Shown piece by piece: positions 1 to 40,471 of a stretch of DNA of 40,471 bases (position 1 is the first letter of the stretch; every line of letters begins with the position of its first letter). Below the pieces are notes generated by a model, which worked only from the letters and a program-made list of their open reading frames with translations, was not told the origin of the DNA and did no database searches. The position numbers and the translations under genes were made by a program. This stretch comes from Eubacterium sp. (GTDB taxonomy: Bacteria; Bacillota; Clostridia; Oscillospirales; Acutalibacteraceae). The stretch lies in contig JAFLRZ010000018.1 of assembly GCA_022511225.1 (NCBI GenBank), positions 1 through 40,471 on the forward strand. The letters run 5' to 3'.

Positions 1-55
1 GAGTGCCTGCTTTGGGAGCAGGATGCCGCAGGTTCGAGTCCTGTCACCTCGACCA
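1..55 (+). tRNA. tRNA-Pro (TGG anticodon), 3' part only
   Basis: The window opens inside a tRNA gene. Visible are the anticodon stem-loop (CCTGC, loop TTTGGGA with anticodon TGG, GCAGG), a short variable loop, the T arm (GCAGG TTCGAGT CCTGT) and the 3' acceptor strand CACCTCG followed by ACCA. The 5' half lies outside the window. The gene is the integration target of the prophage: its last 13 bases are repeated at the other end of the element, so the tRNA stays intact after integration. Confidence 0.9.
43..55 (+). other. attL core (13-bp direct repeat, tRNA-Pro 3' end)
   Basis: GTCACCTCGACCA is found here and again at 40417-40429. The left copy is the 3' end of tRNA-Pro. Tyrosine integrases commonly use tRNA 3' ends as attB, and the integrase gene ends about 100 bp from the right copy. 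The repeat bounds a 40.4-kb element. The true crossover could be a part of these 13 bases. Confidence 0.85.
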
Positions 56-57
56 AA

Positions 58-86
58 AAGAGCAGAGATAGTCTCTGCTCTTTTTT
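58..86 (+). terminator. Rho-independent terminator after tRNA-Pro
   Basis: A perfect 11-bp stem (58-68 with 72-82), a 3-base loop and a T run that ends at 86 follow the tRNA directly. It ends the tRNA transcript and lies just inside the prophage, so it was supplied by the phage. Confidence 0.85.
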
Positions 87-100
87 ACATAAATCATACA

Positions 101-126
101 AAAAACCGCAGTGTTATGCGGTTTTT
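101..126. terminator. Bidirectional hairpin terminator
   Basis: A 10-bp perfect stem, AAAAACCGCA (101-110) with TGCGGTTTTT (117-126), gives T runs on both strands. It insulates the tRNA from the prophage genes that begin at the promoter at 252. Confidence 0.7.
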
Positions 127-178
127 ATTATTTATGCATTATATTTTTTGTTTTTTCTTTTATCATTTTTGATGTGTC

Positions 179-201
179 AATTGCTCCCCGCATTGCTCCC
201 C
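179..201. repeat. TTGCTCCCC repeat pair, possible integrase arm-type site (left)
   Basis: TTGCTCCCC occurs at 181-189 and again at 193-201, joined by GCA. The same paired element, identical over 21 bp, lies at 40322-40342 near attR. A pair about 125 bp inside attL and another about 75-95 bp inside attR is where arm-type integrase sites would be expected. This role is inferred from position only. Confidence 0.5.
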
Positions 202-251
202 ACCTGCTGCTCAAAAAATTGTTGATTTTTGCAATTTTTTCAAAAAAAGTC

Positions 252-280
252 TTGACATAGCACGCAATGCGTGCTATAAT
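252..280 (+). promoter_or_regulatory. Consensus sigma-A promoter with palindromic operator in the spacer
   Basis: TTGACA (252-257), a spacer of exactly 17 bp and TATAAT (275-280). The spacer and first bases of the -10 box form a 19-bp palindrome, TAGCACGC-AAT-GCGTGCTA (258-276). A dimeric repressor bound there would cover both boxes. It drives the small + strand genes that start at 307. The regulator is not known; the HTH protein encoded at 904 is one candidate. Confidence 0.8.
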
Positions 281-306
281 ATAGTTGTAGAGAGGAGGTG
301 ATACCA

Positions 307-438
307 ATGAAGAAACCAAAAAAGAAAAAGTCCAAAAAAGCAGTACATAAAGTTGATTGGAAGTCAATACTTGTAAACGCTTTAATGGACTTGATTGTCG
401 GAACTATCTTAATCATAATTGGTAAAATGATTGAATAG
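307..438 (+). CDS. Small lysine-rich single-pass membrane peptide (43 aa)
   Basis: The start is set by GGAGGTG at 294-300, 6 bases ahead of the ATG. The first third is very basic (KKPKKKKSKK), followed by a hydrophobic stretch of about 20 residues (LVNALMDLIVGTILIIIGKM) that should span the membrane. No family is recognised. It is the first gene behind the promoter at 252-280 and is followed by an imperfect GC-rich hairpin at about 444-481. Small basic membrane peptides at prophage ends can be toxins or exclusion factors; nothing here proves either. Confidence 0.6.
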   Translation: MKKPKKKKSKKAVHKVDWKSILVNALMDLIVGTILIIIGKMIE

Positions 439-526
439 TCCTCAAGGGTGGGAGGGCGGAGGGGAGCAATCCCCTCACCCTTTCCAATCCGAGAATATTA
501 TATAATATTTTTAATGAGGTGTCAAT

Positions 527-619
527 ATGAGTAAGTTTTTAATTACTTTCGGAATTATATTAATTGTTTTTGGACTTGTTAAGATTACAGTTTATTTTAT
601 TAACCGAAAGAAAGGATAA
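527..619 (+). CDS. Tiny membrane peptide (30 aa)
   Basis: ATG is preceded by GAGGTG at 516-521 with a 5-base gap. The product is one hydrophobic helix (about residues 4-24) with a basic tail, NRKKG, which suggests an inserted helix with the C-terminus inside the cell. It ends 5 bases before the next gene and is probably co-transcribed with it. Function unknown. Confidence 0.5.
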   Translation: MSKFLITFGIILIVFGLVKITVYFINRKKG

Positions 620-624
620 TTATT

Positions 625-852
625 ATGAAATTTGAGGCAAACAAAAAATACGAATGTCGCTCAATTTGCAATTATAATTGTATATGGAAATTTGAGGTTG
701 TTAAACGCACCTCAAAGTATATTATAATAAGTGACGGCGAAGAGCAGTTTCGCTGTAAAATTTATAATGACAAACAAGATAATTCAGAATTTGTTTATCC
801 TCTCGGTCATTATAGTATGTGCCCTGTTTTAAGAGCAAAAAATGCAGCATAA
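625..852 (+). CDS. Hypothetical small protein (75 aa)
   Basis: AAAGGA lies 8 bases ahead of the start. The protein is soluble, rich in aromatic and charged residues, with four cysteines (positions 11, 15, 19 and 44) and a fourth-strand-like Cys near the end (CPVL). The pattern of short beta strands (YECRS, WKFEVVKR, YIIISDGEEQFRCKIY) would suit a small beta-barrel, but no family is recognised. It lies between the small membrane peptides and the HTH gene on the same strand. Confidence 0.55.
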   Translation: MKFEANKKYECRSICNYNCIWKFEVVKRTSKYIIISDGEEQFRCKIYNDKQDNSEFVYPLGHYSMCPVLRAKNAA

Positions 853-903
853 GCAATAACCGAGCCGAGCGGTTAATCTCGGCGCTTATTTGGAGGTTTT
901 AAT

Positions 904-1335
904 ATGACAATTAGTGAAGCAAGGAAAATCGTAGGACTAACGCAACAGGCTATTACTGATAAATTTGGAATACCGAGAAGAACGCTACAGGATTGGGAAG
1001 CAGGGCGCAGGTCTTGCCCAAAATGGTGCGAGCACCTTATCGTTGATAAAATATTAAGCTATAACACATATAAACAGGTATTAGTTATGGACCCTGAACG
1101 TATAGACGGCGAATTTCATTATGACGGTCAAAAAATATTTTCCTACAAAAATATTGATGATGATAAAATAGAACTTGATAACGGTGTTATTATTTCTATT
1201 GACTCTAATTCCGAAGGTAGCTATTATGATGAAAATCACAAGCAGTATTTTGAATTAATTGAAAAGCAATTAAAAATAAATGGTGATGTTATTAATCAAA
1301 AAGTTATAGGATTTGTTGATTATTATAACGATTAA
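904..1335 (+). CDS. HTH (XRE-like) DNA-binding protein (143 aa)
   Basis: Residues 1-50 form a helix-turn-helix of the XRE type: TISEARKIVGLTQQAITDKF followed by the recognition part GIPRRTLQDWEAGRR. The remaining 90 residues are acidic and strand-rich without a known domain. GGAGG stands 7-8 bases before the ATG. It is the last gene of the left + strand cluster and is closed by the terminator at 1349. It may control the palindrome in the promoter at 258-276, which is inference. It is separate from the CI/Cro pair at the right side. Confidence 0.75.
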   Translation: MTISEARKIVGLTQQAITDKFGIPRRTLQDWEAGRRSCPKWCEHLIVDKILSYNTYKQVLVMDPERIDGEFHYDGQKIFSYKNIDDDKIELDNGVIISIDSNSEGSYYDENHKQYFELIEKQLKINGDVINQKVIGFVDYYND

Positions 1336-1348
1336 TTATTATAAACAC

Positions 1349-1393
1349 AAAACTTCCCTCAAGGCATCTAAGCCCTGAGGGGAGTTGTTTTTT
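1349..1393. terminator. Bidirectional terminator between convergent genes
   Basis: A long hairpin with stem AACTTCCCTCAAGGC against GCCCTGAGGGGAGTT (two G-U pairs) is followed by GTTTTTTT on the + strand. It separates the + strand HTH gene from the - strand endolysin gene and probably ends both transcripts, including the whole late operon. Confidence 0.85.
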
Positions 1394-1416
1394 TATGCAT
1401 TTGATTTTTAATGCAA

Positions 1417-2397
1417 TTATTTCGCGTATTTATCGCCTTTGTAGTACAGACTAATCCAACCGCTCGGGATTTTCGCCCATATGTCGTTGCCGTTCTTTTT
1501 GATTTTCTGTACTGTGAATTTAGTATTCTTTTTAAGAACAGCATATACACCTACAACAGAGTTTGCCTTGCCGTCAGCTGTTAACTGACTTCTTTTCTTC
1601 TGACTGTAGCTCGTTCCTGCACCTGTTCTAACTTTTACATTCGTTGTCAGTGTGTATGTGCTGCCTACCTTGAACGTTGGAACTGAAGAAGTTGAAGTAT
1701 CTGTTGCTTTAACCGCTCCTATTTTGCTCTGCTTTTTAGGGCGGAGAATACCGTTAATATAATCGCTTGTATACGGCTTTTCTCTCAATGTCATTGCTGC
1801 ACCCTTGCCGTCTGCATTCTGGTCATAATACTTGATTTTGCCGTTCTTTGTTTCTTCTGCAACGATAAATATATGCCCCCAAGTGCCTGATGTTCTGATA
1901 CCGATGTCGCCCGGCTTAAGCTCTCCGTTCTTGTACTTTGGTGTAATGAAATTAAAGTTTGCTTTCAGCCAAGCTGATTTATTTCTGTCAGTCCACCAAG
2001 TCTTAGCATTTCCGAAAAAGCCGATTTTTAATTCAAGCACCTTTTCAATATAAGCATCTATCAAATCAACACACTGAACTCCGTATGCGCCGTCCCAATC
2101 TGTCTTTTTGCCGAGATGTTTCTTAATAAAATCGGCAAGTGTCATTGAAGAACCTGCGCCCCTCTGTTCAACAGGCTTGTTTTTGATTGCATTCTTTACG
2201 GCTGAGAGTCCTGCTGCAACAGCAGAGAGCACAAGACCGATTACTGCCTTTTTTGTAAAGCCTTCAGCAAAGTAGTCACCTGCTGCAAGTACAGTCAGTA
2301 TGTAAGCTAATACCGCCTGAATAAATGTTGATACAGCTCTTTCCACTGTATCTCTGTTGATTCCTTTTGATTTAAGAAATGATTTGATTTTATTCAT
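1417..2397 (-). CDS. Holin-endolysin fusion: holin-like N-terminus, CHAP endopeptidase, SH3b
   Basis: One 326-residue frame holds three parts. Residues 1-75 resemble a phage r1t-type holin: a basic start, then two hydrophobic segments (about 22-40 and 50-67). Residues 85-215 are a CHAP amidase/endopeptidase with the likely catalytic Cys109 in GVQCVDL and His175 in WGHIFIV. Residues 240-326 form a bacterial SH3 wall-binding domain (TLTTNVKVRTGAGTSYS). The expected job is to open the membrane and cut peptidoglycan at lysis. It is the last late gene, 2 bases after the XhlA-like gene. A single frame for holin and lysin is unusual. No internal start with a strong binding site was seen. Confidence 0.85.
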   Translation of the reverse strand: MNKIKSFLKSKGINRDTVERAVSTFIQAVLAYILTVLAAGDYFAEGFTKKAVIGLVLSAVAAGLSAVKNAIKNKPVEQRGAGSSMTLADFIKKHLGKKTDWDGAYGVQCVDLIDAYIEKVLELKIGFFGNAKTWWTDRNKSAWLKANFNFITPKYKNGELKPGDIGIRTSGTWGHIFIVAEETKNGKIKYYDQNADGKGAAMTLREKPYTSDYINGILRPKKQSKIGAVKATDTSTSSVPTFKVGSTYTLTTNVKVRTGAGTSYSQKKRSQLTADGKANSVVGVYAVLKKNTKFTVQKIKKNGNDIWAKIPSGWISLYYKGDKYAK

Positions 2398-2399
2398 AA

Positions 2400-2621
2400 T
2401 TATTTACCTCCGTTTTCTAAATCATCTACTCTGTGATTAATTACTTTTATCTTTTCTTCTAACACCGGCACACGCTCGGCGAAGTTATTGTGCTTGTCTA
2501 CCTTTTTTTCAAGCTGTTCTAAGCGATAATTAGTTAGCTTTGATGAGATTAGTATACCTCCGAACGTTCCTGAGAGTGTGCCTACAAGTGACAACACTGC
2601 TGTTAAGATTGTGTCGTTCAC
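2400..2621 (-). CDS. XhlA/BhlA-like holin or haemolysin protein (73 aa)
   Basis: Residues 5-28 form one membrane helix (LTAVLSLVGTLSGTFGGILISS). The rest is a charged coiled coil (LEQLEKKVDKHNN...VPVLEEKIKVINHRVDDLE), the layout of XhlA/BhlA family proteins found in lysis cassettes. The gene overlaps the upstream fibre gene by 4 bases (ATGA type), so translation is coupled. It may act together with the holin-like part of the endolysin. Confidence 0.8.
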   Translation of the reverse strand: MNDTILTAVLSLVGTLSGTFGGILISSKLTNYRLEQLEKKVDKHNNFAERVPVLEEKIKVINHRVDDLENGGK

Positions 2622-3877
2622 TCTGTCACCTCCTCGTTTGCATATTGGATTGAATTGAACTTTTCTTCAAGTGCATCGACTTTTGACTGCAAAGCTTCAA
2701 GGTCTTTTCGCTCTGCTTTTTCTCGCCACGCTTCTGATAATTCATAAATGAGCTTGTTGACTGTTTCCTGAAGGTCATCAAGGTTGGATTGGAATGCTTT
2801 TGTTTCCACTAATCCAGCAAGCAACTCAATACTTTGCAGTAAGCTTATTATGAGTTCGTTTATTTCTTCAGGAGCATAGGAAATATATTCTTTGCGGTTT
2901 TTGTTGCCTAAAAGCCATATTCCTGCAAGTTCATCCTCACTGCCGTTATGCCATTCTGTAGTTGCTATTGCGATAACATATTCGTCATCCTTAAGCGGTG
3001 AGGGTTTACTATTAGCGTAGGGACTGCAATACTTCTCATATGCCTCTGTCATTTCCTTAGCAGTGGCACAATAGAAAAAGCCTTTGCATTTGTTGTTGTC
3101 AAGCACTCCTGCCACTGCTTTGTTGGATATGGCGTTGTCGCTTTCAAGTGAGAGCTTTTGGTCGACTGCCTGTCCTATAATTATCATTTGTTTGGTAATA
3201 TCAACCTCAGGGTCAGTGCCTGTCATAATGAGTTCTACATAACTGTTTGATGGATAATCCTCTGCTCCTAATAGAGAATTAAGCACTGCGTACCTTGTTT
3301 GGCAGTTATAATTAGGATGCTTTTCGACTCGACCACTAAAACTGAATGTTTTGTTATATTCTTCTTCTGTGGTAATCAGCTTGAATTCAAGAATGTTTGA
3401 AAACTTATTCTTAATTTCACTTAGCCTATCATTAACCGCTTCTTCAGTTTTCGTCTGAGCCTCGTCAATAGCCTCGTCAACTTCGATTCTGGTTGTTACA
3501 TATGAATTTGCAATCGTATAATTATCATCGTTGTAATCAACGATATAGTAACTACCGTAAGAGCAAATTATTGTTAAAGTCATTTTATCTTTAATCAAGA
3601 TGTCGCCTGTGTTGAGCGGAATGGTATTATTAAACGGTTTGAAACTGCCTTTGATGTCATATGCTCCGTCTTTGAGGCTGTCGAAATCAATTCCGTTTGA
3701 GACGTCTAAAACTTGTCTTGCTTGTTTATCTGTAATGGCTTTTGTCATTTGCTCTAATGGCATACGATAAAGTTTACTGTTTTGTTCACAGAGCAGATTA
3801 GGGTTATGAAAGTCTGTTTCCTCCTGTTGTTCATTTGTGAGAGGAAGTTTAGTTAAATTCTTTGCTTCTGTCGACAT
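2618..3877 (-). CDS. Tail appendage / fibre-like protein (419 aa)
   Basis: No strong family match is recognised. The N-terminus (residues 1-70) contains LCEQNSKLYRMPLEQMTKAI, a module seen in baseplate-attached proteins of Firmicutes phages. The middle has acidic strands, and residues 345-415 are a long coiled coil (LVETKAFQSNLDDLQETVNKL... LEALQSKVDALEEKF). It lies between the tail fibre and the lysis genes, where accessory fibre proteins usually are. A structural role at the tail tip is inferred from position and coiled coil. Confidence 0.65.
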   Translation of the reverse strand: MSTEAKNLTKLPLTNEQQEETDFHNPNLLCEQNSKLYRMPLEQMTKAITDKQARQVLDVSNGIDFDSLKDGAYDIKGSFKPFNNTIPLNTGDILIKDKMTLTIICSYGSYYIVDYNDDNYTIANSYVTTRIEVDEAIDEAQTKTEEAVNDRLSEIKNKFSNILEFKLITTEEEYNKTFSFSGRVEKHPNYNCQTRYAVLNSLLGAEDYPSNSYVELIMTGTDPEVDITKQMIIIGQAVDQKLSLESDNAISNKAVAGVLDNNKCKGFFYCATAKEMTEAYEKYCSPYANSKPSPLKDDEYVIAIATTEWHNGSEDELAGIWLLGNKNRKEYISYAPEEINELIISLLQSIELLAGLVETKAFQSNLDDLQETVNKLIYELSEAWREKAERKDLEALQSKVDALEEKFNSIQYANEEVTE

Positions 3878-3892
3878 AATGCATGTCCTCCT

Positions 3893-4918
3893 TTATCCTA
3901 TTGCCATATAGTAAATATAGTTCGTACTTGAAGAACTACGATTATTATGAAATATAACATTAAAGCCTTTTCTTGTTATATTATCAGCAGTAGCGTATCT
4001 GTCTGAATATTGTGTATTAATAGTTACAAAAACAAAAGGTACATGTGAAAAATAATTATAATTCCATTCGTGAGAGACAACGTTGTCGCTTTTCCCTTCT
4101 GCTGTTATATGGTCTCTACCAATAACAATTTGCAATCCATTTTCAAGAGGAATTGCAATATGATTATCTGATATACTTGCAATACAACCAGACTTTATTT
4201 TGAAAAAATCAAATCCGTTATCTTTAAGCAGTGAAAGCGTATCAGTTTTTGAATTGTTAATATGGTTTGTGAGTTTATCGATTGCACTCCATACTTTAGT
4301 TAATATTTTTTTGATTGTATCGCCTTTTTTTATGTTTTCAAGCGGTGAGCCTGTATCAAAATTTGGAACTTGGTCACTAATTGCCAAGTTTTCAACTTTT
4401 TCAAGTCCGAAATCTTTTTTCGTTAAACCGTGAGGATTGTTTTTGTTGCTGATGTGGTCTAATAAATCCTGCTTTGATGCGTATTGAATACTCTTAATTA
4501 CAGCAGATACGTTTATATTTGATGAAATTATTAGCATTACTGAAAGATTGTTTTCGATATTTATTCCGCTTTGATTATCTTTAATGATTTCAAGTGCATC
4601 TTCCGTATTAACATAAGCAAAAAGAATTTCCCCTTCGTCGGGGTCGGTCGCATATACGCCAACTTCATTCCATGTGATATCGTTTTCTACATCGCTGTTA
4701 TTGTAACCTGTACCGACAAGAGTTACATTATTGTCGTTTCTGTCTATACGACTGATACTGATATTCTTAATCGGATTTATAAGGTCTGTAAGCGATTTTG
4801 TATCAATACCCTCTGCACTACCACGACCGATTTTCAATTGTGTGAATTGTATTTCTTCGCCGCAAAATGCTTTAACCATTAATGAAATTCCGCTTAGCGT
4901 TAACGTTGGTTGTAACAT
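3893..4918 (-). CDS. Tail fibre, P2 gpH-like N-terminus (341 aa)
   Basis: Residues 1-150 match the tail-collar fibre N-terminus (DUF3751 type) by pattern: LTLSGISLMVKAFCGEEIQFTQLKIG, then NDITWNEVGVYATDPDEGEILFAYVN. A hinge HISNKNNPHGLTKKDFGLEKV (about 178-198) is a typical phage fibre repeat. The C-terminus (285-341) ends in a beta-rich receptor-binding type domain. It follows the gpI gene by 4 bases. This is the most likely host-recognition protein of the virion, and it carries no DGR variable repeat. Confidence 0.85.
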   Translation of the reverse strand: MLQPTLTLSGISLMVKAFCGEEIQFTQLKIGRGSAEGIDTKSLTDLINPIKNISISRIDRNDNNVTLVGTGYNNSDVENDITWNEVGVYATDPDEGEILFAYVNTEDALEIIKDNQSGINIENNLSVMLIISSNINVSAVIKSIQYASKQDLLDHISNKNNPHGLTKKDFGLEKVENLAISDQVPNFDTGSPLENIKKGDTIKKILTKVWSAIDKLTNHINNSKTDTLSLLKDNGFDFFKIKSGCIASISDNHIAIPLENGLQIVIGRDHITAEGKSDNVVSHEWNYNYFSHVPFVFVTINTQYSDRYATADNITRKGFNVIFHNNRSSSSTNYIYYMAIG

Positions 4919-4922
4919 TTTT

Positions 4923-5561
4923 TCACCCCTCTATTAAAATATTTCCGTCTCCGTCGGTTGCATAGCAACCGTCATAAGTAAAAAACGTTATATCAGATTC
5001 GAAGCGCATATCCACCGTAATATCGGAGGATTTAACTACGCAAACACCGATATTTGTATTCACCGATTTGTCAATATCAACTTTAATACCTTCGAGAACA
5101 GCACTCGCTCTATTTGAACTGTTGACAATTCGCAATATGCTGTCAAGATCATATTCACCCGGATTAATTAGGTTAATATAGTAGTGATTAAATGGTAAAT
5201 TGCAATCGAACCATTCAAACACTTTAATTTCACCTTTAATTCCCGAATATGTTTCTAACGCCTGCTGCAACGCTGATTTTGTGCAAGCTTTCATTTTGCT
5301 TTTTAAGCCTGTTTTCAATGCAGTCTGTTTTTTTGATAAACTGTCAAATTTGCTGTAATAATCGAGGTTCAATTCCCACGCAAGCAAGTCACATTCTTCA
5401 TCGTCGAGTTTATCTATTGCGTTCCAAACAGATAATTTATTCAAATTGAAAGAAGAATTCTTTATTAAAGCGCTGATGTAATTTGCAAAAAAACGATTAA
5501 ATTCATCTTTTCGCATAAAAAAAGGCAGGATTTTAATTATATTAACATCGCATAATTTCAT
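4923..5561 (-). CDS. Tail protein I, baseplate (P2 gpI family, 212 aa)
   Basis: The sequence has features of the Tail_P2_I family: N-terminal LLPFF-like start (KILPFFMRKDEFNRFF), SVWNAIDKLDDEECDLLAWELNLDYY and LKTGLKSKMKACTKSALQQALETYSGIKGEIKVFEWF. It sits directly after baseplate J (one base between stop and start) and before the fibre, as in P2. It joins the fibre to the baseplate wedge. Confidence 0.88.
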   Translation of the reverse strand: MKLCDVNIIKILPFFMRKDEFNRFFANYISALIKNSSFNLNKLSVWNAIDKLDDEECDLLAWELNLDYYSKFDSLSKKQTALKTGLKSKMKACTKSALQQALETYSGIKGEIKVFEWFDCNLPFNHYYINLINPGEYDLDSILRIVNSSNRASAVLEGIKVDIDKSVNTNIGVCVVKSSDITVDMRFESDITFFTYDGCYATDGDGNILIEG

Positions 5562-5562
5562 A

Positions 5563-6885
5563 TTATTGCTCCTCAGCTACTACAAAGTTAACTATTGTAT
5601 CAGTACAAATAGGTATTGAAGTTTTCGGGGAGTTTGGGCTACCCGGACTATTAACGGTAACTTTATATGCGCCTGCCTGCATAATAAACATCTGTAGCTT
5701 ATCTTTATTGACCTGTCTTCCGATTTTTGCACATTGCCAAGTTTTATAATCTTCTACAGCCTGCGTAATTGCTTCCTTAATAGCTTCAACTTCTTCGCTC
5801 GGGTCAATATATACATCAACCGAAATATCGTAATTGTATATGTCAGCTGCTTTAACAATAACCCTGTCATTAAAGCTCCTCACTGAACTATCATTGCAAG
5901 AATTAGCAATTTGTAACAATTCAGCTTCTGTTGGAATAACACCATTTTTATCGACAATATACATTAAAACAGTTCCGGGAATTCGCTTTGGAATATAAAG
6001 AATAGGATTATCAAACTCAGTTGCTGATTTATTGAATACTGCAACATTATCGCCTATAACATCGCAATTGATTGTTTTAAGCGATGTTGAGCTTTCTAAG
6101 GAACTGTAATAGACCTCAACTTGTGTTTTTGAATTTATAAAGAAGTTTGAAGGTATATTTTCCGTGCTGAAGTAGTATGTATCATCGGATATTTCACCGA
6201 GCGATACTATTTCTTCGTCATTTGTAATATAAATATCCTGTATGTTTGTATCCGCTGTCACAGCGTGATATTTATAGTAATTCTCTGTGCCTGAGGCATA
6301 TCGGTCTTGTGACAATCGAATTCGCTCTCTGTATGTATCGTCGTCTTCATTGTCCGTGCCGCCTGAAGTCGCAATTGTATTTGTTACATTGTCAATGTAG
6401 GCAATAGAGCTTACGAGAACATCAATCTCGCCGATACCTATATTGTTGTATTCGCTGCCTGCTGCTGTTGCTTCTGCAGGTACGGTAACTGCTAATTCAC
6501 CATTTGGAATAACAGCATCTGTAAGCGTTTCAAAGAAATGTTCGCTATCATTTGTTACGAGCGTTCCTTTTGGAATTAATATGTCCATTGATACAATTGT
6601 TTGAAGAGAAAAAGTAATTTCAGTTGTTGCCTTTTCGCCTTCAAGTCTCTCTACTCCGTATGCTTCTCCGTTAGCATCGAGTACATCACCCCGAGCGTTT
6701 TGCAAAAACTTCTGTTTCGTTGAATCGTCGGCGGTCGCAAGAAACTGAACAATAATCATTATTAGTGCTTCGGCAAATAGGCGCCGTTCGTCGCCCGGAT
6801 AGAGTTGCTCCTGTATCGCATTTTCTGCCTGCTCCAAAAAGTCGTTATATATTTCTTCTGCATTATGATTAATCAAACTATCCAT
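5563..6885 (-). CDS. Baseplate J-like protein (440 aa)
   Basis: The Baseplate_J family is recognised from GDVLDANGEAYGVERLEGEKA, TLVTNDSEHFFET and the long middle with GGTDNEDDDTYRERIR, close to the family's GGTDPESDEELR signature. The start at 6885 (MDSLINHN) is chosen because AGGAAG lies just ahead and it begins one base after the stop of the gp25-like gene; an in-frame ATG at 6906 would overlap that gene. It forms the wedge of the contractile tail baseplate. Confidence 0.92.
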   Translation of the reverse strand: MDSLINHNAEEIYNDFLEQAENAIQEQLYPGDERRLFAEALIMIIVQFLATADDSTKQKFLQNARGDVLDANGEAYGVERLEGEKATTEITFSLQTIVSMDILIPKGTLVTNDSEHFFETLTDAVIPNGELAVTVPAEATAAGSEYNNIGIGEIDVLVSSIAYIDNVTNTIATSGGTDNEDDDTYRERIRLSQDRYASGTENYYKYHAVTADTNIQDIYITNDEEIVSLGEISDDTYYFSTENIPSNFFINSKTQVEVYYSSLESSTSLKTINCDVIGDNVAVFNKSATEFDNPILYIPKRIPGTVLMYIVDKNGVIPTEAELLQIANSCNDSSVRSFNDRVIVKAADIYNYDISVDVYIDPSEEVEAIKEAITQAVEDYKTWQCAKIGRQVNKDKLQMFIMQAGAYKVTVNSPGSPNSPKTSIPICTDTIVNFVVAEEQ

Positions 6886-6886
6886 C

Positions 6887-7165
6887 TTAATCTTCCTGTT
6901 CTTCAACTTTATCTACTTCAAGAATGATATTAAAACTGCCGAGGGCTGTTTGCTCCAAGTCTATGTTTTTAACATCGACTCTCGGCTCATAATCCTCGAG
7001 TGTCTCAAAAACATCATTTACTATATCTGTCCTGACTTCCGATGCAGGTCGATCAGTAAAAGAAATATCTATACCTCTTATTCTGTCGTACGGAACTTCA
7101 CCCCTCACAGTCTTAACCAAATTTTGAGAGGTTACTTCCGCATTTCCATTTCCTTTAGAAAGCAT
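6887..7165 (-). CDS. gp25/GPW-like baseplate wedge protein (92 aa)
   Basis: The pattern RGEVPYDRIRGIDISFTDRPASEVRTDIVNDVFETLEDYEPRV is that of the GPW_gp25 family, which starts sheath polymerisation on the baseplate. The length suits the family. It precedes baseplate J, as in P2 (W, J, I). The C-terminus is acidic (DKVEEQED). Confidence 0.85.
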   Translation of the reverse strand: MLSKGNGNAEVTSQNLVKTVRGEVPYDRIRGIDISFTDRPASEVRTDIVNDVFETLEDYEPRVDVKNIDLEQTALGSFNIILEVDKVEEQED

Positions 7166-7175
7166 ATTTTCCCCC

Positions 7176-7838
7176 TTAACACAAAGAAAGGCTTGTTGAT
7201 TTAATCTTCTTTCCGTTTGAAAGTGTAGCCGTTGAACCGCTTATACTCTTAATTTTATAGGTTTTGCTTTTTTCATTCTTTGATACTGCCTTTCCGTCGC
7301 TATATTTGCTGCCGACTATCCTGACCTTTGAGCCTGCCTGTATAGTGTGCTTTTTTGCATCTTTTGCCTTTTGATTCTTGGGCTTTTTGTTCTTTTTTCT
7401 GTTTTGTTCTGCTTTAAGGCTTTTAGCATCTTTCTTGTATTTTTTCTTCGTTGATTGCTTAAAAGATAAAGCAATTGAGCATGAGTGGATATTTCCGAAA
7501 TTATCAAGAATAACATCTGAGAGGCTTGCAGATGTCAACATCAGATAAGGTCCAAATGCTTTGCCACCGATATATAACCGTCCTGTTTTGCTTATCAATT
7601 TTTTATAGCTCTCAAATTCAGTTCGAGGATTAACACCTGCTTCATATAAGGGTGATATTGTGAATGAAACCTCTTGTGGCTTTAATCCTTTAATTGTCGT
7701 TTTGCTCTTGCCATTTTTATCAGTTTTAGTGACTTCGTTTATTTCAAAAGATGTCGATAGTCCGTCAATAAGATTTACTGATTTCGCATTGCAAGAAAAT
7801 TTTTTTCCATACCACTGTGCTTGCGTTTTATTGGTCAT
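7176..7838 (-). CDS. Baseplate/tail protein with basic linker and SH3-like C-terminus (220 aa)
   Basis: Residues 1-130 contain strand-rich sequence (SVNLIDGLSTSFEINEVTKTDKNGK, KPQEVSFTISPLYEAGVNPRTEFESYK) that I compare to gpU-like or DUF-type tail proteins of Mu/P2 phages; the match is by context and not firm. A lysine-rich linker follows, then a small SH3-like repeat (IQAGSKVRIVGSKYSDGKAV). The start at 7838 was chosen because it begins after the upstream stop with GGGGTG 9 bases ahead; an in-frame ATG at 7862 would overlap. It lies between spike and gp25-like genes, so a baseplate role is likely. Confidence 0.6.
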   Translation of the reverse strand: MTNKTQAQWYGKKFSCNAKSVNLIDGLSTSFEINEVTKTDKNGKSKTTIKGLKPQEVSFTISPLYEAGVNPRTEFESYKKLISKTGRLYIGGKAFGPYLMLTSASLSDVILDNFGNIHSCSIALSFKQSTKKKYKKDAKSLKAEQNRKKNKKPKNQKAKDAKKHTIQAGSKVRIVGSKYSDGKAVSKNEKSKTYKIKSISGSTATLSNGKKIKSTSLSLC

Positions 7839-7842
7839 AATG

Positions 7843-8052
7843 TTATGCACCCCACAATTCACAGATTATAGCACCTGTATTATCATCAAAAATAACGAAA
7901 GCGACAGGTGTTTCCTTTCTTAATCTGTTGATATCAATATAATTAGGAATACAAAGCGAGGTTGATATATTGTTGGTATCGTTTGTATTAACCTTTGCAG
8001 TTCTGTTTTGTATGTCAATATTGTTGATTTTTCCTTTATATATATCTGCCAT
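7843..8052 (-). CDS. Small OB-fold baseplate/spike-type protein (69 aa)
   Basis: The sequence MADIYKGKINNIDIQNRTAKV...VAFVIFDDNTGAIICELWGA is strand-rich and reads like the OB-fold of a gpV/gp45-type spike, but without the long needle. The stop of the preceding gpD-like gene and this start overlap by one base. In P2-type modules the spike gene (V) lies here. The assignment rests on length, strands and position. Confidence 0.55.
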   Translation of the reverse strand: MADIYKGKINNIDIQNRTAKVNTNDTNNISTSLCIPNYIDINRLRKETPVAFVIFDDNTGAIICELWGA

Positions 8053-8969
8053 TAGTACCCCTCAATAGCGTATCTGAAAAATATTTTTGATTTGTTTCTA
8101 ATAAAATCGTGACGGCATTTGTAAATGTATACCTTATCGTTATATGACTGTGCTTTATTATTGATAAGGTTGACTACGCTACCTGCTGAAAATTCTGTTT
8201 TTAATTCTGTTGTTACAGTTCCGATTTTGGCAGTTTTGTTTGCTGCTCTTAGCAAACCTTTTGCAAACCTATTTGCTTCGACTGTAGAACTTGCAGGAGT
8301 TTTCTTATCATAAAATAAAATATCCGAACTCCCGTTATTTGCCTTAAATTTACCTGTCAAGTCTGCATTTTGAACTATGCATTGACCATATATCATATGT
8401 GCATTATCGCTAATGCTGAATTCATTGTCTGCTTCAACGATAAGGTCGCCTGTACTTCCCATATTCTCTATTTTGTTTTCGTCAAAGAGAATAATCGTTT
8501 TATTGTAAAAAACGATACCTATCCCTTCTAAAGTGCATAATTCTTTTAGTTTACTAAAGTAAGAATCATTATTTAAGGATATAGAATTATAGAGTTGATC
8601 TGTCATGTTTTTTAAGTCAAAATCAAATCCGAATTCTTTTGCAGTTTCCTTTACAAATTTTGATAATTTTACATTTTCAAATGTGGAATGCTGAACGGTT
8701 GGAGCGATACTTGGAATTGATTTTACAAACAAATTGCAAAGGCCTCGGGAATACGTTACTTGATTGATATATAAAGCTCCAGTATTGCATTGTGCATCTA
8801 CAATTGATATTTCATCGTTTCGCTTTAACCGCCAATTTTGCCAAAGACTATCAGCATCATCAAATTTTAAGTAAAGCCTGCTGCTTGAAGCAGTAGCGTA
8901 ATCCTCATATACTGCTTCAAGCAAATTCACATCGTCAATAATATCGATGCCATTAACTAAAAGTTTCAT
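8052..8969 (-). CDS. P2 gpD-like late control / tail hub protein (305 aa)
   Basis: The pattern is that of phage late control D (gp27-like hub): NGIDIIDDVNLLEAVYEDYATASSSRLYLKFDDADSLWQNWRLKRNDEISIV, FVKETAKEFGFDFD, YFSKLKELCTLEGIGIVFYNKTIILFDE. The start at 8969 gives a 4-base ATGA overlap with the LysM gene; an earlier in-frame ATG at 8990 is less likely. It forms the hub on which spike and tube are built. Confidence 0.85.
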   Translation of the reverse strand: MKLLVNGIDIIDDVNLLEAVYEDYATASSSRLYLKFDDADSLWQNWRLKRNDEISIVDAQCNTGALYINQVTYSRGLCNLFVKSIPSIAPTVQHSTFENVKLSKFVKETAKEFGFDFDLKNMTDQLYNSISLNNDSYFSKLKELCTLEGIGIVFYNKTIILFDENKIENMGSTGDLIVEADNEFSISDNAHMIYGQCIVQNADLTGKFKANNGSSDILFYDKKTPASSTVEANRFAKGLLRAANKTAKIGTVTTELKTEFSAGSVVNLINNKAQSYNDKVYIYKCRHDFIRNKSKIFFRYAIEGY

Positions 8970-9199
8970 TCTTTCGTTTCCTGCTTCCACGGCGGAAGTG
9001 TTTCCACCGATTGCTTCGTTTCATAAATTGGAATTCTCAGATTTATACCTTCATCGAATATGAGGTAATCGGAGTATTGAGGATTAAAGTCTATGATAAG
9101 GTGTGCAAGAAGTTCATTATCATAAAACTGTAATGCGAGTTCGTCAAATGTATCTCCCTGCCTTGTTTCATATTCGTAATAGTCTGTTATCCTATCCAT
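8966..9199 (-). CDS. LysM-domain tail protein, gpX-like (77 aa)
   Basis: A single LysM module fills most of the protein: YETRQGDTFDELALQFYDNELLAHLIIDFNPQYSDYLIFDEGINLRIP. In P2-like phages gpX is this small and lies before gpD, as here. It is translationally coupled to the gpD-like gene and starts 3 bases after the tape measure gene. It probably links tape measure and hub. Confidence 0.88.
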   Translation of the reverse strand: MDRITDYYEYETRQGDTFDELALQFYDNELLAHLIIDFNPQYSDYLIFDEGINLRIPIYETKQSVETLPPWKQETKE

Positions 9200-9202
9200 A
9201 GT

Positions 9203-11395
9203 TTAATCCTCTTGCGTTACTAACAGAATCCATTGTTCAAACCAATCTGCAAATTCGTATTTGTGTTCTTCAAGTTCGTCAATGATATTTTTATCGTCAT
9301 TGCTATTTCCACCGTTATTATGAAATTCAGGGTGATATTCAAATCCTGAAAAATCATAATAAATGATAGTTGTTGCTCCCATATCACCGAGAGAGAAGCC
9401 GTCAAGGTTAATAAGCTCACCTGCAAGCTGTAACGGCGTTTGCTGCTGATAAGGATTAACGCCGAGCATTTCACCTGCTTTTTGCCATATTGCGATATTT
9501 TCATCTCTAACGGATGGCAAGAACGAAATAACGGCTTCCGTCTGTCCGGGTACCTCACCTGCAATGGATGGTCCGTTTGTAAAGCCGCCCGATGCAAGAA
9601 GCGGTATTTTCGGGATATTGAAACTTTTACCTCCAACACCCGGAACCCAATCGGGAACTTTAACAGTATTAACGCCATCTATAAATGTATTTATTCCGGT
9701 TATTATAGAATTGATGGGTGCTTTAATAATCCCTGCTATTCCCGATACAATATTACTGAAAATATTGACTATATTCTGCCAAGCATCCGACCAATTACCG
9801 GCAAAAATATTTTGAACGAAATTAATTAAATTTGTAAAAATGTTAATAACTGAGGTAACTATAGGCATTACCGCATTCAACGCACCTGTCAAACGTTCGG
9901 TAAACATAGAAGCTAAAAATTGAATCACCGCAGTTAACGGACCTGCCGCATCGCTCATTAATGATAATATTGCATTGAATAATTCGCCGAGCGGACCATT
10001 AACCAATTCATTAATTATCGGCATTAACGCCGTTAATAATTGAGAAATTACAGGTAATACCAAATGAATAGACTGAATTAAAATTGGCATTATCAATTTC
10101 AAAATTGACAAAATAGGAGGTAATAAATTGGTTAAAAGAACACCGATAACAGGGGCTAATTCTTCTATTAAACTGATAATTTCAGGGAATATGTATTCTA
10201 AAAGCGGAGTTATTTGCGTTAAGGCATCGCCGAGCACGCTCTCTAAAATCGGAGAAAGAACCTCTATTGCGGATGCAATCATCGGGAGGGCATCTTCTGC
10301 AAGGTTTTGTACCATAGGAAGAATAGCTAAACCTACTTGCGTTTTGAAATTTTCGCCGAGGTTTTTAATCTTCTCTTCAACCTTTTCAATAGATTGTTCT
10401 TGACGACCAAAAGCAGTATCGGTCATACCTGCTGCTTCCGCCATTGCTTGCGTTTTTTTTGTAAGGCTATCGGATAAGTCGCCTGTTAGGGCGGTCGCAA
10501 GGTTGGCTGCATTAGATGAACCATAGAGTACTGATAGATTCGTTCCTGTTTTCTTTGCGTAAGCAGATATGCCATCTAATGTGCCTTGTAAACCTTCGCC
10601 TTCAATCATAGCCTGAGCTGTGTCATATCCCATAGCCTCCATAGCCTTTGACATTTCTTTAGTAGGCTTTTGAAGTTTGGTATAAATAGCTTTAAGCTGT
10701 GTTGATACTTCAGCTGCTCCACCGACAACGCCTGTGCCTGTTGCAAATACTCCGAAAAGCTCCTCTTGTGATACGCCGAGCGTATTAGACATTGAGGTAA
10801 CCTTTCCCATATTTTGAGCAAGCTCAGGGAATGTCGTTTGACCTAATTTTACAGTTTCAAAAGCAAGGTCTGATACTTTATTGACCGCTTCAGTCGAGGT
10901 ATCGCCGTAAGCTTTTGTTACTGCTGATAATAAGTTAATTGCATCGGTTGTCGTTGCTCCGCCTGCCGATGCTGATTTTGCGGCTGTTTCAAGAACGTTA
11001 ATGCTATTGGCACTATCTCCAAATGCAGAAATCACCTGATACATACCGTCTGATAATTCACTTGTTGCAACACCTGTTTCATTTGATACAGATAAAATTT
11101 CCTGCTGCATTTCCGAAACTCTTTTTTGCACTTGTTCTTCCGTGCCGTCAAGAAGAGTTGCAACGTTTTGCATTTCGCTTTGAAAGGTCGATGCGTTTTC
11201 AACCGCTGCCTTTCCAAAGTCATATAATTCCTTTGCCGCAGCACCTAACCCTGCAACGACTGCGGCAGAAACTATCGCCGCTTTTGCGTTGATTTTACCG
11301 AGGCTTTTGTCGGTGTTTGATACCATTTTATTGAGAGAGGGGTCAACAGAGCCGCAGACTTGTACTATCGCTTTCATTACCTTGTCTCTGCCCAT
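9203..11395 (-). CDS. Tail tape measure protein (730 aa)
   Basis: Residues 40-350 carry the TP901 core tape-measure domain: LYDFGKAAVENASTFQSEMQNVATLLDGTEEQVQ, SNETGVATSELSDGMYQVISAFGDS, AIYTKLQKPTKEMSKAMEAMG. Several hydrophobic helices follow (about 350-560), as needed for DNA passage through the membrane. A C-terminal domain includes ASGGFTNGPSIAGEVPGQTEAVI. The start is supported by AAGGAGGGG 6 bases before the ATG. At 730 residues the protein predicts a fairly short tail. Confidence 0.92.
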   Translation of the reverse strand: MGRDKVMKAIVQVCGSVDPSLNKMVSNTDKSLGKINAKAAIVSAAVVAGLGAAAKELYDFGKAAVENASTFQSEMQNVATLLDGTEEQVQKRVSEMQQEILSVSNETGVATSELSDGMYQVISAFGDSANSINVLETAAKSASAGGATTTDAINLLSAVTKAYGDTSTEAVNKVSDLAFETVKLGQTTFPELAQNMGKVTSMSNTLGVSQEELFGVFATGTGVVGGAAEVSTQLKAIYTKLQKPTKEMSKAMEAMGYDTAQAMIEGEGLQGTLDGISAYAKKTGTNLSVLYGSSNAANLATALTGDLSDSLTKKTQAMAEAAGMTDTAFGRQEQSIEKVEEKIKNLGENFKTQVGLAILPMVQNLAEDALPMIASAIEVLSPILESVLGDALTQITPLLEYIFPEIISLIEELAPVIGVLLTNLLPPILSILKLIMPILIQSIHLVLPVISQLLTALMPIINELVNGPLGELFNAILSLMSDAAGPLTAVIQFLASMFTERLTGALNAVMPIVTSVINIFTNLINFVQNIFAGNWSDAWQNIVNIFSNIVSGIAGIIKAPINSIITGINTFIDGVNTVKVPDWVPGVGGKSFNIPKIPLLASGGFTNGPSIAGEVPGQTEAVISFLPSVRDENIAIWQKAGEMLGVNPYQQQTPLQLAGELINLDGFSLGDMGATTIIYYDFSGFEYHPEFHNNGGNSNDDKNIIDELEEHKYEFADWFEQWILLVTQED

Positions 11396-11410
11396 ATTAA
11401 CCCCTCCTTT

Positions 11411-11674
11411 TTAATGGTGTATTTTGTGCTTTTTGAAGCCTGTCCGCTTCATTTTGTTCATTTGTTCTTCTCTGCGTTTCTGCTCTTCCGCTAAATCTGC
11501 GGCAGCTTCTGCAAAGTCGATAAAAAATGCTTTTATTGACTTTTTTCCAAGGTCAATAATCGAGGTGTGATATACTCGGGCATAATCTCTTAAACACTTT
11601 CTGATGTGTTTTCCGTCGATTCTTCTGTATCTTCCTCTTCGGTCGTATCCTCCTCCGAGTTCAGCATAAAATTT
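11411..11674 (-). CDS. -1 frameshift extension of the tail assembly chaperone (gpG-T type)
   Basis: This stretch has no start of its own but is open in the -1 frame relative to the chaperone gene from the slippery site A AAT TTT (coding strand, 11674-11668) to a TAA at 11411-11413. A slip at codons 105-106 would give a 191-residue product with an 85-residue extension: begins YAELGGGYDRRGRYRR, then IRKCLRDYARVYHTSIIDLGKK and an EEQKRREEQMNKMKR coil. Position before the tape measure and the -1 direction fit the lambda G/GT and myovirus chaperone pairs. The -1 frame is closed by a TAG just upstream of the slippery site, which marks the earliest possible shift. Confidence 0.75.
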   Translation of the reverse strand, partial: KFYAELGGGYDRRGRYRRIDGKHIRKCLRDYARVYHTSIIDLGKKSIKAFFIDFAEAAADLAEEQKRREEQMNKMKRTGFKKHKIHH

Positions 11675-11985
11675 CTACCGACCTCCATAATCTTTTTGAG
11701 ATCGTGACCTTTAATACGTTTCAAGTCGTTAATGTCGATACTTTTTTTCTGCTGTTCTGCAAGAGCAATAACCGCCATAAAACCAAGATACAGGTGCATC
11801 GAATAATCTGTTTCGGCAACAGGGGAAACCATCATAGTTCCACTCTGCTTCTGCAATGATTGAGCCTTTAAGCCCTCTGCCTTTGCAAAGTGTTCAACTG
11901 TGATTTCCTCAGTATCGTATTCTAAAGTGTCAACGGTTTCGCCGTTGACAAGAAGTTTGTTGTGCAATTTAATTTCTTTAATCAT
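11590..11985 (-). CDS. Tail assembly chaperone (131 aa, gpG-like)
   Basis: The pattern KLHNKLLVNGETVDTLEYDTEEITVEHFAKAE is that of gp41/gpE-type tail assembly proteins of myoviruses and Mu-like phages, and residues 62-105 form helices (YLGFMAVIALAEQQKKSIDINDLKRIKGHDLKKIMEVGRNFM). The tail after residue 108 is almost all acidic. It lies between the tube gene and the tape measure. It is read through to a longer product by the -1 shift described at 11411-11674. The pair coats the tape measure during tail assembly. Confidence 0.8.
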   Translation of the reverse strand: MIKEIKLHNKLLVNGETVDTLEYDTEEITVEHFAKAEGLKAQSLQKQSGTMMVSPVAETDYSMHLYLGFMAVIALAEQQKKSIDINDLKRIKGHDLKKIMEVGRNFMLNSEEDTTEEEDTEESTENTSESV

Positions 11986-12000
11986 TTTTATAGCTCCTTA

Positions 12001-12498
12001 TTAAAGAAGATTTTTAAGTGAATTTCCATAATCCTTTCCGTCTATGCGGAGCGTTCCTGTGAGTTTGTTGTAGTAGAACTTTTCTTTTCCGGCTTCATAG
12101 AGCTGATAACGTGATACAGAATAGTCATAAGAACTTTCCATTGCTTCCTGCTCTTCAACATCCTGTCCGGGAATGTTTTTTGACATCATATTGAGGAACG
12201 CTTTGCAACCGACAGTCTTAATTGTGCCGTCTGTTTTGAGTACCTCTTTCGCCCAACGGAATTCGTGAGTTCTTAAACCGGGCTTAACTGCGCTGACGAT
12301 AACACCGCCGTCTGTGGTGACATTACAGTCAAGGGCATCGGTCATTCCTACAAGTGGTACGTCAATGTTGCCGCCCGCCTTGATTGACTGTGTAAGCCAT
12401 TCAAGGCTTGGAAGAGTAACCGAAACTCCCTCTGCTACAAGGTTGTTTTCAATGTACCAAGTGTCTGCAAGAACGGCTACATTCTTATTCTTCTTCAT
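12001..12498 (-). CDS. Major tail tube protein (165 aa)
   Basis: Sequence and length fit the tail tube protein family of P2 gpFII type: DTWYIENNLVAEGVSVTLPSLEWLTQSIKAGGNIDVPLVGMTDALDCNVTT, KPGLRTHEFRWAKEVLKTDGTIKTVGCKAFLNMMSKNIPG. The start at 12498 has GGAGGTG well placed; an in-frame ATG at 12507 is weaker. The gene overlaps the 3' end of the sheath gene by 14 bases. It forms the inner tube of the contractile tail. Confidence 0.88.
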   Translation of the reverse strand: MKKNKNVAVLADTWYIENNLVAEGVSVTLPSLEWLTQSIKAGGNIDVPLVGMTDALDCNVTTDGGVIVSAVKPGLRTHEFRWAKEVLKTDGTIKTVGCKAFLNMMSKNIPGQDVEEQEAMESSYDYSVSRYQLYEAGKEKFYYNKLTGTLRIDGKDYGNSLKNLL

Positions 12499-13972
12499 TT
12501 TCCGCACCTCCTAATAGAGCAGAATAACCTTTATCAGTGAATACAACGATAATTGTTCCATCTTTGAACTGCGATGTAGGTGTATCATTTAGAATCCAAC
12601 GATAACTGCCCGACTTAATATTATTGCTGCTCATATTGTCAGCAATAAACTTCGGCTCACCGGTTAAGGCACCGATAGATACAAGATTGTCAAGGATTTC
12701 TTGCTCTTCGTTAACGATAGACTGCATAAGCCCAACGGCCATAGGCTTGTCTATAAGTTCGGCATTTCGAAGAATGAAATCATTTGCAAGGTGAATTTGC
12801 ATCGCCACCGAGGTGTCAAAAATTTCTTTACCCTGCTCAGTTTCATTTTCGAATTTATATGCGGCAGTATGACCGCCCCACAAACGCCAATTACCGCCAT
12901 AATAAACAGCAGTTGTAATTCCTTTTGAATTAAGTTCATTTGCATCTTCAAGGTCGAGACCTGAATTAATGGCAGAAGCACCGAAGTAAAGACCGTCAAT
13001 ACCGATAGTCTTATTACTTGCAGTTTCATAAGGGATGCCGTCATTTTCAGCATCGACGAGCATTTGTCTGACTGCAAACAGAGTTGAAATGTGATATTTT
13101 TCATCACCCTTTACCGCCATAGGCCAGAAGTTTTTTGAAAATTCGCTGTCATATCCGTTTGCAATCGCCCATGCTTCAGCTTTTGCTATTGTGTCGATAG
13201 AGTTGTTTGCATCATCAACAAGAGGAATATCTGCATAATCCTGTGCAATAAATCTGCCGTTAATCGACCGTGCAACAGATTTAATTTTGTCGTTGACATC
13301 TTTACAACAACTAAAAGAAGGTGCAAGGACCTTACGTGGAATATCTCCACATTCCTGATAAACAATTTTCAGAGCGTTAATACCTGTTGTCTGCCCTGCT
13401 TCTGTTTCAGTTCCTATAACAGCTTCTTTCATTGTTGCAAAAGGCATTTCAATCTGCGAATACTTGTATGTATTTGATTCGATGCCGTTTGCCGAAATAT
13501 CGCTGATGATAAGCTGTTCTTTATCGTAATCAAACTCGATGGTATAGTCCGTTCCCTCGGCTTTGCCATCAAGCTCAAAGCTGTCAACAATCATCAGATT
13601 GTTTTTTATGTAAGCTTTTTTGCTTGCAAAGGTGATAGTACCTGTCTTCTGTTCTTCGTCAATATGAATCGAGGGGTCAAGAACATTAATAAGGTGAATC
13701 GGTCCGATGTTGTCGCTTGTGTTTCCAAAATGAGCTTTAATTGCTTCGCAGAGCGTATATTGCTCCCAATTGGAAGAATAGCCGAATATCTCTTTCGCTT
13801 CCTTAAAGTTGCGAATAGTAACAGGTCTATTAACAACCTTGCTTCTATCACAGCCTTTAACAAGGTTAATGGGAGCAGTACCGAGATAAACAACGCCTGC
13901 TGATATTTCCGATACCTCTGTAACAATATCATCACCAAGCTGACCGTATGAGCCGTGCCTGTAAGTTTCCAT
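12485..13972 (-). CDS. Tail sheath protein (495 aa)
   Basis: Contractile sheath features: early GVYLGTAPINLVKGCD-type segment (VVYLGTAPINL), middle GRFIAQDYADIPLVDD, and a C-terminal domain with YYGGNWRLWGGHTAAYKFE and LMQSIVNEEQEILDNLVSIGALTGEPKFIAD. The start at 13972 is preferred because GGAGG lies 8 bases ahead. Together with the tube gene downstream it defines the phage as a myovirus. Confidence 0.92.
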   Translation of the reverse strand: METYRHGSYGQLGDDIVTEVSEISAGVVYLGTAPINLVKGCDRSKVVNRPVTIRNFKEAKEIFGYSSNWEQYTLCEAIKAHFGNTSDNIGPIHLINVLDPSIHIDEEQKTGTITFASKKAYIKNNLMIVDSFELDGKAEGTDYTIEFDYDKEQLIISDISANGIESNTYKYSQIEMPFATMKEAVIGTETEAGQTTGINALKIVYQECGDIPRKVLAPSFSCCKDVNDKIKSVARSINGRFIAQDYADIPLVDDANNSIDTIAKAEAWAIANGYDSEFSKNFWPMAVKGDEKYHISTLFAVRQMLVDAENDGIPYETASNKTIGIDGLYFGASAINSGLDLEDANELNSKGITTAVYYGGNWRLWGGHTAAYKFENETEQGKEIFDTSVAMQIHLANDFILRNAELIDKPMAVGLMQSIVNEEQEILDNLVSIGALTGEPKFIADNMSSNNIKSGSYRWILNDTPTSQFKDGTIIVVFTDKGYSALLGGAENEEE

Positions 13973-13987
13973 TGTCTTATCCTCCAT

Positions 13988-14563
13988 TTATAAATATTGT
14001 TGATAGGGTTTAGGTGTTGTGGCAAAAGCATTTTCAACAGTGAATTCTATATCCATATAAAAGCGTGGATAAAAATCCAAAATAGCGTTTTGCTCTTTGT
14101 ACGGTTCGACTTTAATGCCGTTTTCATAAAGGATGCGATGCCCATTAATATCGCCTGCTGCTTTCAGTTGATTGCAGATGTAGTCAGCTATCATCATTGC
14201 ATCTTTCCAACCTTCAGCATTTCGAGCATATTTCATTTTCGGTGAAATAACATTTTCACTTGAAGTTTCATTGTTATGTGTACCGGGGTTCCAAACCATA
14301 ACGTGGAGTATAACGCTAACGCTCCCTTTGTGTTCTTTAAGGTAATCGGTCGCTTCATTTAGCTGAACCAAAACACAAGGGTATAAGCTGATGTCCTTAT
14401 TCTCCGTCATATCTCTGTTAGGAATAAACATCGAATATGCAGTCGGCGAAACCACATTATATCCGGCATCATTATCTGCTTCTTGTTTTCCTTTAACATT
14501 AGGTAAAACCTTAACATTAAGCCATAAAGCTATGCCGTCGATAATATTAGTAATAGTAGGCAT
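13988..14563 (-). CDS. Probable tail terminator / head-tail completion protein (191 aa)
   Basis: No family is named with confidence. The protein sits between the head-tail joining gene and the sheath, the usual place of a tail terminator. Residues 1-20 (ITNIIDGIALWLNVKVLP) start with an amphipathic helix. The middle has strands, SLYPCVLVQLNEATDYLKEHKGSVSVILHVMVWNPG, as seen in tail terminator folds, and the end (RFYMDIEFTVENAFATTPKPYQQYL) is strand-rich. It overlaps the previous gene by one base. Confidence 0.6.
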   Translation of the reverse strand: MPTITNIIDGIALWLNVKVLPNVKGKQEADNDAGYNVVSPTAYSMFIPNRDMTENKDISLYPCVLVQLNEATDYLKEHKGSVSVILHVMVWNPGTHNNETSSENVISPKMKYARNAEGWKDAMMIADYICNQLKAAGDINGHRILYENGIKVEPYKEQNAILDFYPRFYMDIEFTVENAFATTPKPYQQYL

Positions 14564-14880
14564 TACGCATCTTCGTTCCTTTTAAGTGCAATTTCAGCTA
14601 TATCGAAATCGTTTTCCCAATAAATGACAAACCAATCTCTGCCGTCAAAATTAAGCATACGGCCATAGCCTCTCTTCGGTGGTAAGTCTTCCGTTTTTGC
14701 ATAAAATAAAATGTCTGCTTCGGTCAAAGCATTTTTCTCGCCCGCCTTCAGTTCTGCAAGACGGTCGTTATCGGTAACGATAGATATTTCTTTGCCCTCA
14801 ACAGTATGAGTGTCGGCAAAATCGGCACAATCAAGGAAGATACTAATATCTTCCTTGATTTGCTCCTTTAGCTTTTTCAT
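14563..14880 (-). CDS. Head-tail joining protein (105 aa)
   Basis: A small protein with MKKLKEQIKEDISIFLDCADFADTHTVEGKEISIVTD, DILFYAKTEDLPPKRGYGRMLNFDGRDWFVIYWEND. Size, ADTH...GKEI motif and place after the capsid genes resemble lambda gpFII-type head-tail connectors or similar stopper proteins. It overlaps the neighbours by 4 bases (upstream) and 1 base (downstream), so it is translated as part of a coupled set. Confidence 0.6.
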   Translation of the reverse strand: MKKLKEQIKEDISIFLDCADFADTHTVEGKEISIVTDNDRLAELKAGEKNALTEADILFYAKTEDLPPKRGYGRMLNFDGRDWFVIYWENDFDIAEIALKRNEDA

Positions 14881-15281
14881 TCGGGCATCTGTGCCTTAAT
14901 GTTCGGCATATCGTTGCCCTGCTCTGCTTCGCCATTGGTTTTTTCATCGTCACTTTCGCTTTCAGCCGACATAATAATAGCGACGATATCTGCCTTTTTG
15001 GTCGCAGATTTTGGGATTTCGATATCCTTCTCTTTTGCGTATTCCCTAATCTGTTTAACGCTCATATCTTCAAAATTAATTGAAGTGTTTTCCTCTTCAG
15101 GCTCGGGAACATGTTCGAGGGCAGGAATAGTAACATCAACTTTAACTTCTTCTGCAATACCGAGGTCAATCAGCCTCTTTTCTTCAGCAGGGTCAGTTTC
15201 GAAAGGTTCGCTTTTTGAGTTTTTTGGAACAACTCTACCGTCCTTTCTCAATCCGTATGTACCGCTGATAATTTTAATCAT
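14877..15281 (-). CDS. Head-associated protein with HeH/SAP-like C-terminus (134 aa)
   Basis: The N-terminus (residues 1-45) is MIKIISGTYGLRKDGRVVPKNSKSEPFETDPAEEKRLIDLGIAEEV, common in short proteins encoded after major capsid genes in Firmicutes phages. Residues 72-108 (EDMSVKQIREYAKEKDIEIPKSATKKADIVAIIM) look like a HeH/SAP-type helix pair that may bind nucleic acid. An acidic tail ends the protein. Its job in the head or connector is not known. Confidence 0.6.
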   Translation of the reverse strand: MIKIISGTYGLRKDGRVVPKNSKSEPFETDPAEEKRLIDLGIAEEVKVDVTIPALEHVPEPEEENTSINFEDMSVKQIREYAKEKDIEIPKSATKKADIVAIIMSAESESDDEKTNGEAEQGNDMPNIKAQMPE

Positions 15282-15294
15282 CGTTTATCCCTCC

Positions 15295-16377
15295 TTATTC
15301 GGGCATTTCAACACAAGTTGCAAACACCCATGGGTCGATAGTCTTTGGAAGAAGAACAGGGTGAGAAAATACTGTAATAGTACGAATGCCCTGCTTGCGG
15401 TCAACAACATAATGCGGAATTCTCTGTGAAGCATAAGTCTCAAAGGTTTCTTTACCCTCAGGAATAAGGCTGTGAGCACCGTAACAGGTATGACCTGCTC
15501 CGGGTGCTGTAATGCAAATCATATCAGCAGGAATATAGCTCTTGACGGTTCCGTCGTCTGCTTCGTAGGTTTCTGCATAAAGGAAAAGGTTGAGTCTGTG
15601 ACCCATAATAACAAGAGTTCCCCAAAGAGATGCACCGTCAACGTCCTTAGCTGCTGTAACTGCACCTGCATCAAGATTATCTGTATCAAGGTTCTTAAGA
15701 AATGCTTTGTTGTTTTTCAAAACAAGGGCAACTTCTGTTCCAACAAGCATATCTTCTGCTGCAATGCCTCTGCCTGTAAGCATTAAAATCATTGCGTAGA
15801 TATCTCTTTCAATTGTTTCAAATGATGTGTCAACAGTCCACTTTGAAGCTGGGACATAAAGAGCGCTGTTGTTGCCTTCATTTGAGAAATCGAGCTGCAT
15901 ATCCTCGCCCTTTGAGCCATCGTCGGCAATGTGCTTCATAATGCACTTGTTACTGAAGAGAATATCAGAAGCCATAAGCTCCTCTCTTCTTGTAATGCTG
16001 TCGCCGAGTTCATCAATATCTGTTAAGAGATACTGCTGCTGTCTTTGCTCAGGGGAGAGGCTACCGCCGATTGCTTCGCCGAATCCTCTCTTTTTAAGCT
16101 CGTCGCTTGTGAGGGTTCTTGCCGGTGCAATAGTTGGAGGCATAAAGCTCTCCATACGAACGGCATTTCTCTTCATAAGAACGCCGCCTTTTAACGGTGT
16201 GACAAAAGGTGCAAGTTTTTTTGAGCCTTCACCAATTTCAATCAGTACCTGCTCGGTATTGAAAATATCCTTGTTAGGATTACAAGGGAAATATCTATCC
16301 CTTAAAAAGCTCTTTGGCTTCTGCATAAGCTTGTAAGCCGCAATAAGCGAAAAAGTTGAATAAAATGAAATTCCCAT
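15295..16377 (-). CDS. Major capsid protein, lambda gpE family (360 aa)
   Basis: The length and features are those of the major capsid protein E family: early LRDRYFPCNPNKDIFNTEQVLIEIGEG, then LAPFVTPLKGGVLMKRNAVRMESFMPPTIAPARTLTSDELKKRGFGEA, central ITRREELMASDILFSNK and C-terminal PVLLPKTIDPWVFATCVEMPE. AAGGAGG lies ahead of the ATG. It follows the gpD-like gene, as in lambda (D, E). Confidence 0.93.
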   Translation of the reverse strand: MGISFYSTFSLIAAYKLMQKPKSFLRDRYFPCNPNKDIFNTEQVLIEIGEGSKKLAPFVTPLKGGVLMKRNAVRMESFMPPTIAPARTLTSDELKKRGFGEAIGGSLSPEQRQQQYLLTDIDELGDSITRREELMASDILFSNKCIMKHIADDGSKGEDMQLDFSNEGNNSALYVPASKWTVDTSFETIERDIYAMILMLTGRGIAAEDMLVGTEVALVLKNNKAFLKNLDTDNLDAGAVTAAKDVDGASLWGTLVIMGHRLNLFLYAETYEADDGTVKSYIPADMICITAPGAGHTCYGAHSLIPEGKETFETYASQRIPHYVVDRKQGIRTITVFSHPVLLPKTIDPWVFATCVEMPE

Positions 16378-16395
16378 TTTGATTTTCCTCCTTGT

Positions 16396-16782
16396 TTATA
16401 TTTCTGTTTCAAGATAGATACCTGCGGAGCGGAGCTTCTCAATATCTTTATTTGAAAGAGTGTAATCGCTCTTAACTATAAGAGCTTTGCGGTTGAAATG
16501 ACCCTGCCTGAATGCAGTAGCATTAATATCTGCAGTTGTTGATGTTTCAACATCTTCGGCGAGAATTGCGTTAGCAACAAGAACCTCGCTATCGTTCGCA
16601 TTCGTTCCGAGAATGACATATTTATCGTCTTTTTCAGAAAGAGCGAGTACGGTACCTGCTTTAAGTGTCTGCACTGCTTCTGTTTGACGAAGTGTTGCAG
16701 TAAACACATCAACATCGTGAGGCGTTGCAACAAGAGCATCGTAATTTCTTGTTTCAACGACTTCTCTTAAATTTCTGTCCAT
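16396..16782 (-). CDS. Head decoration protein, lambda gpD family (128 aa)
   Basis: The pattern LVATPHDVDVFTATLRQTEAVQTLKAGTVLALSEKDDKYVILG and ANAILAEDVETSTTADINATAFRQGHFNRKALIVK is that of gpD-like capsid-stabilising proteins, and the length fits. It lies between the protease-scaffold gene and the capsid gene, the lambda order C-(Nu3)-D-E. Confidence 0.9.
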   Translation of the reverse strand: MDRNLREVVETRNYDALVATPHDVDVFTATLRQTEAVQTLKAGTVLALSEKDDKYVILGTNANDSEVLVANAILAEDVETSTTADINATAFRQGHFNRKALIVKSDYTLSNKDIEKLRSAGIYLETEI

Positions 16783-16784
16783 TG

Positions 16785-17189
16785 TTAAACCTCCTGTGAT
16801 TTGTTGAAAATTTCAACGGCTGCCTTAACTTCATCGTATGCCTTTGTTGCATCATCTTCTTCGGCACCGCCTGTCGGTTCGCTTTCAACTCCGCTTACAT
16901 TTGAAGCGCCGTTGTCTGCTACCATTGCTGCAAAGTATTCTGCACCTTTGCCTACATTTGCCTTTACTGCATTGAAAAGAAGAGTTTCGGCTGAAATTCC
17001 GCTTTCGCCGTATTTTGCATCTGCAAGTGCGTTCTTGTCGGCAATAACAGGTGCAATTTCGTCAATTGCTTTCTGCCTTTCCCTCTCTGCCCTGACTGCG
17101 TTTTCAGCTGCTTCATCTGCGATACTTTTTACGATATCGGGATGGTCATTTTTCAACGCTTCAAGGGTGATTGCGATTTTCTGTGACAT
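16785..17189 (-). CDS. Internal scaffold protein from a start inside the protease gene (Nu3-like, 134 aa)
   Basis: Within the protease gene an ATG at codon 249 (17189) is preceded by AAGGAGG (coding strand, 17204-17198) at a spacing of 8. A binding site this good inside a coding region is rarely accidental. The product would begin MSQKIAITLEALKNDHPDIV and keep the helical C-terminal region, exactly the part needed for a scaffold. By analogy with lambda Nu3 this makes a separate assembly scaffold. Evidence is the sequence signal and the lambda precedent. Confidence 0.7.
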   Translation of the reverse strand: MSQKIAITLEALKNDHPDIVKSIADEAAENAVRAERERQKAIDEIAPVIADKNALADAKYGESGISAETLLFNAVKANVGKGAEYFAAMVADNGASNVSGVESEPTGGAEEDDATKAYDEVKAAVEIFNKSQEV

Positions 17190-17933
17190 AGGTTTTTCCT
17201 CCTTGTTTTTTTCTGTCGGCTGACCGACATTTTTATTTTGATAAGCCGACAGATTATTTGCGGCATTTTCAATAATATTTTTAACAGCAAAAACCTTGCC
17301 TGCTGAATGGATAGTATTATTTGTGGAGTCATAAGTCGGTGCCTGCGACTCTGCTTCATTTTCAAGCAATTCATCAGCAAAGCCGAAGTCTATTGCTTCC
17401 TGTCCCGTAAGCCATACTTCCTCTTTAAGAAGCGGAAGAAGTTCATCTACTGTTTTGCCTGTCTTCTTTGAGATTATTTCAGCTACCGCTTTGTTGCAGG
17501 CTTCAAGCTGTCTTGCTTTCATTTCGCAGTCAGTTTGTGTTACATAGAAATCCCACATAACGCCGCTTGCCTGATGTGCCATAATAACCGCACCTGTTCC
17601 CATTTTTACAGTATCACCTACGCAAGCGATAAGTCCTGCTGCAGATGCGGCAATTCCCTCAATAATAACCTCAATGTGAGCATCTAACTGTTTCAGTTTG
17701 TTGTAGACTGCAACGCCGACAAACAGGTCGCCGCCCGGACTGTTAATTTTCAAAGTGATTTTCGATTTGTTCTTTAACTGTTCAACCTGTGCATTGAATT
17801 CTTCAGATACAAAGTACAACCCATCTAATGGTTGACCTGTCCACCAATGTTTGGGACGTGTTTCTACAATTTCGCCGTTAATTTCAATAACGGCAGTGTT
17901 ATTCGATGAGTTGATAAAATTGTAAAAAGACAT
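16785..17933 (-). CDS. ClpP/S49-like prohead protease with C-terminal scaffold (382 aa)
   Basis: Residues 12-190 form a ClpP-like serine protease: INSPGGDLFVGVAVYNKL for the oxyanion region, Ser97 in EGIAASAAGL and His120 in MAHQAS. WLTGQEAIDFGFADEL marks the end of the domain. Residues 245-382 are a charged, helical scaffold-type region. In lambda the equivalent gene (C) carries the scaffold Nu3 as an internal start, and the same arrangement is seen here. The protease matures the capsid. It lies between portal and gpD. Confidence 0.9.
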   Translation of the reverse strand: MSFYNFINSSNNTAVIEINGEIVETRPKHWWTGQPLDGLYFVSEEFNAQVEQLKNKSKITLKINSPGGDLFVGVAVYNKLKQLDAHIEVIIEGIAASAAGLIACVGDTVKMGTGAVIMAHQASGVMWDFYVTQTDCEMKARQLEACNKAVAEIISKKTGKTVDELLPLLKEEVWLTGQEAIDFGFADELLENEAESQAPTYDSTNNTIHSAGKVFAVKNIIENAANNLSAYQNKNVGQPTEKNKEEKPMSQKIAITLEALKNDHPDIVKSIADEAAENAVRAERERQKAIDEIAPVIADKNALADAKYGESGISAETLLFNAVKANVGKGAEYFAAMVADNGASNVSGVESEPTGGAEEDDATKAYDEVKAAVEIFNKSQEV

Positions 17934-17936
17934 ATA

Positions 17937-19466
17937 TTATTCCTCGCTTTCAGTGACTTTTAAGTCTTTCATCTTTTTTGTTTCTGCTGCTATTTCTTCA
18001 ATGTTTTTATCCCAATCGCTGCCGTTAAGTTTTGCAGTCGATAATTTGCTTGTTGAGAAGCCATTTTCAATAGCCATTTTTTCAGCCTGTATTTCTTTAA
18101 CGGGGTCGAGCATACCCGGTGCAGGTCCCGCCCAAGTTGCACCTTGCCAAGCTTTACGAATAAGCGGATTATAAAAATATCCGGGTGCATTAATTCTTCC
18201 TGTTGCGACTGCTTCATCAAGCCACTTCGCATATACAGGCTTGCAAAAATCATTGACTATCCAATCACGGCGCATTCTAAACGCTTTCCACGCTTCAAGC
18301 AAAGCACCTCGAGAAGCGGAATAGCTTGATGAAAATTCTTTGATAAGAAGTTCATTAGGAATTTCAAGAGCCGAACCTATTTGTCTTATCATCGCTTTAA
18401 CAAATGTATCAAAATTAGATGTCGGTCTCGTAGGATTCGCAAACTCAATATTCTCGCCGGGGTTCATTATGTTGATGTTTGCAGGTCCGAGTTCGTATTC
18501 ATCTTCACTTTTTGCAATAGGCGATGCTCCTATACCTTCAGCTTCGTTATATGGCATTCCGTCTTCAGCATTTTCCGTTGTAACGAAAGCCGTGAAAAAT
18601 GATTGAATAACAGCTGCTGTCAATTCACTTTCTGTATAACGGCGAGTATTAAGCAACGTTTCAATTACAGGGGCTAAATACGGAACACCTCTATATTGTT
18701 CAGGTCTTTCGCTATTCATAATATGAAGAATATTCGGAGTACCTGTTTTTTTTCCATAAGCTAAAACTCTCTGCCATTTTGTTGCGGAAAAGTATGAAGT
18801 TCCGCTCCTGTGATTATTAGCAATATGATATGCAATAATTGCGCCGTCTTTATCAATTTCAACGCCGTCAAATATTTTATTGCCGTTATAATTTCCGTCG
18901 GTTATGTAATTAAAGCCATTCGGGTTAAAAGAAAGCGGAGTTGATACTCTGTCAGCTTCTATAAGATGTAACCTTAATCGGTAAGGATTAAGCTCTGTTT
19001 TTTCCTTATACCTAAACAAGCAAAACGCATCGCCACTTAACAGCCAAGATATAAGTGCCAATTGCTGCATCGAATAGAAGTCGTTTACTCCTGTCGCATC
19101 GCAGGCTTGTTTATTTCCCGCCCACAATTCAAACTCAGCTTCTGTGTGCTTTTGCCATTCAAGTGCCGTTTCAGGAGCTATACCGAGAATGTCTCTGTCA
19201 ATTTGTGATTTAAGAATTAAGCCCTGACCGATAACATTTGTACGATTTGTATTAATTGCTGAGGCTGCAATCGGCGAACTCATATAGAGGTTACGGGATC
19301 TCTCACGAAGCGTTTGATTATTCCAGTCAATATCTTCATTTGGTGCGGCAGATACAGGATTAAAGGCCCTTAAAGAACGTTTTGAGTGACTCGCTCCTGC
19401 TTCTGAATATCCTGAATTTTTAACTGCAGGTGGTAATTTTCCGATAACAATTTTATTGTCGTTCAT
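17937..19466 (-). CDS. Portal protein, lambda gpB family (509 aa)
   Basis: Lambda-type portal features: NQTLRERSRNLYMSSPIAASAINTNRTNVIGQGLILKSQID near the N-terminus, HIMNSERPEQYRGVPYLAPVIETL, and LEIPNELLIKEFSSSYSASRGALLEAWKAFRMRRDWIV. It is encoded just after the terminase and the small DUF6148-like protein. The portal forms the dodecameric ring for DNA entry and exit. Confidence 0.94.
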   Translation of the reverse strand: MNDNKIVIGKLPPAVKNSGYSEAGASHSKRSLRAFNPVSAAPNEDIDWNNQTLRERSRNLYMSSPIAASAINTNRTNVIGQGLILKSQIDRDILGIAPETALEWQKHTEAEFELWAGNKQACDATGVNDFYSMQQLALISWLLSGDAFCLFRYKEKTELNPYRLRLHLIEADRVSTPLSFNPNGFNYITDGNYNGNKIFDGVEIDKDGAIIAYHIANNHRSGTSYFSATKWQRVLAYGKKTGTPNILHIMNSERPEQYRGVPYLAPVIETLLNTRRYTESELTAAVIQSFFTAFVTTENAEDGMPYNEAEGIGASPIAKSEDEYELGPANINIMNPGENIEFANPTRPTSNFDTFVKAMIRQIGSALEIPNELLIKEFSSSYSASRGALLEAWKAFRMRRDWIVNDFCKPVYAKWLDEAVATGRINAPGYFYNPLIRKAWQGATWAGPAPGMLDPVKEIQAEKMAIENGFSTSKLSTAKLNGSDWDKNIEEIAAETKKMKDLKVTESEE

Positions 19467-19474
19467 CTAATCAC

Positions 19475-19741
19475 CTACCAATCCATAGGAATAACGCCCA
19501 TTGCCTTGCGCTTATTTCCGCCATTTAAGAGATTTTCTAATTCGGAAATTTCCTTTTCAAGCTCTTTTATTGCATTTCTGATTTGTGCAAGGTCGGTGCT
19601 ATATCTTGTAAGGTTACGACTACCAATACCATAGCTTTGAACGCCGCCCTCGAGCATTTCTTTTTCTCGCTTATAATAGCTTTCAAGGCGGTCGGTTTTA
19701 CTTTTAATTTTTGTTTTGATTTGTTCAGTTGACATTTTCAT
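19475..19741 (-). CDS. Small head-tail connector (gpW-like position, DUF6148-type, 88 aa)
   Basis: The sequence has the pattern seen in DUF6148 proteins: LESYYKREKEMLEGGVQSYGIGSRNLTRYSTDLAQIRNAIKELEKEISELENLL. It lies between large terminase and portal, the place of lambda gpW. A second in-frame ATG two codons later (19735) could be used. It is two helices joined by a short hairpin and likely takes part in head completion. Confidence 0.75.
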   Translation of the reverse strand: MKMSTEQIKTKIKSKTDRLESYYKREKEMLEGGVQSYGIGSRNLTRYSTDLAQIRNAIKELEKEISELENLLNGGNKRKAMGVIPMDW

Positions 19742-19743
19742 TT

Positions 19744-21714
19744 TTAGAACTCTTCCAAATATCTATTTTTACGCCTGCGGGGTTTTGCAGGTGGTGTATT
19801 TGTTGCAGGTGTTTGAACACCCTTAAGATGACTTTCAATTTTATCTAAATTCGGGTGAAGTGTTGCATAGGCTGCGTTTGCATAATTTCGGCAGTCAAGT
19901 GCCTCGTTTCTTGCACTTGTAACCTTTTCCCATTGCCATTTTTTGTGCCCAGATTTATCAGTTTTTAAGATAAGGTTTTCCGACAGAATCCCTTCAAAAA
20001 AACTCATATCGTAGCCTTTTCCCTCATTTCTTGGAAAATGACAGTATTTCGGGCCTGCTTCCTGTACTTTAAGCCTGTCCATAATCTGCTGCTTACCGCT
20101 GTCAACTCCGAGGCTATATAGATACACAAAGCGGCGATTTTTTGCTATGTTAGATTTAGTTTGTCCGATATATATTTTTGAGGGTGGAGCGGTCAGAGGA
20201 ATATCTGCTCCGCCTTTACCTTTGATTGCAAAAACATTTTTTAATTTGCGTTTATAACATTCTTCATATACTTGCTGTGTATAATGACCGCCGCTATCTA
20301 CAAATGTGAGGGATATTTTGAGCTTTTTCCCATTGACGAAACTATATGCTTTATCAATGATGTTATCGAGCGTTTCCCAAACCTGTGCTGTATCAGGTCT
20401 TCCCATAATAAAGCCTTTTTCAATTCCCCAACTTTCGCCGTATCTGCCATAACCGACTACCTCGTATTCAAGGCGATTATCCTGTGTGTCAACTCCACAA
20501 GTGAGAACAAGAACTCCGTCGGGCAATTCGGCTTCGTAGGTTTCCCTGCGATTGTATAAAATTTCGGGGTCTTCGATTTTTTCTCTGTCCTCAAAGCTCT
20601 CACCGAGAATTGTATTAACAAAGGCTTTTAGCATCTCAGGTTCGTCTTTTGCTTCAAGAAACTTTTTACATATTTCAACCCAAGATTGCCACGGACTTGA
20701 TAAGGAATTAATCTTAAACGACCTTATTCCTGTTTGATATGCTTCCGGGTTATATTCAATCCACGTTTGCGGAGCAAGACGCATTATGTTTTGCGGAAAT
20801 TCAGCGCCGCATTCGGGGCATTTCCAACGCACATTTTTAACAAGATAAGTGCTTTTTCCACCTTTTGCAGTGGTCTTTTCGTAGTCAAATTGAATGTCGC
20901 CGAATACGATTTGATTAAACACTCCGCATTCAGGGCAACAATGCGACCATACTTCTTGCGTTCCTTTGTAAAATGCTTCCTCAATTTTGCTTGCACCTTT
21001 AATAGTCGGAGATGATACTCTAATAGATTTACGATTGTAGAATGTAACCTGTCGAGCGGTTGCAACAACCCAAGGATCACCTTCTTTTCCTGCTGAAAAA
21101 GTCCAACGATCAACCTCATCACCGATTACATATCGAGAGGGAATAGATGCAAGAGCAGAGGGCGCATTTGAGCCTGCCATAGTCAAAATGCCGCCTCTAA
21201 AGGTCTTTTGTAGTACAGTGTTCGTTGATTTACCTGTCTTTTTAGGCTGCTTTTCTTTTTTATCATCAAACTTTGCCGATAATTTCGGTGTATCTCTTAT
21301 CATCGGCGATATTCTTTGCCTACTGAATTTCTGTGCATCGGGAATAGTAGGCTGAATAAAAAGAATACTTGCAGGCTTTTGGTCGATGATATAGCCGATA
21401 GCATTCAATAGTAATTCCGACTTTCCGAGCTGCGAAGAAGCCATTACGACTACTTCTTTGATGTTCGGGTCGGTAAAACTGTCCATAGGTTTTTTTAAGT
21501 ATGGTGTTCGCTCGGTGCGCCACGGTCCGACTTCCGCTGAGCTTTCAGCAGAAAGATATCTGTATTTGTCCGCCCATTCTGATAAAGTAACATTTTCTGG
21601 AGGCTTGAAATCTGCAATAACATTTCTTATCGCAACATTTAAGGCTTCAACTTGCCTTTCGTTAGGCGGTGAATATTCAGTTTGTATCTGATTGGTTTCC
21701 TTTTGTTTTTTCAT
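19744..21714 (-). CDS. Terminase large subunit, lambda GpA family (656 aa)
   Basis: The N-terminal ATPase has the Walker-type SSQLGKSE within EVVVMASSQLGKSELLLNAIGY and IQPTIPDAQKFSRQRISPMIRDTP. The middle has two CxxC pairs (CCPECG, CPECG) typical of GpA-type proteins. The C-terminal nuclease part contains GVDTQDNRLEYEVVGYGR and FVDSGGHYTQQVYEEC. The start at 21714 is chosen because AGGCGG lies ahead; the frame is open further to 21744. It overlaps the small subunit by 38 bases. It cuts and pumps DNA into the prohead. Confidence 0.95.
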   Translation of the reverse strand: MKKQKETNQIQTEYSPPNERQVEALNVAIRNVIADFKPPENVTLSEWADKYRYLSAESSAEVGPWRTERTPYLKKPMDSFTDPNIKEVVVMASSQLGKSELLLNAIGYIIDQKPASILFIQPTIPDAQKFSRQRISPMIRDTPKLSAKFDDKKEKQPKKTGKSTNTVLQKTFRGGILTMAGSNAPSALASIPSRYVIGDEVDRWTFSAGKEGDPWVVATARQVTFYNRKSIRVSSPTIKGASKIEEAFYKGTQEVWSHCCPECGVFNQIVFGDIQFDYEKTTAKGGKSTYLVKNVRWKCPECGAEFPQNIMRLAPQTWIEYNPEAYQTGIRSFKINSLSSPWQSWVEICKKFLEAKDEPEMLKAFVNTILGESFEDREKIEDPEILYNRRETYEAELPDGVLVLTCGVDTQDNRLEYEVVGYGRYGESWGIEKGFIMGRPDTAQVWETLDNIIDKAYSFVNGKKLKISLTFVDSGGHYTQQVYEECYKRKLKNVFAIKGKGGADIPLTAPPSKIYIGQTKSNIAKNRRFVYLYSLGVDSGKQQIMDRLKVQEAGPKYCHFPRNEGKGYDMSFFEGILSENLILKTDKSGHKKWQWEKVTSARNEALDCRNYANAAYATLHPNLDKIESHLKGVQTPATNTPPAKPRRRKNRYLEEF

Positions 21715-22276
21715 TTGCCGCCTGCTCTTCTTTCCAACCTGCACGCTCCCTTACTCTTTTTTTGTATTCGACAGGGTTGTACTCAAAATGCGAAAGGTCA
21801 AATAAAATACTGTTGACCTGCCTTTCAATCTGTGCGGAAATCTGTGCAGGGTCGTCTAATTTTGCAAGGTCAATTGCTAATAATCCGGGCAGTGCAAGAA
21901 GTCTGTTTTTAATTTCCATAACGAGCTGTAATGTCATTTCTTCAACATCGCAACTTCTGTGCATTTCGCCTTCGATTTCTTGCAACTCCAATTTCGCCAT
22001 TTTAGCTTTGTGAGTTTTCAAATCGGCTTCAGCTTTTGCCTTGCGTTTTTCTTGATTTGCAATCTCTGCTTCAAGTGAATTTTTCTTGTATTGCTCTTCC
22101 AAATATTGCAAATATTCGGGTATAACTTTGTAAAGGTCAAATTTTAAATTTTTATTTTCATTTGTAACTGATAATATGTCTTCAGCGGCATAGTTTTGAA
22201 TTTGTCGTTGTGACTTCCCGAGGAGCTTTGCAAGTGTTCCGCTGCCGACAATGCTGTTGAATTTTTGATTTGCCAT
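21677..22276 (-). CDS. Terminase small subunit, Nu1-like (199 aa)
   Basis: An N-terminal winged-helix type motif (VGSGTLAKLLGKSQRQIQNYAAEDIL) is followed by a helical part with LEAEIANQEKRKAKAEADLKTHKAKMAKLELQEIEGEMHR, LVMEIKNRLLALPGLLAIDLAKLDDPAQISAQIERQVNSILFDLSHFEYNP. These features are typical of Nu1/small terminase proteins of GpA-type phages. AAGGAG lies ahead of the ATG. It recognises the packaging site on phage DNA. Confidence 0.85.
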   Translation of the reverse strand: MANQKFNSIVGSGTLAKLLGKSQRQIQNYAAEDILSVTNENKNLKFDLYKVIPEYLQYLEEQYKKNSLEAEIANQEKRKAKAEADLKTHKAKMAKLELQEIEGEMHRSCDVEEMTLQLVMEIKNRLLALPGLLAIDLAKLDDPAQISAQIERQVNSILFDLSHFEYNPVEYKKRVRERAGWKEEQAANEKTKGNQSDTN

Positions 22277-22388
22277 AATGAAGAACTCCTTGACGAAGCG
22301 AAACGGTCAAAAAATTTTTTCGAAAAAATTGTTGATTTTTGGGCTCGCAAAAACCACAACGCTGATTTTCTTTTCGCAGTACCTAAAA

Positions 22389-23015
22389 TCATTTTATTGC
22401 TTTATCAATCGCCCTATTTGCTTGATGTTCGTACCTCTTTATCATCGTATCGCCGATGTACTTATCTATCTTTTTCCTTACATCTTTGTTGTCTATCATC
22501 TGTGGTATGCCGACAGCCTTAACAGAGTGTATCGGGTGTGACTTGCTTCCTGCTCTTTGAAATGGAATGTAACCTCCGCCTTTGTTTGAACCAAGAAATA
22601 CAGGTCGGTCGCTTGGACCTTTCAAGGGTACCTTCTTTCCCTTGAATATCTGCACTTTCAGTTTGTACCTGCGACCATTAGCGGGTAATGCTTTCGGTGT
22701 CATTCCAAAATGTAGAGGTGTAAGTCTACGACCTTTGTAGACTAAAGCAACGCTATGTAGGCTATGACCTGCTGCTTTAACTGTTCCTATTTTTTTTGAG
22801 CCTGCCTTTGCCTGCTTGCCTGCTGCAGTCATTTCGGATTTCTTAATGTTGTATTTCTCTGTGACTGCTTTCGTTACTTGTGCGGGTGCTCGGCTGACTG
22901 TATCACGAATAGCACTATCAAGAGCTTTGGTGCTTGCCTTTTCGATTTTTTGCAGTTTGCCTTTAAGCTGTTTGTGATTCGTGAAATTTATTGACATAGA
23001 GCCTTTTTGAGCCAT
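22389..23015 (-). CDS. Minor tail protein Z-like (GPZ family, 208 aa)
   Basis: The pattern INFTNHKQLKGKLQKIEKASTKALDSAIRDTVSRAPAQVTKAVTEKYNIKKSEMTAA resembles lambda gpZ-like minor tail proteins, with a central basic part (GRRYKLKVQIFKGKKVPLKG) and SDRPVFLGSNKGGGYIPFQRAG. The start at 23015 is chosen because AGAAGTG lies ahead. It is out of place: the gene lies upstream of the terminase, ahead of the whole head cluster, so it is separate from the rest of the tail. Confidence 0.7.
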   Translation of the reverse strand: MAQKGSMSINFTNHKQLKGKLQKIEKASTKALDSAIRDTVSRAPAQVTKAVTEKYNIKKSEMTAAGKQAKAGSKKIGTVKAAGHSLHSVALVYKGRRLTPLHFGMTPKALPANGRRYKLKVQIFKGKKVPLKGPSDRPVFLGSNKGGGYIPFQRAGSKSHPIHSVKAVGIPQMIDNKDVRKKIDKYIGDTMIKRYEHQANRAIDKAIK

Positions 23016-23073
23016 AGTAATCACTTCTTTTTTATTGATAATAAATAATTTGTTTAGATTACGTAAGTGTCAC

Positions 23074-23102
23074 TCGCTCCCCATTACTCCCCATTGCTCC
23101 CC
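23074..23102. repeat. Three tandem copies of a 10-bp unit (NNGCTCCCC type)
   Basis: TCGCTCCCC (74-82), TTACTCCCC (84-92) and TTGCTCCCC (94-102) lie one after another with a 10-bp period, close to one helical turn. The motif also occurs near both prophage ends. It lies in the gap between the late-regulator-like gene (23129-23515) and the first late gene, just upstream of the late operon on the - strand. It could be a regulator-binding site for late transcription. Confidence 0.55.
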
Positions 23103-23128
23103 CTATTTGCATAAAATAAAGCCGATGC

Positions 23129-23515
23129 TTATTGCACCGACTTCATTTTGTCAATATTCTTAATTGCTCTGCTGTGGAATTTGAAAACTTTGCGTTTATA
23201 TTTGTCAAAATTGATTTCATAATCAGACTGACTGTGATACATAATTTTGATAACTGTATTCCAATCGAGTCGGTCGATATAACGGTAAGTCATTATTTGC
23301 CGTTGTGCAGTGGAGGTAAGCCCTGCTATTGACCTTTTTATGTAATCTTTTTCAGCGATTTCTTTATTCGTGCGGTTGATAATCTGCTGCTTGATTTCAT
23401 TAAGTTTATCAGCGGAGGTATTACCGCCCTTTTCTAATTCCTCATACCTCGCTATTTCTCGGTCGTTTTCCTCAACAATTTCAAGGTAAGCGGCGAGCCT
23501 TTCTTTTGAGTTCAT
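23129..23515 (-). CDS. Sigma-related late transcription regulator (RinA/ArpU/DUF1492 type, 128 aa)
   Basis: The C-terminal half, STAQRQIMTYRYIDRLDWNTVIKIMYHSQSDYEINFDKYKRKVFKFHSRAIKNIDKM, resembles sigma-70 region 4 as in RinA/ArpU/DUF1492 proteins, which switch on late genes in Firmicutes phages. The N-terminus is a coiled helix. It lies directly upstream of the late operon, which suits that job. GGAGG lies ahead of the ATG. Confidence 0.75.
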   Translation of the reverse strand: MNSKERLAAYLEIVEENDREIARYEELEKGGNTSADKLNEIKQQIINRTNKEIAEKDYIKRSIAGLTSTAQRQIMTYRYIDRLDWNTVIKIMYHSQSDYEINFDKYKRKVFKFHSRAIKNIDKMKSVQ

Positions 23516-23535
23516 TTGTAATACCTCCGTATAAA

Positions 23536-23847
23536 TTATTCATCAGCCTGTTGCAGTTCGTATTTTTCGGTCAGCACTTTTATTATTTCAGCTGCTTTAT
23601 CAACTGATATTCCTTTGATGTCGTCAAGCAGGATTATCGAGAGTTGCTGTGCATTGAATGGAATATTGCGCTTATGTTCAGCTGCTTCAAGTCCTGTTTT
23701 AATGCCGTTGTTGTATAATTGTTTCATAAAGGTTTCAAGTTGCTGCCGATTACTCTGTTTAATCTTGCGATATATTTCGTTTGAAAGTTCATATTTTACC
23801 TTTGGAGGGGAGTTATTCGGTTTCTTTTTCTTCTTCTGCTTTGCCAT
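23536..23847 (-). CDS. Hypothetical basic protein (103 aa)
   Basis: The start at 23847 is chosen because AAGGAGGTGG lies ahead; an in-frame ATG at 23880 has none. The product begins with MAKQKKKKKPNNSPP, then a helical part IYRKIKQSNRQQLETFMKQLYNNGIKTGLEAAEH. This is a common type of small protein in Clostridial phage middle operons. No known function; it may bind nucleic acid through the basic N-terminus. Confidence 0.55.
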   Translation of the reverse strand: MAKQKKKKKPNNSPPKVKYELSNEIYRKIKQSNRQQLETFMKQLYNNGIKTGLEAAEHKRNIPFNAQQLSIILLDDIKGISVDKAAEIIKVLTEKYELQQADE

Positions 23848-23884
23848 TATAACCACCTCCTTAAAAGGTAACCGCTGCAATTAG

Positions 23885-23938
23885 AATAGCTGCTTTCAAT
23901 TTTTTCTGCACAAGGGATTAACATTAAAACTTCTTTCA
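23885..23938 (-). pseudogene. Decayed partial copy of the zinc-ribbon gene at 24601-24771
   Basis: The + strand from 23889 (GCTGCTTTCAATTTTT) to about 23938 (ACTTCTTTC) matches 24719-24769, which codes for the N-terminus KEVFMCRPCAEKLKAAG of the Cys-rich protein. The copy lacks the start ATG and one of the two cysteines, and one extra A breaks the frame. It lies in the gap between two genes and looks like a remnant of a tandem duplication. Confidence 0.5.
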
Positions 23939-24316
23939 AATCTGTGCTCCCTCCTGTAATGCTGCAAGTTCATTAATGATATTGCACATTTCAGTAAATG
24001 TTATTTTGTGCAAATCCGCAACGCTTTTTAATGCGGTAAGATTCTTTATTTCCTGTGTATTGCCTGCTACTTCAGCCTCTTTTAATCGCTTCGCATAAAG
24101 GCGATTGTCAACTATCGATGAAATAACTTTATCATTAATAGAATTTGTATTTTGTTCGGCCGCTGTCATTAAAGTAATAGCAATTGTACAGCTTTCAACA
24201 TATTTTTGATATTGGGCATTCATAAGGTCACCCATTCCAAGAAGATTTATTTTTTTGCCCGCTGTATAAGAATTAATCAAATGTTGCTGAACTTCGATTG
24301 CTTCTTTTAATTCCAT
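23936..24316 (-). CDS. Hypothetical helical protein (126 aa)
   Basis: The start at 24316 (MELKEAIEVQQHLINSY) is chosen because AAAGGA lies 7 bases ahead and it does not overlap the preceding gene. The protein is all helical and acidic, with NAQYQKYVESCTIAITLMTAAEQNTNSINDK and LAALQEGAQI at the end. It is not recognised. It belongs to the same tightly spaced block as its neighbours. Confidence 0.55.
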   Translation of the reverse strand: MELKEAIEVQQHLINSYTAGKKINLLGMGDLMNAQYQKYVESCTIAITLMTAAEQNTNSINDKVISSIVDNRLYAKRLKEAEVAGNTQEIKNLTALKSVADLHKITFTEMCNIINELAALQEGAQI

Positions 24317-24335
24317 ATGTTTTGTCCTTTCTTTG

Positions 24336-24611
24336 CTATATCTCTTTTCTATATCCGATAAAAATTCCGTATTCATCAAGATCAAATAAAATTTTGCCTT
24401 GCTTCAATTTTTCAATATCGTCATCTGTTATATAAAAACAATAATTTCCAAAAGGTGAAGCGTTTCTGCATATTTGATTTAGTTCACAGATTTCTAATCG
24501 TTGATTACACCAACTAATATCTGACGGAACGCATTTTATAGGTCCTACAGGTTTTCCCAAATTGTAAGATTTGGTACACTCATTTTCGTTATTTAATAAG
24601 TCACATTTCAT
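24336..24611 (-). CDS. Cysteine-rich hypothetical protein (91 aa)
   Basis: The start at 24611 has AAAAGGAG ahead. Seven cysteines (for example CDLLNNENEC, SWCNQRLEICELNQIC) suggest a metal-binding fold. The C-terminus (DIEKLKQGKILFDLDEYGIFIGYRKE) has strands. No family is recognised. It overlaps the preceding Cys-rich gene by 11 bases. Confidence 0.55.
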   Translation of the reverse strand: MKCDLLNNENECTKSYNLGKPVGPIKCVPSDISWCNQRLEICELNQICRNASPFGNYCFYITDDDIEKLKQGKILFDLDEYGIFIGYRKEI

Positions 24612-24771
24612 TTTTCCTGCTCCTTTTTGTAATTTCACAGGTGTAACCGAATCTACGGCGCTTACAGTTATAACACTCTCCCTTATCTTTTACCGGAGAA
24701 TGCATTACGCATCTGCCTGCTGCTTTCAATTTTTCAGCACAAGGGCGACACATAAATACTTCTTTTGCCAT
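24601..24771 (-). CDS. Zinc-ribbon type small protein (56 aa)
   Basis: MAKEVFMCRPCAEKLKAAGR is followed by CVMHSPVKDKGECYNCKRRRFGYTCEITKRSRK: six cysteines in CxxC, C, CxxC and C spacing, a zinc ribbon pattern. The start at 24771 has AAAGGAG ahead. The frame is open upstream to an ATG at 24876 that overlaps the reverse transcriptase stop by 4 bases (ATGA), so a longer form (91 residues) is possible. A decayed copy lies at 23885-23938. Confidence 0.6.
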   Translation of the reverse strand: MAKEVFMCRPCAEKLKAAGRCVMHSPVKDKGECYNCKRRRFGYTCEITKRSRKNEM

Positions 24772-24872
24772 TTCAATTCTCCTTTCATTTTTTTCCATTT
24801 CACTAATCCGATAATCGCCATAATGAAATTGAAGAGATAAAGCAGCGCTTGTGCATACTGCTTGTTGTGCCG

Positions 24873-25916
24873 TCATTCCTGCTCTACCTCCTCAGAAGTT
24901 TCTAAAATTTCATTTATCTTATTTTCAAGATTTTCTATGAAATCTTCACAATCACCTTGTAATGCGTGATCCTTAAAAGACTGAAAAGATTCGTTAAGCT
25001 TTTCGAGCTTTGTTTTGCCCTCAGCAACACGCTTTGCCATTTTGGTATATTTTCTATAGGCATTTCGCTTTTTATCATTTGAAAGTCTGCAAATAATTTC
25101 ACCGTTTCGTATGTAAGTGTGAAATCCTAAAAACTTTATACCTTGCTTAAAAGGCATTATTTGAGTTTTTCCGTTAAGCGTTAATTTCAATCCCCATATA
25201 TGCTCGTTAATAAGTTGTAAGCAGTTTTTCAAGTATTCCTTGTCGGTATGTATGATATAAAAATCATCTGCATATCTACCGTAGTATGAAAAATGCAATT
25301 TGTCTGTTATTAAATGATCTAACTCATTAAGATACAATAGAGCGAAAACTTGACTAGTCTGATTTCCGAGCGGTAGTCCCGGATCGGCCGTGCTATCAAT
25401 GATCACATCACAAAGCCACAAGATATTTTCATCATCAAAATATTTTCTTAATAACGATTTTGTATAGGTGTGGTCTATGGTGTAATAGAACTTCGTAACA
25501 TCAGCTTTCAGAATATATCCATTCATACCATTTTCTTGATGAAAGGACATCATATGCTTTTTAAGAATATTGAGTCCGTATGATGTGCCTTTACCGATTC
25601 GCCCGGCAAAATTTGTTTCGATAAATTCTTGCTCCAATCTCGGAATAAGAACATTATCACAAAGACTATGCTGAACAACGTTATCCTGAAATGATGAAAT
25701 CATAATAAGTCTCTTTTTCGGCTCATATACATACTTTTTGTGATATGGTGAAACCTTGTATTTTTTAGTTTCTAAAAGTAATTTCAAACGGTTTATTCCA
25801 TCTAAGCAGCGTATTTGAAATTTAGCTGAGCTGGCTCTGTAATGCTTACCGCATTTAGCTTTTTTATAGGCTTTGTAAAGATTAGAAAAATCAGTTACTT
25901 TTTCAAAATCTGTCAT
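24873..25916 (-). CDS. DGR reverse transcriptase (347 aa)
   Basis: A DGR-type reverse transcriptase. The polymerase has all palm motifs: Asp139 in LKADVTKFYY, the double Asp of YADD (residues 215-218) in YYGRYADDFYIIH, and GNQTSQ at 184-189, where group II intron enzymes have QGxxxSP; this variant marks the DGR clade. The start at 25916 (MTDFEKVTDF) is chosen because the frame upstream runs through the template repeat and would give an artificial N-terminus. No strong ribosome binding site is seen there. It copies the RNA made from the template repeat, with errors at adenines. Confidence 0.9.
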   Translation of the reverse strand: MTDFEKVTDFSNLYKAYKKAKCGKHYRASSAKFQIRCLDGINRLKLLLETKKYKVSPYHKKYVYEPKKRLIMISSFQDNVVQHSLCDNVLIPRLEQEFIETNFAGRIGKGTSYGLNILKKHMMSFHQENGMNGYILKADVTKFYYTIDHTYTKSLLRKYFDDENILWLCDVIIDSTADPGLPLGNQTSQVFALLYLNELDHLITDKLHFSYYGRYADDFYIIHTDKEYLKNCLQLINEHIWGLKLTLNGKTQIMPFKQGIKFLGFHTYIRNGEIICRLSNDKKRNAYRKYTKMAKRVAEGKTKLEKLNESFQSFKDHALQGDCEDFIENLENKINEILETSEEVEQE

Positions 25917-26017
25917 ATAAAAGTTTAATAATGAAGAACAAGAGAAAGGTAATATACTCTTTTGTGAGGAGTGTGCTGATTTCAGCGTACTGCTTACTCT
26001 GTCTGACTTTCTCCCAG

Positions 26018-26089
26018 AACGCACGAGCCCCATTGTGATTGTTACAGTTATTGTTGTTGATGTTACAATCAGGCGAAAGAACGCAAACA
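26018..26089 (-). repeat. DGR template repeat (TR, 72 bp)
   Basis: On the coding (-) strand the TR reads in AAY codons: GAT TGT AAC ATC AAC AAC, AAT AAC TGT AAC AAT CAC AAT, then GGGGCTCGTGCGTT. It lies between the avd gene and the reverse transcriptase. Compared with the variable repeat at 26539-26610, it differs at 11 of 72 positions; 10 of the 11 are among its 19 adenines. The first 19 and the last 14 bases of the coding strand contain no adenine and are identical in both repeats. The adenine-free 3' end probably serves as the initiation site of mutagenic homing. Confidence 0.93.
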
Positions 26090-26117
26090 AGGGTTATACA
26101 GTATATTACCTGCGCTG

Positions 26118-26489
26118 CTATCTTTCTTTATCTCTTGTTCTCCAAGCAATCGTCATATATTTAACATCGGAAACAAGCTTCGACCAATATGCAGCACTCT
26201 TATCGGTGATAATCTTAAAATCAAGCAACAGCTCTATGTAGTACGAAAATTTGTCACATTCGTTAATGACTCGACTTTGCAACTCAATTCTGCGCTTCCC
26301 GTTTGTATTCAAATTCGTTCTATTCGCATCCATAAGCATTTCGTATATATCCATAGATTTGTTCTGCAATCTGACACGAAAAGTAAATGTGTACTTTTTG
26401 GGAAACTTGCTACTGTCTGTTTTCTGAATCGTATATTTATTCAATTCCTTTGATTTTAAAATCACTTTTAATTCGGTTTCTTGTTCCAT
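26118..26489 (-). CDS. avd: DGR accessory variability protein Avd (123 aa)
   Basis: The helical protein has the Avd pattern: FPKKYTFTFRVRLQNKSMDIYEMLMDANRTNLN, RIELQSRVINECDKFSYYIELLLDFKIITDKSAAYWSKLV and SDVKYMTIAWRTRDKER. Avd forms a pentameric four-helix-bundle barrel that binds the reverse transcriptase and the template RNA. It starts 15 bases after the target gene stop, has GGAG ahead of its ATG and lies just before the TR, the usual order. Confidence 0.9.
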   Translation of the reverse strand: MEQETELKVILKSKELNKYTIQKTDSSKFPKKYTFTFRVRLQNKSMDIYEMLMDANRTNLNTNGKRRIELQSRVINECDKFSYYIELLLDFKIITDKSAAYWSKLVSDVKYMTIAWRTRDKER

Positions 26490-26504
26490 AATTGCTCCTG
26501 TTTA

Positions 26505-27116
26505 TCAAGATACTAAGATATCAGATTTTAAGATACAAAACGCACGAGCCCCATCGTGATAGTAACAGTTACCGTAGTGGATGCCACACACAGGCGAAAG
26601 AACGCAAACACCATATTTATAGCCGGTATCTTCTGTTGCCCAAGCATTTGCAAGCCACTGCCAATCATCAACGCATTTTTTATAATCAATGAAAATGTCT
26701 ATGTTTTCTCTTGCAAAATCAAAAGTTGGAATGCTGATATACGCCTCACAAGTGCCATTATCTTTCATTCCGTTAAGTGTAGTAAGATCAACCGTGTGTT
26801 TGCAAATATTATCTTCGCCGACGATTTCCTTAAGCTCATCAAATAATGGGCTTAATTCTTCTTTAATCGAAGCGTTTGCAAGGTTTGGTGTATCTTCGTC
26901 AAACTGTGTGTTTTCGAGATAAAACTCTTTTGTCATTAACATTGTTCTGCCGTCAGGAAGATGTCCGCATACTATGTATTCACGGTCGCCGAGAGTGATT
27001 GTTTCTTTTCGATCATACTCTCCGAGTGGTTTCGGCATTCTTTCAACGATTTCAAGGTCGTTTACATCAACACCAAATTTCTTTGCGATTTCCTCAATTG
27101 TAATTTTCTTTGACAT
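26505..27116 (-). CDS. DGR target protein with variable C-type-lectin-like C-terminus (203 aa)
   Basis: The last 24 or so codons before GARAF are the variable repeat. Residues 1-30 look like a small helical part (ITIEEIAKKFGVDVNDLEIVERMPKP). The C-terminal half has CLec/DUF6273-like features: IDYKKCVDDWQWLANAWATEDTG, VCVLSP, then GARAFCILKSDILVS. Diversified residues compared to the template are 176, 178, 180, 181, 182, 185, 186 and 188. There is no signal peptide, membrane helix or coiled coil. AAAGGAG lies ahead of the ATG. The gene is not near the tail genes, so a role as receptor-binding protein is not supported by position. Confidence 0.88.
   Translation of the reverse strand: MSKKITIEEIAKKFGVDVNDLEIVERMPKPLGEYDRKETITLGDREYIVCGHLPDGRTMLMTKEFYLENTQFDEDTPNLANASIKEELSPLFDELKEIVGEDNICKHTVDLTTLNGMKDNGTCEAYISIPTFDFARENIDIFIDYKKCVDDWQWLANAWATEDTGYKYGVCVLSPVCGIHYGNCYYHDGARAFCILKSDILVS
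26539..26610 (-). repeat. DGR variable repeat (VR, 72 bp) at the 3' end of the target gene
   Basis: The VR matches the template in 61 of 72 positions. On the coding strand template codons and variant codons read AAC to GGC, AAC to CAC, AAC to TAC, AAT to GGT, AAC kept, AAC to TAC, AAT to TAT, AAT to GAT, and GAT to GTG (the last also changes a T). The final 14 coding bases, GGGGCTCGTGCGTT, are unchanged and would be the homing initiation site. No stop can arise from AAY codons by A changes. The stop of the target gene follows about 30 bases later. Confidence 0.93.
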
Positions 27117-27170
27117 AATAAATTTCTCCTTTTACTTTTATTAATTTATATTTAGCATTGTTCTTCCTTT

Positions 27171-27440
27171 TTACCCCTCTGCCTCGCTTTCAAGCCATTG
27201 TTTCATCAGTGATTTTCTATAATTTATATCGCAATTGAAATCTTTATCAGCAACACAATTATCACCATCTGTTTTATCACATAAATCGCAGAACGAAGGA
27301 ATTGCAAATGGTGATCCAAATGCAATAGCCATATCATCAAGTGACATCTTCTTTATCCAGTCAAATTTTGTATACGGCTTTAATAAAGACACCTTTTCCT
27401 CTTTCGGTTCTATGTAGCCGTTCCCTAATCCTAAACACAT
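27171..27440 (-). CDS. Hypothetical protein with Cys/Asp-rich centre (89 aa)
   Basis: TTGGAGG lies ahead of the ATG. The protein contains FDWIKKMSLDDMAIAF, then CDLCDKTDGDNCVADKDFNCDINYRK with four cysteines, a possible metal site, and a C-terminal helix. Short proteins of this kind are common in Clostridial phage operons. It lies between the methyltransferase-like gene and the DGR target. No function can be given. Confidence 0.6.
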   Translation of the reverse strand: MCLGLGNGYIEPKEEKVSLLKPYTKFDWIKKMSLDDMAIAFGSPFAIPSFCDLCDKTDGDNCVADKDFNCDINYRKSLMKQWLESEAEG

Positions 27441-27461
27441 ATTTTTTCCTCCAAATTGATA

Positions 27462-28088
27462 TTAAGTTAGTTTATCAACAAAATGTATTCCGAAGAATTC
27501 CTCAGCCTCTTTGCAATGTTCAATTTTTCTCAAGGTGCTAAATCCCATTGGGTTATTTTTTTCATTAAACACGTGATAAACATCTTTCGCCTTTTGAGTT
27601 AATGTATTGCCATGTATTACAACAGCATTCATTCCTCTAATCATCAAATTAAATAACAAGAAGGGAATCGTCTTATCACTAAGTTCATAACAAAAATATA
27701 ATATGCTCATAGGATTGTAATTCCAAATGTAATCAGATCTAACTCTCTTATACCAATGCTGAATTACTGTACTCCCTGTTCCTGCTGCTGGCTCGCATAT
27801 AATACCATCGTCAGCTTCTAAAAATTCTGCCATTAACTTAGAAATACACGTTGGTGTAAAATCTTGCTTGTTTCTTTTCCTGTCAGCGTGTTCATCTTCA
27901 AAATAGCTATTAAACCATTCATAGCTTACGTCATAATTAAACTCTTCCAGGAAAGAAAAGAATAACTTTTTTGATGCTTTTTGATCTGATAATAATTGCA
28001 TCATTCTTTCAGGTGCCTTATAGCTATCATCAATATCAAGAAGTTTGTTTATTTTAGACAACATACTTTTTGTGGCTGTTTTTGACAT
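27462..28088 (-). CDS. N6 DNA methyltransferase-like protein without a visible catalytic motif (208 aa)
   Basis: Features are those of N6_Mtase (type I HsdM-like) domains: an N-terminal part with DRKRNKQDFTPTCISKLMAEFLEADDGIICEPAAGTGSTVIQHW, where ICEPAAGTGS is the SAM-binding motif I. The usual catalytic motif NPPY/DPPY is not found, and the length is about half a normal methylase. The start at 28088 is chosen over in-frame ATGs at 28109 and 28097 by the AAGGAG ahead; any choice overlaps the recombinase gene. It may be a degraded or regulatory relative. Confidence 0.7.
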   Translation of the reverse strand: MSKTATKSMLSKINKLLDIDDSYKAPERMMQLLSDQKASKKLFFSFLEEFNYDVSYEWFNSYFEDEHADRKRNKQDFTPTCISKLMAEFLEADDGIICEPAAGTGSTVIQHWYKRVRSDYIWNYNPMSILYFCYELSDKTIPFLLFNLMIRGMNAVVIHGNTLTQKAKDVYHVFNEKNNPMGFSTLRKIEHCKEAEEFFGIHFVDKLT

Positions 28089-29043
28089 TCTCTTCATTAC
28101 TCCTTGCATATATAGTTGTGGTTTCTATCTTGGCATGTCCTAACATTTGTGAAACCTGCTCTATGGGCATTCCTCTATTAAGTGCTATCGTTGCACAAGT
28201 TCTTCTGAACCTGTGAGGATGGCACTTTTTCACGCCAGCTTTATTTCCTACATTGCGAATCAGAGTTTCTACAGCTCCTGCAGTTAATCTTTTATGCGGA
28301 CTTCTTAATTCTACAAATAATGAATCATTGTTATCAGTTCGGCTATTTAAATAATCTTGTAGTGACAATTTTGCTCTTGCATTAAGATAGACTATTCTTT
28401 CCTTTTCACCTTTACCAAAAACAACTATTTCATCACCGTCGATATCCTCTTTATTCATTGCAATAAGTTCAGCACATCTGACACCGGTCGAATATAAAAC
28501 ATCAATTATAGCTTTATCTCTTATGTTATCAGCTGCGTTTCTGATTTTTTCCAACTCCACCTCTGAAAAAGGCTGTTTTATTCTTTTTTCTTGTTTAACC
28601 GGCTTTATGTTAAGCGTAGGTGATTTACATATGTATCCTTCGGCAGAACACCAGTTAAAAAAGCTTTTTAAAACACGCAATTCATTATCCTGAGTTGTTT
28701 TGCTTATTTTATCTTTCATTGAGCGGTTGGCTATGTAGAATCTAATAGCATCAGCATCAATATCATTTAAATCTGCTGTAATCATTTGAAAAAATACAGT
28801 AAGAACAATTTTGTAATAATTAATCGTCTTATCTGTGCAACCCTCTACCTTTTTCGAGATAAAAAACATCTGTATAGCCTTTGTCTTTAGGTCGCTATAT
28901 ACAGGCGCCAACTCCTGAGAGCGTTTTGAAAAATCATAATCATTTAACACTATATACAAGGCATTTCTTACAGTTTGAATATCATTGCCATCTGATAATG
29001 AAACAAGATTTATTACTTTATCTACTATTTCACTATTTTTCAT
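28054..29043 (-). CDS. Tyrosine recombinase, XerC/D-like (329 aa)
   Basis: The N-terminal SAM-like domain is followed by the catalytic part: Arg in LYSTGVRCAELIAMNKEDID, H-R in HPHRFRRTCATIALNRG, then SQMLGHAKIETTTIYAR with the Tyr nucleophile. The gene lies in the middle operon and not next to an att site. The integrase of the phage is the other one at 38956. It may resolve dimers or act at a site that was not found here. Confidence 0.85.
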   Translation of the reverse strand: MKNSEIVDKVINLVSLSDGNDIQTVRNALYIVLNDYDFSKRSQELAPVYSDLKTKAIQMFFISKKVEGCTDKTINYYKIVLTVFFQMITADLNDIDADAIRFYIANRSMKDKISKTTQDNELRVLKSFFNWCSAEGYICKSPTLNIKPVKQEKRIKQPFSEVELEKIRNAADNIRDKAIIDVLYSTGVRCAELIAMNKEDIDGDEIVVFGKGEKERIVYLNARAKLSLQDYLNSRTDNNDSLFVELRSPHKRLTAGAVETLIRNVGNKAGVKKCHPHRFRRTCATIALNRGMPIEQVSQMLGHAKIETTTIYARSNEENVKNSHKKYVV

Positions 29044-29050
29044 TAATTAG

Positions 29051-29845
29051 TCAATCCTTTCTAAGTCGGTTTTTTAAAGCAACATTTACTTTTGCAATAT
29101 TCACACCAACTTTTGATATTTCGGGATCATCACTATGTAAATCACGCCTTGTAATCTCAATATGCTCTGCTTTTGTTATTAAAATTAAATTTTCGAGTGA
29201 ACAATTCAATTTGTTACCGTCAAGAAACCGGACAATCATTCCTTCAGGTATTTCGCCGTTAGCCTGCTCCCAGACGAGCCGGTGTTTAAGTTTCCATTTA
29301 TTCGGATCTTCTACCTTCACATATACATAACCGTCAACATCTACTCGTTCTGAACCGACCTCACGGTGATTTTGAGGAATATGCCCGGCACAAAACCTTG
29401 TAGCTTTCGTTCGCTCTATTGCCTCAGCCGTCATATATTCCGTCTGCCTACGGCCTTTGTTCATCGGTTCGTGACCTTTTTCATAATATCCTGTTACTCC
29501 GCTATTCAAATGGTGATTGTGATAATATCCTTTGATCTGTTGCGGTGTAAATGAGGTACCGAACTTATCATTCAACGTTTTTGACATTTCTTTCGGTCCA
29601 ATCCCTTTATGATAGACAGACACGAATTCAGCCTGTTCTTCAGTTAATAATCTCAGATGCTGAGGGCATGCCCTCTTCGGTCTGCCATTTTTTAATTTAT
29701 GATTTGAACAGTATGACTTGATTGCGGTTACCGTGAAGTTTGTTCCGAACTTCTTGTTTACCATATCAGTCAGGTTCTTTATCGGAGTTCCGAAGACATT
29801 GTCTGCTATGAACTGCTGCATCTCCGGTGTATACACACGTTTCAT
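29051..29845 (-). CDS. HNH endonuclease with two HTH-type repeats (264 aa)
   Basis: Residues 1-55 (YTPEMQQFIADNVFGTPIKNLTDMVNKKFGTNFTVTAIKSYCSNHKLKNGR) and 67-117 (LTEEQAEFVSVYHKGIGPKEMSKTLNDKFGTSFTPQQIKGYYHNHHLNSG) are the same helix-turn-helix repeat twice. An HNH nuclease follows, with KLKHRLVWEQANGEIPEGMIVRFLDGNKLNCSLENLILIT. The length suits phage HNH proteins, including free-standing homing endonucleases. It overlaps the preceding gene by the TGATG signal. Confidence 0.85.
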   Translation of the reverse strand: MKRVYTPEMQQFIADNVFGTPIKNLTDMVNKKFGTNFTVTAIKSYCSNHKLKNGRPKRACPQHLRLLTEEQAEFVSVYHKGIGPKEMSKTLNDKFGTSFTPQQIKGYYHNHHLNSGVTGYYEKGHEPMNKGRRQTEYMTAEAIERTKATRFCAGHIPQNHREVGSERVDVDGYVYVKVEDPNKWKLKHRLVWEQANGEIPEGMIVRFLDGNKLNCSLENLILITKAEHIEITRRDLHSDDPEISKVGVNIAKVNVALKNRLRKD

Positions 29846-30102
29846 CAGCTTTTCTTTATTTTTTCAGGAAGAAAGAACATATGTTGACTGACATCGTCAC
29901 TGTAACCTGTAACCTCATTTTTAAATTTCAAAGCATCAAGTTCCAGCTTTGCATTATCTACAATTTTTGTTGCAATATCAGTTACTGCCTTTGTCCTTTT
30001 TGTCTCTGCTTCTAATTCTTCATTACTCAAATCAGGATTCGTAATCGTTTCAAGCTGTTGAAACAACATATCATTTAATGCTGCAAGTGATGTATTTGCC
30101 AT
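29845..30102 (-). CDS. Hypothetical helical protein (85 aa)
   Basis: The start overlaps the stop of the ParB-like gene in TAATG. The protein is helical (LAALNDMLFQQLETITNPDLSNEELEAETKRTKAVTDIATKIVDNAKLELDALKF). This is a type seen beside phage ParB-like genes; no function is known. It is translationally coupled to the genes on both sides. Confidence 0.65.
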   Translation of the reverse strand: MANTSLAALNDMLFQQLETITNPDLSNEELEAETKRTKAVTDIATKIVDNAKLELDALKFKNEVTGYSDDVSQHMFFLPEKIKKS

Positions 30103-31463
30103 TATTTATCCTCCATGCTGTCGTACAGTTCATATGTTCCGGTTGTAATTTCAATTTCTTCCTGCGACATCTCATATCCGAGAGCAGTAAGGTAATCATA
30201 AATACGTTTTAACTCATCACTTTCTTCGTATACAACTTTACTTGAATCATAATATTTACGATAACAATTTCGAATTTCACTATCCTCAAGTAATCTGTAA
30301 ACGATTAATACAGTAGTTCCGGCAGGAGTAGAGTTATATGTTTCGAGCAATTTATCCTTATTGCCATAAAGGCTATCTGTTCCGAGAAATTCACAAAGGA
30401 TTTTGTTATAAGAATGATTATTGTTTATATATCCGTACTTTGATGCAATTTTTATAACTGTTTCAAGACAAATATGTTCATAATCCTTAATCTTGCTGCA
30501 CTTTGCAAGATTCATTATGAATTCTTTTCTTAATTCGTAATGCTCCTTTGCAATTTTGTTAAGTGCTCTAACAGCTCTGTCGGTTGATTTTTGCTTCTCG
30601 GTTTTTTTAGGTTTTTCAGGCTGACTTCTGTAGTTTTCATTTTCAGTGTAAACCCTAACTTTCCAATCACCGTGATTATAATGAGCAATAGAATAGTAAT
30701 ATGTTTTTGTTTTATCTTTTGGAATACGTTTACCTTTTTCAAATTTTGATAAATCGTAAGACAATTTATCATTCATATTCCATTTGTTAGACCAAACATT
30801 TTCATTTTCCGGGAAAGGCTTAGCAAAGATTTCAAGCTCTTTTATTGCAAGCTTTTCAAGGCGCTTATTTTCCTGCTCCTGTATAGCTCGTTTATATTCG
30901 AGGTTAAAATCTGCGGTTCCAATCACCTTGAGCAGTTTATTTCTGTCTGCCTTAACTTTGATTTGCTCCAGCTTAGCAAAATCCTCAAGCGTTGCTCCTC
31001 GTTCCTGAGCTTCAACAACTTTCTTTTTATCGTATTCATTCAGCTTAAGACGTCTTCTGACTGTTGATTCTGAAAATCCTGTTTTATCTGATATTTCTTC
31101 AACAGAGCTTCCCAAGTCAAGCATCATCTGCATACCTTCAGCTTGTTCAATAACAGTAAGATCCTCACGCTGAATATTCTCAACCATCATAGTTTCTATT
31201 TGCGTTTTATAATCCATATCCGAAATAACGCAAGGGATTTCTTCAAGGCCTGCTGCCTTTGATGCTTCAAGCCTTCTGTTACCGATAACAACATAATATG
31301 TACCGCTGTTATTTGGTACTACAGTCAGATTCTGCAGAATACCTTTAGCTTTGATACTGTTACTGAGTTCAGAAACATCACCAATATTCTTTCTCGGATT
31401 ATCCGGGTGATGTTCTAATACGTTTACATTAAGCATTACGATTTTGTTTGATGTGTTTGTCAT
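30102..31463 (-). CDS. ParB-like nuclease domain / HTH protein (453 aa)
   Basis: Residues 8-100 form a ParB N-terminal domain: LNVNVLEHHPDNPRKNIGDVSELSNSIKAKGILQNLTVVP and YYVVIGNRRLEASKAAG, where GNRRLEAS stands for the GERRxxA motif. An HTH follows (SVEEISDKTGFSESTVRRRLKL). The C-terminal 250 residues have no clear domain. ParB-like proteins in phages act in replication, partition or transcription. It lies in the early operon next to HNH and helicase-free replication genes. Confidence 0.85.
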   Translation of the reverse strand: MTNTSNKIVMLNVNVLEHHPDNPRKNIGDVSELSNSIKAKGILQNLTVVPNNSGTYYVVIGNRRLEASKAAGLEEIPCVISDMDYKTQIETMMVENIQREDLTVIEQAEGMQMMLDLGSSVEEISDKTGFSESTVRRRLKLNEYDKKKVVEAQERGATLEDFAKLEQIKVKADRNKLLKVIGTADFNLEYKRAIQEQENKRLEKLAIKELEIFAKPFPENENVWSNKWNMNDKLSYDLSKFEKGKRIPKDKTKTYYYSIAHYNHGDWKVRVYTENENYRSQPEKPKKTEKQKSTDRAVRALNKIAKEHYELRKEFIMNLAKCSKIKDYEHICLETVIKIASKYGYINNNHSYNKILCEFLGTDSLYGNKDKLLETYNSTPAGTTVLIVYRLLEDSEIRNCYRKYYDSSKVVYEESDELKRIYDYLTALGYEMSQEEIEITTGTYELYDSMEDK

Positions 31464-31530
31464 AGTTTTTACTCCTTGTTGTTAATTTGTATGGCCGATG
31501 TCTGCCGACTTGAAAAAGAGAGTGCAACTG

Positions 31531-31632
31531 CTAACACCATTGCAGTTGATTAATCCTTGCTGATATTGATATAAAATGTTTAGACCATAAGTTTGTCGGT
31601 GTAAAATCACTATTAATCAGGTCAGGCAGCAC
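31531..31632 (-). CDS. Very short GTG-start frame in a gap (33 aa)
   Basis: The 180-base gap between the ParB-like gene and the next one holds a frame that starts with GTG and reads VLPDLINSDFTPTNLWSKHFISISARINQLQW. The residue make-up looks like real protein, but there is no ribosome binding site. It could be the end of a decayed gene. Confidence 0.3.
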   Translation of the reverse strand: MLPDLINSDFTPTNLWSKHFISISARINQLQWC

Positions 31633-31643
31633 ATCGCTTTTAT

Positions 31644-32204
31644 TTAGTTTTCGCTGTTTTCTGCAATCATTTTGTTTGTCAGAGTTTCACTTGCACCATC
31701 AGCTATTTTGTTCAGTTCATCAATGAGCGATGCAGTTATGATATGGTCGCAAGGCTGGATTAAGGCTTCAACTACAAATCCGACTTTAACAGCTATGTAA
31801 AGTGAGCCGTCAGCTCTCGTCCTTTCGTAAAATTCATAATTGTCTTTTATGAGTGGTGTAATATACTTTGTTTCAATAAACCTTAAGCCTTTTGATGTCA
31901 TAAGCGGAATTACTGCTCTGTCCATACATTGAAGGTTTGTTGAAAATACTCCGCAAAGCTTATCACTCTCGGTTGCATCGCTACAATTAATTACTGCCGG
32001 CATATCTCCGATTCTGTATATCATTTCGTTTTTCTTTTTTTCGTCAAGAGATAGCACACTTGCGATAGTGTCTTTGTTGTATTCCGGGTGTTCCCATAAC
32101 GGATATAAGGCGAAATCATCACCGAGCCACTGATAATCGTCCGTATCATAGAGTGATATAGTTCTGCTTTTTTTGCAAATTGCTTTTATCTTATCAAAAT
32201 TCAT
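31644..32204 (-). CDS. Hypothetical protein (186 aa), DUF5688-like by feel
   Basis: AGGAGG lies ahead of the ATG. The sequence (SLYDTDDYQWLGDDFALYPLWEHPEYNKDTIASVLSLDEKKKNEMIYRIGDMPAVINCSD) and a strand-rich second half point to a compact soluble protein common in Firmicutes phages. I cannot name its activity; the family remark is not firm. It is an early gene. Confidence 0.6.
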   Translation of the reverse strand: MNFDKIKAICKKSRTISLYDTDDYQWLGDDFALYPLWEHPEYNKDTIASVLSLDEKKKNEMIYRIGDMPAVINCSDATESDKLCGVFSTNLQCMDRAVIPLMTSKGLRFIETKYITPLIKDNYEFYERTRADGSLYIAVKVGFVVEALIQPCDHIITASLIDELNKIADGASETLTNKMIAENSEN

Positions 32205-32214
32205 TGTTTACCTC

Positions 32215-32307
32215 CTAAAATATCGGTGTATCAAAAATCGTTACTGCTAATAATAATGTCAATACACCTGCTGCAATCAGCAGTGTTGTTTTAATATATT
32301 CTTTCAT
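32215..32307 (-). CDS. Tiny membrane peptide (30 aa)
   Basis: AAGGAAACG lies 2-3 bases ahead of the ATG. The product MKEYIKTTLLIAAGVLTLLL is one hydrophobic helix with a short C-terminus. The start overlaps the stop of the DUF1064 gene by 4 bases (ATGA), a sign of coupled translation. Function unknown. Confidence 0.55.
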   Translation of the reverse strand: MKEYIKTTLLIAAGVLTLLLAVTIFDTPIF

Positions 32308-32726
32308 ATCGTTTCCTTTATGCTGATACCGTGAATATAAAGCATCAGTTTTCTTTTGATTATGTAGTCCTTAGTTTTATGGCCTTTGCAATCTTCGACA
32401 ACCTGACGAAGTGAGCCATCAGGCATAACCACATCATAGACATAATCGGCAATGTAGGTTAATGCCCTCTCGTTGCGATTTTCGCCCTGTTGCTTCGGTA
32501 TCAATTCATATTTGACTTGATATTTAAGATTTTTAATTGCGCCTGCTCTTTGCAGTATCTTTAACTGCTCAAAGCGATTTGATTCTGCAAGACTGTCTCG
32601 CTCAATTCCGTCAATAGTGATTTTTTTATTGCCGAATTTGTTCTTTTTAGGTTTGCCTGCTGCTGAATATGCAATACCTCTTTTAGCGCAATAGGCTTCA
32701 TATTCTTCCTCAGTCCACCTGAACAT
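32304..32726 (-). CDS. DUF1064 protein, nuclease-like (140 aa)
   Basis: The pattern KPKKNKFGNKKITIDGIERDSLAESNRFEQLKILQRAGAIKNLKYQVKYELIP and RALTYIADYVYDVVMPDGSLRQVVEDCKGHKTKDYIIKRKLM is that of DUF1064. The order Glu (SLAES), Asp (YIADYVY), Glu-x-Lys (VEDCKG) fits a PD-(D/E)XK nuclease fold, so a Holliday-junction or single-strand nuclease is likely. It overlaps the genes on both sides. Confidence 0.8.
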   Translation of the reverse strand: MFRWTEEEYEAYCAKRGIAYSAAGKPKKNKFGNKKITIDGIERDSLAESNRFEQLKILQRAGAIKNLKYQVKYELIPKQQGENRNERALTYIADYVYDVVMPDGSLRQVVEDCKGHKTKDYIIKRKLMLYIHGISIKETI

Positions 32727-33186
32727 TGTATTTTTCCCTTGCTTTTTCTAAAAGGCCATAATTTATTTGACTACCTGCTATGCCAAATTCATAAATGTCT
32801 ATCAGCTTGCAGGCGGTAGTTAAGGCATCGTCAAACTGTCCAGAATTAATTTGTTTTGAAAAATCTGCTCTCAATTCATCTGTAGGTTTAATGAGTTCAA
32901 TCTGTCTTTTAGAATATTCACAATAACGCTGATTATCTCTTGCCATTTTTTGAACTTTTGAATTGATCTTGCTCATCTGACCTTCGACAATTTCCTTAGG
33001 CATTCTGAACTGCTTTGCAAGAAGAATGGTGTATGTAAAACCAAGTACAAGGTTTTGCTCCTCAAGCGACAAACCATACATACCTTCCTCAAGCCTGTCA
33101 AAATAATTTCCTTTTTCACTTGCAATATCACGAGCAATGTCAAGAATTTTTGATTTATCAACAATCTCTTTATTTGCGTATCTCAT
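32710..33186 (-). CDS. Hypothetical early protein (158 aa)
   Basis: The start at 33186 overlaps the Rep stop by 4 bases (ATGA) and has AAAGG ahead; an in-frame ATG at 33213 has none. It is helical (SKILDIARDIASEKGNYFDRLEEGMYGLSLEEQNLVLGFTYTILLAKQFRM) with no recognised domain. It lies between the Rep and DUF1064 genes, so a replication or recombination role is possible. Confidence 0.6.
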   Translation of the reverse strand: MRYANKEIVDKSKILDIARDIASEKGNYFDRLEEGMYGLSLEEQNLVLGFTYTILLAKQFRMPKEIVEGQMSKINSKVQKMARDNQRYCEYSKRQIELIKPTDELRADFSKQINSGQFDDALTTACKLIDIYEFGIAGSQINYGLLEKAREKYNVQVD

Positions 33187-33944
33187 ATATTTAGCCTTTC
33201 TTTTTCGTTGCATTTGACAAGGACATAGCTTTGGTATCTGTAAACACCTTTGTTATAAGGGTTTTCTGTATAGCCATTTTCGAGTGTAGACTTGTCCACA
33301 TAGTAGCCTTGTCTGTTTTTTGGAACATCTCTCCAGCTTGAGCCTTTCAATTTTGTTATTTTCGGCTCAGGCCGTTCCAAATTTTGTGAGCAATACGTTT
33401 TCCCTCCGTGATGAAGTGTCTTAACTTCTTTATCTTCTTTGGTTGTACCTCTTGCAAAATAAGAACCGATAGTGTGATGTTTTCTGCTGTCAAGTGTTTC
33501 AATCTTCGGAGTGCCATATTTCCACTCAGGAAAATCTTTAATATTAAACTCGTTATTAAAGACATAATGGAAATGTGGTCTGACACCTTCATCATGCAAG
33601 CGACCATAATATTTCAGTGCAACTCCATGCTTCTTATAAACTTTGCGTAATTCATCAAAATAATTTCGCCTTATCCTGTTTAATTCTTCTTTGCTATCAG
33701 GCAACATACCTCTGGCAAATGTAAAAGTAATGAAATAATCGCCTTTTTTAAAATTTCGATTTACAATAACATCAGCTTTAATCTGCGCACGTTTTTCAAG
33801 ATATCTTTGCGTAGCCTCAGTAACTTCGCCTCGCTCATTTGTAGTCTTGTATGTAATTTTTCCTTTTGAACCATACCGGGTACAAAAGTGATGCGTTATA
33901 ACAATACAGTTACCACAGTCATATTCTTTTTTTATCCATGGCAA
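33183..33944 (-). CDS. HUH-type Rep-like protein (253 aa)
   Basis: Motif 1 is YFITFTFARG, motif 2 (HUH) is HFH in YYGRLHDEGVRPHFHYVFNN, and motif 3 should hold the nucleophilic Tyr, perhaps in TIGSYFARG; it is not typical. The pattern resembles Rep proteins of small ssDNA phages and plasmids. The start is probably the TTG at 33944, because GGAGGTG lies 8 bases ahead, while the ATG at 33965 has no binding site. It could nick an origin; the 430-base gap next to it is a candidate. Confidence 0.75.
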   Translation of the reverse strand: MPWIKKEYDCGNCIVITHHFCTRYGSKGKITYKTTNERGEVTEATQRYLEKRAQIKADVIVNRNFKKGDYFITFTFARGMLPDSKEELNRIRRNYFDELRKVYKKHGVALKYYGRLHDEGVRPHFHYVFNNEFNIKDFPEWKYGTPKIETLDSRKHHTIGSYFARGTTKEDKEVKTLHHGGKTYCSQNLERPEPKITKLKGSSWRDVPKNRQGYYVDKSTLENGYTENPYNKGVYRYQSYVLVKCNEKERLNI

Positions 33945-34279
33945 TATTTCAACACCTCCTGTCATTTAACAAGAAATGTGAAACAGACAATATAAATCAA
34001 CTCAAAGCCTACGGCTTTTCAAACAGATTTCTTTTTGCTAAATAAAGCTGGATTATGGGCACGCACCGACAAAGTTCAATTTGTAGTGCTAAACCTACCA
34101 CGAAATTAGAACTCCTTTTTGCTGAATATTCTTTTTAGAAAAGAATCAAAACTAAGTCCGCTCAACACCATTTTTACCGATAGACCAACCTCGAGCAGTT
34201 AGTCATTCTGCAAATTGTTAAAAAGACTAATATTTCCCTATATAAAATCTGCAAAAAAGTTTACTTTAATCGAGCCATC

Positions 34280-34300
34280 AAAGAGGGGCTGAAACCCTCT
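34280..34300. other. Hairpin in the gap next to Rep (possible origin region)
   Basis: The 434-base gap 33945-34378 has no gene. It holds a 7-bp hairpin, AAGAGGG-GCTGAAA-CCCTCTT, followed by no T run on either strand, just ahead of the promoter at 34308. Location beside an HUH Rep gene makes a double-strand origin possible; no known nick site was recognised. The rest of the gap shows no further structure. Confidence 0.35.
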
Positions 34301-34307
34301 TAAAATC

Positions 34308-34336
34308 TTGACTTTTGAGTTGTTTTTTGATATAAT
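34308..34336 (+). promoter_or_regulatory. Consensus promoter with extended -10, + strand
   Basis: TTGACT (34308-34313), a spacer of 17 and TATAAT (34331-34336), preceded by TGA for an extended -10. It reads against the - strand early operon. It is a near copy of the promoters at 35453 and 36165, all with TTGA.TATAAT-like ends (TTGATATAAT). Confidence 0.75.
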
Positions 34337-34342
34337 ATTTTT

Positions 34343-34413
34343 ATAGGTTTTATGCACATTAATTTGTGCCCTTATTGACTACTCAGAGTGCTGTTCTGAG
34401 TAGTTATTTTTTT
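34343..34413 (+). ncRNA. Candidate small RNA of about 70 nt
   Basis: A short transcript is predicted from the promoter at 34308-34336 to the terminator whose T run ends at 34413. Inside there is a small hairpin, GCACA-TTAATT-TGTGC (34354-34369). No gene can fit. The 3' part is antisense to the end of the - strand gene at 34379-34582. It could be an antisense regulator or a primer RNA. It is predicted only from sequence. Confidence 0.45.
34378..34413 (+). terminator. Strong Rho-independent terminator, + strand
   Basis: A perfect 10-bp stem, ACTACTCAGA (34378-34387) with TCTGAGTAGT (34395-34404), a 7-base loop and a T run (TTATTTTTTT). It lies 42 bases after the -10 box of the promoter at 34308, and overlaps the 3' end of the - strand gene at 34379. 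Confidence 0.85.
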
Positions 34414-34582
34414 GCCCTTTTTCACATTCCTGTGCCACTAAGTCATAATACAAATTAGCTATTTGCTTTTGATAACTGAGTTTCTTTGCATCGTCCTTGT
34501 GCCTTTCAGCCTTTGCCTGCCGCTTAGCTTGATGTAAAGCTTCTTTTTTTTCTTTCCTCTTTTTGATAAGGTTAATTCTCAT
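34379..34582 (-). CDS. Hypothetical very basic protein (67 aa)
   Basis: GGAGG lies ahead of the ATG. The first 35 residues are extremely rich in Lys, Arg and Ala (INLIKKRKEKKEALHQAKRQ AKAERHKDDAKKL), suggesting nucleic-acid binding. Its last codons lie in the terminator stem of the + strand RNA. It overlaps the upstream Cys-rich gene by 11 bases. Function unknown. Confidence 0.55.
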   Translation of the reverse strand: MRINLIKKRKEKKEALHQAKRQAKAERHKDDAKKLSYQKQIANLYYDLVAQECEKGQKNNYSEQHSE

Positions 34583-34730
34583 TTTTTACCTCCGTTTTTT
34601 CGTAATCGTCGCAGTCTGCTACTACTTTTGTTAAATCATCACGCCATATATCAAGCTCTGTTTGCTTGCAGTCGCCTTCAATGCGATGCCGGCAAGATAA
34701 GCAAAGACCATCAACACTATGTATTTTCAT
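34572..34730 (-). CDS. Small zinc-ribbon type protein (52 aa)
   Basis: MKIHSVDGLCLSCRHRIEGD followed by CKQTELDI and VVADCDDYEKT: cysteines in CxxC, C and C positions, a small zinc-binding pattern typical of phage early proteins. The start overlaps the stop of the excisionase-like gene by 4 bases (ATGA). Confidence 0.6.
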   Translation of the reverse strand: MKIHSVDGLCLSCRHRIEGDCKQTELDIWRDDLTKVVADCDDYEKTEVKNEN

Positions 34731-34996
34731 CGTTTGCCCTCCGTAACAATAATTCGTTGCTGTGTATATTCATTGAGTGCGAAAATATTAACAAGAGATT
34801 TTCCGCCTATCTTGATAAGCGGAAATCCCGGAGAATTCATAAATTCGCCTGCTGCTCTCACACTGCAACCGAAGAGCGAAGCAAGCTGTTCTTTGCTTAA
34901 AAAGAGCTTGTCCGCTTCAACGGTGTTGATTTCTTTGCAGAGATCTTTGATTCTTTCGTACTTTTTGATTTCTTCATCGGCGTTGCTGAATACCAT
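34727..34996 (-). CDS. Excisionase/AlpA-like DNA-binding protein (89 aa)
   Basis: The start at 34996 (MVFSNADEEIKKYERIKDLC) is chosen because AAGGAAGTG lies 5 bases ahead; the earlier in-frame ATG at 35014 has none. The C-terminal half, LFLSKEQLASLFGCSVRAAGEFMNSPGFPLIKIGGKSLVNIFALNEYTQQ, is a winged helix as in Xis/AlpA (MerR-like) proteins. It may act as excisionase for the integrase at 38956, or as an early regulator. Confidence 0.75.
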   Translation of the reverse strand: MVFSNADEEIKKYERIKDLCKEINTVEADKLFLSKEQLASLFGCSVRAAGEFMNSPGFPLIKIGGKSLVNIFALNEYTQQRIIVTEGKR

Positions 34997-35017
34997 ATTT
35001 TCACTTCCTTTCAAATC

Positions 35018-35182
35018 TTATTGCTGTACCTCTGCTTTAGGCAATAATGTAACTTCAATATACTCGGGCGGTATCAGAAGATTTGCATTGTATTTCCTCA
35101 TCATATCGTCGCAGGTGTCGTATTCAGCTCTCTGCGTAAGACAATATGTATAAAGCAGACAATCATTTTTACAAGTAACCAT
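35018..35182 (-). CDS. Small cysteine-containing protein (54 aa)
   Basis: GAGGTG lies 6 bases ahead of the ATG. The product MVTCKNDCLLYTYCLTQRAE, then YDTCDDMMRKYNANLLIPPE and a strand at the end has four cysteines in the first half. A short early phage protein; function unknown. Confidence 0.55.
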   Translation of the reverse strand: MVTCKNDCLLYTYCLTQRAEYDTCDDMMRKYNANLLIPPEYIEVTLLPKAEVQQ

Positions 35183-35195
35183 TTATTCACCTCGT

Positions 35196-35369
35196 TTATA
35201 TTTTTGCTATTCCGCAGAATTCAAAGTTTTTACGCAAACCTCTTACTGTCGCTAAGTGTCTCTTGCCGCCATACCTTGTAACCTTTTTGTCGCAGGTAGA
35301 ACAGGGTTTGCGATTTGCGTTATTGTGAAAATGTTTGCAATTAGTGCAACATTCTATTATTTTTTGCAT
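35196..35369 (-). CDS. Small zinc-finger-like protein (57 aa)
   Basis: The start at 35369 (MQKIIECCTNCKHFHNNANR) is set by AAAGGTG ahead; the frame is open upstream without such a signal. Cysteines in CCTNC, CSTC and C (KPCSTCDKKVTRYG, FEFCGIAKI) suggest a zinc knuckle. Early gene. Confidence 0.55.
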   Translation of the reverse strand: MQKIIECCTNCKHFHNNANRKPCSTCDKKVTRYGGKRHLATVRGLRKNFEFCGIAKI

Positions 35370-35452
35370 CTTTTCACCTTTTTTTAATTTAGTTTCCATT
35401 AGACCTTTTTGATTTTCGTTGCTTATTTCTTTTTGCCTATTAGTGTAAAATA

Positions 35453-35481
35453 TTGACAATATTTTTTGCTTTTGATATAAT
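35453..35481 (+). promoter_or_regulatory. Consensus promoter with extended -10, + strand
   Basis: TTGACA (35453-35458), a spacer of exactly 17 and TATAAT (35476-35481), with TGA ahead of the -10. It reads into the 605-base stretch without a protein gene (35370-35974). It is one of three near-identical promoters in the early region. Confidence 0.8.
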
Positions 35482-35487
35482 TTTATT

Positions 35488-35832
35488 GCTCTAATGTGGG
35501 CGGAAAGGATTGTGTTTATTTTGAAAGCACTTTTGAATTCGCCCTGTTCTCTTATATAGTTTTAATGAGTTGTCTGACAAACAAGTTTTAAAACTTATCT
35601 GTCTGCTAATGGGCAAAATCATAGTATTGCAGAACCACAACTGCTTAAGTGACAGAACATATCATAGAAGCGCAAGTGCCATTTGCGTATTATCAAAATG
35701 GAGCAAAACAGCATAGATAAAGAAACTTCTATTGGTTGATTCTTGCTCTGTTTTATAATTGCAGATGTTAAGGGTAAACAAATTTGGGATAATTGACGGG
35801 TGTAATGGCACTACATCCGTCTTTTATTTTTT
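35488..35832 (+). ncRNA. Candidate structured RNA of about 345 nt
   Basis: A consensus promoter upstream and a strong terminator (35795-35832) enclose about 345 bases with no convincing gene. Local helices can be seen: GGGCG at the start with CGCCC about 45 bases on, AAGTTTT-AAAACTT, and GCGCAA-GTGCCA-TTTGCGT. Short frames exist (for example 36 codons from an ATG in CTAATGGGC) but lack binding sites. I do not recognise a known family. It reads against the early operon and could be an antisense or a free regulatory RNA. Confidence 0.45.
35795..35832 (+). terminator. Rho-independent terminator, + strand
   Basis: A 10-bp stem, GACGGGTGTA (35795-35804) with TACATCCGTC (35812-35821), one G-U pair, a 7-base loop, then TTTTATTTTTT. 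It closes the transcript that starts at about 35488. Confidence 0.85.
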
Positions 35833-35974
35833 ACCTTTATATCTCATAGCAATGATTTCTTTGAGTTTTAAGCATAAAAAATTGAGTGTTGAAAGTGCTT
35901 CAAAAGTTTCCTCTACTCCTTTTGCTTCCGTATCCCTGAAATTGCTAACTTTCAGGCTTCAGTCGCAACAACTG

Positions 35975-36124
35975 TCAGTCTTCTTCATCAGTACCACAAA
36001 TGGTTGAATCAATGAAATTTGCAAACCATTTCATAAACTCATCTCGATGTTTTTCAAGTGGTATTTCTTTTTTATGCTCCGCAAGTTCAAACAACCTGCG
36101 GAGCAGTTTTTTTAATTTCTGCAT
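35975..36124 (-). CDS. Small helical protein (49 aa)
   Basis: AGGTG lies 5 bases ahead of the ATG at 36124. The product MQKLKKLLRRLFELAEHKKE, then IPLEKHRDEFMKWFANFIDS is amphipathic and basic in the first part. The inverted repeat GCTCCGCA...TGCGGAGC in its coding sequence gives a hairpin with a T run on the + strand (about 36075-36117). Function unknown. Confidence 0.5.
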   Translation of the reverse strand: MQKLKKLLRRLFELAEHKKEIPLEKHRDEFMKWFANFIDSTICGTDEED

Positions 36125-36164
36125 TTCTGCACCTCTACTTCATTAAGAGTTAGTATGCTGTTGA

Positions 36165-36193
36165 TTGACTACCTCCTTTCTTCTTGATATAAT
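36165..36193 (+). promoter_or_regulatory. Consensus promoter with extended -10, + strand
   Basis: TTGACT (36165-36170), spacer of 17, TATAAT (36188-36193) with TGA before the -10. It drives the small + strand gene at 36220. It lies against the - strand early operon between two - strand genes. Confidence 0.8.
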
Positions 36194-36219
36194 CAAATCA
36201 AAGAAAGGGGGTATATAAT

Positions 36220-36390
36220 TTGATTGATATTGAACGATTGCGAAAAGCTATAAGTCATTTTGAATTTTCAAGTAAGCCGAGTTCCGCAACATCAGATACA
36301 CCGGCTACAGTCGGTGATATCAATAAAGTAATTAAGAATGCTGCTAAATTGCTTGATACATTTGTTGATGAACTTGAAAATCATAGATGA
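36220..36390 (+). CDS. Small + strand protein with TTG start (56 aa)
   Basis: TTG start with AAGGGGG at 36205-36211, 8 bases ahead, and a consensus promoter 30 bases upstream. The product MIDIERLRKAISHFEFSSKP, then SSATSDTPATVGDINKVIKNAAKLLDTF is mostly helical. It is convergent with the - strand gene at 36393 (two bases between the stops), and an inverted repeat at 36406-36434 with a T-rich end can stop its transcript. It is an isolated + strand gene within the early operon. Function unknown. Confidence 0.6.
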   Translation: MIDIERLRKAISHFEFSSKPSSATSDTPATVGDINKVIKNAAKLLDTFVDELENHR

Positions 36391-36392
36391 AA

Positions 36393-36569
36393 TTAGTTTT
36401 GATTGTCGTCTGATGTGGTACCTTCAGGCGACTCTTTTATTTTCAGTACACCAAGTGATTGAAGTTTGATGTAACATTTGTATATTGTTTCCTGTGCTTC
36501 ATTGAGCTCTTTAAGTATCTGCTTAACTTCGCCATCCTCTATCTCAATACGAATGTTATAATTATTCAT
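36393..36569 (-). CDS. Small early protein (58 aa)
   Basis: GGAGGTG stands about 6 bases before the ATG at 36569. The product MNNYNIRIEIEDGEVKQILK then ELNEAQETIYKCYIKLQSLG forms a helix pair, with an acidic tail. It is the second gene after the Cro-like gene. Function unknown. Confidence 0.6.
   Translation of the reverse strand: MNNYNIRIEIEDGEVKQILKELNEAQETIYKCYIKLQSLGVLKIKESPEGTTSDDNQN
36406..36440 (+). terminator. Terminator for the small + strand gene
   Basis: GTCGTCTGA pairs with TCAGGCGAC (9 bp with one G-U pair), a 10-base loop, then TCTTTTATTTTC. It overlaps the 3' end of the convergent - strand gene. Confidence 0.65.
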
Positions 36570-36621
36570 AATTCTTCACCTCCATGCTGCTTGAAAATAA
36601 TTGTATTTGCCTATGTTTTTT

Positions 36622-36816
36622 TTAATTCGGTGCAAATAAATAATCCAACTCATATTCTGGAAGAAGATTTGCTTTAATCTTTATTGCTTCCCCAATTGTA
36701 AATTCGCTTTTCCCTGACATTTTGTTTGTGTAAGTATTTCTATGAATGCCTAATAAACTAATAACAACCTCATTTGAAATACCTTTTGCATCTAAAGCCT
36801 TTTCGAGATTACGCAT
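36622..36816 (-). CDS. Cro-like HTH regulator (64 aa)
   Basis: A compact HTH protein: MRNLEKALDAKGISNEVVISLLGIHRNTYTNKMSGKSEFTIGEAIKI. Position opposite the CI-like gene, separated by 153 bases with divergent promoters, and length fit a Cro-type early regulator. GGAGGTG lies ahead of the ATG. It is the first gene of the - strand early operon, transcribed from the promoter at 36859-36887. Confidence 0.85.
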   Translation of the reverse strand: MRNLEKALDAKGISNEVVISLLGIHRNTYTNKMSGKSEFTIGEAIKIKANLLPEYELDYLFAPN

Positions 36817-36829
36817 ATTATCACCTCCA

Positions 36830-36842
36830 AAAATACGAAAAC
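36830..36842. promoter_or_regulatory. Operator half, inverted with 36901-36913
   Basis: AAAATACGAAAAC (36830-36842) is inverted and repeated as GTTTTCGTATTTT (36901-36913). The two lie on either side of the Cro-gene promoter and near the CI-gene -35 box, as expected for operators of a CI/Cro switch. A third related box, ACACGAAATTTC, lies at about 36864. Confidence 0.6.
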
Positions 36843-36858
36843 TCGTAACTTCAAGCTA

Positions 36859-36887
36859 ATAATACACGAAATTTCATATTTTGTCAA
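36859..36887 (-). promoter_or_regulatory. Early promoter of the - strand operon (PR-like)
   Basis: On the - strand TTGACA (36887-36882), a 17-base spacer and TATTAT (36864-36859). It drives the Cro-like gene and the early operon. It lies between the two operator copies. Confidence 0.8.
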
Positions 36888-36917
36888 CATAATATTTTGC
36901 GTTTTCGTATTTTTTTG

Positions 36918-36946
36918 TTGACACGCACATTTTTTTGTGCTATTCT
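36918..36946 (+). promoter_or_regulatory. Promoter of the CI-like repressor gene
   Basis: TTGACA (36918-36923), a 17-base spacer, TATTCT (36941-36946). The spacer contains a small palindrome (GCACATTTTTTTGTGC). The transcript would start at about 36953 and has a very short leader before the ATG at 36970. Confidence 0.8.
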
Positions 36947-36969
36947 CAAAGAGAAATGAGGTGTTAAGA

Positions 36970-37401
36970 ATGGGTATAGGTATTATATTGCAAGAATTAA
37001 TTGATACTTGTAATACTAATGTAAAAGAAATAAGCAGAGAAACAAAAGTCCCTGCTTCGACCATATATAGCATAATTAAAAGAGATAATAAAAATGCAAA
37101 TATTTCTGATTTGTATAAAATTGCACATCATTTAGGTGTTACATTGGATTATTTCTATGAAGGTAATGCTAACAGTAATATTTCATTATCTTCTCACGAA
37201 AAAACAGTTATTACAGCTTACAGAAATCAGCCTGATATGCAGGGGGCAGTTGATCGCTTACTCGGTATTCAGGAAGAAGAAAAGGTTGTTGTATTTCAGG
37301 CTGCACGAAGCAAAAACAATACACCTCCGGGTTATGTTGAAGTACCAAAGTCGTTAATTGACAAATTAAAGAATGCACCCGATTTTGATGGTGATTTATA
37401 A
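36970..37401 (+). CDS. CI-like phage repressor (143 aa)
   Basis: Start at 36970 from GAGGTG at 36958-36963; an in-frame ATG at 36937 is inside the promoter. N-terminal XRE-type HTH: IGIILQELIDTCNTNVKEISRETKVPASTIYSIIKRDNKNANISDLYKIAHHLGVTLDYFYEG. The C-terminal 60 residues are short and carry no peptidase S24 domain, so it is not LexA-type self-cleaving. Its removal would fall to the ImmA-like protease encoded next. Confidence 0.85.
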   Translation: MGIGIILQELIDTCNTNVKEISRETKVPASTIYSIIKRDNKNANISDLYKIAHHLGVTLDYFYEGNANSNISLSSHEKTVITAYRNQPDMQGAVDRLLGIQEEEKVVVFQAARSKNNTPPGYVEVPKSLIDKLKNAPDFDGDL

Positions 37402-37473
37402 TAAAATTTAATTCCATTATTTACCTGTATATTTCTGCATTAGTAAAAATGTAAAATATTACAGGTGATGGAA

Positions 37474-38043
37474 TTGAGAAACTATGGTAGATATAAAAAC
37501 ATTAGAAATGCATCTTGGCAGGCGTTAATCGATTTTAATATTTCACAATTGCCTGTTTCACTAAAAAATGTGGCATCTCAGGCAAATATTAAAATTATTC
37601 CGAACAGCTCCTGCAATATACTTAATGACAATCAAATCGGCTTAAGCCTCAGTATTGATGATGAATGGTATATTATATACGATGATACTTGTACAAAGGA
37701 ACGCTCACGATTTACAATAGCTCACGAGCTTGGGCATATCTTTTTAGGGCATTCTCTTACTGATTCAGGTATGTTCAGAACTGTAGGTACAATAAACAAA
37801 CCTGAGGAAGAGCAGGAAGCCGATATGTTCGCAATACGCTTTTTAGCTCCTGCTTGTGTACTTAAAGGTCTTGACCTGCACACTGCAAAAAAAATTGCCG
37901 ATGCTTGTTGCATCTCAATGCAGGCGGCGCAGTACCGGGCAAACCGTATGAAAATTTTATATGAAAGAAATAAATTCTTTTTAAGTCCGTTGGAAAGACA
38001 AGTTTATAGGAATTTTGAAGAATACATAAAAAGAAAAAAATAA
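37474..38043 (+). CDS. ImmA/IrrE-type metallopeptidase (189 aa)
   Basis: Zinc motif HELGH in RFTIAHELGHIFLGHSLTD, a third ligand Glu in EEEQEADMFAIRFLAP. This family cleaves phage or ICE repressors after DNA damage, as ImmA does with ImmR in ICEBs1. The likely start is a TTG at 37474 with AGGTG 6 bases ahead; an ATG at 37468 lies too close to that site, and the frame also offers a GTG at 37465. It follows the repressor gene, so the CI-like protein is its probable substrate. Confidence 0.85.
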   Translation: MRNYGRYKNIRNASWQALIDFNISQLPVSLKNVASQANIKIIPNSSCNILNDNQIGLSLSIDDEWYIIYDDTCTKERSRFTIAHELGHIFLGHSLTDSGMFRTVGTINKPEEEQEADMFAIRFLAPACVLKGLDLHTAKKIADACCISMQAAQYRANRMKILYERNKFFLSPLERQVYRNFEEYIKRKK

Positions 38044-38073
38044 CGCCACTCATTAAGAATGGCATTGTTTTTT
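38043..38073 (+). terminator. Terminator after the ImmA-like gene
   Basis: GCCACTC pairs with GAATGGC (one mismatch), followed by ATTGTTTTTTAATAAT. It lies directly after the stop and ends the repressor-protease transcript. Confidence 0.65.
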
Positions 38074-38108
38074 AATAATTATTTATATTTGATGAAAGGA
38101 TTTTTATT

Positions 38109-38585
38109 ATGAACAAATCAAAAAAGATAGTTATTTCTATCGCAGTTGTGGCAGTTGTTGTTATCGGCGTATTTGCACTTTCAAGAGGCGACAACGGAAC
38201 AAATGAAAACGCGCACACTAATTACCTTATGACAGAAGAACTGCAGGAAGCCCCTGTTATGAACGGCTTTGGTGATGAAGAAATAGGTACATATGCGTAT
38301 ATTAAAATTAATTCTGGCTATTTTAATATGCTTACGCCTGATGATTATTTGGAATTTGCGAAAGCAAATGTAAAGGATAGCGGATATTTATATGTAACTA
38401 TTATATCCTCTGACGGTAACGGCGCAAGATGGGCGGCAGGTGTAATCGACTTTTTGAGCTTTGGAAAGGTTGATGCTGAAGGTCAGCTTAAAGAACAAAC
38501 TGCACAATGGCAATTAGTTAACGATAAATATGAAGATATAACAGAACAATGGAAAGCTGAACAGGCTGAATTACAGGAGAAATAA
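38109..38585 (+). CDS. Membrane-anchored protein (158 aa), possible lysogenic conversion
   Basis: AAAGGA lies some 9 bases ahead of the ATG. Residues 5-25 (KKIVISIAVVAVVVIGVFAL) are one membrane helix; residues 26-158 would be outside and strand-rich (YAYIKINSGYFNMLTPDDYLEFAKANV, GYLYVTIISSDGNGARWAAGVIDF). There is no lipobox. The gene is expressed from the lysogenic side and is separate from the lytic operons. It may change the host surface; not recognised as a known family. Confidence 0.65.
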   Translation: MNKSKKIVISIAVVAVVVIGVFALSRGDNGTNENAHTNYLMTEELQEAPVMNGFGDEEIGTYAYIKINSGYFNMLTPDDYLEFAKANVKDSGYLYVTIISSDGNGARWAAGVIDFLSFGKVDAEGQLKEQTAQWQLVNDKYEDITEQWKAEQAELQEK

Positions 38586-38746
38586 TGAACAGCAATGATA
38601 ATAATTTTTCATTGAGTCTTAAAGACCACACTGATATCCTCATAAAACAATCACAAGATGCAGGCTATACCCTTGAGGAAGCGGTTAATTATTGTCTTGA
38701 AATTGCAGAGCGTTTCAAAGAAGCAGATAGTATTATAAACATATAA
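38585..38746 (+). CDS. Small protein (53 aa), coupled to the membrane protein
   Basis: ATG at 38585 overlaps the previous stop in TAATG, with GGAG 6 bases ahead (in CAGGAGAAATA). The product MNSNDNNFSLSLKDHTDILI then KQSQDAGYTLEEAVNYCLEI ends with a helix. Function unknown. Confidence 0.6.
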   Translation: MNSNDNNFSLSLKDHTDILIKQSQDAGYTLEEAVNYCLEIAERFKEADSIINI

Positions 38747-38758
38747 ATAAAAAAAGCC

Positions 38759-38782
38759 CCTCGACTATTTGCTTAGTCGAGG
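38759..38782 (-). terminator. Hairpin with T run on the - strand
   Basis: CCTCGACTA (38759-38767) pairs perfectly with TAGTCGAGG (38774-38782). On the - strand GGGGCTTTTTTT follows the stem, so it can stop transcription coming from the right; on the + strand it is just a hairpin at the start of the integrase leader. Confidence 0.7.
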
Positions 38783-38786
38783 AGTT

Positions 38787-38870
38787 AGCAGGGTGCGATG
38801 CACTCTACCGTCGCAAGTACATTGTATCACACCCTGCTTATGAAATCAAGTAATAAGCAGGGGATTTTTA
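38787..38870 (+). promoter_or_regulatory. Attenuator-like leader with two exclusive hairpins upstream of the integrase
   Basis: AGCAGGGTG (38787-38795) can pair with CACCCTGCT (38830-38838) to enclose a three-way junction (GCGA...TCGC and TAC-ATT-GTA arms). The same CCCTGCTTA (38832-38840) can pair instead with TAAGCAGGG (38854-38862), which is followed by GATTTTTA, a terminator form. Only one can form at a time, as in riboswitches and attenuators. It lies in the 209-base leader of the integrase gene. Confidence 0.65.
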
Positions 38871-38880
38871 TACCCTTTTT

Positions 38881-38909
38881 ACCTGCATCATTTTATGATT
38901 TATGCAGGT
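38881..38909 (+). other. Stable hairpin before the integrase gene
   Basis: ACCTGCAT (38881-38888) and ATGCAGGT (38902-38909) with an inner CAT/ATG pair form a strong stem that follows a T run (CCCTTTTT). It adds to the folded leader and may hide or set the ribosome binding site GAAGGTG at 38944. Confidence 0.6.
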
Positions 38910-38955
38910 AAGTGACCTGCTGCAAATTCAGCCAAATAAAATTGAAGGTGACACG

Positions 38956-40314
38956 ATGGCAAAAGAGAAAAAGAAGAAAACAAAAAGCCGTTTTAATGGT
39001 GAAGGCTCTCTATATTACGATAAGAGTAAAGACCGTTGGTATGGAGTTGTTACCGTCGGCTTTGATTTAGAGGATAAACCTATACGAAAAAAGGTCAGCG
39101 ATAAAGACCACTCGGAAGCACAACGAAAATTTGAAGAGCTGAAAGAGCAGGTGCGTAAAGGCACCTATGTTAATAAGAACGACAGCAAGCTTGAAGATAT
39201 CATTAGATATCAGGTTGAAAAGGATAAATCGCTTAATATAATCAAAGATGTATCTTACCATAGGCGCATCGAAACTCTAAAGATTGTTCAAAATTCCCGC
39301 ATCGCTAAAATGCCGATACAAACTATTGATGATTTATGTCTGCTTAACTTTTTTAATTCTATTACATCCTATTCGCAATCGGTAATACGAAAAGTTTACG
39401 GTCAAATCAATTCAGCTTTCAAGTATGCGCAGAATAAGGAAATTATATATCGCAATCCACTTGAACAGATAAGAATGCCGAGATCTGCGAAAGTTACAAA
39501 AAAGATATCAGCATTGACAGTAGAGGAGCAGAAAAAGTTTGTTGAGATATTAAACAATCAAGAAGCTAACAATAAATACCGATTTATTTTCTTAATGATG
39601 CTTACCGAAGGGTGCCGTTGCGGTGAGGTTTGCGCTCTTGATAAAGAAAAAGATATAAGCTTTAATTTTAAGTTTATCAATGTTCGGCGAACAATTACAA
39701 GAGATATTAATGATAAGCCTATTATTGGAACAGATGCTAAAACCGAAAGCGGTCAAAGGTCATTTACAATGACTGATGCCTGCTGCAGAGAACTCAAATA
39801 TTATATAGATAATATATGGCAGTCGAATCGTTATAATCTTCTCTTTTATGATTTTGAAAATGACAAACTGATAACTACGGGTCAGGTTAATTCTGCTTTT
39901 CAACGAATAATAGAAAAATATGAAATAATACCTATACACGAAGAGTTCAAAATGCTTTCGGAAAAAGGGCGAAAAAAGATAGCATATAAAAAATATACTT
40001 ATTATAAAAAACTGCCTGATGGTACCTTTGAACGATTGAAAAAAGAGCCGCCGATTGATTGGGAGCGTAATTTTGGAAAATATTATTTCAAAGATAAGGT
40101 TGGAGACAAGCCGTTTAATGTGCATATGCTTCGACATACTTTTGCTACTCGCTGTATTGAGAGCGGAATGCCTGCAAAGGTGCTTCAAAAGATACTCGGT
40201 CACGCTGATATTGAAACAACCTTAAATACCTATTGTGATGTATTTGAGGAATACGAAAACAACGCAATGAAACAAGCAGAAACTTATATGAAGAAATTAT
40301 CTTTGATAGGTTAA
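38956..40314 (+). CDS. int: Site-specific tyrosine integrase (452 aa)
   Basis: The start at 38956 has GAAGGTG 5 bases ahead; the frame is open back to 38902, inside the hairpin. N-terminus: basic stretch, then an AP2-like DNA-binding domain (GEGSLYYDKSKDRWYGVVTVGF) for arm sites. Catalytic part: Arg in LTEGCRCGEVCALD, HMLRHTFATRCIESGMP with H and R, ILGHADIETTLNTYCDV with the Tyr. It lies 103 bases from attR and reads toward it. It inserts and excises the phage at the tRNA-Pro gene. Confidence 0.95.
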   Translation: MAKEKKKKTKSRFNGEGSLYYDKSKDRWYGVVTVGFDLEDKPIRKKVSDKDHSEAQRKFEELKEQVRKGTYVNKNDSKLEDIIRYQVEKDKSLNIIKDVSYHRRIETLKIVQNSRIAKMPIQTIDDLCLLNFFNSITSYSQSVIRKVYGQINSAFKYAQNKEIIYRNPLEQIRMPRSAKVTKKISALTVEEQKKFVEILNNQEANNKYRFIFLMMLTEGCRCGEVCALDKEKDISFNFKFINVRRTITRDINDKPIIGTDAKTESGQRSFTMTDACCRELKYYIDNIWQSNRYNLLFYDFENDKLITTGQVNSAFQRIIEKYEIIPIHEEFKMLSEKGRKKIAYKKYTYYKKLPDGTFERLKKEPPIDWERNFGKYYFKDKVGDKPFNVHMLRHTFATRCIESGMPAKVLQKILGHADIETTLNTYCDVFEEYENNAMKQAETYMKKLSLIG

Positions 40315-40320
40315 TCAGTT

Positions 40321-40343
40321 CATTGCTCCCCGCATTGCTCCCG
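40321..40343. repeat. TTGCTCCCC repeat pair (right), possible integrase arm-type site
   Basis: TTGCTCCCC (40323-40331) and TTGCTCCC (40335-40342), joined by GCA, equal the left pair at 180-200. It lies between the integrase stop and attR. Confidence 0.5.
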
Positions 40344-40416
40344 AGCACATACGCAGAAGTCCATATGTTCCCGATTTATCGTATTTTTTTAAGAATATGC
40401 GTTATATTCAAACTTG

Positions 40417-40429
40417 GTCACCTCGACCA
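40417..40429 (+). other. attR core (13-bp direct repeat)
   Basis: GTCACCTCGACCA, the same as 43-55. Sequence outside the repeat differs from the tRNA, so only the 3' end was duplicated. Host DNA follows at 40430. Confidence 0.85.
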
Positions 40430-40433
40430 TTTG

Positions 40434-40471
40434 ACTCACATTTTGTGGAAATTTATCCGCAAATTGTGAGT
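40434..40471. terminator. Long hairpin at the host side of attR
   Basis: ACTCACATTTTGTGGA pairs with TCCGCAAATTGTGAGT (16 positions, one mismatch and one G-U pair), loop AATTTA. The window ends inside it, so the T run cannot be checked. In the uninfected chromosome it would follow tRNA-Pro and is probably its terminator. Confidence 0.6.

Follow-up and report, generated by a model that had tools for sequence, protein, structure and literature searches.

The best overall explanation of the element described here is a complete diversity-generating retroelement (DGR) that diversifies a likely non-virion binding protein in a contractile-tailed temperate phage, and we put the probability of this reading at about 0.85. 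The element lies on the minus strand of the window, by which we mean the whole stretch of DNA analysed, a complete contig of 40,471 bases. By its anatomy, it is near certain to be a complete, textbook DGR. The DGR mechanism was already known, as were second, non-tail targets in published phages; what is new is the identity of the target and the early-type context of its gene. One more complete cassette is in itself unsurprising, given that gut phages often carry DGRs, whose mechanism is established. The features on which the argument rests are listed in Table 1.

Table 1. Features of the DGR and its prophage, in window coordinates (TR, template repeat; VR, variable repeat; RT, reverse transcriptase).
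Feature	Position	Strand	Size	Matches and remarks
DGR cassette, in order	26505-27116, 26118-26489, 26018-26089, 24873-25916	-		Target, then Avd, TR and RT
Target gene	26505..27116	-	203 aa	PHROG 9958, 1.3e-19; AlphaFold2 pLDDT 91.1; lectin-fold matches
VR	26539..26610	-	72 bp	About residues 170-193 of the target
VR 3' segment	26539..26554	-	16 bp	Same as TR 26018-26033 (alignment)
Avd accessory protein	26118..26489	-	123 aa	PHROG 3206 'Avd protein of DGR', 3.8e-19
TR	26018..26089	-	72 bp	
DGR RT	24873..25916	-	347 aa	PHROG 1423, 2.5e-103; Pfam RVT_1, 1.5e-13
DNA methylase, neighbour	27462..28109	-		PHROG 1071, 1.8e-71; N6_Mtase, 1.1e-11
Transcriptional regulator, neighbour	23129..23515	-		PHROG 36, 6.3e-07
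'Tail completion or Neck1' gene	22389..23024	-		PHROG 27, 1.9e-17; nearest structurally labelled gene, about 1.8 kb past the RT
Tail-fibre gene	3893..4918	-		PHROG 7037, 3.4e-32; no TR match
Integrase, right prophage end	38902..40314	+		PHROG 1, 1.1e-55; Pfam, 5.9e-24

The first-pass annotation had reported all parts of a DGR in this order on the minus strand, and both coordinates and order were right. Its call of a DGR-type RT is upheld by the PHROG 1423 and RVT_1 matches, and the two motifs that it named, GNQTSQ and YADD, are present in the translation. The Avd gene was also correctly placed, as the PHROG 3206 match shows, with a Pfam bAvd score of 19.4 bits that falls under the cut-off of 40; the Avd of one relative from the same genus is 73% identical. 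Recounting the two 72-bp repeats gave the same figures as before, namely 11 mismatches, of which 10 fall on the 19 template adenines and one on the 53 other bases (hypergeometric p = 1.6e-6). From TR to VR, the adenine substitutions are A>G (five), A>T (four) and A>C (one). The sole non-A mismatch, a T>G, adjoins an A>T in the same codon, which reads GAT in the TR and GTG in the VR. Eight codons differ in the target frame. The VR retains exact TR matches in flanks of 20 bp and 16 bp, and we take the 16-bp segment at its 3' side to be a possible initiation-of-homing segment.

Two details of the earlier description needed adjustment. The template codons are not mostly AAY, as these make up 8 of the 23 whole codons in the target frame, though they hold 16 of the 19 adenines; the accompanying claim that changes of A give no stop was correct, a stop being impossible through A-only changes. 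The VR lies inside the target gene near the C-terminus, as had been claimed, but it does not end the gene, as 34 bases of reading frame, stop included, still follow. A BLASTN-type search of the host assembly (2,225,161 bases in 48 contigs) with the TR region (26000-26110) found two places, the TR and the VR, and thus no second VR in these 48 contigs. Some DGRs, though not all, have cis elements behind the VR, for example a DNA hairpin. No perfect inverted repeat of at least 6 bp with a loop of 3-12 bases was found within 80 bases 3' of the window VR, and 4 of 58 VRs of relatives have an inverted repeat of at least 7 bp behind them. At gathering thresholds, the two Rfam matches in the window both lie outside the DGR.

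The repeats could also be a chance or recombination-borne duplication beside another kind of RT, for example a defence RT, and we regard this as exceedingly improbable. PADLOC RT profiles match the window RT too (best 4.1e-33), as is expected, since any RT of this fold would match. The PHROG 1423 match is far stronger, an Avd gene adjoins, a tree of 81 rows places the RT among DGR RTs, and the adenine bias contradicts a duplication of that origin. The pattern also recurs in relatives: in 83 distinct TR/VR pairs, differences occur at 960 of 1759 template A sites against 19 of 4235 other sites, a ratio inflated by the pair finder, which penalises non-A changes. These totals cover pairs within target-profile ORFs, with one VR-VR pair (L006/L162) set aside. 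In a control of the mutable base on 16 stretches (the window and 15 relatives), 28 pairs were obtained for A, none for C, five for G and one for T, and at least one of the 28 A pairs, the third of L160, is not in a target.

If the element works as its known homologues do, the RT, acting with Avd, would copy the TR RNA and misincorporate bases at template adenines; the mutated cDNA would then take the place of the VR in the target gene upstream. This would randomise residues that a small C-type-lectin domain carries on its C-terminal beta strands. The AlphaFold2 model of the target predicts a single such domain, with strands at residues 169-173, 179-183 and 187-190, i.e., in the VR region, and the VR is accordingly predicted to sit on the C-terminal strands of the domain. 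Beyond the domain, the model has short N-terminal helices only, and no attachment domain is apparent. No membrane segment was detected in any of 77 distinct targets (19-residue window above 1.6, Kyte-Doolittle). The fold is matched by 24 viral models at E <= 0.001, 7 of which are named DUF6273; the target has no match to Pfam DUF6273 at E up to 1, and its likeness to DUF6273 is one of modelled fold. It has no Ig-type Pfam match either. Some of the fold matches among predicted viral proteins are named receptor binding protein or tail sheath protein, and Mtd is not among the 50 fold matches listed, which carries no weight either way. In a genome of the same family, four PHROG 9958 matches lie in one open frame of 2601 residues (locus L043, G087:C24:16569-20507), hence large proteins, too, can carry several copies of the domain.

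The window looks like one complete integrated prophage, since a repeat spans the end of a tRNA and an integrase lies at the far end; the first-pass annotation had likewise placed the element, with all its parts, inside a prophage. The contig starts with a 3' tRNA fragment whose 5' end is cut (1-52, Rfam; ARAGORN lists no tRNA). A 13-base repeat over the tRNA end, at 43-55 and again at 40417-40429 just beyond the integrase, is a candidate attachment site; a longer repeat of 21 bases (180-200 and 40322-40342) is a second candidate or may represent integrase binding sites. A late block on the minus strand extends between about 22 kb and 1.4 kb and comprises, in this order, terminase, portal, protease, capsid, sheath, tape measure, baseplate, tail fibre and endolysin genes. 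Judged by its genes, the phage is temperate and contractile-tailed.

The DGR is positioned upstream of this late block, where the early region gives way to the packaging genes. Its early-side neighbours comprise the methylase and a second tyrosine recombinase as well as an HNH nuclease, a ParB-like gene and a replication initiation gene; on its late side are small unassigned ORFs, the PHROG 36 regulator and the PHROG 27 gene, followed by the terminase. The target gene is 21.6 kb from the tail-fibre gene, which has no VR. The second tyrosine recombinase (28054-29043, minus strand; Pfam Phage_integrase, 3.1e-35) adjoins the methylase and the DGR. Elsewhere in the prophage, a FuFi-1 RNA (Rfam RF02986; 35598-35826, plus strand; 111.7 bits against a gathering score of 59.6) lies between the early genes and the regulator genes of the plus strand. 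There, at 36937-38043, an HTH regulator is followed by an M78 (ImmA/IrrE-like) peptidase, likely a lysogeny control pair, and the peptidase is also matched by the PADLOC capP and RmrA profiles. Among ten window proteins searched, PADLOC returned methylase, nuclease, generic RT and peptidase-type matches, the last to the M78 protein.

Relatives were collected by RT and target searches of viral and genome collections, to which two phage records (nd4 and nd12) were added; the set is biased to this type of cassette because it was fetched with RT and target queries. A search of viral contigs with a single target sequence gave 39 pattern matches, none of them confirmed, and the alignment query gave 43. 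The cassette counts, made without loci L034-L063, comprise 61 non-redundant groups with a target-profile hit. The target lies at most 2.2 kb upstream of the RT in 44 of the 61. Tandem pairs of targets occur in 30 of these 44; the search for VRs succeeded in 43 of the 44, and for both targets in 28. The other 17 groups consist of 8 without an RT on the sequence at hand and 9, nd4 and nd12 among them, that have an RT and no strong target hit just upstream. In ten viral records, the target-profile search gave three matches each, i.e., two targets and one weak match, the latter falling at the TR in the records checked (L145 and L160). No VR outside the cassette was found with the relative's own TR in two genomes and in three viral records of 34-42 kb, which may be fragments.

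The RT nearest to that of the window (72% identical) belongs to a genome of the same genus, G337; of the two targets in that genome, the one upstream shares 55% identity with the window target. Another genome of the genus, G311, has an RT of 61% identity and one target, and the best RT among the viral contigs fetched is 65% identical. The window cassette may have lost a second target, given that G337 has two. As a candidate remnant of such a gene, the upstream stretch 27171-27440 was rejected: its product has no Pfam match and is 40% like a different ORF in L187. In L172 and L015/L146, the second target is not in tandem and lies about 6 kb off the cassette, with a VR that differs from the TR only at adenines. 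The RTs of L008, L009, L011 and L013 have GNQINQ in place of GNQTSQ; the VR changes are A-specific in three of these cassettes (L008, L009 and L013), and the L011 record begins at the RT. At L005 (7998-9032), the RT is split over two frames, and the VR of the target has 9 of 20 adenines changed and no other change.

The genes flanking cassettes in relatives were scanned at 31 loci outside the single-target group (L074-L078, L081, L082, L177 and L079). Upstream, 111 of 133 ORFs were included, and downstream 118 of 138, those dropped being mainly antisense ORFs. Repressors or regulators and integrases belong to the commonest upstream PHROG families, as do methylases, ParB-like proteins, a DnaD-like loader and single-strand binding protein. 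The corresponding downstream families are replication initiation, with 10 members, the PHROG 36 regulators, with 5, HNH nucleases, terminases, and annealing and exonuclease proteins. Tail families are absent from the commonest 25 of 164 families in the upstream flanks and from the commonest 25 of 150 in the downstream flanks. With PADLOC, the 111 upstream flanking genes gave mostly methylases among the best 25 of 39 families.

In the RT tree of 81 rows, from which L005 and L128 were dropped as short, 41 cassettes with an adjoining small target, the window and three rows labelled 'other' form one clade (support 100/99). Two of these 'other' rows, L011 and L072, begin at the RT or a few bases from it, so their upstream part is missing, and the third, L084, has a weak target hit (9e-08). 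Counted strictly, the target label changes five times on the tree, once as a gain and four times for single rows, namely the three 'other' rows and the window, which carries its own label. Six of the seven RTs labelled tail or remote, nd4 and nd12 included, are in a neighbouring branch with eight 'other' rows; the seventh, L113, is on a long branch elsewhere in the tree. We see an even chance that these cassettes represent a distinct phage DGR lineage dedicated to early-region lectin-fold proteins, often two in tandem and with no tail target, which would serve inside the cell to counter host defences or rival phages, and not in adsorption, with the one-target prophage of the window as its simplest form. 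We found no description of an early-only DGR lineage in the literature searched; supplementary catalogues, which lay outside the search, may list the target cluster.

Among known systems, the closest likeness is to the second targets of phages nd4 and nd12. These proteins are also small, with one lectin-type domain, a VR near the C-terminal end and a gene far from the tail region. The profile built from the window target and its relatives finds them at 4e-42 (nd4) and 2e-33 (nd12), and tblastn of the window target to nd4 gives 1e-13, with 34.6% identity over 73% of the query; on sequence similarity, the window target is a homologue of small DGR targets of this type. In both phages, a tentaclin target stands beside the RT in the tail region and the small target is remote (PMC10743442). 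There, a DGR in the tail region has the small protein as its second target, at a distance of 11-14 kb from the TR, whereas in the window it is the only target and adjoins Avd, TR and RT; in nd4- and nd12-like genomes with a single target, that target is tentaclin (PMC10743442). The remote target of nd4 is near genes annotated as a polymerase III subunit, SSB and a DnaC-like protein, and that of nd12 is among hypothetical genes.

The first-pass annotation had likened the mechanism to that of Bordetella phage BPP-1, which holds for the retrohoming parts: TR, VR, Avd and RT, adenine-specific change, and a lectin-type domain with a C-terminal VR are common to both. The likeness does not extend to the target, since Mtd of BPP-1 is a multi-domain tail protein and the window target is a predicted single domain of 203 residues whose gene is remote from the tail genes. 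Gut phages, including Quimbyviridae, have been reported to carry second targets close to genes of defence or counter-defence (PMC8008677, PMC12629997), and the window shares with them a DGR-mutated non-tail gene near methylase-type genes. In Quimbyvirus, the non-tail VR is additional to a target in the structural module, and in four species it is distal from the RT cassette, whereas in the window the whole cassette adjoins its only target; the comparison is one of context. Faecalibacterium phages Lelie and CP11 have DUF6273-type targets, one large and one small (PMC11792537). They differ from the window in having two targets of unlike size and in the DUF6273 assignment itself, and the RT of Lelie is 36% identical to that of the window. 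In a survey of inducible gut prophages, DGRs are reported for 13 of 68 species, mostly Bacteroidota phages (PMC12629997).

Two roles for the target have to be weighed. It could be a virion-attached, Mtd-like receptor-binding protein whose gene merely lies outside the tail module, so that host recognition would be changed as in BPP-1. An Mtd-like role was proposed for the homologous second targets of nd4 and nd12 (PMC10743442), although in those phages the tail-region target is the other one. The structural names on some viral fold matches and the place of the cassette next to the late block, with the PHROG 27 gene and packaging genes just downstream, give this role some weight; the 21.6 kb to the tail fibre, the early or lysogeny-type neighbours of the cassettes in relatives and the single-domain model without an obvious attachment part count against it, and we consider it possible but doubtful. 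The role that we prefer, and that seems reasonably probable, is that of a binding protein which the infected or lysogenic cell makes and which is not part of the virion, because the small non-tail target is found alone in the lineage of the window, none of the 77 targets passes the hydropathy threshold for a membrane segment and the model has no attachment domain. Such a protein might bind, for example, a fast-changing host-defence or rival-phage protein.

Signs of activity were sought in related cassettes, where new adenine-specific VR variants had been anticipated. Three of these, from Eubacterium plexicaudatum ASF492 (L074), Roseburia sp. 1XD42-69 (L075) and Lachnospiraceae bacterium MD308 (L076), bear this out: in pairwise comparison, their VRs differ at 15/25, 14/25 and 17/26 template-A sites, compared with 1/57, 3/57 and 2/56 other sites, and the rest of the target gene has 38, 39 and 67 differences of 673. 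The anticipated variation did not appear in nine sets of near-identical cassettes (0 to 3 differences), which showed no VR or TR differences; the sets contain distinct records only, several loci being one contig fetched twice, and may share sampling sites. These unchanged VRs in near-identical viral records count against recent activity there. The same prophage was sought in other strains for VR variation, and none was found.

The cassette might then be intact and inactive, with the VR as an old retrohoming product and the element silent or degenerating. The invariant VRs just described, the one non-A change in the window VR and the single target, where most of the relatives counted and one of two same-genus relatives have two, are consistent with this. 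Full-length open frames of RT, Avd and target and the exact TR matches in both VR flanks speak against it, and we consider it unlikely. From its repeats and its relatives, the window DGR is presumed to be mutagenically active at present.

In summary, the diversified proteins found in this lineage are predicted single-domain lectin-fold proteins with genes outside the tail region, which makes the purpose of phage hypermutation separable from tail adsorption. If the target is absent from virions, phages would be using targeted hypermutation inside the cell. The prophage in the window, with one target, offers a simple case for asking about the distal DGR targets that lie near counter-defence genes.
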